64,000 nt of DNA, taken from contig JAOWCC010000442.1 in assembly GCA_030867875.1 (NCBI GenBank), positions 434,001 to 498,000 on the forward strand, read 5' to 3'. Source of the DNA: Actinernus sp. WN-2022 (lineage: Eukaryota; Cnidaria; Anthozoa; Actiniaria; Actinernidae). The position numbers were made by a program, and so were the translations under genes. Positions 1 to 64,000 of this stretch are shown one piece after another. Below the pieces are notes generated by a model. It made no database searches and was not told the origin of the DNA. It saw only the letters and a program-made list of their open reading frames with translations. Position 1 is the first letter of the stretch, and each line of letters opens with the position of its first letter.

Positions 1-241
1 ATTTATTTCTAAAAACCTGTTTAGTATTTTTTTCTTCAACCAAATCACTACATTTTAAACCTCTCTTAAGCGACAACCTGCTTTTGAGAATAATGGTAGA
101 GTCGCGACCTACGAGAAGTTCCTCAGTCTGTAGTCAACACTTGTATTTGTTTTATGCTAATCAACAAACACTTCAGAAAGGATTTCCTATCAACACCTTA
201 CTAAATTGTTAGTCTGTAATCTGGCTGGACACAAGAACAGG

Positions 242-506
242 GCCTGGTTGTTCAAAGCAAGGGTAGCTTTATACCTAGGATATCACTAAATCTGTAAGTG
301 TAATCAACAACAAGAAGTTTTTTCATACATACCAAAAAAAGGGAAAATACATTTATACTGCTAGGAAAAGAAAATTCGGTATAAAGGGTAATTGGATTGC
401 CTAGAAATAAGTTAAAAGGTAATCTGAAATCTGCACAGTTTAACTTTGGGTTAGTGATTTAACCCCTGGGTAGTGCTTACATTACCCTTGCTTTGAACAA
501 CCAAGT
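242..506. mobile_element. MITE with TIR GGTTGTTCAAAGCAAGGGTA
   Basis: The left end reads GGTTGTTCAAAGCAAGGGTA and the right end (483-505) is its reverse complement, so this is a 260-bp non-autonomous inverted-repeat element. The interior has no reading frame. No clear target duplication is seen. Confidence 0.75.
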
Positions 507-523
507 TCAGGTGGATAAGGAAT

Positions 524-939
524 GGGCCGTTTGCAGAAATGCAATCACATGATTGTACTGGATGGCAAAAAAATCTGACTTCGTTTATTTAAAGGCGCTT
601 GTACAAGATCGATAGTGTTATAGCAAAACCTGTTTGTGAAATGTCTGTTCCACCTCCAATAGGCCCTTTGCAGCTATTACAGTCATGTGCTGATAATACT
701 TCATTAACGAATGAATTGAGCTCATGATCCCCATGGGAAGGCGTTGCCATGAATACTAGAGTCCTCAAGCAAGCTATCTTTAAAAACGCAGTTTTAGAAA
801 GATCAGCAATTGATTGGAGGTGGAAAATAGCATTTGCAAACAGGCATTACCGATCTCGTACAAGGCCTTTAAATAAATGAAGTCAGTTATTTTTTGCTCT
901 CCAGTACAACCACGTTATTTGTTAGCTGCAAAGGGCCTA
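524..939. mobile_element. MITE family B: half copy fused to a full copy
   Basis: A full element lies at 660-939, from TAGGCCCTTTGCAGCT to the reverse complement AGCTGCAAAGGGCCTA. Directly in front, 524-657 is the opposite half of a second copy, ending at the shared segment CCACCTCCAAT. Other copies are at 20891-21150, 23594-23873 and 61296-61584. The end bases suggest a TA target. The centre holds the palindrome-rich segment ATGATCCCCATGGGAA. Confidence 0.8.
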
Positions 940-941
940 TC

Positions 942-1727
942 GATCGTCAATCTTTCAAAATCAGTGTTTTGTAGTTTCCTACAAAAGGCGTTTTGATATT
1001 TCCTGCAAAAGGCCTATTAGATAGACAAAATACATAGAAATGTATAGAAATTGTATATTCCTTATTTTCATAAGCATTCAAGTGTCCCGTGGAGAGCCCA
1101 ATGAATCCTGCTAAGAAGTGTGTCATCTGGTAATCAGCAGTCCCCCCTGAATCCCAAGCATACTGATAGGAGTGTTGCTTGACATATATTGTATGAAACG
1201 GGGGGTTATACGCATTAGGATTTGCTGTGTTTAGCTGGAGTAATTATATAAGCAAAGGTTAATAGGAGAGTTTGCCTATTTATACTCTTTTGAGCTAAAC
1301 TTTGTTTAATTCAGAATTGGATTACAGGAAAGGAATCTGTAGCTTGTGCAGTGTGAGACTGGTTAAGATGACCAGTTAAGTTCCTTCCATAGACACTTTA
1401 ATGTAGATATCTCTCGTAAGCAAGGTTCTGGCAAGGGCTATTTGTAGTTTTATAGTAGTTAAACAAGGCCAGTGAAATTATTCACATTTTGATTCAAGGG
1501 CCTGATTACAAATTAGGAATCTTGTAATAATTAATAATAACTTTATGTAAACTGATAAGACCGATCAGCTAATCGTTTTTGATTAGCTGGTATCAACTGG
1601 TGACCAGTAAATAGGGGATGATTTTGTTGTACGACATTCGTTTATACCTGCTGGTTTTAAAGGGTAAAACAGTAAGATGAACAAGATGGTCACATTTTCA
1701 CCAAAAAAAATTAATGTCTTTTCTGCA
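942..1727. other. Non-coding stretch, nothing recognised
   Basis: AT-rich sequence with no supported gene. A short echo of MITE family B (CCTGCAAAAGGCCTA) is visible near 1000-1017. Confidence 0.6.
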
Positions 1728-1859
1728 GTCATTCTGCCCGTCGTAGCTCATATGATTTAGCAATAGTACAAATAAGTTATCATCTGAGGATTATCCTCAG
1801 ATGATAACTCGTACATGTACTATTGCTAAAATCATATGAGCTATGATGGGCAGAATGAC
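1728..1859. repeat. Large perfect-arm hairpin
   Basis: Two arms of about 63 bp, starting GTCATTCTGCCCGTCGTAGC and ending with the near-exact reverse complement, meet at ATCCTCAGATGATAACT with almost no loop. A related fragment occurs at about 30155-30195. It is probably a fold-back MITE. Confidence 0.75.
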
Positions 1860-4188
1860 TGTAGGCAGTCCATTTGCAACTGCTAAAATTGCGATCAAAC
1901 CTTGTATAAAATTTTGTTCTCTATTTCACTTGTCAACTAAATCAAATGAACATTGTTTAAGTAGCAAAATGTGGCACTTGCGATGCAGATCCTAATAGCC
2001 ATACATGTACATGCATACAAAACGAAAAGCAAATTCAAATAATATTTACATTTTGTTGTCTGGGTCCTATTTGCCTGACATGGCCCAAATAGCTTATGCT
2101 AATATCTAATTTTGCCATTATTATTGTATCATGATGATAGCTATTTCTTTCTATTTTTGACCCCTGGAGCATCAATAAAGTGATTTTAATATCTTGACGT
2201 TTTCACTTGTCTCATGCAATCGTTAAAAGAATTCAGCCAGTCATAAACAGAGGAGCAGGTCATTTATTGACACTCACAGGTATCCCTAACGAATAATTAC
2301 CAAAATAATTTGATTGGCTCAAGATCCCCCAAAAGAGAAAGGTCAGCTACAGTATGTTCACTATATATTGTAGCCCCTATTCCAGTAGGGCTGCTCTAAT
2401 TTGCATAATGCAAAAAAGGTAGGGTATAAATAGGTGAAGTGAATGCAGTCTGTAATAATTAGAAAATAAATAACATTACACTCTAAAAAAGTAACAGGCC
2501 CTAAAAGGTACAGATTGAGGCAAACATTTTCCCAAAAAAGTAGTGCAGAATACACGTATATCAGAGTTCAATATAGAAGAGTCCCCTGGGAAGAGATGAT
2601 GACAAGCAAATGGACAGCGAGCTTTACTTTGTAAAACGAAGGAGAATTAGAGCTTGCCAATAAAAACTCAGATACTTTGTGCTCTATTGTTGAACATGTA
2701 GCATTGCCATTGTATTTCAGTCATGTAGGGCGGGGGCAGTTGCCCCACTCTCAGAAGAGAGATTGACAGAAGTCATCAATGAAAATCTCCCAAAATTTAT
2801 CATCCCCCCCCCCCCCCAACACAATTTTCAGAATTGTTTACAGCCATAATTGCAGAAAAAAAATTTCCGTAAAAACTTGTAAGCTGCACTCCTGAGGTAA
2901 TTTTCGTTACTTTCAAAATTTGAAAGGTTAAAAATCTGTGGTTTATACATGTATGTGAGGAAATACAGTATTTAAAAAATTGAGTTACTCATTTTTCAGG
3001 TAGCCTTGAAGTAAATTAATTTGTCCATTTTGATGAGTTTCAAAATGACCTGGAAAATCCCATACTCCATATTTTTTTTAAAGGAATCCAAAATCATTGA
3101 ATCCTTCCTTTATTAATTGTCAATGTTTAATTTCCCTCCAATTTAAATGAGGGGTTCTGAAAATGCTCTTTCGACCCCAGTCCTCCACTTTGGTGGTAAC
3201 ATGTCCAGCCCCTAAACTGTTAACAGATCACCAAACTCACGTCTTCTTACCCACAACTGCTATATAAATCCATTTCTGTTATTGTAAAACAACAAATTGA
3301 TAGATGTACATTGTACAACAACATTATTTTATTCCTCTTTTTATACAAAGGTTATATACATTTGTTTCATTAGGCCATCCCAATCAAATGTTTTGTTTAC
3401 TATTGCCCTCGGGTTCATGATGGTGGCATGGGTCGGTCGGTTAGTCGATTAAACAAAAAAAGCGTCTGGTCCAAGTTGGCTTCAGTTGAAGACTCTCGTA
3501 AAAATGTTCATGTATTCAACTACTTTTTTCCTCTACCAGTTGTGGATTGACAATTTGCAATTGAATGAGAAAGGCAAGAAACTAATATTTATTTAGAGAG
3601 CTCAGAAGAGGTGTAGTTAAACAAATATTCTTCCATCTTTTTTCAATCTTCAATATTTTTTCCAAAACATTGGGTCAGTCTTAAACCTATTTTTTTTAGG
3701 CTTTTAAAAAAGGGTAGTTCAGGCAATAGTAAACAAAATATTTTCAGGCTTCTCACACATTTGCAGTGAAAAAAAAACACTACATACACTGACCTCCAGT
3801 GCATGCTCGTATTTCCCCAAAAAATATTTAATTGCTATTTTGACCGTGATAACCCTGATTGTATTGGCAGGACCTTACATGTACATACATTACATTTTTA
3901 GTGACAATATCATTTAGATAATTAAATAATACTCTAACATACAAGTAGAACTGAGTCACAGTATACAAAACCAATATTCCTAAAATAACAGGATTCAAGT
4001 GTAACCAATCATGCAAATAGAGCTATTTAATTGACAAAACTTTAAATTGATACAAAATAACAAAAAAATGAGCAAATAGCAAAATTAATGGTTTATCATG
4101 ATTGTGCTAGAAAATATCTTTTACTTTAGGATTTGTTTCTCTATGCACATTTAATGAAATTGCTGTTTCTGTTAAAAAAATAGAGGAT
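1860..4188. other. Non-coding stretch, low complexity
   Basis: I see no gene, RNA or clear mobile element. There is a run of C at about 2805-2817 and several poly-A/T tracts. Short open frames here lack any recognisable domain. Confidence 0.55.
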
Positions 4189-4322
4189 ATTACATGGCCG
4201 CGCGGAGATACCGATTTTATCTTCGAGTGTTGATGAAATATCTTACGAGTGAGCGCAGCGAACGAGTAAGATACTCATCAACACGAGAAGATAAAATCCG
4301 TATCTCCAAGCGGCCATGTAAT
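4189..4322. mobile_element. Fold-back MITE with TIR ATTACATGGCCGC
   Basis: The arms ATTACATGGCCGCGCGGAGA and TCTCCAAGCGGCCATGTAAT are inverted, as are the inner segments GATTTTATCTTCGAGTGTTG and CAACACGAGAAGATAAAATC. The centre reads GAGTGAGCGCAGCGAACGAG. No coding capacity. Confidence 0.75.
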
Positions 4323-4417
4323 GTTCTGTTTAATATATAATTATTGATGAAATACTAGTTTCAATCTCTTACTAAAAAGGCTAGAAATCTTTGAAATCGA
4401 GTCATATTTTCAAAAGT

Positions 4418-4468
4418 GATATCTTCACGTGTGAAGATATCATTTATATCTTCACGTGTGAAGATATC
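4418..4468. repeat. Two tandem near-palindromes
   Basis: GATATCTTCACGTGTGAAGA followed by TATC occurs twice with a short AT spacer. Each copy is a near-perfect palindrome around CACGTG, an E-box-like core. It lies just outside the preceding MITE and may be part of the same element. Confidence 0.6.
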
Positions 4469-5130
4469 ACTTATTAGAAAGAAATATACACTGGTATTTC
4501 ATCGAAAATTATATATTAAAACTACATTAGTTCACATACCCCATCAATTAACACTACAAACTGCAATATATATACACACCACTCTATATACAAGACAACA
4601 TACAAGATTAGTACACTAACAGCATGTTATTATAGCCTGATGAACATGACAACAATGGAGAATTTGTTCGCCAGAAAGACAGTGTATGGAATAAGCCATT
4701 TACTGGTCTGTGACAAGAATTCTCGATCAAATGAATAAAGGTTGAAAGCTCTGAATTTATTATATGTGCAGCAAAGAAACAATCAAAAGAAATAATGTAA
4801 TTACCAAAGAAAACTTTTGACAACAACAAAGAAATAGAACTACTTTATGAAAATAATGTCATTGCTTATCTTGTCAGACACTGAAACAGTTATATGAATA
4901 AAACTTAGCTGACATAAATTTTACAAAGAAACTACAACTAAATTAATTTTGTATCAGTGAAATTACCTCTTTTATAATCAATTGTTTTAGTAAAGTCAAG
5001 CTTAATTAGTTCTTAAAGAACTCTTGACAATTTAACAGAAATAGTTTACAGGGAAAACATTAAACCGATAATCAGTAGTGAAGTTTACAAATAGTAAGCT
5101 CCCATTTACACGGCAAAAAAACTTGGTTGT
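4469..5130. other. Non-coding stretch, nothing recognised
   Basis: AT-rich sequence downstream of the TRIM gene (which is read on the minus strand). No feature supported. Confidence 0.5.
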
Positions 5131-5535
5131 TTCAGTAAAATAATGAAAAATGCATCCATAATAAAACCTGTTGTCTATTTTACAAGAATAAGAACGAAAA
5201 GTTATAAAAAGGAAGGAAGAAAACATTTCAAACTAAACATTGTACAGAAAACAATAAAAAATAACGCGCGAGTTTTATCGGAGAAAAAAATCCAACTCGT
5301 AAAAATGCCAAAAAAAAAGAATAGTTTGATAAATGTTTCAGTAAAATAATGAAAAATGCATCCATAATAAAACCTGTTGTCTATTATAAAAGAATAAGAA
5401 CGAAAAGTTATAAAAAGGAAGGAAGAAAACATTTCAAACTAAACATTGTCGAGAAAACAGACAGCAATAAAAAATAACGCGCGAGTTTTATCGGAGAAAA
5501 AAATCTAACTCGTGTGAAAATGCGAAAAAAGAATA
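5131..5535. repeat. Direct duplication of about 200 bp
   Basis: The segment starting TTCAGTAAAATAATGAAAAA at 5131 repeats at 5337, an offset of 206 bp, with a few substitutions and small indels. It lies about 100 bp beyond the TRIM stop codon and may be in its 3' UTR. The open frames inside are by-products of the repeat. Confidence 0.8.
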
Positions 5536-5630
5536 GTTGTGATAAATAGGACCAGTTGTAGATGTTGTACTCACGTGTTGAAGGTTGTAGATATTGTGTG
5601 TTGATAGAGTAGAGTGGATTCAGTTCTACA

Positions 5631-6733
5631 CTAACGCCATACATGAACACGATTGTTGTCTATCACCATCACAGTACGGCCATCAGGGAGAACTGTCAGG
5701 TCTACTGGACAATACATCTCACCAAGATTAAAACCATAACTACCGAATGTACTCACACATTCACCTTCCTGTGTTAGCACCTGAACACGATGATTACCAC
5801 AGTCACAGACCAGTAGATAACTGTGTCCATACACTGTAAGGCCACAGGGATAATCAAACTGACCATTACCTTGTCCAGGTGAACCGAACTGACGAACGAA
5901 TTGTCCATTATCATCGGCAAACACACGAATACAATGTTCACCAGGATACGATACAAAATATGTACCGTTAGTGTACGTTATATATTCTGGGTCTGTATAT
6001 TGGTTACCAAACTCTCTAATAAACACTCCATCTCTATTAAACATCTTTACCCCTCGCTTATCTCCCCGACTACACACCACAATATTACCCTGGTTACAAA
6101 CACATACTCCACAAGGACTCTCAACTCTCCCCTCACCAATACTACGAATAAACACTCCATCTACTGAAAACACTTGAACCCTGTTATTACCCGTGTCACT
6201 AACAATAATATTATTATTGTATTTATCTACTGTGACTCCGCGAGGTGTTTTCATTTGTCCTTTTTTGCTTCCCTCACCACCAAGTTCGCGTTGATATTCT
6301 CCACTGCTATTAAATACTTGAACTCGGTGGTTACCGGTGTCCGCTATGAGAACACACTGCTGTCCATTCACTGTTATGCCACATGGCCAATTAAACTGTC
6401 CTCTTCCTTCACCATAAGAACCAAATGTTTTAACAGGTTTCAATTCACTGATAATATTTACAATTCTCTCATCAATGTCGTGTCCTTCAAATGTTGTTGT
6501 AATTCTGTACTGTCCTTCATTCACTGTTTTTTGGTGTCCAATGTTATTGCCGTTTTCCTTTTCATTATAAACAATCTTTACGTCTATTTGCCGTCCTTCA
6601 TTATCCTCCATTTTAACACGTAGTGATTCCTCAGGACAAAAGCACAACTCTCCCATTCTGTTCCTTGTTAATATTCTTAGTTGTATTCCATGAGAAACAT
6701 TTTCTACTTGAACTGTGCTGCGACTCGGGTCGA
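5631..6733 (-). CDS. TRIM2/3/71-like protein, exon 2: filamin domain and NHL beta-propeller
   Basis: This exon encodes the C-terminal half of an RBCC-filamin-NHL protein, a family of RING E3 ligases and RNA/mRNA regulators. The reading frame opens with VDPSRSTVQVENV, an immunoglobulin-like filamin repeat of about 100 residues. It continues with six NHL repeats of the FGSYGEGRGQFNWPCGITV type, each with a G-x-F-x-x-P-x-G core, and ends HVWR-stop. A splice acceptor (TTTTCTCTTCACAG) sits at 6738-6734, and the first codon is split after its first base (G|TC). That is the phase left by the donor of the RING exon at 17785. Joined, the two exons give 740 residues, the usual length of TRIM2/TRIM3. 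Exon reading is secure; joining across 11 kb is inferred from phase, strand and domain order. Confidence 0.9.
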
Positions 6734-8049
6734 CTGTGAAGAGAAAACACAACACAAACCGTTAGTTGAGAAGAGAGAAATAAAGACAGAATTAAACTGA
6801 AATTTATACATGTATTAAACACTTAATATTACACGAAGAGTTCTTATTAATTAGGCTAAGGTAGTATTTCTACACACTAATACAAACTAGTGTTTTTCAA
6901 GTTCTTTACCAAGGTTTCAAGATGAAGATTCTTTTCAAACCGGCAGACTAAAAGTAAACTGATTCAGGATGGCATTTGCTAAAACACCTAACTAATTATT
7001 ACTACAATATGAGCAGGAGAGATTTTCCAGTTGATATATCGCTCTCAGCAGTAGAGAATGATTAGAAAAATAACCGCAGCAGTTCAAACAAAATTCAACG
7101 AGTTCTAACTAAAACAACTTCAATGAAAAAGCTTACCCGGCTATGAAACCTGCACATTGTCGAATTCCTTGTTTGAATGATAATCTGTTTTCACCCGATA
7201 AACTGAATGAAGAAACTATTCTATCTTCATCACGAACACTTCCTGTTAATTTTGTGGACCTACTGACGTCCTTTTGAAGAGATTTTGTTCTTTCTAAACA
7301 CAGAATCAGATTCTGTGAAGAACTCCAACGTTTTGTTTTCGTTTCTTTGGTGAAGTTGAGCTAAGTAAGAAAAGTGAACCAATCACAACACAGGAAAGTG
7401 CACCAATCACAACACAGGAAAGTGCACCAATCACAACGCAGAAACATCCTCGGACGCGTGAGGAAACGAGATTTACGTGTTGCAGTTAAATGGTATCTGT
7501 AATCTGATTGGTGGACTTCGATCCGGTTTTTGCTAGTTATTTTTGTGGTTTAGAATATAATATACCTAGACGGATTAACAAAATATATATTTTGTAAAAA
7601 GAATTGCTTATCATAGAAAATACAAACTATGTCACTTTTGATTAATAAAACATACAAACTCAATCAAAATCACCCTAAAAGCGAGTTCACAAAATGTCGA
7701 TTTATTTTTCTGGGATCTATCTATGAGCCCGGTAGCGAATCACTGGGAACAACATTTTCGAAACAGCCGTGATTCCCCGGTGACTTGATAATCTATCCAA
7801 CTCGTAGCCTGTAGCTAATCACCGTGAAATCTCCGCTAGATTGGTGATAGTTGTCTTTGTTAGAATATTTGACCTACCTCTTGTCTCGAGAAATATGTAG
7901 ACAAAGTATCGAATCCCCCCCCCCCCCCGTAGCCATGTTTTGAAAATTAGTAATAAAAACTACAGTTTTCTGTTAATTTTGCGACAACAGCTATTATTTG
8001 GGGATGAGAAAACAATCCGATCATATTTAATCAAATGAAATCAAATCCG
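6734..8049. other. TRIM intron, 3' part
   Basis: Non-coding. The only structured parts are the CCAAT-containing triplet repeat near 7370-7442 and a run of C at about 7915-7928. Confidence 0.5.
7370..7442. repeat. Three 22-23 bp repeats each with a CCAAT box
   Basis: The unit GTGAACCAATCACAACACAG occurs three times in a row (GTGCACCAATCACAACACAG and GTGCACCAATCACAACGCAG for the others). Clustered CCAAT boxes can bind NF-Y. In this place, inside the long TRIM intron, a promoter role is only a possibility. Confidence 0.55.
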
Positions 8050-8235
8050 GGTTCACTGTAGCCTGTTCACAGGCTCTAGATACTGGGGAAAATGACGAAA
8101 ATAAAACGTGGCGAAAACAAAATAGCTAACCCTAACCCCTTCTTTTTCCTCTTTCTCTCCCCATTCACCCTTCCTTCACGTCCGATTTTTTTTTTTTTTT
8201 AGTATCCAGGGCCTGTGAACAGGCTAGGTTCACTG
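8050..8235. mobile_element. Mutator-like MITE with 9-bp target duplication
   Basis: The element 8059-8226 begins TAGCCTGTTCACAGG and ends CCTGTGAACAGGCTA. It is flanked on both sides by the 9-bp repeat GGTTCACTG (8050-8058 and 8227-8235). A second copy at 24861-25017 has its own different 9-bp duplication. A 9-bp duplication is typical of Mutator-like elements. Confidence 0.85.
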
Positions 8236-8327
8236 ACTGTACGCGTAACAAATAACTCAAAATGGTACACTAGGGTAGAGTGTTGCGTGACGACGCATTA
8301 AATTACAGCTGCGATAAAGATCAAGAC

Positions 8328-8847
8328 TACCTTATTGTAACTAATTTTCGCGGTTACTTAATTTCGCGAAAAATTAGGCGGCAGATTTCGCGAAACTTTA
8401 TTTTCGCGATTTCGCAAAAAAGTTGAGTTAAAGGGAACTAAATTTCGCGAAAATGAAGATCCACATTTTATTTTTTTCACTGCTTTATGTTACATTTCAA
8501 TTTTAAAATGGCCTACCCTTAACAAAACGAAACTAACATCATGATCGTTTATGACCAAAGTACAACTGTACGTCTTGTACACTCAAAAATGATGCCTATT
8601 GGTCAGGGGACATCATCGTTTCTTAGCTGATACCATGCTGATTTTTCGGACTCTGGACTCTTAGACACGTTTTAGTTTATGCATACTTGTGTAAACGTTT
8701 GTTAAAGTTGATAAAAGGGTTTTACCGAAAGGCATTAAATATCGCGCCGTTAATTTTCGCGGTATCTTTTATTCGCGGGACTTTAAGTTCGCGATTTTTT
8801 TTAAATCGCGAAAATTAAGTCCCGCGAAAATTAGTTACAATAAGGTA
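8328..8847. mobile_element. MITE with TIR CCTTATTGTAACTAATTTTC, TA target
   Basis: The left end TACCTTATTGTAACTAATTT and right end AAATTAGTTACAATAAGGTA are exact inverses, framed by TA as in Tc1/mariner-type elements. The 520-bp interior is rich in further inverted TTTCGCGAAA motifs. No transposase remains. Confidence 0.8.
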
Positions 8848-8924
8848 CATACTGCGGTTTAGATACCATATTAATGTACCGATCAAATCGAAACATCGTG
8901 CTCCTTGTATTGTACTACAGTCAA

Positions 8925-9386
8925 CTCTCTCTTAAGCGACCACCCTTGGTGCACGGACAAAGTGGTCGCTTACGGGAGGTGGTCGCTTAAGGGAAAAAGC
9001 AACAGAGCCAGAGGTAGCCCAAGTGATTGCTAAACGGATCAGACTTCTAGCACAGCTCTAGCGCGCTGTCACCATAACATAGCTAAGAACAGGAGTTCTA
9101 GCTCTAGTTTTAGTTTCTTATCTGTCAGCGCCATTAAAAATTGAACTTTGTGGTATCTGAGTAATGATGTTCTAAAAATACAGTACAATCTACTTTGGTG
9201 GTCGCTTATTGGAAACAAAAAACAATAGAAATGTCAAGTGTTGAGACTAAAAAGTGTCGCGGTCGCTTAAGAATTTTTGCGTTGCTCGCTTACGAGAGAG
9301 TTTTTACAACAGAATTTGACTGAGAAAAAAACTTCTTTGGTAAAGTGGTCGCTTATGGGAGGTGGTCGCTTACGGGAAGTGGTCGC
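8925..9386. repeat. GTGGTCGCTTACGGGAG repeat block, left part
   Basis: Scattered and tandem copies of GGTCGCTTACGGGAGGTG, with an inverted copy at the left edge (CTCTTAAGCGACCACC, about 8930). The block continues after the LINE insertion at 10910-11012, so the retroelement landed inside it. Confidence 0.7.
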
Positions 9387-10909
9387 ATTCGTATTCGAAT
9401 ATATTGACCGTACCGGTGACATCAATTATTAATTCGACCCTTAGAGAAGAAAAACTGCCCCTTTTATGGAAGAGTGCGAATATCACTCCGCTCCCGAAAG
9501 TAACACATGTTAAAGATATCACAAAAGACCTAAGGCCTATTTCGTTAACACCAACGCTATCTAAAGTGGCTGAAGATTTTGTAGTGCAGGCTCACGTAAA
9601 ACACATCGGTCCTGACCAGTTTGGGTTTTTTCCCAACCTGTCAACCAGTCACGCCTTGATAAGCATGATACACCATTGGTCTAAAGCAACCGATGGGTCA
9701 GGGAATGATGTCAGAGTTTTTGCCTTAGATTACCGGAAAGCTTTTGACCTGATCGACCACACCCTATTAATTAATAAGCTCGCCAACTACGGTATAAACC
9801 CGCATATTTGAACTGGATTTGCGATTTTCTATCGAATAGGCGCCAACGTGTTAAGCTTGCAAGTGATTGCTTCTCAGAGTGGGAGTCAGTGCCAGCAGGG
9901 GTACCTCAGGGTACCAAACTAGGCCCCTGGCTATTCATAGTTATGATCAATGATCTGAATGCCCCATCCGAAAATGGTATTTTCAAATATGTAGACGATA
10001 CCACGATTCACGAAGTAATAAAAAAGAACGAATGCAGCCACGCACAGGAGATAATTAATTGTGTAGAACAGTGGTCTAAAGAGAACAGATTTGAATTGCA
10101 TCCAAAGAAATGTACTGAAGAACTCAAAATCTCGTTCTCTAGAACACCGAGAATTTATGACACCATTACGGTAGGGGAGGCAACTCTTGGTGAAGTAGAC
10201 GAAATTAAAATTCTAGGTGTAACATTACAGAATAATCTTAAATGGAACTCTCATATTTCGGACACCATCAAAAAAGCGTCAAAGAGGCTATACTTCCTAG
10301 TTCAGCTTAAGCGCGCTAATGTTTCTGCAGACGAACTTGTCAAATTTTATACTGCCTGTATTCAATCTGTGTTGTTATATGCCAGCACGGTATTTCATTA
10401 TAGTCTCCCAGATTATCTTAGCTGTTCACTTGAACGAATACAAAAACGAGCCCTACGCATTATATATGGATACGATCTTTCATACTCTGACCAGCTTAAC
10501 TTTTCTGGTCTATGTAGCCTTGCTGAACTTAGGTCACAACTCTGCCAGAGTTTATTTCGGAGGATACCGTCGCATCCAGAGGGAAATCTATATGGCCTCC
10601 TACCGTTTAATACAACGCGCCCAACTGTTACCTTAAGGAGTAGAAATCCTATGTGTATACCATCTTGTAAAACTAATAGATATAGAAACACCTTTATAAT
10701 ATCGGGCGCAAATGATTACAATAACAATTGTAAGTAACTACAATCGATGTATTTAGAAATTTTTAATTGTAATATAGCATTAGTTTAATTAGAGCAGTAT
10801 ATAGTGTTTCTTCTTAAAACTTAGTTAACTTATCTAGAACCATATTAATGTAAATCTCCGTAATTCAGTTTTTGCTGTAAGTGAGAAATATTTGTAATAA
10901 ACGATCTAT
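9387..10909 (+). pseudogene. 5'-truncated non-LTR retrotransposon, reverse transcriptase
   Basis: Two adjacent frames together cover the palm and thumb of a LINE reverse transcriptase of the L2/CR1/jockey group. The first (to 9808) has the motif ITKDLRPISLTPTLSK and catalytic motif A, ALDYRKAFDLID. The second (from 9808) has motif B, AGVPQGTKLGPWLF, and the catalytic YVDD box. The frame changes at about 9805-9810 (CATATTTGAACTGG), so the enzyme cannot be made in one piece. The 5' part (endonuclease, ORF1) is missing, as usual for LINE insertions, and the 3' end carries AATAAA. The 18-bp repeat CTTACGGGAAGTGGTCGC flanks both sides (9369-9386 and 10910-10927). It lies in a related repeat, but the GGGAAG variant supports a true target duplication. 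Confidence 0.85.
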
Positions 10910-11012
10910 CTTACGGGAAGTGGTCGCTTACGGGAGGTGGTCGCTTACGGGAGGTGGTCGCTTACGGGAGGTGGTCGCTTATGGGAGGTGGTCGCTTACG
11001 GGAGGTGGTCGC
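10910..11012. repeat. GTGGTCGCTTACGGGAG repeat block, right part
   Basis: Five to six tandem copies of the 17-bp unit GTGGTCGCTTACGGGAG with few changes. This is the other side of the block interrupted by the LINE. Confidence 0.8.
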
Positions 11013-11282
11013 AGGAGAGGGGACTGTACACGTTTAGGTTGATTTACAACAGAGTCGAAGACAATAAATAGTTCAGTGAAAAAAAAGCTTGTACAACATT
11101 CTGTCAATACAGTCAGTCAATACTAACTGGGTTTTATAAAACAAATCAACTGTTGCTTTGAACAACAACCGAGGGATTTTTGCATTATTTTTTTGCATTT
11201 TTACGTCAAACACAAAACCGGAGTAATCGTATCGGTTTAATTTAGTCGTTTCTAATGTGGAAACCTATGCGCTCGAGCCCCA

Positions 11283-11416
11283 GTTGTTGAAAGGGTGGAT
11301 AACGCTATCCACCTGATAAATGCCTATCGAGTGGATACATTAATCTAGTTTGGTTAATACTTATCCATTGGATAGGGATTTATTCGGTGAATAGCGTTAT
11401 CCACCCTTTCAACAAC
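11283..11416. mobile_element. MITE with TIR GTTGTTGAAAGGGTGGATAA
   Basis: Left end GTTGTTGAAAGGGTGGATAA and right end TTATCCACCCTTTCAACAAC are exact inverses, 134 bp overall. The interior repeats short GGATA/TATCC motifs. Confidence 0.8.
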
Positions 11417-11908
11417 GTGCCGGAGTCCGGTTGCATAGAACGCTCGTAACACTTACGAGTATAATAATTAACTACGGTGTAACCGTAACTTACGCATATC
11501 AAACAATTGTTGTCGTTCAGAGTAATATTTGGGCCTGACTAGATGCTAGTGAGGCATACGCTCATCCTTTTCAAATTTCGCTATCGATTTTTTAATCGCA
11601 CTTCCTGTAGCCTACGTTGTATCCGCCTCTCTTCTGCCGGCTCGCTACACTTCCTGAACGTTTTCTAGTATTCGACGATCCGTCCTGCTTTCCAAATATG
11701 GAATATATTGACCATATATGGAATATCACAGGGAGCTCTCAGGAACGACACTTTTCTCAATAAATTGTTTGATATGGGGTGTTGCATAAAATAACAAGTA
11801 AATTTACGAGACCCCTGGCGGTGCCGTACATTTAGAGCACATTTCTTATGAGTGGGGCAAACTACAGCACGACTACAGCACGGTTACGGTACGGCATGCT
11901 GTAACGTT

Positions 11909-12382
11909 CAGGGGCGTAGCCAGAGGGGGGGGGGGGGGGGTCAGGCGGCCCGCCCCCTCTTTTTAAAAAAAGCGCAACTGAAAAGTAGCGTCAAGTAACG
12001 CACCTAATAAGCTAAGTGATTTACCGGGAGTCAGTGAACAATGCGACAGTCTTACTGGAAAAGGTTGGTGACTGAAAACTGAGATGTACCTGAATAGACG
12101 AGATTGGTGCGAAAGACCGCGTTCTCTACATGTATGTAAAAGAGTACTGCAGTCGCGAAATAGGCAATATTCGTATTCTCACGGACGAGCTGGAACGAAC
12201 ACTCAATGGAGGCTCGTGCGGGGGAATTCGCTAAAAACTATTTAGCATTAGAAAAGATTCCCCCGCATGAGCCTCCATTGAGTGCTCGTTCCAGCTCGTC
12301 CGTGAGAATACGAATATTGCCTATTCGTGAGTTTGGTGGAATGCCCCCTTCCCCCCAATGCAAAATGCTGGCTACGCCCCTG
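11909..12382. mobile_element. hAT-like MITE with TIR CAGGGGCGTAGCCAG
   Basis: The ends CAGGGGCGTAGCCAG and CTGGCTACGCCCCTG are exact inverses, and this CAGGGGCGTAGCCAG end is typical of hAT-type MITEs. ACGTT flanks both sides. Inside, 12157-12328 is a second hairpin with arms of about 70 bp (starting GAAATAGGCAATATTCGTAT), which looks like a nested fold-back element. Confidence 0.8.
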
Positions 12383-13010
12383 ACGTTGAAATGGTTTCCC
12401 ATTGTTTTTGTCGAGCCGATCCAATCAAATCACAGAGTTACAGTACAGCACATGAACGGACATGCCGTAGTTTGTCCCACTCGTACGAAATCTGCTCTAT
12501 AATGTTTGTATTGCGACTTAATTACTTGCCACTACGATGAAATTCATGCAACCATTTCTTGTGGTACTTTTTAGTCTTCCAATAGGACAAACAGTGGCGG
12601 AAATATCCAACTCAGTGACAAATATATACTGGCAATGCCAAATTAAACTACGAATTTTGCGTAGAGTTTACCGTCAAAATCACGTTAGCCTGGAAAACCA
12701 GCCGACTTGAGAGCCAAAATCACGTCCGCCATAATACTGAAGTGCGTTCTAAATAGCAAAATATCGTACTTTACTATTCGTTCACGCGAAGCCGGTTTGT
12801 GTGAAAAGTACATGTAGCTCCACATATGTTGTCATGTTGAGTGGACTAAAATGACGTCACCTCCGCTGAAAATTTGCACGGCTAAAAATAAAGCAAGACT
12901 TCCCGTCGTGATATCGAAAAACGGTTTGAAGAGGAAAAAATATAGAAACATTTCCTTACGAATACGCAACACCATCGCTATTGCTGGTTTGCACGTAACG
13001 TCATAGCCGC
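12383..13010. other. TRIM intron, nothing recognised
   Basis: No gene, tandem repeat or element ends that I can support. Confidence 0.45.
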
Positions 13011-13013
13011 AAG

Positions 13014-13210
13014 ATATATTGTACCATTCTACTATTCATTTGATGTAGAATTGATATCTAAAATAAAAAAATTAGCTTCATAGGCACTTTAAACAATAGA
13101 TTCCTCTTTAGCTTCCTTTGTTGGGGCACCAACATGGCCGCCATGCCCTTTGTCATTTGAATCTCTGGGGATTGAGTGCAAACCAGCAATATGAAACTTT
13201 GATCGTATCG
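13014..13210. mobile_element. MITE remnants: end of family H plus half of hairpin family I
   Basis: 13014-13091 matches one end of the element at 29564-30008 (ATTGATATCTAAAATAAAAA to CATAGGCACTTTAA). 13093-13190 matches half of the hairpin element seen at 38046-38182 and 63797-63937 (CACCAACATGGCCGCCATGC, then GAGTGCAAACC). Both are truncated. Confidence 0.65.
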
Positions 13211-14380
13211 GCACTTTAAGCGTTAAAATAACTGGGAGAAAGTGCTGCGTTTGTGAAACAATTTCGTTCTCGAAATGCAAATAACTCTTATTAACCTTGT
13301 TTGCTCGGTCCGTACCGTAAGTTATGGGGTTTGTTTTCCTTCAGTTTGATGGCCCAAGCGCGAAGCACATTTTAAGGTAATTCAATGGCCTGCCGGATGA
13401 ATACCAATAATTACGTGATAGCGATCAGTTAAATTAATGAGTGTAAAACTGAATACTTCAAATTTTATAGGCTGAGCTTCATATACTTTTCTCCAAATAA
13501 AATAAAATAAAATATTTAACAACTTATTGTTATTATTCCGATATTAATGTTTAAAGTAATCTCTAAACCTTCCGAATCCTTATTTGACACAAACTAAAAA
13601 ACATATTGTACTAAATATCATATTGTCTTTATGAATACCGTAGACTGCACACAATCAACCTCCCTTGTATAACCACCCCCCTTCCACTTGTACTTCAGTA
13701 TGACCTCCCATCCATGTATATAAAACCCTGCTACCCACCTACCTCTCTAGAGATCCACAAACATATTGTGTAACTTCTAAGGAATAAATGTGACCTGTTA
13801 TTTAGTTTCTTATACTATAAAACTAAAAATAGAAATTGCCACAGAGCAACCGGGCCATGGAGTTTAAGTAAATGTCTTCAAGCCACACGGGAACATATTT
13901 CGAAGTACTTGGTTTCTCGGGTGAGGTGAAACATTTTACCGCACACCGAAAAGCTATTCTAACGTAGCGGGTTTTTTTTCAAACGAGACGTGTGCTGCAA
14001 TTTGGTAGAAAATATTGTTCTATTTTATGGTACTATGTATTTAATAACATGATTGAGCTAATGGGTCAACGCTCCACCTGTTTTTGTTTTCAATTTTGCA
14101 ACGGCTGTAACGAAACACCATCGCAAAATATCAATTGAATTTAATGTGTCAAAATCTAGCTTTGGTGCTTACATGAAGAACAAATTTACCCTTCTAATAA
14201 AATGTTTATCCTTGCCTCTAACAAACTCGCTTGGATTGGCTGTTAAAATTTAATACTAATAATTAATTACAATGTAACTATAAAAATAATAGTACTAATG
14301 AATATTTTTTTATAAGTTAACTTAATAAAAAAATATTAATAGCTTTATTTGATGATAGAAATACTAAAAGGACTGCAAAC
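13211..14380. other. TRIM intron, nothing recognised
   Basis: AT-rich sequence without supported features. Confidence 0.45.
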
Positions 14381-14662
14381 ATGGCGCGAAATACAGTGTT
14401 TGTATGGGAATCCGATTTTAAGTAAAAACGAGTCAAATTCCGCGTGAAAATTTACAGACAATGTATCGAAAACTGAAAACACGATTGAACGCTTCCCAGC
14501 ACAGCTACATCCCTGAAATTTCGATATTGTTAATCTTTTACCTACTATCTTAAGTTTGTATCTGAAGAATATTTCATCAATTCGATTTTACGGATTTTAT
14601 TTGGCATCGGATTCCCATCGAATCCCATACAAACACTGTATTTCGTCAGCATTTCGTGCCAT
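14381..14662. mobile_element. MITE with TIR GCGAAATACAGTGTTTGTAT
   Basis: GAAATACAGTGTTTGTATGG at the left is inverted at the right as CCCATACAAACACTGTATTT. Related copies sit at 15190-15506 and 45391-45699; all share the inner segment CCCAGCACAGCTACAT or its variants. Confidence 0.7.
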
Positions 14663-14689
14663 GCACTCCATTTACCGCGAACTGGTCTA

Positions 14690-14806
14690 TTTCTGTGCCG
14701 TTTATAAATAACGCTAATCACATGCGTGACGTCATGTTAGATAACTATGTAAGGTTAATGTGTCTTCCCTCTGTAAATAAAGAATATTGTATTGTATTGT
14801 ATGTGG
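14690..14806 (+). mobile_element. Possible LINE 3' end with TATTG microsatellite
   Basis: CTGTAAATAAAGAATATTGT followed by ATTGTATTGTAT is the style of tail left by CR1/L2-type LINEs. No reverse transcriptase is adjacent, so only the tail could be present. Confidence 0.4.
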
Positions 14807-15187
14807 TGTGACATTTATATTCACCAAAGTCAAAATATGGCCACGGCAAGGCTTCTTTAAGAAAAATAAATATGACAGATAGCAAGGCCCCTCAAGTAAA
14901 ATATATTTAGAATGAGAATTAGACAAAATAAAGCACTGCATTTTGTATTATTTACGAAGACGAATATGGATGTCCAAACCAACTGATATCACGCATGTGA
15001 TTTGCAACTTTAACGGAATAAAAATTCTCGCATGATTTTTGACAATTATGTATAACTTCGACAAGGAGAAAAATAACGTTCGCGCTCTCCAAATGTATTT
15101 TTCATTCCTCAAAATGGCTAAGGGGAGACTAAAAATTAAAATTAATTAAAAAAGGGTTTGATTTTTCGCTTCATATAGGCACTTTAA

Positions 15188-15637
15188 GATACCAGGTGAA
15201 ATATTAACTGATAAAAATTTGAGGGATGTACTGTGCTGGGAAGCTAGACTTGCTCCAAGTGGAACGCTAAGAAGGACTTTGAGAAAGTCTACTGGGAAGC
15301 GTGCAATCGTGTTCGCTTCCCAGTACAGCTACATCTCTCAAATTTTGAACAGTTAATCTTTTGCCTGGTATCTTAAGTTTACAGAAATACAATTAGCATT
15401 TACAACTACGTTCTCGATTACAGTTTATTGCCGGTAAATATTTCAGAAATTATTACGGAAATTATTTAGCATCGGATTCCCATACAAATACTGTATTTCG
15501 CGCCATGTGTGCACCCTTTCCAAATCAGGGTAATAAGTTCATGTCCTAGATACACCAATATGTTACTTACGTTCTATGACCGAAACATAATAGAACGTAA
15601 TTAACCTATTGTTGTATATAGGACATGAACTTATTAC
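15188..15637. repeat. Two neighbouring fold-back repeats
   Basis: 15188-15376 is inverted around 15280 (AGATACCAGGTGAAATATTA against TAATCTTTTGCCTGGTATCT) and extends into the right end of the preceding MITE family at 15506. 15528-15637 is a second hairpin (TAATAAGTTCATGTCCTA against TAGGACATGAACTTATTA). Confidence 0.7.
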
Positions 15638-17770
15638 CCAAATCAGTGTCGAAATTAACGGCGAACTCGTCTGTTCTGATTGGGATAAGGAAGAGTGAAA
15701 AAACTAGATGTGAAACAAGCACAAAACAATACAGATTTGTATTCCAATATAAAGCATGCCGTCTAAGGCTTCTTTATTTGTTAAGTATTAGCAACAAGAA
15801 GCTGCATGCACTAGCTTTCATGCACTCAGGTGTACAACAGTTCGTTAGGAATTCAGTTGTTATTAAACAACTTTGACTTTTTTTCCAAAACTGAAACCTG
15901 CTTTGTTGGTTTGTTGAAGCTATTTGCATTTATGGATATGTCAGCGATTTCATATGTTCGGCTACATGCATGCGAGTCCTGTGCGACATCTTTGAAGTTC
16001 TTTAACATTTTGTTGACCTAGAAAATCATATCTAAAACTTTAATTCAGACATTTGTCGGAATTAGTTTTCTCGCATTCAAGTGAACTATATTTGATCTGT
16101 AGTTTTGTCGAAGTAATTAAAAGGGCCCCTAGCGTTGTCACAAGTTAGCGAGAAGTTTACATCGCTAATTCCTCGCATGGCCTCAAATCACATTGAAAAA
16201 CTATCACAATTGCGCGAGCCCGTACAGCAAAAAAAATTGAGCTCTTTGAAAAACACACAAGTTAGAACTGATTCAAATGTTCACAAGAAATCCGAATGAT
16301 AATCTTTTAACAGCTTTTAATAAACCTACGTAAAAAATACAAACTAGTATATCTAATAGGGTAGTGTTAGAAGAAAACCTACAGTAGCTCTTTGACAGGA
16401 AAATATATTAAATTACTGGGTGATAAAAATACCAAGGCCGTTAGATTAATATATCTTGTAGTTTTGGGGCCATCATGCGACTGAAGCCTGTTTGAGCTGT
16501 GGTGTCTTTTCTCAAAAGTCGTCTGATTTATTTTCATTTGAAAATTAAATAAATTCCCTGTAAATTCCCTGATCATGAGCCTACCAATTCCCGCCATTTT
16601 CTTGCGATTCCCAGCACAAAGAACCGCTGTTCTCCCCGGGTGAAGTTTACTGCACCGGCAATCAACTGTAATCGAGAACGTAATTGTAAATGCTAATTGT
16701 ATTTGAACTTTATCGAAGGCCAATAGAAGAAAATGATTTGCTTCTCACCATCTTGCTCTTTGGAAACTGATAGCCATTATCTCCGCCCCAAACTATCAAA
16801 CTGTATAATTATGCTCTCACTGAGCCGGTCCGATCGCTTACACGACTCCAGTGACTCGCGCATGTGATCATCAAGTTATACAAAACATATTTTGTGGGTT
16901 AAACTCGTTGTTATAGTAAACTTCACGTCACAACACAAGACTAATAAGGAGCACTGAAGGAACTGTAGTAAAAATACAAACGAAGATGATCAGAATTAGC
17001 CTGAAGTACAGCGTACGACAAAGCACTCGCGAATTTGCGTAAATGACTCTCCTTCAGATGCCAAGCTGCAGGAAATGCAAACAACATAACCCGCTAAAGG
17101 ATTGCTCGTCCCCTCCCCAATGGAGACTATTATGGTACCAGTATTCCCTGAATTAAAAAGGAAGCTGAAATGTTGGAGAATACAAAAAACAAGCATATAA
17201 ACTACAATATCAATGATGCGCGGATCTTTCCTTCAGTATCGTATCAATGGCTGCCAAAAATTCCTCCAGTCGGAAGGGCAGGAGCACATTGTTTATTCAG
17301 TTGCGCATTCATAAAGTTACGAGCGCGCGCTCTTTGTTCGAAAGTGCCATTATGTAGCGGGTAGGCAGCGCACGAACAAAAACTGCAACTACATCGAAGC
17401 AATTTTCAGCAGTGTTAACCTATTTTAACCTTTCTTTATTTAAAAATATGAGACAGAAATACACAATATCCAATACTACTACGATACACTTACGTCAGAA
17501 TCTCAGCATAAACTTTGTGCACTGCTGTTAGCGCTGGTATACTCGAACTACACTGCTCTTAGCCAATCAATCCAGAAATGTTGTCATGTAACATAGGCAA
17601 AATATTAAATAAATAGAAAATATTAAGAACTTAGTAGGATATTCAAATATTGATATCTGTTAGTTTTCTTTAAAATAGAAACGTTATACGGTGGAGAGTT
17701 ATAAAGTTATAATGAAGAGAATAAATTAATTTAAAATCGTTGGATATTTTGCTACAAAAACAAAAAGGTA
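15638..17770. other. TRIM intron, 5' part; nothing recognised
   Basis: No supported gene. A segment near 16655-16700 is an inverted copy of 15380-15430 (GAGAACGTAATTGTAAATGC). Open frames here show no known domain. Confidence 0.45.
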
Positions 17771-17784
17771 AAAAGATTAGTTAC

Positions 17785-18904
17785 CTGCACAGCTTGAAAT
17801 CACCAACTTCCCAACGTTTAGAGCTTCATGGACGTTGTCACTAGTCTTGTAATACACTGATGGACTTTCTCGTAGTTGTGGCCTTTGTTTCTCATGTGTG
17901 ACCAGCAGTTCTTGTCCACGCTGAGCAGTAGTTGACTGGGTTTGCAAAACCTCGGTTTTCAGGTTTCTATTAACTATACCCTCTACGTGTTCCACATAAC
18001 TTGTCAGCTGACCAATCTTCAGCTGCAAATCTTCCTGAAGGACGCTATGCGAGGTTTCTTGTTTGTTTTGTACCTCGTCTATCTTTGCCACCACTTCCGC
18101 CTCGTGTTCTCTCAACTTGCGAATTGCAGCTTCAACGCTCTCGTGCACTTCGCTTCGAGCTAAGTCTAATTCTTTTTGTGTATCAGCCAACTCGTTCTGT
18201 GAACTGGTCAGTACAGTATGACAATATGTAACTGCCTTCTTTATGCGTTCGGCTTGTTCGATCATAGCTGCTTTCGCTTCTTCTGCTGCCTCCTCCATGC
18301 TTGTGATATCGTGTGTCTTGTGAGTTAGCGTCACACACTTCTGGCAAACGCACTTTTGGCATGTTTTTGTCCTACAAAAGTATTCCAGTCGGTTGTGTTC
18401 ATGGCTAACTTCCTTACAGTACATGGGTCGTTGTAGGAAATCTCGAACATCTTCCGACTTGAATTCGCGTAGCGGGATGATTCGATGATTTCGTGTAATT
18501 TTGACTTTTCTGTGTAGCTCTATGCATTGTGCACACAGAAGGTCACTGCAATCAGAACAAAATGCACAGACGACCACAGCTTCCTCGCAATTACCACACA
18601 CGGTTCTTGGGCTTTCCTGACTGGAACTGGCAGTTTCCAAGGCTGTGTACAGCTCCAGTAAACCAGCCAGGTAGAATGATGCTCGCAGATTTGATGGATC
18701 TCCATTCAGCAGCTCCACTACCGAACGGCACTCGGGACATGTGAAGGGCTGGTGGTTTTTATGGCACGTTCCCAACCAACTTGTGATACAGTGTTGGCAA
18801 AAATTGTGTAAACACGGGAGAGTTTTTGGATTCGTAAAAACCTCCCCGCATATGGCACACTGTAACTTTGCAGAAAATTCTCTCAGGAGGTCTTCGAACC
18901 CCAT
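17785..18904 (-). CDS. TRIM2/3/71-like protein, exon 1: RING, two B-boxes, coiled coil
   Basis: N-terminal exon of the TRIM gene. I choose the start MGFEDLLREFSAKLQCAICG at 18904, because cnidarian and vertebrate TRIMs usually begin a few residues before the RING; an in-frame ATG 90 bases upstream also exists. A C3HC4 RING spans about residues 16-62 (CAIC, CLHNFC, CPEC). B-box 1 follows at about 100-145 (CGNC, CAFC, CAQC) and B-box 2 at about 165-205 (C-H-E-H and HKTHD). A heptad-rich coiled coil runs over about 210-330. The exon ends at a donor (GCAG|GTAACT) at 17785 in phase 1, matching the acceptor at 6733. The RING predicts E3 ubiquitin ligase activity and the NHL propeller predicts RNA or protein target binding. 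An orthology call between TRIM2, TRIM3 and TRIM71 is not possible from the sequence alone. Confidence 0.92.
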
Positions 18905-19337
18905 CTTTTCTTTGCGTTGTTTCAATGTCAGCGTCTTGCCCAGACTTTGTGGCAGAATGCCTCTGCGTAATTTCTTATACCTTGTGAACAACACGTGATC
19001 TAGGCGTGTGGATCTCTAGTTACCATGGATTAGAAAGTTGCTGTCAGGAGGGGTAAACTAATGAACAGCTCTTGAAAGAAGCGCGTTTAATAGTAACTCG
19101 TCTTTAAGATATTCTCCTTGAAAAGAACTGAACTTTCAAAGTTAAAGTAAAGATTGTGATTTAGATTACAAGAAATGGCTTGAACGTTTCGTTTAAATAT
19201 CCATAGAGTTGATTGTGGTACGTCTTACAAAATTTGCTATACTTTGGCTACAACAACTGTACTAAGACACCACAGAATCCGCTTAGACCCAAATGGGAAT
19301 CAGATTTTGCAGGGTTTCACGCTTTTCGAGCGATCTA

Positions 19338-20126
19338 AGAAAGGTCTGGCAACAAGAAAGCTGTCTGATGGTGTTTGAAGCAACTTAATTTCTAACGCAT
19401 TGAGTAAATTGCTTAAATATTGGTAGTAGTTAAAACTTGTTATGAAGAGAAGAGAGGGCACTATATATTCACGTGATGTATGTCAGTCCCCCGGAAAACA
19501 TAACACGGAGAATATGCAAATGTTACAGGAGCAAGAGGTCGTCAACTTCCTGGGTTTCTCAGAATTTATAGACAAAGGAAAAATAACTTGGCACTCAGTG
19601 CCGGATTCCTTTGAAGGATTGGTGCATATTTGTTAGAATTAGAATAAGACAGAAATAGTAAACTATTTGTCGTTTCAATAAAACCTGACACTTTGACCAA
19701 TGAAATTCTTTCGTTTGGCGTATGAAAGAACACAACTACTGTTTCACATTTGATTTTGGCAAACGTTGCATTTGGAACGTAATCAAACTCGACAAATTGT
19801 TTCACGTTTCAAGCTTGAACTTTGATCTTCGCTGCTAGTATGTCAGAGAAAGGTGTGGGAACAAGAAAGCTGTCTGATGGTGTTTGAAACAACTTTTAAA
19901 ATTTCTAACGCATTGAGTGAAGTTCTTAAATATTGGTAGCAGTTAAAACTTGTTATAAAGAGAAGAGAGGACTCTATATTCACGTGATGTATGTCAGTCT
20001 CCCGGAAAACATAACACGGAGAATATGCAAATGCACTGTACGTACGTGGAAGTCGTGGGATACTTTTGAAGGGTTGGTGATCATGAATATTTGTGAGAAT
20101 TACAATAAGACATAAATAGCACACTG
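19338..20126. repeat. Diverged direct duplication upstream of the TRIM start
   Basis: 19338-19670 and 19845-20126 share long blocks, for example ACAAGAAAGCTGTCTGATGG, CACGTGATGTATGTCAGT and AACATAACACGGAGAATATG, with indels and substitutions. The pair lies 450-1200 bp upstream of the TRIM start codon, so it could overlap its promoter or 5' UTR. Confidence 0.75.
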
Positions 20127-20129
20127 AAG

Positions 20130-20890
20130 CTCAACGGTTGATCTACCTCTATTAATTCTAAAGAACTGTCTGAGAACTGTTATACCATTTGAAACTGTTT
20201 TCTACTTCTTTTTTTATTTGATTTATAATAACTTTTAAGCATAATTTTCATTTTAAATTGGTTTCGTTTTAGTTCTGTTGCTCAGCCAAGTTTGTCCAAC
20301 GTGAGAAACAATTAAAAAAATTCAACAACTACAAAAGAAACTCAGTTATATTTAGTACAACTATGAAGGGTAAAGAAATCGGTTTGCTCAAAGGATGAAC
20401 TACCATTGTTACAATCTTAAATGAGTCGAAACGAGTCAAAACAACGCTGTACTTTGTTGATAAACAAAGTTCATCCAACGAAACATCTGGATCCTTCCTT
20501 CACTTTCAATTATGTGGATTTGTGATTTGTTAATCTATTTTATTGCTATAACATTAGTAACATTACTGAAGTACGCATCTAATGCTATTACTTTAGTAAG
20601 TTGGTACATATTTATCACTTTGTATCAGTGTACTTGCTGTTGAAGAATTATTCTAAAGCGGAGTAACTATAATCTTATGCAAAGCAGTTCTCTTAAGTGA
20701 TACCTTATTGGTTGTTCATTAATCGTTAAGGGAATACAAACGTCCCATATCTGGTAAGGCATATGTCAATCAATGCCAGAATTATCTTATGGCGCTAATT
20801 GATTATAAGTTTAGTAACAATACAAATTTTCTTTAAATGAACCGCCAATAAAGAAATAGAGCCCGAAGCCACTTTAATATTCTGATTCAA
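20130..20890. other. Intergenic, nothing recognised
   Basis: AT-rich; no supported gene or element. Confidence 0.45.
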
Positions 20891-21150
20891 TAGGCCCTTT
20901 GCAGCTAACACATCACGTGGTTGTACTGGAGAGCAAAAAATATCTGACTTCATTTATTTTAATGTATTGTACAAGATCGGTATTGCTATTAGCAAAACGT
21001 ATTTGTAAATGCTATTTTCCACCTACAATCGATTGTCGATCTTTCAAAAACAGCGATTTGAAAGATAGCTTGCTCTCCAGCATTCATGGCAACATTCGTT
21101 ATTGAAGTATTATATATATCAGAACGTGACTGTTAGCTGCAAAGGGCCTA
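20891..21150. mobile_element. MITE family B, internally deleted copy
   Basis: TAGGCCCTTTGCAGCTAACA at the left and TGTTAGCTGCAAAGGGCCTA at the right are exact inverses. Compared with 23594-23873, part of the centre is missing. Confidence 0.8.
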
Positions 21151-22098
21151 TTGATTACGAAGTTTGTTAACTGCGAAACTTGTAAATCTTGAGCGATGTC
21201 ACGAACTTTCGACTGAGTTTTAAATCCTTTTGCGTCGTTTCAGAATATTTTTGTTTTTAGTTATAGCTTGCGCACTTTCTGGGTTGTTTCGTTAATCTTT
21301 CACACTTAGCCGGTTCTGAAAGACAAACTTGAAAATTGCAAAGAACCGTGGACGAAAATCCTGCTGGTTGCTTCGTTGGATCTAAGTCAGATCTAATCTA
21401 ATCTGAAAGACAACAGCTAGATTCTTTATTTTTGTTTGTTGACTTATACTGCACACAGTTTCTCTGCTGCCTCTGTGTTTCTTTTGCTACACCAATCCAA
21501 ATCACTTGACATTATAGAAATCAGGTTTATGATTTTTAAATAAGATTCCGGTTAATTTCGGTTTCCCAGGCCAACATTGATACGCAACTTGTACCGGCCT
21601 TCTAGCTAGATGATACCCTGGGTACCAGAGGTTCTACTCTCTCGCTTATAGCGAAAGTTAAGCGCGAAGCGCCTCCATCGAGGACCGAAGCGACGTGAAC
21701 CGGTTTTAGGTTTATATTCAATCAAGATGGCGGAAGACTTTCTCTGAAGCAGTTTCTGTAACATTCAAGTCGCTTTTCCCAGAAATGGAATGTCTCAAAC
21801 CTCAACATTAGAGAGCTGGGAAGTCGAGGTATGTTCGCTATGCCAAAGACGGCCGTCAATTCACCCAAGGGGTTTTAACTGATTTATACCCTAAAACGTT
21901 CCCTCCCCCCTAAAGAAATGTAGTCATTGTTACCATGGAATTTTCATCTGACCCAAAGTACTGGGGGCTCAAAGTTCTCAGTCGGCCATTTAGAAGCATT
22001 GTCGTTGGATTGCTACGGAGCTCGCGGGAAGTGTGTTTGGGGAATACAGATAATTTTTAGTTTTCAAGCCTTTTCACCATTTATAGAGGTGGACATCA
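21151..22098. other. Intergenic, nothing recognised
   Basis: A GC-richer patch lies at about 21640-21730, but no convincing coding region or RNA. Confidence 0.4.
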
Positions 22099-22420
22099 TT
22101 AAGGTGCCTATGAAGCTTTTTTTATATTTTAGATATCAATTCTACATCAAGTGAATAGTAGAATGGTACAATATATCTTGCTTTGAATGCTGTGCCGCTG
22201 AGTTAAGGTTTTAATATCCAAAATGCTAATTACATGACGTCAGGCGAGGCATCAATTATTATACAAAATGTTTTGTTACAATTAAACATTTTTTTAAATT
22301 ATCAGTGTTATACCCATGCTTGAAACAAAATGTTAGAAATTTGTTTTCCTATATCAGTAGAAACGCCCATTTACAACCACTAATAAGTGATTGCAGATAC
22401 CTCCCCTGACGTCATATTAA
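22099..22420. mobile_element. MITE family H, one end present
   Basis: TTAAGGTGCCTATGAAGC and the following 120 bp match the left part of 29564-30008, including GAATGCTGTGCCGCTGAGTT and CTAATTACATGACGTCAG. The right end is missing or rearranged. Confidence 0.65.
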
Positions 22421-22669
22421 AGTCCCAGTGTCAACCATTATGCTTTGCGCGCCGCTGTTTTTGTTTTGACCGGCATCAAGACGAGGCTTCTATTGTTTCG
22501 AGTGAACTAAACTGCGTTTGTTCTTCGTCGTGTGGTTCGTTCAATCGTTGGCACGAAGCTTTTAAGGAACAAATGGTTCCACGAGGGATTCCAATTCATC
22601 AGTTCAGTGGAACAAGAAGGTAGAAGGAATGCGTATATGGCTTCTTAATTGTGGATGTTCAAATCGACG

Positions 22670-22870
22670 AAGAACTAATGGAGGTTTGTGATCTTCGACT
22701 TCGTATCTGTGAAACTGATATTCTTGGGTTGCAATCAATCCCTGGAGATTCAAAAGACGCGGCAGCCATGCTGGAGGACGGAACAAGACACTAATGAGGA
22801 ATCTTTTGTTAATGTTCCTCCAACATGGCCGCCGTGACTTCATGTGCAACCCACGAATTACAACCAGGAT
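22670..22870. mobile_element. Hairpin MITE family I, diverged copy
   Basis: The inverted pair GCGGCAGCCATGCTGGAGGA and TCCTCCAACATGGCCGCCGT with outer TTGCAATCAATCCCTGGAGA matches the family at 38046-38182. Confidence 0.6.
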
Positions 22871-22906
22871 CACACATAACTCAGTCAGATCGTCCCGGAA
22901 GCCGAT

Positions 22907-23179
22907 TTAATAGAGTGGAATGGTTATGAAACCCGGCAAACTTCAAAGGGGCTAACAAAGGCGCTGCGATTTATGTTGGAAGGGGGCAAGACAAAAGATT
23001 GTGCAGGGTCATAGTTCATTAGCGTCCCCTGAACGACTGAACTCGCACGTTTCTATTGGCGGATTGATTAACACATTGGAATTTCTATTGTGTTTTGTGC
23101 AAGGTCACGGTTGAAAAAAAGTAACAAAGACATATAACAAAGAAGGTCGCTGGGTTTCATAACCATTCCACTCTATTAA
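22907..23179. mobile_element. MITE with TTAA ends and TIR TAGAGTGGAATGGTTATGAA
   Basis: TTAATAGAGTGGAATGGTTA at the left and TAACCATTCCACTCTATTAA at the right are exact inverses, about 273 bp overall. The TTAA ends could be the target site. Confidence 0.8.
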
Positions 23180-23593
23180 CTATGTTTAAACCGAGTAGAA
23201 TGCACATGCAAAGGTCAGTGCGCAAGGAGAAGAGGCAAGGGTTCGTGCAAATGCCGCGAAATACGAAAGCCGACGTGAAGTGTCATGACCAAAGTTGCCT
23301 TGGATAATTTTAGCTGACAGTAGTTGTTTCAGATTGTCTCAACGATATAAATCATACGTTATTTATATTTCGGTTTAATAGAACGAAGAAAGAGCCGACA
23401 ACAGTCAAGATGGGGCCATACGACTGATTACGAGTTCAAATTCTCAGGGTGAAATAGAGGCATTAAAAATACGTATAATTTTCAGAAATCGTATTTAATA
23501 CCAGTTTGAAGCCAACTTGGATCCCTTCGTAGCACATTCACTTGAAAATCTATAAGTTTTGATGGCTCATTTTCAACGGAAAAGCATGCACAA

Positions 23594-23873
23594 TAGACCC
23601 TTTGCAGCTAACAAATCACGTGGTTGTACTGGAGAGCAAAAAAATAAACTGACTTCATTTATTTAAAGGCCTTGTACGAGATCGGTATTGCTATTAGAAA
23701 AACGAATGCTATTTCCCACCTCCAATCAATTGCCGATCTTTCTAAAACTGCGTTTTTAAAGATAGCTTGCTCTCCAGTATTCATGGCAACGCCTTTCCCA
23801 TGGGGATCATGAGCTCAATTCATTCGTTAATGAAGTATTATATCAGCACGTGACTGTTAGCTGCAAAGGGCCT
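23594..23873. mobile_element. MITE family B, full copy
   Basis: TAGACCCTTTGCAGCTAACA to TGTTAGCTGCAAAGGGCCTA, 280 bp. It carries the shared interior (TTGCTCTCCAGTATTCATGG, CCCATGGGGATCATGAGC) in the opposite orientation to the copy at 660-939. Confidence 0.85.
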
Positions 23874-24550
23874 ATTTTGCAATGAACATGCACCTTCCAA
23901 AAACAATGAAAATAGCAGTATAAATAACAATATAGGTAAATAAGTGGTCTTTTTAGTACGTTGTTTCAAGCCTGAACATGGAGAGAAAAGACATGCTATT
24001 GGCGAACCTGCATGAGTAGCAGCAGCCTTGACTTCACAAACCAGCTGGTTGGAATACCTGGACAAGACTTGGGACCACCTGCAGGAAATCGTCCAGACTG
24101 GTGTGAATTCAAGGTGTGTCGGTCCATGCCAGACAAACACGAGAACGTGTGTTGCAAGAGGGTAACCTGTGTTACTGCATATACAGCTTTTCGAAACATA
24201 TTTTTAGACAGATATATCCTAGAGGTATGTATCAAAGCAAGGTGCGACATACGTTTCACGCATCCACGAGTTAAAAAGGCATATTTTAACCTTCACAGGG
24301 AATCCAGTTATGAGTTAGAAACAAGGATTAGGATACATATTTATACCTGACTTTATTATTCACATAACATTATTACACACGATGTCAGTTACAAAATACA
24401 AAGATTTCCAACATACATAAAATGAATAAAAGATTGAACAGTCATCAACATGCTTGCATATAAAGAGTCATATTTACATTGTAAGTACTGAGTTGCACTT
24501 AGATTATTTACAATGTCAGTGGCCTGTTTTGGTATTCTCATCCGATCCAT
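23874..24550. other. Intergenic, nothing recognised
   Basis: Lies beyond the 3' end of the NME7 gene. No supported features; the first few hundred bases next to 24551 are probably 3' UTR. Confidence 0.4.
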
Positions 24551-24583
24551 TCACTGATCTAAGATCTTGAAGAAATACTCCAC
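24551..24583 (-). CDS. NME7: NME7 last coding exon
   Basis: After the acceptor TTTCTGTAG the exon reads VEYFFKILDQ-stop, matching the conserved C-terminus of NME7 (human ends in a similar YFFKILD motif). The stop codon is at 24553-24551. The exon starts in phase 0, matching the end of the preceding exon at 25240. NME7 is a two-domain nucleoside diphosphate kinase of centrosomes and ciliary doublet microtubules. Confidence 0.9.
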   Translation of the reverse strand: MEYFFKILDQ

Positions 24584-24851
24584 CTACAGAAATATGAGCA
24601 TATTTATTAAGAAATAGGATGCAAACAAGTGTCAGTACAAGAGGGTGGAGGGTAATCGATCCCTAGAAATTTGGGTGTACTGCCAGGGACCCAAAAACCT
24701 GACCCTCTTTCAGACCCACACTTGAGATTTCGATATTGTCATTTTTTACACCTGACCACAAAAAAATGGGACCATTTGTGAAGTGGGTTAGGGCAACTAG
24801 TGAACAGGGTGATAATTTGAGCAAATAGCGTAAAACCCACTCTGCGAGAAG

Positions 24852-25026
24852 GGTTTGCTCTAGCCTGTTCACAGGCCCTGGATACTAAAAAAACAAAAAC
24901 ATCTGACAAAACAAAAGAGAAGACGAGAACTGAGGTAGACAACGTGAAGGGAGGAGTCCCCTCGCCACGTTTTATTTTCATCATTTTCCCCAGTATCTAG
25001 AGCGTGTGAACAGGCTAGGTTTGCTC
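24852..25026. mobile_element. Mutator-like MITE, second copy, in an NME7 intron
   Basis: The element 24861-25017 has ends TAGCCTGTTCACAGG and GTGTGAACAGGCTA, flanked by the 9-bp repeat GGTTTGCTC (24852-24860 and 25018-25026). Its interior resembles 8059-8226 in inverted orientation. Confidence 0.85.
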
Positions 25027-25239
25027 TAGAGAAAAGAAACAATCTCAAGCCCAGGCTGAATAGGCTTTATGCATGATATTGTGATGTAAAATAAAAGAAG
25101 GCTATTTGCTCGCAGGATGGGGGAAACCTCTAGCTTTCTTTAGAACTACCAGAATGTTTCTTAACAAAGATAAAATGGCATAAATCTATTGATAACATAG
25201 ACGACACTAATAAATGACAGCTAGTTTGATGTGACTCAC

Positions 25240-25347
25240 CTCCAACACTCCATCTTCTGGTAAATCTGTACAATGAACTGCATTCATTATTTTATCCTTC
25301 CCAAACTTTGCCCTGAGAGACCTCGGTCTCAAGTGGCGTGCTATTTC
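25240..25347 (-). CDS. NME7: NME7 exon, second kinase domain C-terminal part
   Basis: A 108-bp, 36-codon exon bounded by acceptor TTTTATTGTAG and donor GAG|GTGAGT. It reads EIARHLRPRSLRAKFG, then MNAVHCTDLPEDGVLE. This is the conserved end of NDK domain B of NME7, including its histidine in AVHCTD. Phase 0 on both sides, continuous with the exons at 26100 and 24583. Confidence 0.95.
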
Positions 25348-25740
25348 CTACAATAAAAGCAAAACCATTGGTATGTATCTGTCTGAGTAAAATGCCTGAT
25401 AGTCTGTTAGCCTTAAATGGCTCCTCCACAACTGCAAAACAAAAAGTTATTAAAACGCTAGCCGCTGGACCTTTGTTTGTGCTCATAATTCCCCCCTCCA
25501 GCCCCTCCACAACAAAAAGAAGTTGATGGAAGTTATGTTTTATGACACCGAGTTGTTACCACAGGAAAACTGATTAAAAATCAATACAATAAATATAAAT
25601 TACCCAATAGTAGGATTACTTGGAACTCAAAGGTGGGAGGGTGGCGCTAATCATGGGCGTACAGGGTAAGCACAAAAACATTATTAATATAACAGCTAAC
25701 CCAAGATGTTAAAAACCTTTAACCATCTTGAACAAAAGAG

Positions 25741-25990
25741 CTGGGGTGGCGCATACGCAGTGGTTAAGCGCTTCGCCTCTCACCTCTGTGGCCCAGATTC
25801 GAATCCCGGACGCGATGCGAATTGTGAGTCAAGTTTGTTGGTAACTCGCCCTTGCTCCGAGGGTTTTTCTCCGGGTTCTCCGGTTTTCCTCCCTCCACAA
25901 AAATCAACATGCTAAATTCCAATTCGATCTGTGGATTAGCCAGTACTGACTTTGATCAGCCTCTATGGTTGTTTCAGGTCCCGTTAGAAA
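25741..25990 (+). mobile_element. tRNA-derived SINE
   Basis: The head GGTGGCGCATACGCAGTGGT resembles a tRNA box A and GATTCGAATCC is a box B, so it carries an internal RNA polymerase III promoter. The body has the motif TTCTCCGGGTTCTCCGG followed by TTTTCCTCC, seen in many animal SINEs. It sits in an NME7 intron, opposite to the gene. The 3' limit is approximate. Confidence 0.75.
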
Positions 25991-26099
25991 TTCAGAGTAA
26001 GATCACACTGTCTGGTAAATGATGAGTTCTCACTAAGTTTGGGCTAGAGTTCACAGGTAAACACTTAGTTTTTTCCTATTCCACAAGTCCAAAACTTAC

Positions 26100-26201
26100 T
26101 GGGTCTGCTGGCCCAACAAATTCTCTGAAGGCTTTGGGTGCATCCGGCCCTCTTATCTCCAGAGCAAGACAAGGACCACTACACAGCTCCACAACCATGC
26201 T
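26100..26201 (-). CDS. NME7: NME7 exon, second kinase domain middle
   Basis: A 102-bp, 34-codon exon between acceptor TTTCTCTCCAG and donor CCA|GTAAGT. It reads SMVVELCSGPCLALEI, then APKAFREFVGPADP. This is the NME7 domain B core, with SGPC and FRE-x-x-GPADP conserved in the family. Phase 0 on both sides. Confidence 0.95.
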
Positions 26202-26790
26202 CTGGAGAGAAAGACAAAATACGAACATTGAAATGACAAGATTTTCAAATTGTCAGCTGGAGATACAAGCTGTTAAGCATGGTCAAATCGTAATAAGAAA
26301 CATTGAAATGGCTTAATTATCAAGTGACCGAATCTATTTCAATCTATGTTCTCCTTTAAATTTGATGCTGTTCAAAGAAGAATTTAAATCTTTACTAACA
26401 GTTTCTAATATTGCTTGAATCTTTAAGGGCCTGTCAATATATTCTTAGTGCCCTGCTTAACGTGCAACGTATGTTTAGGGTGGAGGGGGCATTAAGACCA
26501 AACAGTTTCGGAAATGAGATGGGGGAGGGGTTCATGCAACCTTCAACGATAAAGACTGATGACTGGCCATGTGACACAAATTAGTCCCCACAATTCTTCA
26601 ATGCATGGAACCCCAAACATCACATAATTAAATGTCAATTTGGAGGGAAACTTTTAAATTGAATCTAACATTTATTTTCCTTGTACAATGCTCATTGTTA
26701 TAATAGTAGCTGCAATACGCTAACACAGAATAAAGCTATGGTATGTGAGCCAGGAAAAAAAGCAATAGGCTGTACATCTTATGAACATAC

Positions 26791-26859
26791 ATTGTACTCG
26801 TTGACCACTCCCTTATACACTTCGTGAAACTCTTCTGCATTAGCTCTCTCCAAATGGAA
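26791..26859 (-). CDS. NME7: NME7 exon, second kinase domain (3' copy of a duplicated exon)
   Basis: A 69-bp exon, 23 codons, between acceptor CTTGTTAACAG and donor AAT|GTATGT. It contains ERANAEEFHEVYKGVV, aligned with the conserved NVEEFYEVYKGVV segment of NME7 domain B. Phase 0 at both ends, so one copy joins the exon at 26201. Inclusion of both copies would keep the frame and insert 23 extra residues. Confidence 0.93.
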
Positions 26860-26907
26860 CTGTTAACAAGAATGTAAAACAATAGGCTGTACATCTTATG
26901 AACATAC

Positions 26908-26976
26908 ATTGTACTCGTTGACCACTCCCTTATACACTTCGTGAAACTCTTCTGCATTAGCTCTCTCCAAATGGAA
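26908..26976 (-). CDS. NME7: NME7 exon, second kinase domain (5' copy of a duplicated exon)
   Basis: Identical in sequence, splice sites and phase to the exon at 26791-26859, 117 bp upstream in gene direction. Either copy could be used. Two copies in one mRNA would duplicate a helix-containing segment of the kinase fold, which would probably disturb it. Confidence 0.88.
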
Positions 26977-27720
26977 CTGTTAACAAGAATGTAAAACACG
27001 TCAGGTTTTAACTTGGGTTGTGTGCAAAAAGGGCCTAAGTGACTCTTCATCGTATTCTAAATTCTCACTTAGAAACAAAGAAATTGGAGGAGAATTAGAA
27101 TGTGATCAGGAGACACTTATGCCCTTTTTGCCCACAGCCCTTTAATTATGTTACTGGCTATTAAAGTGCCAAAATGCCAAGGCCTCATTTATTATACAAA
27201 AGCATTTTTTTCTACACATCCATGTTATAAATGTATTTGGCCCTTTTATCAGTGAGTTTACCAAATATTTTGTACAAATCAGAAATAGTTTCATTCGCAA
27301 GGAGAAAGGAATGGCCTTTTGTTGGCCTCCTGTGACATCACACAATTAGCATATTGGAATCTCTATAACTCAGAGATGCAATACTCTTGACAATCAATGA
27401 ATATTTTACCATTCACCTATTTAATTGATGTACAATCGATTTTAATGGTAAAAAAGTTGGGATTATATGCATATTAAAACTTAACACAAATTTAATACAG
27501 CCAGACACATGTTCTGATCTAGGGCAGTTTTTGATTGAGCATTGAAAGTAATTTGGTGATAGCTCTACACTAGACCCAAACATTAGTTTTGTATATCACC
27601 CAATCAATTTTTGTTTTAGCGAGAATTATCCATGATTGCATTTACTTCACGAATGCAGATGTCGTGATTGGTTCAAGTAACGTCAATCATGAATTAGTTC
27701 AGCTTGTGATTGGCTCACTA

Positions 27721-28224
27721 TCAGGGTTCCCACACATTTGCAGGAACAAAATTCCCTGCCTTTTCGCTGACCAAGAAGCATTTTTCAATGACCTCTAGCT
27801 CGTATTTTTTCCAAATATTCCAATATTTTGAGACAGAAACATTGAACAGAACAGCGCAAATAAATAAATATGTGATGCCAGAAAATAAAAATTCATTGAC
27901 TTTTCATTGAAACTTGAGATTTCCCTGACCCAATCCTACATTCCCTGACCCAATCCTACATTCCCTGACCCAATCCTACATTCCCTGACCCAATCCTACA
28001 TTCCCTGAACCAATCCTACATTCCCTGACCCAATCCTACATTCCCTGACCCAATCCTACATTCCCTGACCCAATCCTACATTCCCTGACCCAATCCTACA
28101 TTCCCTGAACCAATCCTACATTCCCTGACCCAATCCTACATTCCCTGACCCAATCCTACATTGAAATCCTACCTTGAAAACGTTTTGTTTTTCCCTGTCT
28201 TTTTCCTAACAGTGGGGACCCTGA
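27721..28224. mobile_element. hAT-like MITE with an internal satellite
   Basis: TCAGGGTTCCCACA at the left and TGGGGACCCTGA at the right are imperfect inverses in the CAGGG...CCCTG style of hAT elements. Most of the interior is the 20-bp tandem array at 27921-28160. No target duplication is obvious. Confidence 0.6.
27921..28160. repeat. Twelve tandem copies of a 20-bp unit
   Basis: Unit TTCCCTGACCCAATCCTACA, 12 copies, identical except copies 5 (28001) and 10 (28101), which read TTCCCTGAAC. The spacing of the variants implies a 100-bp higher-order unit of five monomers. Confidence 0.97.
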
Positions 28225-28323
28225 TTATGTTTTTCACTTACTCCCATGATTGGTTCTGTAATAACTGCTTTGGTTTTGGTTTATAACATTGAATCAAAAA
28301 CCACTCTTGACAATGTCACTCAA

Positions 28324-29555
28324 ATGGAAATATATTTTCAAGTTGTTCTACGTTTTGGACACCTGTGGTACCATTAGAATCTGCATCATGAGCACCATAA
28401 TCTGTTACTGACATGGTGTAGTGCTGATTAATGGAAATATCTTTTCAAGTTGTTGTATGTTTTGGATACCTGTGGTACCGTTAGAATCTGCATCATGAGC
28501 ACCATAATATGTTACTGACATGGTGTAGTGCTGATTAATGGAAATATCTTTTCAAGTTGTTCTATGTTTTGGATACCTGTGGTACCATTAGAATCTGCAT
28601 CATGAGCACCATAATTTGTTACTGACATGGTGTAGTGCTGATTAATGGAAATATATTTTCAAGTTGTTGTATGTTTTGGATACCTGTGGTACCGTTAGAA
28701 TCTGCATCATGAGCACCATAATCTGTTACTGACATGGTGTAGTGCTGATTAATGGAAATATATTTTCAAGTTGTTCTACGTTTTGGATACCTGTGGTACC
28801 ATTATAATCTGCATCATGAGCACCATAATCTGTTACTGACATGGTGTAGTGCTGATTAATGGAAATATCTTTTCAAGTTGTTCTATGTTTTGGATACCTG
28901 TTGTACCATTAGAATCTGCATCATGAGCACCATAATATGTTACTGACATGGTGTAGTGCTGATTGATGGAAATATCTTTTCAAGTTGTTCTATGTTTTGG
29001 ATACCTGTGGTACCATTATAATCTGCATCATGAGCACCATAATCTGTTACTGACATGGTGTAGTGCTGATTAATGGAAATATATTTTCAAGTTGTTCTAC
29101 GTTTTGGATACCTGTGGTACCATTATAATCTGCATCATGAGCACCATAATCTGTTACTGACATGGTGTAGTGCTGATTAATGGAAATATCTTTTCAAGTT
29201 GTTCTATGTTTTGGATACCTGTGGTACCATTAGAATCTGCATCATGAGCACCATAATATGTTACTGACGTGGTGTAGTGCTGATTAATGGAAATATCTTT
29301 TCAAGTTGTTGTATGTTTTGGATACCTGTGGTACCATTAGAATCTGCATCATGAGCACCATAATATGTTACTGACATGGTGTAGTGCTGATTAATGGAAA
29401 TATCTTTTGAAGTTGTTCAATCTATGTTTTGGATACCTGTGGTACCATTAGAATCTGCATCATGAGCACCATAATCTGTTACTGACATGGTGTGGTGCTG
29501 ATTAATGGAAATATCTTTTGAAGTTGTTCTATGTTTTGGATACCTGTGGTGTAGT
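28324..29555. repeat. Tandem array, 107-bp unit, about 11.5 copies
   Basis: The unit begins ATGGAAATATCTTTTCAAGT and contains ACCTGTGGTACCATTAGAAT and GCATCATGAGCACCATAAT. Starts at 28324, 28431 and 28538 show the 107-bp period. A few copies have small indels (for example near 29410). The array is in the NME7 intron between the exons at 30873 and 26976. Confidence 0.95.
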
Positions 29556-29563
29556 GCTGCATG

Positions 29564-30008
29564 ATTAAAGTGCCTATGAGCCATATTTTTTATTTATTTT
29601 AGATATCAATTCTAAATCAAGTGAATAGTAAAATATATTTTGCTTTGAATGCTGTGCCGCTGAGTTAAGGAGGTTTTAATATCCAAAATGCTAATTACAT
29701 GACGTCAGGGGAGGTATCTGCAATCACTTCTTAGTGGTTGTGAATGGGCGTTTCTACTGATATAGGAAAACAAATTTCTAACATCACTTTATTTCAACCA
29801 TGGGTATAACACTGATAATTTGAAAAATGTGTTTAATTGTAACCAAAAAAAATGTATAATAACATCATGTAATTAGCATTTTGGATATTAAAACCTCCTT
29901 AACTCAGCGGCACAGCATTCAAAGCAAGATATATTGTACCATTCTACTATTCACTTGATATAGAATTGATATCTAAAATAAAAAAGATATTGCTCATAGG
30001 CACTTTAA
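29564..30008. mobile_element. MITE family H, complete copy
   Basis: TTAAAGTGCCTATGAGC at the left and GCTCATAGGCACTTTAA at the right are exact inverses, with long subterminal inverted arms (GATATCAATTCTA, GAATGCTGTGCCGCTGAG). 445 bp, with TTAA at both ends. It abuts the 107-bp array. Confidence 0.85.
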
Positions 30009-30196
30009 TGAAATCGACACGTGAAATCGCAGAAAAAAAACACAATATATTATGTTTCCATGGGTGGTTGATTGCAATTGTAGCAAACACAAATGGTAGC
30101 CCATCATGAGATGGTTATTTTAAGGTATAACTTGTACAGTGAGTGAGTGCTGCTAAAATGATATTATGAGCTATGTGGGGCAGAATTACCGCAGAA

Positions 30197-30560
30197 AGGG
30201 TATTATTTTTTGGATGAAAAAGTCAGGTCATGCTGTTCATCTTATTTTATTTATTACTCTTTAGCGTTAGCAGGTGTACATGAATGGCATACAACAAAAT
30301 TAGCCCCAATGATAGGATTCTTAATTTGTGTGGTTATATCTGTAATTGGGCATTTGCATCAAAATCATATAAATTAATTAAGGGTATTATTTTTTGGATG
30401 AAAAAGTCAGGTCATGCTGTTCATCTTATTTTATTTATTACTCGTTAGCAGGTATACATGAATGGCATACAACAAAATTAGCCCCAATGATAGGATTCTT
30501 AGTTTTTGTGGTTATATCTGTAATTGGGCATTTGCATCAAAATCATATAAATTTATTTCA
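30197..30560. repeat. Tandem duplication, offset 183 bp
   Basis: AGGGTATTATTTTTTGGATG at 30197 recurs at 30380. The copies share the following 170 bp, apart from a small deletion around CGTTAGCAGGT. It lies in an NME7 intron. Confidence 0.9.
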
Positions 30561-30872
30561 CATCAGATTTTTGTTGTCAATTTCATGAAACTGACATTTT
30601 ATTTTAGGAATGAAATGTAGCGCTCCATGTCAGGAATAAAAACGAAACCTTCAATCTTACACTATCATGAATTATTTAGCTTAAATGTCGTCCAAGTCCT
30701 TGCTGTTTGATGTGGTCCATATATTAAAAGCCCTGCATGCGAGGCTGTTGATTTTAATAAATTGCCATTACAAAAGGCTTTGGAAGTATTATAAAGCATA
30801 TAAATACCAGTAATTTAATGGCAATCAAAACATGATTTTATTAATACTGAATAAGTTTTATGAAATGCCTAC

Positions 30873-30908
30873 CATTTGCAGTGCAGAAACCTCAAAACCT
30901 TGTTCTTG
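30873..30908 (-). pseudogene. NME7: NME7 exon, 5'-truncated
   Basis: Twelve codons ending GFEVSALQM followed by donor ATG|GTAGGC. They align with the GFEISAMQM segment of NME7 domain B and join in phase 0 to the exon at 26976. The upstream part of this exon should encode about ten residues of the kinase helix (a GxLGKI-type motif), but is absent. The coding match stops at 30908, and at 30909 the 1.04 kb duplicated block begins. The preceding in-frame codons run into TGA. A weak acceptor (CTTTCAAG at 30911-30904) could rescue the frame with loss of those residues. Confidence 0.75.
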
Positions 30909-31950
30909 AAAGTACCATCACATTCTTGGGCAAGAATTAATTAATCATGGTCAATTAGCGATATATTATACAAAAAAATGTAGCTATAAATCGAGGATTT
31001 AAGTAATCCTCAAATCCGAGGATAAATAACTAGCACTACCCTTATTACAAGGACTGTGCGATGCATTATCTACAGTCAATAACTGGATGATATTCACCTT
31101 CTGCAACAGCATGTGGCTTTACAACACAGAGAGTGCAATCAGACAACTGGGCTGTGTTCTGTCTTCTGTGGCAAAAGAAAAAGTCCACTTCCTGCAAGAT
31201 AAGGAAAAACATGAGGATTAAATTATATATACTTAAATTACCTTTTTGGAGGCATTTTATTCAATCTATGTATGTACATGTTCACAAAGCAGCAACACTC
31301 TGTAACACGTACACTCAAAGTTCAAAATATTAGGATTTGGGATGCAAAATATCCTCCTAAAATTTGCAAAAATAATGTAAAAATAATGTTGACTTCCTTT
31401 TAATTAATAGATTTGGAAAATGTCATTGTGCCCTGGCCTATATAATACAAGTTAGGAGTATAGTTAAACTTGTTGAACATGACAGGATTCAAGGTCAGTT
31501 TGCATAGAGCACTGAAATAATTTAATTTATCATTGGAAACGAAGGAAAAGATAAATTACCATCATTTGCATCTAAGAACATGTGAGGCGAAAACATGTCC
31601 TAATGCAATGCCACTTTAGTAAGTAACAGTTACCAAGAATTTGAGAGTGATATTGAATTGTTTTTGGGAAATCGGCTTTATGAAGCTGAAAAAATTATGA
31701 ATGCATTGCATGGCTGTGTGACATCTGACAGAATGACATCAGCAAAGATTGCCCTCTACTGTTATATTTAGTACCTTATCTGCTGATTCAGTCATGTCTG
31801 AGCCATGAGCAGCATTCTTTGTGTTATCTAGACAGTGTATTAAGACAAAGATTGCCCTCTACTGTTATATTTAGTACTTTATCTGCTGATTCAGTCATGT
31901 CTGATCTGAGCCGTGAGCAGCATTCTTTGTGTTATCTGGACAGTGTATTA
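30909..31950. repeat. 1.04-kb direct duplication, copy 1
   Basis: 30909-31950 matches 33513-34554 at a constant offset of 2604 bp with only a few substitutions (for example TTACC against GTACC near 31240/33844). It contains one NME7 exon (31098-31191) and the first two units of the exon minisatellite. Confidence 0.95.
31098..31191 (-). CDS. NME7: NME7 exon, interdomain and start of second kinase domain (copy 1)
   Basis: A 94-bp exon between acceptor TATCTTGCAG and donor GAAG|GTGAAT. It reads EVDFFF, then CTLCVVKPHAVAEG. This is the NME7 junction between the kinase domains (an E-x-x-FFF motif) and the first strand of domain B, whose KPHAV motif is family-defining. Entry phase 0, exit phase 1. 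The next expected coding piece is the truncated exon at 30873-30908. A second copy is at 33702-33795; because 94 is not a multiple of three, using both would shift the frame. Confidence 0.93.
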
Positions 31951-33031
31951 AGACAAAGATTGCCCTCTACTGTTATATTTAGTACCTTATCTGCTGATTC
32001 AGTCATGTCTGAGCCGTGAGCAGCATTCTTTGTGTTATCTAGACAGTGTATTAAGACAAAGATTGCCCTCTACTGTTATATTTAGTACTTTATCTGCTGA
32101 TTCAGTCATGTCTGATCTGAGCCGTGAGCAGCATTCTTTGTGTTATCTGGACAGTGTATTAAGACAAAGATTGCCCTCTACTGTTATATTTAGTACCTTA
32201 TCTGCTGATTCAGTCATGTCTGAGCCGTGAGCAGCATTCTTTGTGTTATCTAGACAGTGTATATTAAGACAAAGATTGCCCTCTACTGTTATATTTAGTA
32301 CCTTATCTGCTGATTCAGTCATGTCTGAGCCATGAGCAGCATTCTTTGTGTTATCTAGACAGTGTATTAAGACAAAGATTGCTCTCTACTGTTATATTTA
32401 GTACCTTATCTGCTGATTCAGTCATGTCTGATCTGAGCCGTGAGCAGCATTCTTTGTGTTATCTAGACAGTGTATTAAGACAAAGATTGCCCTCTACTGT
32501 TATATTTAGTACCTTATCTGCTGATTCAGTCATGTCTGAGCCGTGAGCAGCATTCTTTGTGTTATCTAGACAGTGTATATTAAGACAAAGATTGCCCTCT
32601 ACTGTTATATTTAGTACCTTATCTGCTGATTCAGTCATGTCTGAGCCGTGAGCAGCATTCTTTGTGTTATCTAGACAGTGTATATTAAGACAAAGATTGC
32701 CCTCTACTGTTATATTTAGTACCTTATCTGCTGATTCAGTCATGTCTGAGCCGTGAGCAGCATTCTTTGTGTTATCTAGACAGTGTATATTAAGACAAAG
32801 ATTGCCCTCTACTGTTATATTTAGTACCTTATCTGCTGATTCAGTCATGTCTGAGCCGTGAGCAGCATTCTTTGTGTTATCTAGACAGTGTATATTAAGA
32901 CAAAGATTGCCCTCTACTGTTATATTTAGTACCTTATCTGCTGATTCAGTCATGTCTGAGCCATGAGCAGCATTCTTTGTGTTATCTAGACAGTGTATTA
33001 AGACAAAGATTGCCCTCTACTGTTATATTTG
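31743..33031. repeat. Exon-bearing minisatellite, main array
   Basis: Units of 103, 105 or 108 bp, each made of a 53-bp (or 58-bp) NME7 exon and a 50-52 bp spacer with splice sites. Length differences come from GTGTATTAAG against GTGTATATTAAG in the spacer and from a 5-bp insertion (TCTGATCTGAG) in the exon. The array breaks off at 33031 inside a spacer. Because the 105-bp unit is a multiple of three, a continuous minus-strand frame of 35-residue repeats runs through several units (32953-32459). Confidence 0.95.
31775..32985 (-). CDS. NME7: NME7 exon with catalytic histidine of first kinase domain, 12 tandem copies
   Basis: Each unit has acceptor CACTGTCTAG, a 53-bp exon reading (D)NTKNAAHGSDMTESADK, and donor AAG|GTACTA. 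It aligns without gaps with the NME7 domain A segment around NAAHG, where H is the phosphate-accepting histidine. The exon enters in phase 1 (first codon G|AT) and leaves in phase 0, matching the next exon at 31191. Copies start at 31775, 31878, 31986, 32089, 32197, 32302, 32405, 32513, 32618, 32723, 32828 and 32933. Those at 31878, 32089 and 32405 have a 5-bp insertion giving AAHGSDQT-stop. Since 53 is 2 modulo 3, only one copy (or four, and so on) keeps the frame. Which copy is used cannot be told from sequence; 31775 is followed by the ancestral-looking intron. Confidence 0.85.
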
Positions 33032-33080
33032 GCTAAAGTGAACAAGTTGCACCGTAAATTTGTTGTCGGTAAGTGGTCGG

Positions 33081-33230
33081 CCGACAGCTTACCAACAGCT
33101 TACCGACAGCTTACAGACAGCTTACCAACAGCTTACCAACAGCTTACCGACAGCTTACCAACAGCTTACCAACAGCTTACCGACAGCTTACCGACAGCTT
33201 GCCAACAGCTTACCGACAGCTTACCGACAG
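33081..33230. repeat. 11-bp tandem array
   Basis: About 13 copies of the unit ACAGCTTACCG/A (for example GACAGCTTACCAACAGCTTA). Because 33 bp is three units, open frames with an 11-residue period arise by chance on the plus strand; they are not genes. Confidence 0.95.
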
Positions 33231-33701
33231 TACTAGACGAATGGCTTCCACAGGGAATTTTCGTCTCAAAGTAAAATCCAGCTGCATGATAGAGTACAAA
33301 TAGGGAATTTTCGTCTCAAACTCAAAGTGTGCGTATGTGCGTACAGGCATTAACTCGCTACGCTCTTGATATCACGTAGCTTTCCAATGTTAGAACGAAA
33401 TTTGTCAATAGCATATATATTCTTACTACGTTGTAGATAGTTGGATATTGATGAAAATAGTGTACTCATTATATCTGTCTTTTCTTCTTTGCACCAGCCT
33501 CAGCTCTCCTTTAAAGTACCATCACATTCTTGGGCAAGAATTAATTAATCATGGTCAATTAGCGATATATTATACAAAAAAATGTAGCTATAAATCGAGG
33601 ATTTAAGTAATCCTCAAATCCGAGGATAAATAACTAGCACTACCCTTATTACAAGGACTGTGCGATGCATTATCTACAGTCAATAACTGGATGATATTCA
33701 C

Positions 33702-33795
33702 CTTCTGCAACAGCATGTGGCTTTACAACACAGAGAGTGCAATCAGACAACTGGGCTGTGTTCTGTCTTCTGTGGCAAAAGAAAAAGTCCACTTC
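33702..33795 (-). CDS. NME7: NME7 exon (EVDFFF / KPHAV), copy 2
   Basis: Identical in reading frame, acceptor and donor to 31098-31191. In transcript order it lies between two copies of the histidine exon (34379-34431) and the 12-copy array. Splicing could therefore join histidine exon to this exon and then either continue or skip to the second copy. Confidence 0.85.
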
Positions 33796-34378
33796 CTGCA
33801 AGATAAGGAAAAACATGAGGATTAAATTATATATACTTAAAGTACCTTTTTGGAGGCATTTTATTCAATCTATGTATGTACATGTTCACAAAGCAGCAAC
33901 ACTCTGTAACACGTACACTCAAAGTTCAAAATATTAGGATTTGGGATGCAAAATATCCTCCTAAAATTTGCAAAAATAATGTAAAAATAATGTTGACTTC
34001 CTTTTAATTAATAGATTTGGAAAATGTCATTGTGCCCTGGCCTATATAATACAAGTTAGGAGTATAGTTAAACTTGTTGAACATGACAGGATTCAAGGTC
34101 AGTTTGCATAGAGCACTGAAATAATTTAATTTATCATTGGAAACGAAGGAAAAGATAAATTACCATCATTTGCATCTAAGAACATGTGAGGCGAAAACAT
34201 GTCCTAATGCAATGCCACTTTAGTAAGTAACAGTTACCAAGAATTTGAGAGTGATATTGAATTGTTTTTGGGAAATCGGCTTTATGAAGCTGAAAAAATT
34301 ATGAATGCATTGCATGGCTGTGTGACATCTGACAGAATGACATCAGCAAAGATTGCCCTCTACTGTTATATTTAGTAC

Positions 34379-34539
34379 CTTATCTGCTGATTCAGTCATG
34401 TCTGAGCCATGAGCAGCATTCTTTGTGTTATCTAGACAGTGTATTAAGACAAAGATTACCCTCTACTGTTATATTTAGTACTTTATCTGCTGATTCAGTC
34501 ATGTCTGATCTGAGCCGTGAGCAGCATTCTTTGTGTTAT
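34379..34539 (-). CDS. NME7: NME7 histidine exon, two upstream copies
   Basis: 34379-34431 is a normal 53-bp copy (NAAHGSDMTESADK). 34482-34539 is the 58-bp variant with the 5-bp insertion and an in-frame TGA shortly after the histidine. These are the 5'-most copies in transcript order. The acceptor of the first is CACTGTCCAG. Upstream exons for the DM10 domain and first half of kinase domain A were not found between 34555 and 44246. Confidence 0.8.
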
Positions 34540-34596
34540 CTGGACAGTGTATTTATTGTCTTTATTTTAGGTCAGTAATTACTCTAAGTCAGTTGA

Positions 34597-34960
34597 CAAA
34601 GTTTGTTTTGAAGTAAGAGTGGAGCCGTAATAAAGTCCATAAATGGTGATGGTGTTCAAATTAACAAGTGCTTTGGCACAGTTTGATAATCCACTGGATT
34701 ACCGAGTATATCTACCAAGCATTCCTCACAACAAGCTCAAGTTAAGCCCATCTGGGCGAGATTAGTAAGTGGATGGGTGACCGTCAAGGTAAGTGGTACA
34801 GTAAGGTGTGTCAGGGGGGACAAGAAAAAAGGAGAGGCAGTGGGAGGGAAGGGGGAGGAAGTAGAGGGAGGGGTGGGTTGTCAAAAAATATTTTGTAGGA
34901 GAGGGGTGGGTGAATTTCTTTTAAAAGTGCAAGTATAATGTAAAAAATATATATATTGTA
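34597..34960 (+). mobile_element. SINE with 5S-rRNA-like promoter region
   Basis: AAGTTAAGCCCATCTGGGCG, then GGATGGGTGACCG at 34771, resembles the 5S rRNA internal control region (box A AAGCTAAGC, box C GGATGGGAGACC). The preceding part GGCACAGTTTGATAATCCAC and the purine-rich tail with GGAGGGGTGGGTTG are shared with the copy at 36885-37440, so this is an interspersed family. The class resembles SINE3. Confidence 0.6.
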
Positions 34961-35307
34961 CTATTGTGTTTGTTTCTCACAAAAAGGTATTAATCTTGCA
35001 AATTTTGTAACATTTCTGGCATTTAATCCCTAATTTTGGTTACTTTTCGTGGATCCTGTGGCGTCATAAGATGAATCAACTCCTTCCCTAGAGAAAACTA
35101 CTACTATAAAATCCCGTAGGTTTTCATTGTGACATCACAAGATGAATCAATCCCGCAATTCGGGTAGTATTTATATTCTAGTTTTATTTCTGCTCGGGCT
35201 GCCTCTCAAAGAAAACTAAGTTAGACAACTGAAGTACAGTATATCAGAAATAGAATTTGGAGTAAAAATAGTTAATGTTGTTTTATGGTGCTACTTGCAC
35301 TTTAAAT

Positions 35308-35346
35308 CCCCCCCCCCCCCCCCCAAAAAAAAAAAAAAAAAAAACT
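35308..35346. repeat. Poly-C / poly-A tract
   Basis: About 17 C followed by about 20 A. Length is likely to be unreliable in any assembly. Confidence 0.9.
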
Positions 35347-35880
35347 TTTTTATAAGTCCCAAAAAATAAAAATTCCCTTTTTAGAATCATTGATATTCCA
35401 ACCGAGGTTGTTTGAATAACAACCTAAAATGAGAAACAACCTGTATATATAACTCGCTTGTTTTGCCATTATTAACCTACAATATAATACTGCACTTTAA
35501 TCTGCACAGCAATTAACAGCCTGCATTCTGTAAGAAAGGACATGCCAAATGTTTATCTGCCCACACAATATATAGAACTTGCAATTTTAGGTGTAATCTT
35601 TCGGAATTACTGTAGGTTTGTTTCTCATATCAAAACTTGTAAGCTCATTAAGGCTAACAAACGCCAGGAAATTTAAGGCATTCAAGGAGTAGAGGACTTG
35701 AACTGGGTGTTCAAGTCCAACATTTTCTTTTATAACAATTGGCCTTATATAAAGGCTTAATATTTTGTGACTTCGTCGCCAACAAAATGTCGGACTTGAA
35801 CTTATTAAGCATACTTTTAGTTTGAGATAAAAGACATGGAAAAATCAAGAGTGTTGCTTAATTTCTACGGAAGCCCACAA
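35347..35880. other. Non-coding stretch, nothing recognised
   Basis: No gene or element supported. Confidence 0.45.
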
Positions 35881-35882
35881 GT

Positions 35883-36004
35883 GCACACCAAATTCCAAAA
35901 GCTCACACCGAATTCCAATAGCTCACACCGAATTCCAATAGCTCACACCAAATTCTAATAGCTCACACCGAATTCTAAAAGCTCACACCGAATTCCAAAA
36001 GCTC
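35883..36004. repeat. Six copies of a 20-bp unit
   Basis: Unit AATTCCAAAAGCTCACACCG with small changes (AATTCCAATA, AATTCTAATA). Confidence 0.9.
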
Positions 36005-38040
36005 TATACAGCACTACATTGTATATAGCACTATTAACAGTACTATACCTCTACAGCCCCCTATTAAGTCCTACAATGTATACAGCACTCTACAGCTCAC
36101 TGCAGCCCTATACAGCACCATACCGAGCCATATATATATGTTGTAGGTCAATTTGACTCCTCAGGTCAAATTTACCCCGAGTCAATTTAACCTAGGTCAA
36201 ATTGACCCTTCAGGTCAAATTGACCCTTCAGTCAATTTAACCTACGTCAAATTGACCTTGAGTCAATTCAACCTAGGTCAAATTGACCTTGAGTCAATTC
36301 AACCTAGGTCAAATTGATTCAACCTGGTGATTGTGTTTAAGGTAATCACTGTTTTCTTCAGGTAATTTTTTCAAGATTCTAAAAAGGGAACTTACATTAA
36401 ATGTTCATTGATATTAGGGTTTTTAAATGTAAGGGTTTGGGTCAGTTCACAAGGAACATTTAAGAAGTATTATATTTCTGTGTTGTTTAGTGATTAATAG
36501 CCCTAAAGAACCCTACATTAGTGAGCACCTGTTGTTGACGGTTAGGGTCTTCTTAAATGTAGGGGAAGGGTTTGGATTAGTTCTCAGCATAATAGAAGAA
36601 TGGTTAGTCTGTATTATTTAGTGACTAGCTCTAAACAACCTAAATAATATTAGTGAGCACACGTTGTTGACGGTTAGGGTGTTTTTAAATGTAGGGTTAG
36701 GATTTGTATTAGTCAGATCTCAGCATAATAGAAGAAGGATTACAGTCTGTATTATTTAGTAACTAATAGTTCTAAACACCCTAAATAAATTAGTGACTAT
36801 ATATTTATAGCTCTAAACACCGAAATTCCCTTCCTTTATCCTTTACTTTATCTGTCAGTGATCTGAGTGATTACTCTGCAAAAGACAGTTTGTTTTGAAG
36901 AGAAGTACGAGTGGAGCCGTAATGAAGTAGACCTGATCATCTATAAACAATGTATTTTTCTGGATTTAGCTTTCTTACTTCTCTTGAATTGCTACAGTTT
37001 TCATGAAAGAACGCAGTCAACACAAACTTCATATGTGTTACAGTTTGGACCGGGTTTAATATTGCGATCGTCCATGTTTTTCGAAAGATGTTTCCAAGTC
37101 CGATTTTGTTAGCAGTACGCATGCGTGCATAACGAGAGGGACTGGGTTCCATGAATACTCACATGGACAATAAATGATGTGTTCAAATCAACAAGCGCTT
37201 TCGTGGCGCAGTGCGATAATCCACTGGATTAATATCTACCAGGCGTTCCTCGTGATTCAGCCAAGTTAAGCCCGATCGGGTGAGGTAAGTAAATGGATGG
37301 GTGACCTGAATGTAAGTGGTCAGGGGGTTAAGAAAGTGATAGAAGTAGGGGGTGGTAGTAGGAAGAGAAGTGGGGATGTAGGAAGAGGAGGGGAGGGGTG
37401 GGTTGCTAAAAAATATTTTGTAGGGGAGGGGTGGGTGAAATTTTTTTTTTTGATAGCCAAACCCGAGTCAATTTGACTTAGGTTGAATTGACTCAAGGTC
37501 AATTTGACCAAGGTTAAATTGACTTGGGGTCAATTTGACCTGCAACATATACACCCCTATACAGCCTACATGTACATGTATACAGCACTATATACCCAGT
37601 ATACAGTGCCATACACCCTATCCAGCCCTCTACAGCCGACTCACAGCACTCTAGCTACAGCCCTCTATATCCCTCTACAGCCCACTACATCCCTCTACAG
37701 CCCCCTACATGTACAAGGAGAAGAAATGCATAACACAATTATATTGATGGACGTGTACTTAAAGTATACTTTTCTCTGGGAAAAAGTATACTTTAATTAG
37801 TGTGTTCAAACTTCTGGTGCAAAAAAGTATCATATAAGTATACTTTTAGTACACTTTTTGTTTGTCGGGAAAGCACACTTTTAGGTACACTTGTAAGTTC
37901 AAATATACTTGTAGTATACTAGAATTTCATAAGGTAAGGGCTGTATAGTGCTGTATAGTACTGTATAGTACGTGCTGTATAGGGCTATATAGTGCTGTAT
38001 AGCGATGTATTACATTTTGTAAGTGCTGTATAGGGCTGAA
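36000..38040. mobile_element. Nested inverted-array element(s)
   Basis: The outer arrays consist of CTATACAGCAC-type repeats in direct orientation at 36005-36130 and 37550-37700 and in reverse (GTGCTGTATAG) at 37940-38040. The inner element, 36133-37552, starts TATGTTGTAGGTCAATTTGA, ends with the near inverse CAATTTGACCTGCAACATA, and has subterminal arrays of AGGTCAAATTGACC-like palindromes at both ends. Inside are repeats of GTTGACGGTTAGGGT and the second 5S-like SINE. No transposase seen. Confidence 0.6.
36885..37440 (+). mobile_element. SINE with 5S-like region, second copy
   Basis: AAGTTAAGCCCGATCGGGTG and ATGGATGGGTGACC at 37265-37306 match the 5S-like part better than the copy at 34597. 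The head GTGGCGCAGTGCGATAATCC looks partly tRNA-like. The start GTTTGTTTTGAAGAGAAG and the end GGGGAGGGGTGGGTTGCTAA correspond to the other copy. The segment 36925-37170 is an insertion relative to it. Confidence 0.6.
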
Positions 38041-38045
38041 CGGAT

Positions 38046-38182
38046 GGTTTGCACTCAATCCTCAGAGATTCAAATGACAAAGGGCATGGCGGCCATGTTG
38101 GTGTACAGAACAAAAGTAGCTAACAAAGAATCTATTGTTAACTGTACACCAACATGGCCGCTATGACATAAAGTGCAAAGCC
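38046..38182. mobile_element. Hairpin MITE family I, full copy
   Basis: GGTTTGCACTCAATCC to AAAGTGCAAAGCC, with a strong inner inverted pair GCGGCCATGTTGGTGTACAG and CTGTACACCAACATGGCCGC. Same family at 63797-63937, and diverged copies at 13093-13190 and 22670-22870. Confidence 0.8.
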
Positions 38183-38937
38183 TAACCCTACATTACGAAA
38201 AACTCTAACCATCAACAGTGGTTGCTCACTAATTTAGGATTCACAGGTAAACAAATTTTCACTTGACCCATGTTTGGGTATAGTGGTGCCGCTGAAGGTT
38301 TGAAACCCTGACCCTGTTTAGGACACAAAAACTCTAAATACCTACCCTGTGTAGGACAACACCCTTTAGTTTAGGACCCTGTTTAGGACAAAATACAGAC
38401 TCCCCAGGTCAGAGGAGGGTTATTGCCTTGCACAATATTTTTTTGCATCTTCTGGGCTTGCTCTATATTGCTTTAGGGATTTTCGGTACCCTCCCCACAA
38501 CTTTCAAATGGTCCATCCCTTATGTTCTTTATATAATGCTTGATTAGACGACAATGATCTTGTGGAGTCTCTGAAATGATCTAATGTTGACTGATGACCT
38601 GTTAAAGATCAGTCAGAGAGGAGGATAATCATGCAATCAAGACCCTGTTTAGGACAGACTCCCATGAAATTATATATCCTGTTCAGGACAGAGGACAAAA
38701 ACCATACCCTGTCCAGCGATACGTCCCTGTATAGGCCATATAAGGGAGTATCCCCCTCCCCTGGGATTAAGAGCTACAGTTCACCTGGTAATAAGGATAT
38801 TAAGGACTCTAAACCCAATTAGAAAAAAATAACTAGTTACAAAATAAATAACTACATGTAGTTAGAAAAAACTAACTAGATAGAAAAAATATAACTACAT
38901 GTAGTTAAGTCTGGTTCACACTTGTGACATAAGCATA
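38183..38937. other. Non-coding stretch with CCCTGTTTAGGACA motif
   Basis: The phrase CCTGTTTAGGACA and relatives occur several times between 38300 and 38700 as a dispersed repeat. No gene seen. Confidence 0.5.
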
Positions 38938-39487
38938 TTAAAGTGCACCTAACCCCTTTTGCAATTTTTATACATATGAATCTTTGAAAGGTTTTGAGTA
39001 CTTCTGTGAAGAAATTTTTGGCTTACATAGAATACTCCATGTTTTATGCTTGTATGAAATGGTGAAAATTTGACCTTTATTCCTGATCCATGACCGCGTA
39101 AGAAAAAGACTGGGTCGATTCTTGATCTTACGTCATCTAATTCATTCCACTGTGCAATAATTTGAATAAATATTGAGTAGCTTGTCTAAAATAACTGTTT
39201 TCTTTACTAACAACTCACAGACTGTGTATATTATCTATATATCGATGTTGTTGTGATATAAAGGCGACATGGAGAATAATGCATTAATGAGGTGATGTAA
39301 GATCAAGAATCGACCCAGTCTTTTTCTTACACGGTCATGGGTCAGGAAAGGTCAAATCTTCACCATTTCAAACAAGCATAGAAGATAGAGTATTCTATGT
39401 AAGCCAAAAATATCTTCGCAGAAGTACCCAAAACCTTTCAAAGATTCATATGTATAAAAATTGCAAAAGGGGTTAGTTGCACTTTAA
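38938..39487. mobile_element. Fold-back MITE with arms of about 195 bp, TTAA ends
   Basis: The left arm (38938-39136), starting TTAAAGTGCACCTAACCCCT, and the right arm (39296-39487) are inverted and highly similar throughout, for example GAATCGACCCAGTCTTTTTC. The TTAA at both ends may be the target. Confidence 0.85.
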
Positions 39488-39670
39488 AGTGCCTCTACGA
39501 TCAAATTTTGACATATCAATGTTTTTGCATATTCATAAAGTAGAGTTCATATATTATTACCAGTTCAAATTGTTTTTCGATACAACGACAGGAAGTCTTA
39601 TTTTTTTACCTCCGAATATTGAATCTACACGTCCGCCATTACTGGAAGCCGTGCCCTTTGTTCAGCTTTA

Positions 39671-39890
39671 AACAAAGGTTTATTCACCGGAAATGATGTC
39701 ATACACTTAACGCTCGCCTGCAGAACACAACGCCTGGAGGCATATTTCTACTAAAAACGTCTTCACGTACATAAGAAGAAAGTTATATTTATCTTTGCGA
39801 GGTTGGCTACTTTTTTATGCACGCTATTTCGCGCCACGAGGTTGTCGTGTTAAGTGTATGACATCACTTCCGGTGAATAAACCTAATAAT
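39671..39890. mobile_element. MITE with TIR AGGTTTATTCACCGGAA
   Basis: AGGTTTATTCACCGGAAATG and CACTTCCGGTGAATAAACCT are inverted, as are the adjoining ATGTCATACACTTAAC and GTTAAGTGTATGACAT. Confidence 0.75.
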
Positions 39891-40362
39891 GATAACTATA
39901 ACAAGCGAACCAGGAGTGCCAGGAGTGCCAGGAGTTCAAAAACTTTGCTAGTTACTTGAAACGCTTTCGCGTTAACTTCACTCGCCAGTGTTAATCAATC
40001 TTTTGATGTTTATACAAATGGTAGTAAAGTAGAGCAGGTAGAATACGCAAAACTGCTAGGCTTAGATTTTGATGAGAAACTGAACTTAAACTACTGATTC
40101 ATAGTATACAGAGAACCTTTGTTAAAATATATCTAATTAAACGAATCGGTATCCTTAAAAACATTAAGTCGCATCTTCCATTTAAGGAACGTGTCTTAAT
40201 ATTTTACAATGCTATGATTAAACAGTTACTGTAGTGCAGTATGGACTTCTGTAACAAAGAAAAACTGGACAGTCTTATCACTTCAGAAAAGGGTAGCCAG
40301 AGTCTTACTATAGATGCTCTGCCGAGACAGTCATTCAGTCGATCTCTCAGTTGATTTAATTG
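39889..40362 (+). pseudogene. LINE reverse transcriptase C-terminal fragment
   Basis: Interrupted frames give AKLLGLDFDEKLN and related thumb-region motifs of a non-LTR retrotransposon. Stops and frame changes make it non-functional. An inverted copy of the same region is at 63104-63535 with the same boundaries (CAGGAGTGCC side and CTCTGCCGAGACAGTCAT side), so both derive from one family. Confidence 0.7.
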
Positions 40363-41375
40363 TCTATATTCCAAATACTTTTTAAGTTATCCTATTTTTA
40401 CTACTTTTGGTCGAACTCATTGCATCTAAAAGCAATTGATGGGAAGGGGTATAAAACCAAAAAATAACAAGAATTTCACAATTATCCGAGATCGATCTAA
40501 AGCCAAATATGTGGCAAGTGTGAACACTCGCTGAACGATCTGTGACCGATCGGAGATCGATCTAGCGAGCCCATCTCTCAGTGTGAATGCTCTGTTCATT
40601 GCGGACTCGGATCGATCGATCTAAAATGGACTAGTAGTGTGAATGGCCCCTAAGACTCGACTCGTTTTGATGCCGTATGATCAGTATGGGAGCGAAGCTA
40701 CAGGCTCGCAAAGTCGGGAAATTTTACAGGCGTTTATATGACTGTTTGTATATGTTAGTACAATACAAGTTCAAGTGGTAATGGACTCCTGACAAGGTAT
40801 AACTCGTAAAATTTGTACTTTGACTCATTTCGATCTGCAGTATCGGCGGCTTTCTGTGCTATTTTACCCTTCCAATAACTAACAAGACAGACACAGTGTG
40901 GAGAATATTGCATGTGCCGCGGTAGACCAGCACTGCGAATTATTATTATAAAGAATAATTCTACAATACAATAATGTAAACTGTAGAAGTGCTGGACACG
41001 CGACCGAGAGAACGAACGAACTCTAATTACCTGCTTATATACTCCTTAAACAAAGCTATTACGCAACTAGCTTATTATAACTAACATAACGCACTACAAC
41101 GAATAACACCAATTGACATACCAAACAACACGTATACACTTGGGCGGATTCCAAAACGCACAGAGTACAATTATATGCTAAACTTCGTATCGCACATAAT
41201 TTATTATTGCTGTTATACGTAGATATTTCTTGCTTCGCTGCGCCTCTGGTGCGGCTCTACATTCAGGGGATTAGGTCTTAACGGCAGTGATGACGGGACA
41301 CAGAAAAGTGTTCTCTCCGGAAATTTGTTTTTTCCTTTTCCTTTATTCGCCTTTAATTAATTTTCACATCCAAAT
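40363..41375. other. Non-coding stretch, nothing recognised
   Basis: Dispersed GATCGATCT motifs at 40480-40620; no gene supported. Confidence 0.45.
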
Positions 41376-41810
41376 TTTCGCCGAACGAAAGACGGAATGA
41401 TTTACTTTTTGACGTTCGCGTTCTCTATGGAACGTAAAACGTATGGTTTTCACGTTGTGTTTTTGCCATCGCAAACAGTCGCAAACAGTTTGCGATGGCT
41501 TGATCGCAAACTGTTTGCGATGTGACCGAGTTAATGGAAATACAGTTTACGTTGCGTTGCGATGGATCGCATACGGATCGCAAACAATACGCAATGATAG
41601 AACTGGTTCTATCTTTACGTATTGTTTGCGATCCGTTGGCGACTCATCGCAAACGCAACATAAACTGTATTTCCATTAACTCGGTCACATCGCAACCAGC
41701 AATCAAGCCATCGCAAACTGTTTGCGACTGTTTGCGATGGCTTTACGTCGATATGGAAAACAGATTTAAAAGAAAGTAAAGCAATTAATCCGTTTTTCGT
41801 TCGGCGTGAA
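41376..41810. mobile_element. Long inverted-repeat MITE rich in TTTGCGATGG
   Basis: TIR CGCCGAACGAAA-ACGGA at both ends, and inside an extended hairpin in which CAGTTTGCGATGGCTTGAT, GACCGAGTTAATGGAAATAC and CGCAAACAATACG are all mirrored on the other arm. Confidence 0.8.
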
Positions 41811-44246
41811 CGGAACTCTATACTCATCATATTTTTCCAAAATCTGGTTGTGAAAAACAATTCAAGGCGAACAAGGGAAATAGTACACACCAAATTGCCG
41901 TCCTGGTTGCTTAAAGTCCCTAATATGGTAAAGGCACCATGACATTCTGAATTTAGAACTCGCGGGCAACATGCAGAATAACAAACAACGCTCCAAGATC
42001 AATGACACTAACTATTGTGGACTGAGCCAGTTCCAATGTTCTAGTTTTCCAGTGCGCGTAAATAATTTGGAACTCAATTTGAATCTAAATCTATAAAAGC
42101 CTCGATCAAACGAACATGAACGTGAACATTATCATGCAAGACTTGGACTCTCATAAACTCAAGTACGTGCTTTCGTGAAACATGGGACGGTGTCATTTGG
42201 TTTAAATCAAATCGTCTTTAGAGTTCTTTGCTCTCTGATTAGAAAACTAACTCCAAGTGGGCCCGGTTCGAGTATCCATGTCGATTTCTGTTTGCATGGC
42301 TTGGGCTGATCATTTCGTTCGATATCCATGTCTAAGCGATTTTGCGTGAATTAACTCCGTGCTTTACTTAACCGTTCTGTTCTGTCATTAGCGAAACCCG
42401 CTGAACGCCGGTTTATTTCGATCTAAATTTCAGATGGCAGCTGATCGTAGCTTTAACACTTCATTTGAAGACACTTTAACAAAAACAATAGGCTTGCAAA
42501 TTAAATTAGTGTTCAACCTAATTTCCTCGAACACTGTTGCGGAGTCAGGCCGCAGGTCATTAGGGACATTGTGTGCATTCGAATATGGCGGGTAATGCAG
42601 AGAAAACTAGCTCTACAAATTCAACCTAAAAAAGATACAGCGAAAATTAACCTTACGTGTATATTAAACATCCCCGCAATATTTGCAGCAAAGGATGTTT
42701 TAACTCAGATTGCTTTTAAGTTTAGTTACAACAGTGGAACTTATGAGCCACAATAGGTTTTGACGAGAACAAACTTTATAAACCATCGGCTTAGAATTCC
42801 AATTTCCCGAAAGAGTTCAAAGTTAAGAGTAAGACAAGCTAAGACACATTTCTTGATTTCAGACCTCGCCAAATGGACTCGCAAGTCAGCACAAATCTCC
42901 AACTTGTGTTTTGTTTGGCCACCCACTTGCATGGACTTGCGTGCGTCATGGGCACCCATCGGCCACTTTCGGCTAAATATCGGTTCGGATGAAAAATGTT
43001 GTCTATACTTTTCTTTAATTTGGATAACGTAGGCTAAAATTTTCGGAATTTTCTTAAATTTGCGAGTACATATATTTTGGGCTACAATTTTCGGAACATC
43101 GGCGGATAAAGAGAAAATTGAAAATAAGATGTTAGTGAATGCGGAGTATTTCGAAACACCTTGTTGACACTTGAGAATTTCGATCGGATGCATGTTAGTG
43201 GAGTATTTCGAAACACCTGAGGTTTACGGATGAAGTTTTTCCCCTGTCAGATTCGACAACCAATTTACAGTCCCTAGAAGTTTCGGTGTAATCAGTGAAA
43301 GCTAAGATTCTGAGAAAAAGGTTGCCTAAAATTTTCAGTTTTCGTCAAGGCCTCTGCCACACCTAAGAATTTCGGAATGACAATGAAAGCTTACCAGCGC
43401 AGTTTGAAATTCATTTAGGTAGCGTTAAAAGTGCTTTAGAAGTAATATAATGGTATATTAAAGCATTTTAGCGAAAACTCTCGTTAGGTGCCCGTGCGTT
43501 GATTTGATCAAGCTCAAATTCGTACGCAAGTCGACGCAAGCTTTTTACCGTTTGGCCACCCAACGTAAGTCGATGCAAGTTGACGGCAATGCCCAAAATA
43601 TCGTCCAGATTACTTGCTCTGTACTCTGATATACGGCACGCGCAGGTTTACAGATTCAGTACAGCTACATACCCGGTGTCACAGCGATTTCGCCAGGGGG
43701 CGAAATCACGGAGGGGCGAAATCGCTGGTACACCGGCTGTACTGACGCAACTGCTGAGTTTCGGATACAACAGACTGAAATACTTTTTTCCGCCGGAGGT
43801 GTGAGTATCACTCCTTGAACATTTTTAATGAAGCCGTTCCAAGCCCTGTGCCTGTTCTCCATTCATCCTGGAACTGAGCTGAACGGAAATAAGAATGAAT
43901 ACCTCTTCCCCATTTCTAAACAAAAAGAACAAAAGATTAGGAAACAGCCATATTGCGAAATGATCTAAAGCTTTGTTACCGAAACTCAAAGAATATGAAG
44001 TTCGCAAATGGCTAGTATTCGGAGTTTGACATAGTTTACAAGTTGTTAAATTCACACAATACGCTTTATCAGTTGATAAGATTATTTTAACCGCTGTGAG
44101 AAGCAAAAGAGATAAAAACTGACGGCTTTTCCTAACGAAGGATGGTTTGCCGCTCCTATTGTTGACGTGTAACGACATTACACCTCTTTAATTTCCCGTT
44201 ACTTTTCGGAGCCCTTTAGTCTTTACCTGTCCGGTACGAGACCAAC
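41811..44246. other. Intergenic, nothing firm
   Basis: No supported gene. The segment GGAGTATTTCGAAACACCT occurs twice (about 43141 and 43199). A short hairpin GCGATTTCGCC / GGGCGAAATCGC lies at 43684-43728, and part of it recurs at 46968-46990. Confidence 0.45.
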
Positions 44247-45032
44247 ATGGCGACGGCAGAAAGCAGTACCTCGTGACCACCACAGAAAAAGGCCAAAACT
44301 ATCGACGCAGAAGTTATGAAACAGAGAAAAACCGGGGTTATCCCGTGGGAAGATGTAATGCCTAAACCAGTGGTAAGATGGAGAAAACTACGCGTTTTCT
44401 ATCGACAGTACCAAGGATATCATCCTGACAGCTATTTTGCCAAGCGTAGCCACGCTAATGGGGGAGACCACAGTCCGTGTTCCTAGCAAAATGTTTCCAG
44501 AGAACATAAATATATTTATGGCTTGTCTCTGTGAACCAGGAGCAGGGAAATCGCCTGCGTTTCAGCATGGTTGCCAGGTGCCGCTTCGCTTGCATATGGA
44601 GCAGAAGAACAATAATTCGCCATTGTTTGTGGATGATTTCACAGAAAAGGGATTATTTAAGCAGCTCAGGAATGCTACAGGAGCAAAGGCAATTATTGGG
44701 AAGGAAGAGGTTTCGCAATTCTTTGATCGCGTTCTTGGTACTAGAGAATCTTCCATCAATATGGAGCGATTGATAAATCTGTACGACGGAGCAACGTGGC
44801 TGTACTCCAAAGGCGACAAAACTGCCCGACAAATAATCGACAAGCCTGGAGTCTCAATTGCTGGCTTCAGCCAACCGGAGCGGTTTTTTCCGATATACAA
44901 AAAGATGTTAGAAAGAAAAGACGGCGGGGTAGACAGAATGTTTGTATACCAACCAATGCCACATCGTTGCCTTGCTACAGAGCGCAAAACCAAGATAGCA
45001 GCTGTCCAGACTAGTCCCTTGAAGGACTTTAG
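44247..45032 (+). pseudogene. DUF3987-family (primase/helicase-like) protein, exon 1, disrupted 5' part
   Basis: From 44373 to 45032 an open frame reads ENYAFSIDSTKDIILTAI, then PGAGKSPAFQHG (a P-loop-like loop), KAIIGKEEVSQFFD, and SIAGFSQPERFF, ending KDF with donor AG|GTAAGA. This is the core style of DUF3987 proteins, mostly known from phages, plasmids and bacteria, and related to primase-helicases. Upstream, ATGGCGACGG at 44247 opens a matching frame (MATAESSTS) that meets TGA at 44274-44276. It then continues as PPQKKAKTIDAEV and VIPWEDVMPKPVV, and needs a one-base shift at about 44373 (GTGGTAAGATGG) to join the core. The gene may be damaged here, or this may be an annotation or assembly problem. 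Function in animals is unknown. Confidence 0.75.
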
Positions 45033-45390
45033 GTAAGATTCGGTTGTATCACTTGTTAATATTATGGTGTTATGTTGTTGCTTTAATTTAGAGATGGTAA
45101 CTATACTGACGTCAACCTTCAACAGGCCCATAGGGTTCGAATAATTTTGGCGCGCAGCGCCTGGTTCTTACAACGGTGGAGGAACTACTTCCAACTTATC
45201 TACAACTTGTAACACTTTAGCCGGAGGTTCGACCCCACAGGCCACACAAATAATCCTCGTGCCCAAAGTCAAAAAGTACTGAAAACAAATAACTATTTAG
45301 ATTAGCAGGGCAAACAAATCGGAAACCATTTTTATGAATGATCGGACCAGTTCGCGCGGTTTATTCCGACATTTTGGAAGAGGTGCAAAC

Positions 45391-46012
45391 ATGCCGCAAA
45401 GTATTGTGATTGTATGAGAATCCGATTCAGAATAATTTCCCTATAAACATGGCATTTCTGAAATATTTACCGTTTTACAAACTTAATTGAGAACCAGGCT
45501 AAAGATTAACTGAACAAAATTCGATACACTGTATGTAGCTGTGTCGGGAAGCGTACGTGCAGTCGTGTTTTAAGTTTTCCATATATTCGTTTGTAAGAAC
45601 GAGTCAAAGTCCGCAAGAAAATTTACAAACAAATATTTGAAAACACTGAAATTGACGTAAATTATTTGTCATCGGATTCCCATATAAACATTGTTTAGGG
45701 AGCAGGTCAAAACACACGCCCCAGATTGGGATCCATTTTGTTTCACCAAACACAGCTGTCAGCGCAGGGTACCACCCTCATTTTTGACCATCTATTTTCC
45801 ATTCTGGGGGGGGCCTAGTGGTAATTTTAACACATAAAATGAAATGATAACGTAAGACAAAACATGCAGTGCATTTGTTTCTAGATTATGCCTTTTAGTT
45901 TTGAAGATATTTAAGAACAAATTAATTTTAATATTGAGATGGCTGGCAGCAGCCCAACCCTTCTATCCCAAAATGGGTCCGACGAGAGGGCATGTGTTTT
46001 GACCTACTCCCT
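45391..46012. mobile_element. Two adjoining MITEs in DUF3987 intron 1
   Basis: 45391-45699 is a copy of the family at 14381-14662 (AAAGTATTGTGATTGTATGA and ATCGGATTCCCATATAAACA). 45697-46012 has ends AGGGAGCAGGTCAAAACACA and TGTGTTTTGACCTACTCCCT. Confidence 0.7.
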
Positions 46013-46084
46013 TATATGTGCCTTGTTTGCGTCTATTCCAAAATGTCGGGAAAAATCCGCGAACTGGTCTATTGCAATATTGGA

Positions 46085-46189
46085 GTACCGTAAATGCTCG
46101 AATTAGCGCCCCCTTCAAATAAGCGTCCCCCTCTCGACCCAGAAAATCAAATAAGCGCACCGGGCGCTCATTTGAGAATTTACGGTAGA
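46085..46189. mobile_element. Short MITE with TIR TACCGTAAAT
   Basis: TACCGTAAATGCTCGAATTA with GCGCCC at the left and GGGCGCTCATTTGAGAATTT with ACGGTA at the right; 105 bp, TA-type ends. Confidence 0.75.
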
Positions 46190-47094
46190 TAAAAGTTACT
46201 GCTTTTGAGAAATCTGAGAACGACTTGAAATTGGTCTAAACTATTGTAAATCAAATTAAGTTTCAGGAATAAGCTTTTACGATCCAGTTTAATCCTTAAA
46301 CATATCTATATTAAAATATAGAATGAGAGTAAATTTCGTAATAACAAATATATGGCCACTAGTCTATGACACAACCCTTACCAATTTTGAAGAAAATGTG
46401 TACACAGTCTTTGTTGCCGTATGAGTAATTCGATTTTCGATTATCCATAAGCACCCTTCTTACCAAGTCTAAATGTGATCTGCCCGTCGGTCTAAATTTA
46501 GACCAGCCGGGATAACTCCGATAACTCAGCTTAGAGGATCTTCTAAGGCCGTGTTTATATGAGAAAAGCTGGCCCGGGGAGCCGTGCGCCCTCCTCCCCC
46601 GTGACAACTTCACGCACCGACCGTGAGTTCCACTCGCTTTCTACCGAAGTTAACAAATTCTAAGACCTTTTTAGCTGCTTATAAGTTATTACTTCATCAG
46701 CTTGTTTATTTAGGGAGTTTTCTTTTGAAAGTTCTCAATTGAAAATAGAACAAAGCGCATTAATTCATAACCATTTATCAGGCCCAGGTAGGGGGGAGGG
46801 CCCTGGCTAGAGATTAACTAGCGATACTTAATCTTATAGTCTGTAATACAATTATTTCTTATTAACGCTATATTGTAATGTACAATCTGCTATTCAAGGA
46901 GCTAATAAAAATATCTGTATCTGTAGCCGGATTTGTTCTTGGGGCCGCCGGGGGGGGGGGGGGGGGGAGCGAAATCGCTGTCACGCCGGGTCAAACGCTG
47001 GCCCTCTCGGTTTCGTTCTTCATGGGCCGCGGACTTAGGAGAATTAAACTAATATTAAACTGTATTCGTTTTTAATTTTCTCTTTCTTTTTAAG
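46190..47094. other. DUF3987 intron 1, rest
   Basis: No supported gene. A G run of about 17 at 46951-46967 precedes GCGAAATCGCTGTCACGCCG. Confidence 0.45.
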
Positions 47095-47194
47095 ACTTGT
47101 TTACGAGTACATCTACGATTGTTATCACCCTGAAGGAGACGTTCCATGTTTGCAGCTATCTGAAGATGCTGTAATCATTTTTGAACAGTACACA
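47095..47194 (+). CDS. DUF3987-family protein, exon 2
   Basis: After acceptor TCTTTTTAAG the exon reads (R)LVYEYIYDCYHPEGDVPCLQ and then LSEDAVIIFEQYT, ending at GTAAGT. The split arginine codon AG|A matches the donor at 45032. The exit phase is 0 as it stands, but the next exon expects one more base. An ancestral CAG|GTAAGT donor that lost a G would explain this. Confidence 0.8.
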
Positions 47195-49464
47195 GTAAGT
47201 CAGAAATATAAATCAACAATTTGGCGGTGATTTATCTCCAGTTAGAAAGGTTTGGCAAAGGTATACTGGACAGGTGCTGACATTCAACGGGGTTTTGCTT
47301 TGCTGCAGTTTCCCATCGCTTTCTTCGTATCCATGCTGGATCTGGCAACAATTTCAGAAATTCTTAATAAGTTCAACTTTAAATGCACTCATTTAATGTC
47401 CGTTGCCTTTAACAATAGTCATAGTATATGTTACGCGCGATTTGGCGATCTGCGCAATCTCAAAATTTGGCGATCTTTATATAAGTTCACTAAATACTTC
47501 TCAATGCAAAGTGCAAGGCTACGAATTTATCTCGCACAATATTTTAGACAAAGTTTCATCATCATAATAATAATGTCAGTTTATTTTAACCCTTTCGCAG
47601 TCTTACACTGAATTATAGGGACGTCAGCATATGGCACAACATTAACACAAGTATAATAGGGCTTACTTGATATACTGAAAACACACTCATTGATACTTAA
47701 CAGTACAAAGGAATGTGATATTGAATTTATAAAAAAATAAAACCAACTTATAAACTCGATCGTACTATAACTGCTGTACTTCGTACTCGCAATTTTCGCT
47801 TCCATAAAGTGCTCATTTGTTAGTTTCACAGGGTTTCATCAAGTCAACGACGCACTTAATTGAATCGGAGACCTAGCGATGTTCCTGGACCCTTCCTGAG
47901 TCATCACTGAAGAATGCCTTTACCCTTCTCGATTGAATATCAGTCGTTGTTGTTTGTTCCCTGTAAGCAGAGTTCAATCCTAGCTACTGAACTTGGATCA
48001 AACGTTCGATAATTGAACTCAATCGATAGCATCTAATGCTCACAAGCCTCTCTGAACTGAATAAGTAACATATTTCGTTGCTTTGAATACCCGTCTCCCA
48101 TGAAATTTGCACACCCGTAAATTTGCACTCCCCGGTGCAAATGTCCTAGGGAATATGTACTCCCCGGTGCAAATTCTCTAGAGTTATTTCCTAGGGAAAT
48201 TGGCACCCCCTTAGTAAATTTGCATTCCCCGTGTCTTGCGTTTTATTACTCTAAGGTCAGATTTGAGTTAAGCTCCGAAGGTTCACGTAGCGTTCTTACC
48301 GAAACTTAGCTTAGGAAATTTGTACTCCCCTGTCTTGCGTTACTCTAAGATCAGATTGAGTGATTTTCATTTTGTTTTGCTTTGTAAGCAGTTGATGCTT
48401 TGCAACACTTTGGCTCGCGAATAGCGAGCCACTGAATAGACCACTAATTGAAAGCCTGCCGCAATGTACCGACCTGATAACTGAAAGGCGGGAGACTTAA
48501 AAAGTCTTTACAATTTGCTTGAAATAATAAACTCTTAAAATCAAAACCTTAATCGAATGTTGAGATACGATTATTCCCTAGATTAACCCAAAATCGTCCT
48601 ATAATTTCGAAGTTAAATTTTGAATGCCTCGACGCTACGATAAAAAAACTATAGATGCGGTGATATTTGTCTTCCCCGCCGCCGCTCCTTGTAAAGGGAC
48701 TACAGTCATCCACTTATATTATTAAAAGTTTGAACCTTGGATTCAATAGTAGGCACCGTCCTTAATTGATCGTAAATGGCTTCCAGGCCTGGCGCGCGGC
48801 ACTATTTATTTGATGTAGCAATTCACAAAAAATCTTCAAATTGATTGTATGTTTATGATTGCGTAAATTCTATGCGATTCAGGGAAAATCACATGCATGC
48901 ATGCCCGATCGGTATACGTAATTCCGCTGAAAATTGCACTCGAAAAACCGATATTTTATCACCCTCGTCGGCTTCGCGACTAGGACGATATCCGTTTTCT
49001 CGTGCAAATTTCTATGGAATTACTTCGTCAGGAATGTGATCTCTACATATACGGAGCCAACTATAAATTGAACCAGTTACGCCTCTATCCGGATAATACG
49101 CCACTTTTGCGCGTATCTGGCAATTTTCATGTACCGCTTATAGTAATACGTTTAACCTGAGTATCAGGTCCTTCCCCCCTTAAAAGATTAAGAGGAGAGA
49201 AGAGAAGCGCTTTTAATTTTTCTCTTTCTCGAGGGAAAAGGGCAGGCCAGGAGCTGGGCCTGATACTCAGATTATAGTACGCTCGTATCTGTTTCGCTAT
49301 TTACATCGTAAATGGAAGACATACAAATACTGCATGTGAAATTTGACATTTATCGAGTTTTGGATGTCTGTGTTCATGTATGCATGGTACTACTTGAGGT
49401 ACGAACGTAAGTTGCTCCGTAGAGTCCACATGCCTGATACCTGTTTTGCTTTATTCAATTACAG
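47195..49464. other. DUF3987 intron 2
   Basis: Contains dispersed TTTGCACTCCCCGGTGCAAA-type repeats at 48110-48330 and a MITE at 49154-49272 (AACCTGAGTATCAGG to CCTGATACTCAGATT). Nothing else recognised. Confidence 0.55.
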
Positions 49465-49712
49465 ATGAAATTGCCAACCACTTAAACTCCCACTGGGAGC
49501 AAGGCGGGCCAAGTGTTGGCAACCAATCTAAATGCGATAGGTACGTGTTAAGAGTTTCAGTCGTGCTTCATGTATTTAACGACATAATGTCAAAAAAGCT
49601 GAACGATGGAGCTCAGCTCTCTCCACCGTCAGATACCATCACAGATGCGACTGTCAAGGCCGCAATAAAGCTGGTGGTCTACTTTGGCGAACAAATGAAG
49701 ATCCTAGAGCAG
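49465..49712 (+). CDS. DUF3987-family protein, exon 3
   Basis: After acceptor TATTCAATTACAG the frame reads DEIANHLNSHWEQGG, then RYVLRVSVVLHVFND, ATVKAAIKLVVYFGEQ and ILEQ, ending at donor CAG|GTAAAT in phase 0. The helical VLHVFND segment is typical of the C-terminal part of DUF3987 proteins. The entry phase does not match exon 2 by one base. Confidence 0.8.
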
Positions 49713-50886
49713 GTAAATTATAATACAAGTTTAGCTATAAAGGAACAAAGATAGCAGAAACTTCGACCCCTTCGTCTTCAGTTTTTCAAACTGTTCTCGT
49801 GGAGTGTTTCAACGCAGGACGCCCAAACTCAAATAAAAGTTATTTTCTTTCAATAAGACCGAATAAATAAATAAAAATTGACAAAACATGCTGTAGAAGT
49901 AAAAAGTATAGTAGTTATAAAAACTATTCATTACGGGTTTCATGTAATAAAGTATTTATGTTTTACTAGAACATTTATGTGGGTGGGGAAACGGTTTATA
50001 TAGTGTCGAGTGCATGATTACCGCTGAGGAAACATGTGCTCGGATCAATTGGGATCAAAGAAAATTGCGCCAACAATAGAAATGGTTATAGTTGTAACAG
50101 GAAGTGTTGATGAGTAAACTAAGGAAACATACTGATCTAATTGTGAGTGAATAAGTGAATTCTGAAATTAAATGAACGAAAAGCGTTCATTAATACCGTG
50201 AGGTGCCAAAGTGCCTAATTTGAAAATAAAGTTCTGTAATCTTTGCGTTTGCGGGTGTCGGTAGTATAATAAATGTATCCGTAACTTACGGGTGTTTCAT
50301 AAAGCAACTGTTCAAAGTCATCAGTCTACCTACGGGGTACACTTACGTGTCAGAACTTAAAACTTAAGATTTTCGTAAGTGTCCACTTTATGCGTGGTTT
50401 CCATATGCTACGTAAGCAGTTGCAAACAACGATAGATCGCAAACTGTTTCCGACGGCTTGTAAACGTAGGATTACCACGCATTGGTGTCGTTTATGCAAC
50501 AATTCATAGTTTTACGGGTGTTGCATAAAACTTTTACGGGCTGAACTTTAAGTGAAAAACCACACGTAAACTGAATTCACGGGACCTTTTCTGCCTTTCT
50601 AACATATCATCTTTTATTTCATAGATACACACTAAAAAACGAATACGTATAAGCGGTACGAAGAATCTGTCAGCCAATAGGAAACGCGAACGATAAAAAC
50701 TCACTGATGAAAAATCATCGTTCGTCCAATCACGAGCGCGAACGATGAAAACCACAAGTGAACAAAATCGCATCGAGATTTTTATTCCCGCCAAAAATAC
50801 CGACTTTTGCTGGATGGATTCCCAGCACGACGGAGGCCAGTTCCAAACATGTTTGCTTCATTGATTAGTTTATAGAAGGCCATGGA
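49713..50886. other. DUF3987 intron 3, left of the nested transposon
   Basis: No supported gene. GATCGCAAACTGTTTCCGAC at about 50434 recalls the MITE at 41376. Confidence 0.45.
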
Positions 50887-50910
50887 GTAATCTACGGTGG
50901 CCCAAAAGTG

Positions 50911-51168
50911 TCACGGCAAAATCAATTTGTTCACGGCAAAATCAATTTGATTCACGGCAAAATCAATTTGATTCACGGCAAAATCAATTTGATTCACGGC
51001 AAAATCAATTTGATTCACGGCAAAATCAATTTGATTCACGGCAAAATCAATTTGATTCACGGCAAAATCAATTTGTTCACGGCAAAATCAATTTGTTCAC
51101 GGCAAAATCAATTTGTTCACGGCAAAATCAATTTGTTCACGGCAAAATCAATTTGTTCACGGCAAAAT
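50911..51168. repeat. Left subterminal array, 20/21-bp unit, about 13 copies
   Basis: Unit TTCACGGCAAAATCAATTTG. Copies 3 to 8 carry one extra A (ATTCACGG...). In direct orientation here and inverted at the other end; likely transposase binding sites. Confidence 0.95.
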
Positions 51169-51287
51169 CTGAAGACCGGGCCGGGAGGCATGGAAACCAT
51201 CTAAAGTCCCATGATGCACCAGTAACACTCGAGATGGCATATCAAATTTCGTTCTGGTTTATATACGCCTCGTGGTGTGATATCGCG

Positions 51288-53563
51288 ATGTTTTGTCCGA
51301 GTTGTGGCTCTGCAAGGGACAAAAATACACGTTATTGCGTAAAATGTGGAAAAGGTATTAAGCTAAAGATTATCAAGAACGTATTTACATTTACATTATT
51401 AAGCTAAATAATGATGAACTGTTCCTTTTGTCCAAACGATGGATCGAAACAACTACAACTTACCTAATGAGACTAAAAAGAAGGCAAAAAGAACAATCAA
51501 TCTACCAACGTTTTCACAAACAGTGTCTATCTATAATCCCATATAGATAAGATAAGAGCTACACTACTGTACTTACTCTTATGAAATAACCCAATATAAA
51601 GAACATGTCTTGTTCAAATTATTTTTCAGGTTTTGATGATCAAGCCCAGGGTTCATCCAGCACTGGTTTGTCAGAACCCAGTACGTCAAAGGGCAACTCC
51701 TTTGGGCGTGTGAAATCGTTTGTGGATTATAAAAGAAGCAAAGGCAAGGAATGGAAAGAAAGTGTTTCGAAGAAAGGCAAGACAGCAAAGAAGAAAGAAG
51801 AAAAGAAATCAGAGGATGATGAAAAAGAGGTGATCATTTTTATTGGTCTGGTTGAGTGGAATGAAGACCATGAAAGCCTGAAAAGAAAGCATGGAAAACG
51901 GCTAGCTTTAAAAGTGAACAAAGATGATGCTGCCGAAGTATTGCGACAGAAAGCTGTGGAAAAATGGAAAGCATTTGTTAGCAATATTTATAATCCCAAT
52001 GAAGAGTATGTTCTGCTCTTGGAGGACTTCCAAGAAGCAATATTCTTGCCTGGTTCATTCAAAGAATTTTTTTACTATTAAGCGCTACCATGAAGAACTA
52101 GGAAAAGATTATAAACGCATAACATTATATCTGTGTACTGCAGATGATTTTAATCAATCTCAAGATACACATAGTTCTAGATCTCCTCATGAAAATGACT
52201 TGCAAACACAGCAACAAGATACTGGTGAGTCAGAACAAGAGCTAGAAATGGTAGTATTGGGCAAAGATCAAGAAAACGAAGATCAAATTACCTTAGATCT
52301 CCAAATGGCCCAAGCTATGCAGGCAAGTCTAAGTGACCCAGGGGAGAACAGTTTGCAAGTTCCAACAGCCAACAAACCACAATCAATCACTAATCATGTA
52401 TCAGTTGTGCAAGAACTCAAGAAACGCATATTGCCTTCTAAGCAGTTTTTTATTGTCATGAGGAGAGGAATCCCACTCTCACGTGTGATTACATTGTGGC
52501 AACATGAGAAAAACAAGAAATCACCCGAACATTCAGTGGCAGTGAAGTATCTGGGAGAGGCTGGGATCGATACTGGGGCAATTGCAAGGGAGTTCTTTGC
52601 AAATGTTATCAACGACATCGGAACAAGTTTGTTTCCAGAAGGAAGTCCAATTGATTCAACCCTGTGTGTGAAAAATGGCACTTTCAGAACAGCAGGAGAG
52701 ATTGTATCCACCAGCTTGGCACAAAATGGACCCCCACCAAACTTCTTGGATGAAGCTGTCTATGACACGTTAGTCAATTTTGATGTTGACATCAGAATTC
52801 TCAACACAGAGAAACACTTAACCCCCAAAGAAAGGCAGATTTTAGATGCTGTGAACGATGATTTAAGCCAGAACCATGATTTTGTTATAGACCACGGGTA
52901 TACAGGTTTAATTGATGAAGGGCACATGGACGACATCATTGGATCAGTTCTTATAAGCATTTGGAACAAGAGAGTCATGTGTCTAAAGGAGTTCAAGGAG
53001 GGACTCGCTCTTTATGGACTTGCCAATATAATTTCCGAGTGTCCACAGAGCTGCAAAGCCCTATTTGTTAAGGGTCACATCAAGGAAGTTGATGCAAACT
53101 ACTTAGTTGGACTGTTATGTCCCAAGTATGCAGAACAAGGCACTTCAAGAAGACAGGTTCAAGAACAGATTGTGGACCATTTTCAAGATTTCCTCATCAG
53201 TCTTGAGGATGACAATATTCCAGGCTACTCTGCACCAATTGCATGGAATTACAAATCAGAAGATGAGAGCACCACAGATGAATCTGAATAAAAATTCCAA
53301 TCACCAGAACTAAGTGCTGCTGGAGTGATGGGATGGTTAACTGGGCAAAGACACAGAGAGATCACTGGTCAGAACATAAAGATCACTGTCAAATTCGATC
53401 ATGAGTGCAAAGTTCGAAATCCTTGCCACACTATATGTTTTCCCTACGTGGGGCTTGTGGTATGGAGATTACACTTCCCACACAACATATGGCCACATTT
53501 GAAGAGTTCAAGCAAATCTTTCTTCTGGCATATTGCAAAGGGCAAGCATTTGGAATGCCATAG
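51288..53563 (+). pseudogene. Zinc-ribbon/HECT E3 ubiquitin ligase carried by the transposon, disrupted
   Basis: Exon 1 (51288-51354) reads MFCPSCGSARDKNTRYCVKC, a zinc ribbon with two CxxC pairs, and ends at donor AAAG|GTATTA in phase 1. Exon 2 starts at 51630 (TTTTTCAG|G) and encodes a lysine-rich linker, an alpha-helical stretch, and a HECT domain of the G2E3-like type from about KKRILPSKQFFIVMRRG. Three breaks are visible: a T7 run at 52067-52073 where six T would keep the frame, a TAA at 53289-53291 after DESE, and a G4 run at 53450-53453 where five G would be needed. Beyond them the C-lobe continues as ACGMEITLP, with the catalytic cysteine at 53456-53458, and AYCKGQAFGMP-TAG at 53563. 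The product as written could not be an active ligase. Confidence 0.85.
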
Positions 53564-55008
53564 AACATGATTATATTTGTGTAGTATTGCAACATATGTA
53601 TTTCTCACTAGTTTTGAACAGAATGACAATAGAGTGATTTTGTTTAACTTGTCAAAAATTGGCAAACTAATAGTTAGTAGTAGACTTGAAATCCATTGTT
53701 TTCTTTTGTTCTTTATCAACCTAGTACTAACTAAATAGTCTTCTTTCTTTCACAGGTTAAATAAAATCACTCTTATTGTTTACATATTTCAAAATAAGTT
53801 TCACAGTGATATTAATACGGGTATTTACAAGCCTATATTATACAGTACAGTGCATTAGGAAGGAAATCACATAACAATAGTATTGACATTAATATAGTAT
53901 GTGAGTACTGATAATGCGAATACATCATGTACATGGTAAGGAGATTTTCAGTTCATTTTTATTAGAAGATTTTGAACAGATATTTGGTGTTTTTGTTCTC
54001 CATTTTAAAATATGTTAAGTCTCAGAAAACTTAGTTTGATCAGTGGAAATACATGAATCACTTTAAGATTATTATTATGATTGTTTCATTAAAAAATGGC
54101 CATAAATCTGAATGTTTTTACTACATGTATGTAATATAAACTCAAGTAAGATTAGTAAGGTAATAGCATGGTTTGTAGTGATATTTGGCATAAATACCAT
54201 GAGTGACATTTCTAAATGTGGTGTTTATGCCAAATGTCACATACAACCATACAGACATTTACTGAGTGAGCAATGGCATAAACATTTACAAAACTTGAAA
54301 AGCTTAAACAGACATAAACTTAAGTTCCTTCATAAGAATTTACAAATGGTCTTCAAGAACAATTTCTTAAGTTTTTTACCTTCTTTTTCCTTCGCTAAGT
54401 AACATTATTAGCGAGAAAACTTGAGTTTTTCTCTTCTCCATAAGTTCAGATAACTGTCTGCCATTTTATTTTTAAACAATTACGCCTTGCCAAATATGGT
54501 GTAAGAACTTTAAATCACACTCCTCTTAGCCAATCAGAATACAGGAATGTCCTAGGTCATAATTTATTGTAACAATGTGAACCATCTCCCATCAACATGA
54601 ATCCTCATTCATTTATTCAACATCATCACGTTTTCATTCTGATTATAAGCTCCTGAATATAGGCCCAACAAAAACCTTAAGAATTTTACACTGTCTAGAG
54701 TGCACACAATATATAAACTGTGAAATACTACTATTACCAAATAGTATTAAATAGTGTTATCTCTGTCGTTTTCTTTTGTTTTATCAGAGCTATTTAGTAC
54801 TAATTTGTTTGTGCCGTTTCATGGTTATAATTACGTGCACTCTGTTCTAATGTTTCAAAATATGAATTTGTGTGACAGCTACATGTAATGGTAGGCTGTG
54901 CAACTGATAGCAACATGTAGTGGGCAAAGGCCAATTTGTAAGCTTTACCTGTAACTACATGTATAAAAGTAACAACTTGATAAAGAGTATCCAGTATTCA
55001 TCACTGGG
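53564..55008. other. Non-coding middle of the transposon
   Basis: 3' regions of the two convergent genes. A hairpin at about 54176-54246 pairs GTGATATTTGGCATAAATAC with GTGTTTATGCCAAATGTCAC. Nothing else recognised. Confidence 0.55.
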
Positions 55009-56148
55009 CTAGTGTCCATTAACAGCTACATCAGTCAGTTTTTTATAGAGTTCAACAGCTCCTCTCCAGTCATTAGGCACCTCTAATCTCAATTCATTCA
55101 TTACATATTGAAAATACTCATGGTACTCTGTCGTATCATAACTGACATCAACCAGATGAGAGTAAGCGTAATTCAAAGCAGCAGTCCGTACAGGAACAAT
55201 AAGGCCACCAGTCCCACCATGAAAATCTGGTATTGAATATAGAGAATCAGGCCTCCCACTGACTGTGTCAAACCTAGATTTTCTTATGTAATGCGTGTTC
55301 CAATTTTCCTTTACTTCATTAAGCCCCACCTGAAGTACCGTTCCAAAGCAGAACCACAAACACTCCTTCTGGACAGGATCAGCAATATTAAGATCTCCTT
55401 CATCTGTCATATCCTTGAAAAAAGACATCCACCAAGATGTCCAGTTTCTCCTTAAAAAGCTCCACCACCCCTCAATACGTTGGTTTCGGTAAGAGGGGAC
55501 ATATTTATGGGTATCCGGGTTATCCCTAAAAAAGGAATGAATACCAGCCATAATCCCATTTTCTGTGCCCAAGTCAGTATATAAGTCTAGAGGACATCCT
55601 CCTTGCTTGCGAACAGCATCCAAATAATAGGCAGCGATGTTGTCAGGTAAGTTGTTGGAGCGTGTGACATACAGCCAAAGTATTTTCCTGCTATATCCAT
55701 CGATACAACCATGGATAGGGAAGCCAAACGGCTTCAGTTTATCGTAACCGTCAGCATGCCAAACCTTATTCGGTCCAGGGCAGACGTACTTCCGTCTTCG
55801 TAGCCTGTGTGCTCTTCTCGCTTCAACTCCTTCGGGATCTACTTCTCGGACAATTTCCTCGACTATTCCTCTGGGGACTCGTATCCCCCTCCGCTGGAGA
55901 GCGTGCCAAATGCTGCGATAGCCAACAGACGATCCCGGTCCATCCATGATTTCGATTATTACATTTCTTAATTGCTGGGGATCGAACTCCACGTTATTTC
56001 TATGAAGGTTATACTGCTTCAGCTTTCTCTTGAGAGTACTAAGACTCATATTTATGTTGTGTTTCGTTCTTAACATGTGGAGAATTTCTTGATACTCGTA
56101 TCCATCACAAAACAACGTCTCCAACAATGTCTTCTCATCGTCCGCCAT
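55009..56148 (-). CDS. DDE (rve-type) integrase/transposase
   Basis: An uninterrupted 379-residue frame starting MADDEKTLLETLF. Residues 1-60 form a helix-turn-helix-like region (EYQEILHMLRTKHNINMS, STLKRKLKQY). Residues 70-110 resemble the second helical domain of IS3-type integrases (GYRSIWHALQRRGIRVPR). The catalytic core has D133 in VWHADGYDKL, D192 in YTDLGTENG and E226 in NQRIEGWW, a D-D-33-E spacing. The typical GCIDGYSRK strand lies between the first two. The frame is intact with no stop, in contrast to the HECT gene. The start codon is about 75 bp inside the right subterminal array, so that array may also act in its promoter. It probably mobilises the element by binding the terminal arrays. 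Confidence 0.92.
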   Translation of the reverse strand: MADDEKTLLETLFCDGYEYQEILHMLRTKHNINMSLSTLKRKLKQYNLHRNNVEFDPQQLRNVIIEIMDGPGSSVGYRSIWHALQRRGIRVPRGIVEEIVREVDPEGVEARRAHRLRRRKYVCPGPNKVWHADGYDKLKPFGFPIHGCIDGYSRKILWLYVTRSNNLPDNIAAYYLDAVRKQGGCPLDLYTDLGTENGIMAGIHSFFRDNPDTHKYVPSYRNQRIEGWWSFLRRNWTSWWMSFFKDMTDEGDLNIADPVQKECLWFCFGTVLQVGLNEVKENWNTHYIRKSRFDTVSGRPDSLYSIPDFHGGTGGLIVPVRTAALNYAYSHLVDVSYDTTEYHEYFQYVMNELRLEVPNDWRGAVELYKKLTDVAVNGH

Positions 56149-56243
56149 CTTAATTTTCGACGATGGGGACTGGGGCGACTGTGTAAATCCGCTGACACTG
56201 GAGGCTAGTCCATGCGGGAACTAAACCAAATTGATTTTGCAGA

Positions 56244-56487
56244 TTTTGCAGATTTTGCCGTGAACAAATTGATTTTGCCGTGAACAAATTGATATTGCCG
56301 TGAACAAATTGATTTTGCCGTGAACAAATTGATTTTGCCGTGAACAAATTGATTTTGCCGTGAACAAATTGATTTTGCCGTGAATCAAATTGATTTTGCC
56401 GTGAATCAAATTGATTTTGCCGTGAATCAAATTGATTTTGCCGTGAACAAATTGATTTTGCCGTGAACAAATTGATTTTGCCGTGAC
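56244..56487. repeat. Right subterminal array, 20/21-bp unit, about 12 copies
   Basis: Inverse of the left array: CAAATTGATTTTGCCGTGAA, with 21-bp versions (GTGAATCAAATTG) clustered near 56380-56440. One copy reads GATATTGCC. The minus-strand frames through it (for example 56593-56150) are translations of the repeat, not genes. Confidence 0.95.
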
Positions 56488-56510
56488 ACTTTTGGGTCAC
56501 CGTAGTAATC

Positions 56511-56961
56511 TCTATATATTTATAATTCATTATAGTTTGTTTTTGCTTCCAATTCGTCCTTGCATATCTAAGTAAGAGATACTTAAAATCCATGACCTCT
56601 TTTCATATCATGCATGGTATTAATGTTCTAAAATAAACACGGTTTTACTATTGACTTTGAATATGAACGTGTAAATATTTATGGTAGTTAACCATTTCTT
56701 GCGCTACCATATCACATTAGTCATTATACGCTCGTGTTATACTACTAAGTGAGCACTTAAGTGGAGGTTTCCCGTAACCGGTTCCTGAGATTGAGGTTTT
56801 ATTAATTTCACGTTTTGGGCATGTGCTACGAGGACAGATTTGGCGAATTTGCATATCCGGAGTTAAACCGTAGCCATAGTTTTCGTCGAGCATTTGCATT
56901 TACCTATTGAAAGTCCACGCGTCATTTACTCTCACTGACATTGTTTGTTCTAATGTTGCAG
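56511..56961. other. DUF3987 intron 3, right of the nested transposon
   Basis: Nothing recognised; ends with the acceptor TTCTAATGTTGCAG. Confidence 0.5.
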
Positions 56962-57315
56962 CTGAACGACGGATTGAGCAAGGAACAAGAATCCTCAACA
57001 ATTTATGCCAAAATAATGTTGCATAAGGGTCCGTTTGCCACTGTCCGTAGCGTACAGAGGTCGTTTAGCGGCAAAACTCAGCGGCCAAGTGCAGACGACG
57101 TCATACAAATTTTCAAGGCAATGGAAGAAGATGGTCTTGGCAAAGTTAAGACCATTGATAAAGCCACCGTCTACTACAAGCCACTGCCTTGTGAAATCGC
57201 CGAGGAGAAGTTGCTGCGATACAATATTGGTTGGGAAACATATGCATACAGAAATATTTTCTGTGAGCTTTGTGCCACGACACAAATTTCAAAGGAGCAT
57301 TTTAACAAGTTTTGA
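56962..57315 (+). CDS. DUF3987-family protein, last exon
   Basis: After TTCTAATGTTGCAG the frame reads LNDGLSKEQESSTIYAKIML, then GPFATVRSVQRSF, and EMEEDGLGK-like AMEEDGLGKVKTIDKATVYY, ending ISKEHFNKF-stop. It looks like a winged-helix C-terminal domain (KIMLHKG, V-x-x-IFKAMEEDGLG), as expected for this family. The phase 0 entry fits the donor at 49712. The intron between is 7.2 kb because of the transposon. Confidence 0.8.
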   Translation: MNDGLSKEQESSTIYAKIMLHKGPFATVRSVQRSFSGKTQRPSADDVIQIFKAMEEDGLGKVKTIDKATVYYKPLPCEIAEEKLLRYNIGWETYAYRNIFCELCATTQISKEHFNKF

Positions 57316-59320
57316 GATGGTGCAGCCAAGAAAATTGAGCTGCTAAACACCTACTTTTTCGAGGCGTATGATATTCAAACGTAGCTCAACTGTTATGATA
57401 ACCTTCTGGGGAACAACGTACTCTAAGCAATGCGACTGATTTAAAAAATATGTGACTTAAACATTTGTATTATTAGTTAAAGGGGCCCTCTCCGCCAATT
57501 TCGCACCTTGCAAGTAATATATGGATTACGTCTCCTGTTAACCATTTAAAACTCATCCAGATGTTCAGCATCTATTGAATACTAATGGCTATATAGCTTA
57601 AATTCAGCTGGGCGGCCCGTTTGTAGGCCATTGGACGTTTCATGAAAGGGACCCCATTAACTGTATAGAAATGCTGGCATAACACTAATTGTATCTAGGT
57701 TTCATATAGGCCCTGTTATATGGTACAATGATTCATGCAACTTGCCTCTCAATGCCAGCAACGTAACTTGTCACGAAATGGTGTTGGAGACAAGTTGCAG
57801 GAAACATTGCAACGTGTAACATACCCCGCAACTGACAACATCGTTGCGAATCAAGTTTCTGCAGTGGTTGCAGAAATGGCGTGTACAAAATGCAGACCAG
57901 AAAAAGAAATCTTAAAAACTGCAAAATTACAGAACACCTGAATATTCCGGCTTTTTGTATATTTTAAAATCAGTAATGGCGGCTTTTGAATCGCAAACTC
58001 GCCCATTACTTTTCTGAAGCTTCGTAGCTCTGAATAAAATCCCATACGGGTAAATACAATTTCGTAGTTTTGAAGATCTGTTTTCATCTGCATTTTCTGC
58101 ATTGGTCTGCATGCATTTTGTAGCCCCGGTTGCCGAGTACCCAGTTCTACTTTTTCTTGCAATTTGTCTCGCTAGATCCTATTTTACATCTGTGTGGGGA
58201 TCGGAGAACGGTGCGTCCTGTTTGTCAGAAACATATCAGACGACAAAAATAAGAAATGAGATTTTTCGATATCATGCAATATAGAAGTTGTGAAAAACGT
58301 TTTGTCTAAGTGTTTTTGTCTACGAGTGCTCGCTCTCACACGCGCTGCCGAATATTTAACAATTAGGGTTTCTATATCGGCAGTAAGCAAGACAGTATTA
58401 TTGTTTTACAATGTAACATAATCAAGCCACAGTTCTATAAATTAAGCAATGGACTATTATTGAGGGAACTGGGTTATATTACGATCGATAGACGGTGCCT
58501 ACGTACGTAACCATGTGGACAGAATGCCGGGTTGTGATTAATTTTCCGATAGACGGGGTTTAAAGTCGTTTCTTAAGCCTAGTCCCCAGATCTTTCTTAC
58601 TTCTTATGGCAATGGTAAGTTTATGTGGAAAACTTTCCTGCATCGACTTAAAAAATATGGAATTATTTAGCTATGACCACTCAGAGCTAAAATTAATTTA
58701 TATCATCATTCGAGATTATTCGAACGGTTTTCGTAAAACCAAAACCAAGAGCTAATCACGGGAGAAAGTGAAAATGCAATGAGCCAATCACGAGCGGAAG
58801 AAATTCGTGATTGAGTTTTACTTGAACCAATCACAAGGTAAAGTAAACGCAATCGTGGGTAACTAGTAACCAATCAATATCGAAAGCAATACTTTTCGAC
58901 ACTCAATTGAAAACTGCTCTAAAAGCAGAAAAAGCAAATGCCAGCTCTTTATATTATTTATCAATATAGTTACTGTTAATTTCATGTTTATGTAATATTA
59001 AGAGGACACGAAATTGTACGATTATGAGTTTAGATCCTCAGAGTTATTTCAATGAGAGTTATTTTAAGTTTAATGATAGTATATTTATTTTTTTGAAAAA
59101 TGTTTTTTTCAAAAGATATTTTAATCACAATTATAGTATATATTTGTCCATTTCAGCCGAAAAATACATATATTTCTTATTGTCCGATTGCGACTGAAAC
59201 ATGTTTCCAGATGTAAGCACATAAAAAGCATATTATTCCATCGAAAAGTACTTACAGTGTATATATATATATATATTATTCTGGACAGCGTTTTCTGTTT
59301 CTATATATATAGAAACATGT
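57316..59320. other. Intergenic, nothing recognised
   Basis: No supported gene; short open frames lack domains. Confidence 0.45.
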
Positions 59321-59322
59321 TA

Positions 59323-59726
59323 ACACGAAAGGAGCCTTCTTGTCTAAGGCTGTTTTTGTGTTAACGTGCTTCATCTTGTGTAACCGAAGCTCTTCAGAGT
59401 GACGCCATTTCTCGAGCTTTTAATGGATTTCGATGTACTTCACGTCAAAACAACGGTCTCTTCCTGTACCTTAAGACTAGTGTGCCAGTTTTGCCTTTTT
59501 TTGATTAGAAAATCTGTTTTTTTCTAACCTAACCTTAACCTCTCAAACTTACTTGTGTAACCGAAATGTCAAAGTGGCGCTATTTCTCGAGCTTTTAATG
59601 GATTTCGATGCACTATACGGCAATACAACGTTCTCTTTCTGGAAAGCGCATTATTATCTCTTAAAGTGAACAAGCACACACGAAAGGAGCCTTCTTGTCT
59701 AAGGCTGTTTTTGTGTTAACGTGCTT
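59323..59726. repeat. Two interleaved direct repeats
   Basis: ACGAAAGGAGCCTTCTTGTC plus 30 more bases occurs at 59325 and 59679. CTCGAGCTTTTAATGGATTT occurs at 59412 and 59588. A TA microsatellite lies at 59262-59277. Confidence 0.85.
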
Positions 59727-59824
59727 CATATATATATACACTGAAACAAAAAAAACTCTGCAAAACTCTTATATATATATCATACATGTGTATCATTTAG
59801 ATTTCCATCAAACTTTCTTGACAG

Positions 59825-60195
59825 TTGTTGCTTTGGTGGACAAAAAGAAAGATAATAGGCTTTGTTTTCTCGTTATCTTTGACGGTAACGAAGTAGCAAG
59901 TTTAACCGTGAAATTCTGCCACTTTGGCCTGCAAAGTTTTGATCAAACATTTTCAATTTCAAAAGCGGTAGCTGGCCAGTCGCCTTTCTTTACTGAGTTG
60001 CTCAATAATCTAACTCGGACCGGTTTACATGACGCGTTTACTCGGATCCCGGAGCAAGATGTGTCACGAGTTGAAAAGGAGTTATTTTGTATCTTTTTAT
60101 ACAGAAATAACTTTAAATTATATCGGGATCGTTATTGCAAGAAAATTGCGGCTTTTGAACTGATCCAAAATATCACTAGTATTGAACCAAAATAA
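59825..60195 (+). CDS. Unrecognised open frame, possibly an exon
   Basis: After an acceptor-like TTTCTTGACAG the frame reads VVALVDKKKDNRLCF, EVASLTVKFCHFG and RVEKELFCIFLYRNNF, ending SIEPK-stop. I recognise no family. An inverted, decayed copy lies at 62190-62553. Part of the sequence (CCGGTTTACATGACGCGTTT) matches MITE ends there, which suggests the frame may be exonised or merely open mobile DNA. Low confidence that it is a gene. Confidence 0.25.
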
Positions 60196-60323
60196 TTTAT
60201 TTTGATTTCTTTTATTAGTACGATCACACTAATTTTTACACCCATCTACCCATAGGTTAATAATACAGAAATGAACAAAGGACATTTTTAGAGTATTTTA
60301 GTTTTTATTTCGTAACAAATCCG

Positions 60324-60729
60324 CGGTGCAGCTAGCCTGCTATGCAGACGTATTTTTTCACTCTCATAAATTCGAAGAAAAAAGTAACGTCTGCTTACCC
60401 GAGCGCTTAATTAGTTTCCAGTATGCACACCGCATTGTGTTATGGACCAATCAGATTTTACCTTCCATATCCTGGAAAGTGACGTAATGTTACATTTAAA
60501 AGGAATTCAGACAATACATTTGCGATTGACCAATCATAGGAGAGTGTTCACTGGCGCGCCAATTCACTAAAATTGTAACAATGGCTTTGATTGGGCAGAA
60601 AAATAAAACGCGCTGGCGTCATGCTTGCATATTGGAAACTAATTAAGCGTCCGGGTAAGCAGACGTTACTTTTTTCTTCGAATTGATGAGAGTGAAAAAA
60701 TACGTCTGCATAGCAGGCTACGGTGCAGC
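60324..60729. mobile_element. Mutator-like MITE with 94-bp TIR and 9-bp target duplication
   Basis: The element 60333-60720 starts TAGCCTGCTATGCAGACGTA and ends with the inverse TACGTCTGCATAGCAGGCTA. The TIRs extend about 94 bp (through AAAAAAGTAACGTCTGCTTA). CGGTGCAGC flanks both sides (60324-60332 and 60721-60729). Confidence 0.9.
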
Positions 60730-61295
60730 GTTTAAATTATGATTCGGCTAAGAACGATAGCAAAATCCATTGTTCTGCGGCAATGAGCCTCCCTCGCATA
60801 CGATTTTGCTTGAATATATCTTAAGTGTTTTAGGAGATGTCTACAGTCCAAACTACATCTCGAAAATAAAGTATTTTTTATGCTATTGGCTCTTTTTTCT
60901 GTGAAAACGCAGAGAATCCACCATCCAGCCAATCCGAAATGGAGAAAACAAAAGATCTTTCAATCGCAAATTTGAGAGCTTTCCTCACATACGATATTCT
61001 TCAAAATTAGTTTGATCAAAAATAAATTGAAATCTAAAAAATTATCGAACGAAAATGCATTATTTCGATGGGTTTCTATTGAATTTACAACCAATTAAAT
61101 TGAGAGAAAGATCAATAGAAAATTAACAACTTTTACATTCCTTTGCCGTTCATGCTATCATTACTTAATTTTTTTTTTCATCGTTAATATTTTACATTTT
61201 CAAAGATGGAACAAATAAAGAACTTGTACCAAGAGCGTGAAATTCAAAATGATTACTGTTAGTTTTGTCTATAACACAAAGCCGGTATAATCAAA
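60730..61295. other. Intergenic, nothing recognised
   Basis: AT-rich; no feature supported. Confidence 0.45.
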
Positions 61296-61584
61296 TAGGC
61301 CCTTTGCAGCTAACAGTCACATGCTGATATAATACTTCGTTAACGAATGAATTGAGCTCATGATCCCCATGGGAAAGGCGTTGCCATGGATGCTGGATGG
61401 CAAGCTATCTCTAAAAATGCTGTTTTAGAAAGGTCGACAATCGATTGGAGGTGGAAAATAGCATTTACAAACAGGTTTTGTTGATAACACTACCGATCTC
61501 GTACAAGTGCCTTGAAATATTAGAATTAAGATTAATTTGCCACCCAGTACAACCACGTGACTGCATTCCTGCAAAAGGCCCATT
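61296..61584. mobile_element. MITE family B, diverged copy
   Basis: TAGGCCCTTTGCAGCTAACA at the left; the right end has drifted (CTGCAAAAGGCCCA). The interior ATGATCCCCATGGGAAAGGC is conserved. Confidence 0.75.
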
Positions 61585-62159
61585 GTCCTGGCTATCGGTT
61601 CGACGCGCTCCGTACGTAGCTTGCAGTAGTTTGTTTGTTCTTCTTCGGCTTGTTGTGCCCATGGGTTTTACCCTTATCTGATCAGTGGCGAAAAGTCTGT
61701 ACTACAATAAAAATATTCAAAGCCACCTGTTGACAAACGGTCAAGTCAAATAAATTAGTTGTTTTATCACCGATCACTCAGTGCTCCATGTGATTGTAGA
61801 ATATCGCGCAATTGATAATCCGTAATATTAATCCGGGTTCGTAAAGTTATAATTTTTTCCCACCCTTTTTTACTAGAATTGAAAAGATGCTATTGATATA
61901 TTTGACAATGGGTAATATTATTGCCATTTTCAGCATTTCATTAATCATGAACTGCATCCGCAGTTTTTCAAGAATTGGAGCGTGATTATCGGTAATATTT
62001 ATGTTATAACACCTTTATTGCTTAGCGTTTTTTTATCAGAGTGATGTAGTCTTTTTGGGGGGGAGGTGGTTTAATTCTACAAATTTGCAAAGAGAATTTA
62101 AATCAGTTTCGGGTCAGTGCCCTAAACTCGCAGAAAAGCTAGTCAGCAGTAACTCCGGC
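61585..62159. other. Intergenic, nothing recognised
   Basis: No supported feature. Confidence 0.45.
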
Positions 62160-62553
62160 TAAGGGCCTGTTCACATGACACGTTTAATCTCGCAGCGATA
62201 TTTCTTATCAAATTTGATTTAGAATTTGATTATATTCATTCTATGTAAAAAATGTAATGCTATGAGGGATAAAGTCATACACAAAACAACTCATCTACAT
62301 CTCGTGACACATCTTGCCCCGGGATCAGTAAACGCGTCATGTAAACCGGCCCTTAGATTATTGAGCAACAAAAGAAAGGCGACTGACCGGCTACCGCTTC
62401 TGATATTGAAAAATTGTGTGATCAAAACCTTGCAGGCCAAAATGGCAGAATTTCACGGTTAAACTTGCTACACTGTACTTCGTTACCGTCAAAGACAATG
62501 GAAAACAAAGGCTATTATCTTTCTTTTTGTCCACCAAAGCAACAACTGTCAAG
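62160..62553 (-). pseudogene. Inverted decayed copy of 59815-60190, with a MITE
   Basis: On the minus strand from 62553 the sequence follows 59815-60190 (CTTGACAGTTGTTGCTTTGG, AACCGTGAAATTCTGCCA, GGTTTACATGACGCGTTTAC) with indels that break the frame. 62160-62357 has MITE-like ends AAGGGCCTGTTCACATGAC and GTCATGTAAACCGGCCCTT. Confidence 0.6.
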
Positions 62554-63103
62554 AAAGTTTATATATATATATATATATACAATCATCCACATCTGTCCAA
62601 TTCGCTAGGTTGAACAAACATGGAATCATGATACAATGCGCCATCTCGGCTATCACCATAATGGCTTTATGGCAACTCTGCACTTTGGACACAGGATGTA
62701 CGGATATATATATATATATATACTTGCACTTTTGTCGTATGTAATGATATGTAACTGGTGGAGTGGAAAATACAGATAAGATACGACATAAAAGATGAAC
62801 TTACTGCCACTGCATTTATAATGGTATCTGAATCAACCAAAGGGCTTTTCAAAGTACAGAGATGGATATGAATAACTGCTGACAGTGTCAAATCCTACAG
62901 AACGTCAATATAAAACCTATTTCCGACGGATTATTATCGTGGTAACAAAATAACGTCGGTGAATTGTGAAATTCTTGTTATTTTTTGTTTTATAACCCTT
63001 CCCATCAGTCATTCCTGCTTTTAGATGCAATGAGTTGACAACTGAAAAGTAGTAAAAATAGGATAACTTAAAAAGCATTTGGAATATAGACAAATGAACT
63101 GAG
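62554..63103. other. Intergenic with TA microsatellites
   Basis: TA repeats at about 62561-62579 and 62704-62721. No gene recognised. Confidence 0.6.
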
Positions 63104-63535
63104 AGATAGACAGATGACTGTCTCGGCAGAGCATCTTAGTAAGACTCTGGCCACCCTTTTCTGAAGTGATAAGACTGTCCAGTTTTTCTTTGTTACAGCA
63201 AGTCTATACTGTACTACAGTAAGGGTTTAATCATAGCATTGTAAAATATTAAGACACGTTCCTTAAATGATGCGACTCAATGTTCTTAAGGATACCGATT
63301 CGTTTAATTAGATATCTTTTAACAAAGGTTCTCTGTATAATCAGTAGTTGAAGTTCAGTTTCTCATCAAAATATAGGCCTAGCAGTTTTGCGTATTCTAC
63401 CTGCTCTACTTTACTACCATTTGTATAAACATCAAAAGATTGATTAACACTGGCGAGTCAAATTAACGCGAAAGCGTTTCAAGTAACTAGCAAAGTTTTA
63501 GTTTTGGCACTCCTGGCACTCGTTATAGTTATCAT
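63104..63535 (-). pseudogene. LINE reverse transcriptase fragment, inverted copy
   Basis: Reverse complement of 39889-40362 with moderate divergence (GCGTATTCTACCTGCTCTAC, AAGTAACTAGCAAAGTTTT, CTCTGCCGAGACAG on the other strand). Not translatable in one frame. Confidence 0.75.
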
Positions 63536-63739
63536 ATTAGTTACTACTTAATTATGCTATGCTGTGACGTATCTTGTGCGGCGTACACGGGCCATAAACA
63601 TGTTTCATCATGGTTGCCCTTGTCCGCGTCCCAGGGGATCGCAGCCATTAACTCGTGGACGTATCCATCCTCGCATTTAGACTGACACTCGCACGTGCCG
63701 CGTCGGTGAACTCCACAGCCACAGTGAGATTGCAGCGCA

Positions 63740-64000
63740 GCCACTTAGCGCCCATGTGGGGGAGGTATGTATTATTTTATTTCTTTTATAAACAATGGAC
63801 CCTTTGCACGTTACGTCATAGCGGCCATGTTGGTGTACAGTTAACAAAAGATTCCTCGTTAGCTTCTTTTGTTCTGTACACCAACATGGCCGCCATGCCC
63901 TTTGTCATTTTAATCTCTGAGGATCGAGTGCAAACCATCAAAGTACTTGGACCTGGGCCACTTAGCGCGCATGTGCGGGAGGTATGTATTATTGTATTTA
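63740..64000. repeat. Hairpin MITE family I between two direct repeats
   Basis: The hairpin element 63797-63937 (CCATGTTGGTGTACAG and CTGTACACCAACATGG arms) lies between two copies of a 42-bp segment, CCACTTAGCGCCCATGTGGG at 63740 and CCACTTAGCGCGCATGTGCG at 63959, each followed by GGAGGTATGTATTATT. Confidence 0.75.

Follow-up and report, generated by a model that had tools for sequence, protein, structure and literature searches.

Within the 64-kb window (the whole stretch of contig C1165, from a sea anemone genome, that was analysed), the exon encoding the active-site segment of NME7 occurs many times in near-identical form, which raises the question of whether a transcript chooses among these exons or whether the repeats are simply carried along by the genome. 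The initial annotation had offered a mutually exclusive exon cluster, a tolerated satellite and a broken allele as possible answers.

The exon A array and its surroundings

A strict unit scan of the window recovered 14 units of this exon (termed here exon A), 103-108 bp long and all on the minus strand, and TRF reported a 105-bp unit present in 12.3 copies at 31743-33030 (95% matches, score 2295). Exon A is 53 nt long in ten of the 14 units and 58 nt in four, the longer form arising from a 5-bp insertion that shifts the reading frame. In every unit the exon is directly preceded by AG (TAG in 11 and CAG in three, counted by eye) and directly followed by GTACTA, and ten units combine the canonical peptide with both AG and GT. 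The GT...AG stretch between neighbouring units measures 50-52 nt, and mini-introns in the strict unit scan span 48-57 nt. Together with one base of the preceding exon, exon A reads D N T K N A A H G S D M T E S A D K. These results bear out the number, size, strand and splice signals of the units as initially annotated, but not two details: the exon starts 11 bases upstream of the NAAHG at which it had been taken to begin, and what had been drawn as one array from 31743 to 34554 consists of 12 contiguous units and two separate ones, between which lie exon B copy 1, an intron and an 11-bp minisatellite (Table 1).

The assignment of exon A to the active site of NME7 domain A also held: the best match of the assembled peptide is NME7 of Actinia tenebrosa (74% identity), in which DNTKNAAHGSD is identical. 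For this genome, homology to the family extends over the DM10 region and two NDK domains, as judged from exons 2, 3 and 4 and several NDK-A and NDK-B exons of other copies, with the exon following exon 4 left out. The NME7 homology of the window exons is secure.

The window does not contain a complete NME7 gene, since upstream exons were not found and exon C is cut. Exon C is complete at 65 nt in 12 other loci, whereas the window copy lacks its 5' part and its acceptor. Within the 64 kb, we found neither any exon upstream of the exon A array nor one between exon 3 and the array, and exon 2 had no match on the whole of C1165; exons 3 to P (the exon directly before A) of this copy could sit beyond the window, out of order. 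Beyond what had initially been annotated, exon B is doubled and exon D tandemly duplicated. The 107-bp minisatellite between exons C and D was treated as intronic because no NME7 residues are missing there. Transposon-type ORFs and an NHL ORF (5631-6761) are also present in the window.

Table 1. Positions of NME7 exons, repeats, breakpoints and the TRIM-type ORF within the window.
Feature	Position	Strand	Basis
Main array, 12 units of exon A + mini-intron	31743..33030	-	TRF, strict unit scan
Separate upstream pair of exon A units; exons 58 nt (first) and 53 nt (second)	about 34347..34553	-	unit scan
11-bp minisatellite, 13.6 units; matched in the C790 copy too	33081..33230	.	TRF
Exon B copy 1 (EVDFFF...HAVAE, 94 nt, AG/GT)	33702..33795	-	
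Exon B copy 2, identical to copy 1	31098..31191	-	
Exon C remnant, 38 of 65 nt, no AG before match start	30873..30910	-	
Minisatellite between exons C and D, 11.4 units of 107 bp; shared by several further NME7 copies	28323..29550	-	TRF
Two tandem 117-bp units, each exon D (69 nt, FHLERANAEEFHEVYKGVVNEYN) + 48-nt mini-intron	26759..26998	-	TRF
Exon E	26100..26201	-	
Exon F, 3' end placed by hand at GT donor	25240..25347	-	
Last coding exon (VEYFFKILDQ + stop)	24551..24583	-	
TRIM-type ORF (RING + B-box), co-amplified with NME7	17777..19015	-	
Junction: copy-1 intron B-C meets sequence upstream of the exon A array of C790	33492..33496	-	L045 alignment
Deletion breakpoint: compared with L029, intron B-C has lost ~1.1 kb and exon C its 5' part	30905..30910	-	
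Breakpoint: upstream side matches the stretch immediately 5' to exon 3 of the C790 copy (L046)	34552..34556	-	

An amplified family with labile exon arrays

Searches of the genome against itself placed exon F at no fewer than 47 loci on 26 contigs, exon D at 40, exon B at 38 and exon 2 at 12, counts that refer to one assembly in which some contigs could be unpurged haplotypes. The copies keep their introns together with their exons, and introns diverge by up to 12% between copies, while some pairs of copies are 99% identical. Where several copies share a contig, they are mostly in one orientation; on C942, exon F lies on both strands and orientation is thus mixed. The TRIM ORF of the window is similarly repeated: all 40 matches scored, of 187 candidates, are 96-100% identical, and in 13 of the 40 cases the ORF follows an NME7 exon F of its own strand at a distance of 6.7-13.9 kb (compared by hand), with four more placed near NME7 at distances of up to 27 kb. 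In sharing both introns and a TRIM neighbour, the copies represent segmental duplications. Among the literature matches listed, no paper title concerned NME7 amplification or exon arrays in sea anemones. The size of the family, its larger exon D arrays and the co-amplification with TRIM all lay outside the view of the initial annotation.

Exon arrays recur across the family. Of the 27 copies examined, 15 have multiple exon A units, while single-exon-A copies exist elsewhere in the same genome; exon D, in its 117-bp unit, is tandemly repeated at 16 of the 40 loci, to a maximum of about 53 units. The arrays are not limited to dead copies: seven of the nine exon-2-bearing copies examined contain two to four exon A units. 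Repeat number is also labile, in that L043 has about one exon D unit and L044 about 53, despite 99% identity between the two over 5.4 kb. With tandem units detected by TRF and copy numbers that differ between close relatives, these arrays are minisatellites, or intragenic VNTRs. Two CTTTG microhomologies occur in the introns flanking the exon A unit (read by eye in a few copies). The other copy with 14 exon A units, on C790, has an exon F match broken across two frames, and exon P was absent from the DNA examined around it.

The explanation that we favour, with a probability of about 0.78, is that the window contains a broken NME7 paralogue within an amplified family, in which exon minisatellites were seeded by microhomology inside segmental duplications. 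A block comprising NME7 and a TRIM-type gene would have been amplified, mostly head to tail, as supported by copy number, neighbour order and the orientation shared within most contigs, and short stretches holding a complete small exon would then have turned into minisatellites inside this redundant family. Junction sequence and the length differences between near-identical copies suggest that the exon A unit was seeded by a duplication between the two CTTTG motifs and that the array was then enlarged by unequal exchange. In the window copy, the array presumably grew to 12 + 2 units and exon B was doubled, and deletions would have removed the upstream exons found in other copies together with part of exon C; given these losses the copy, as assembled, cannot make NME7. 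We propose that the extra units are tolerated because other NME7 copies exist. Being broken, the window copy with its 14 active-site exons is probably a tolerated relic and not a working splicing switch. Of the answers first offered, the tolerated satellite fits, and the broken allele is right as to broken, the copy being one of many paralogues and not an allele of a single gene.

Reading frame, constraint and splicing

The frame test drew on exons P, A and B of other NME7 copies. Among eight combinations, only a single 53-nt exon A keeps the frame, as expected of mutually exclusive exons and as initially annotated; stop codons arise with zero, two or four copies of 53 nt, with one or two of 58 nt and with mixed pairs; within the combinations tested, the suggestion that certain numbers of copies restore the frame fails. 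The mini-introns measure 48-57 nt, and PMC7969005 gives about 50 nt between branch point and 5' splice site as the distance limit set by sterics. From these lengths we infer the splicing behaviour of the arrays: in copies that run from exon 2 to the 3' exons, mini-introns are probably too short for the splice sites of neighbouring units to be used jointly, and extra units would be tolerated because one of them is used. In a further-reaching version, transcripts of these copies might each use any one of n interchangeable exons (two to four units of exon A, up to about 53 of exon D); mini-introns below the threshold would block the joining of neighbours, and spare exons would accumulate and decay with the protein unharmed. 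We hold this extension to be doubtful, but redundancy at the scale of exons, with identical exons in competition, would, if true, constitute a new class of gene architecture.

Constraint bears on whether truncated copies retain a use. Among 11 copies, of which nine lack exon 2, two of 146 columns vary in exons A and B versus 189 of 1114 in introns (p = 5e-9), and conservation of this strength could point to continued use of some 5'-truncated copies. It is accordingly conceivable, though unlikely, that many such copies make a shorter functional product containing the second NDK domain, or a regulatory RNA, with selection maintaining exons A and B: exon 2 is far rarer than exon F, and exon P appears less clearly constrained than A and B, with seven of 66 columns variable and a 4-bp insertion in two (L029 and L035) of the 15 ten-kb copies that contain it. 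Against this, the conservation may be older than the 5' exon losses, exon B has changed length in L031 and L035, and the window copy lacks part of exon C.

Capture of a piece of NME7 by a transposon, for example a Helitron-like element, and its subsequent spread would account for dozens of dispersed, intron-bearing copies and for the transposon-type ORFs in the window. We consider it very unlikely, because the copies cover long stretches (measured by hand from exon 2 to exon F, nine of the 12 exon 2 loci extend over 37-62 kb and another one over 82 kb), the TRIM neighbour is often retained in order and strand, and similarity upstream of the exon A unit, compared among 18 loci, extends over up to all of the 900 bp covered. 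Still less credible is that one gene or a few genes have been multiplied by misassembly or by haplotypes left unpurged: many copies do come from small contigs or from the initial 2.7 Mb of C734, and some pairs are nearly identical, but intron divergence, the presence of several mostly co-oriented copies on one contig, and an assembly (probably the published one) that PMC10598428 describes as built from HiFi reads with purge_dups all argue otherwise. Least probable of all is a functional cluster of mutually exclusive exons in the window, with a transcript that includes exactly one of ten near-identical 53-nt exons, since its intact units, frame-preserving single copy and mini-introns that would hinder neighbour joining are outweighed by the missing upstream exons, the cut exon C, the doubled exon B and ten units that give the same peptide and leave nothing to choose. 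A normal NME7 transcript choosing among 14 exons, as initially envisaged, is not supported, given the missing upstream exons and the cut exon C.

Other candidate readings were discarded. Longer flanks showed multi-exon, intron-bearing gene copies in place of a small dispersed transposon carrying exon A; a missing micro-exon between B and C was set aside when other copies proved to have one intact 65-nt exon C, inside which the window copy breaks. Copies with four exon A units and seemingly no exon B had it just beyond the pieces first examined, an apparent change of exon P length in L030 was an alignment ended by a substitution near the exon end, and an equation of multi-A copies with broken ones did not survive the counts in exon-2-bearing copies.

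Relation to known systems

A conserved cilia gene has become part of an extensive amplification next to a TRIM gene, in which at least two exons of the cilia gene turned into minisatellites. Near-identical copies with one or about 53 exons amount to a natural experiment on spliceosome handling of identical exons in tandem and of very short introns, as well as on the beginnings of exon duplication; for annotation pipelines, a broken, exon-repeated paralogue could be labelled an NME7 gene. In apolipoprotein(a) kringles and similar VNTRs, a block of intron plus exon is repeated in tandem in variable copy number, but those repeats are kilobase-sized, in frame and translated, whereas exon A repeats in units of about 105 bp and, in the multiple combinations tested, disrupts the frame.

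A likeness exists to the variable internal tandem repeats of human genes in segmental duplications (De Grassi and Ciccarelli, 2009; PMC2812944): there too minisatellites expand in large families of recently duplicated genes, change copy number from one near-identical paralogue to the next and affect both exons and splicing. Those human repeats average four units of 30 bp and lie within exons or at exon-intron borders, while the 105- or 117-bp NME7 unit holds a complete internal exon with both splice sites, in 14 or about 53 copies. Exons 4a and 4b of OGDH, as treated in PMC7969005, offer a parallel in mechanism, the short distance from 5' splice site to branch point blocking neighbour joining, as we infer may happen in NME7; the OGDH exons give differently regulated products, whereas the exon A units are near-identical and, in the window, lie in a broken copy. 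Compared with Nematostella vectensis, for which PMC2978717 has one Nme7 entry, the protein, its domains and its active-site segment are the same, and what sets the present genome apart is an NME7 family with at least 47 exon F loci, 12 exon 2 loci and minisatellites that contain exons.

Exon A units and the state of the window copy

Exon A of NME7 is present in the window as 14 units of 103-108 bp on the minus strand, each holding a single short exon flanked by AG and GT, as the initial annotation had described. That annotation placed all 14 in one array; the number stands, but the single array does not, since two of the units lie apart from the other 12 (Table). The exon is 53 nt long in ten units, where its product, with one base of the preceding exon, is DNTKNAAHGSDMTESADK, and 58 nt in four, through a 5-bp insertion. 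Its assignment to the part of NDK domain A that carries the active site holds, as DNTKNAAHGSD is identical in Actinia NME7. The histidine in NAAH is the phosphorylated residue.

As assembled, the window copy is broken. We found no exons 5' of A in the 64-kb window by tblastn with the Actinia NME7 protein as query, nor the preceding exon (P) by DNA search, and exon 2 had zero matches on the window's contig, C1165. Alignment to other copies located three breaks: at 30910, about 1.1 kb of intron B-C and the start of exon C are missing; at 33492-33496, the first copy of the A-B segment meets sequence that lies before the array in the copy on contig C790; and at about 34552, the first exon A unit abuts sequence located just before exon 3 in the C790 copy. 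Among the options offered initially, a tolerated satellite and a broken allele both suit the locus, with the reservation that it is one paralogue of many and not an allele of a lone gene.

Features of the window, and of one further NME7 copy
Feature	Position	Strand	Remarks
NHL-repeat ORF	5631-6761		
Reverse transcriptase ORF (Pfam RVT_1)	9344-10737		beside 17-bp repeats; probably from a LINE-type element
Exons E, F and last exon with stop	downstream of exon D units		
Exon D	downstream of exon C remnant		twice, in 117-bp units
Exon C remnant	downstream of exon B, second copy		38 of 65 nt kept; no AG immediately before start of match
Exon B, second copy	downstream of 12-unit array	minus	identical to first
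Exon A array, 12 contiguous units	31743-33030	minus	
Exon B, first copy	between the two groups of exon A units	minus	
Two further exon A units	about 34347-34553	minus	upstream of 12-unit array
20-21-bp repeat arrays	50911-51169 and 56251-56486		opposite orientations, flanking ORFs; with these ORFs, perhaps a DNA transposon whose subterminal sequences are repeated
Integrase core domain ORF	55009-56220		between the 20-21-bp arrays
Exon D array, other copy	C1121:135404-141610		~53 tandem 117-bp units

An amplified NME7-TRIM family

The assembled NME7 peptide best matches sea anemones (Actinia tenebrosa, 74%; Nematostella, 73%), with named corals at 64-69%. Searching the genome (1,390,003,549 bases, 1772 contigs) yielded at least 47 loci on 26 contigs for exon F (a lower bound, with 109 of 420 candidates scored), at least 40 for exon D (40 of 54), at least 38 for exon B (40 of 43), 34 for exon A by hand count (32 clusters, two of them merging neighbors) and 12 for exon 2 (12 of 12). 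Judging by exons 2 and F, most copies seem to be missing the 5' part of the gene, with the 3' exons conserved. Among the matches listed, none was an NME7 beyond the amplified family; weak matches on contigs C1312 and C1380, at 33-57% identity, seem to be other NDK genes. A table in PMC2978717 has one Nme7 entry for Nematostella.

The TRIM-type ORF (RING and B-box) at 17777-19015 has 187 candidates in the genome; the 40 scored are all 96-100% identical and mostly on NME7-bearing contigs. By hand comparison, 13 of these 40 have an NME7 exon F in the same orientation 6.7-13.9 kb upstream of them, four more are within 27 kb of one, and 23 are not near any listed exon F. Because this ORF is amplified and often adjoins NME7, NME7 seems to have been carried along within amplification of the TRIM cluster, a result that covers these two and draws on none of the window's other genes.

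Among 11 copies aligned from exon P to exon B, only 2 of 146 columns vary in exons A and B, versus 189 of 1114 in introns (Fisher p=5e-9), or 82 of 613 with intron columns near gaps removed (p=3e-6); the columns are not fully independent, given their common descent, yet the contrast is large. Selection has thus acted on exons A and B for much of the time that the family has existed. Exon P, with 7 variable columns of 66, carries a 4-bp insertion in fetched pieces L029 and L035 (two of the 15 ten-kb copies that have this exon); exon B changes length in L031 and L035. Exon 2, kept at 12 loci only, is absent from nine of the 11 aligned copies. At least one canonical exon A occurs in all nine examined copies bearing exon 2 (nine of the 12 loci; L040 assigned by a 58-kb distance) and in 13 of 18 examined copies without it. 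In the first exon A unit of L016, L018, L019 and L021, GCTACTGAC (GAT in L019) takes the place of GCTGCTCAC, so that the active-site histidine codon is replaced.

Exon arrays and their origin

More than one exon A unit is present at 15 of 27 examined loci: 14 in the window and on C790, four in three copies, and two or three in the others, those of L048 lying 1.6 kb apart rather than in tandem. At the seven unfetched loci, the genome search gave one match at six and two at one. Exon D forms repeats at 16 of its 40 loci, reaching ~53 units on C1121, 24 on C436, 22 on C654 and 18 on C849 (span divided by 117; a direct count of units, made at C654, confirmed the figure there). In the C1121 copy, exons 2, P and B are also retained, as are four exon A units, of which one lacks a proper acceptor. 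Over 5.4 kb the copies on C868 and C1121 share 99% identity, yet have ~1 and ~53 exon D units; those on C734 (at 1.54M) and C849, with 97.5% and 98.9% identity in two long alignments, have ~1 and ~18. Each pair may be recent paralogues or alleles. Other minisatellites occur in L033 (77-bp repeat) and L029 (56-bp at 305-798; 102-bp at 6211-6530), and array formation thus seems to be common among these copies.

Single-unit copies have CTTTGTCTTAATAC in the upstream intron and CAATCTTTGCTGATG in the downstream intron; L035 and L031 have CAATATTTG. The unit junction falls in CTTTG, common to both flanking introns, which fits a duplication that would have been seeded at this microhomology and then enlarged by unequal exchange. 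The multi-A copies included cluster in a tree of 21 pieces spanning P to just after A (some places represented twice; the arrays of the window and of C790, both lacking P, left out); single-A L031 and L035 fall inside the cluster, so units may also be lost over time.

Probable consequences for splicing

When exon A combinations were joined to exons P and B from other copies, one 53-nt exon left the frame open, as initially predicted, but the suggestion that other numbers could restore it failed for the combinations tried: zero, two or four 53-nt exons, one or two 58-nt exons, and mixed pairs all ended in stops. The 69-nt exon D stays in frame whatever the number of units. Mini-introns between exon A units measure 50-52 nt in the window and 57 nt in L041, and those separating the exon D units of L037 measure 48 nt, against a proposed steric limit of ~50 nt from 5' splice site to branch point, as cited in PMC7969005. 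Neighboring units therefore probably cannot be joined; by mini-intron length, one unit, or non-neighboring units, could be used. One-of-n splicing of identical exons is the more interesting question, and concerns fuller copies elsewhere in the genome.

The initial observation is thus confirmed and its interpretation partly supported: the window holds a broken copy from an NME7-TRIM family that has been amplified segmentally and in which minisatellites contain exons. Variable minisatellites in segmentally duplicated genes have been described before (PMC2812944); in this family, by contrast, the repeat units of exons A and D hold whole exons.
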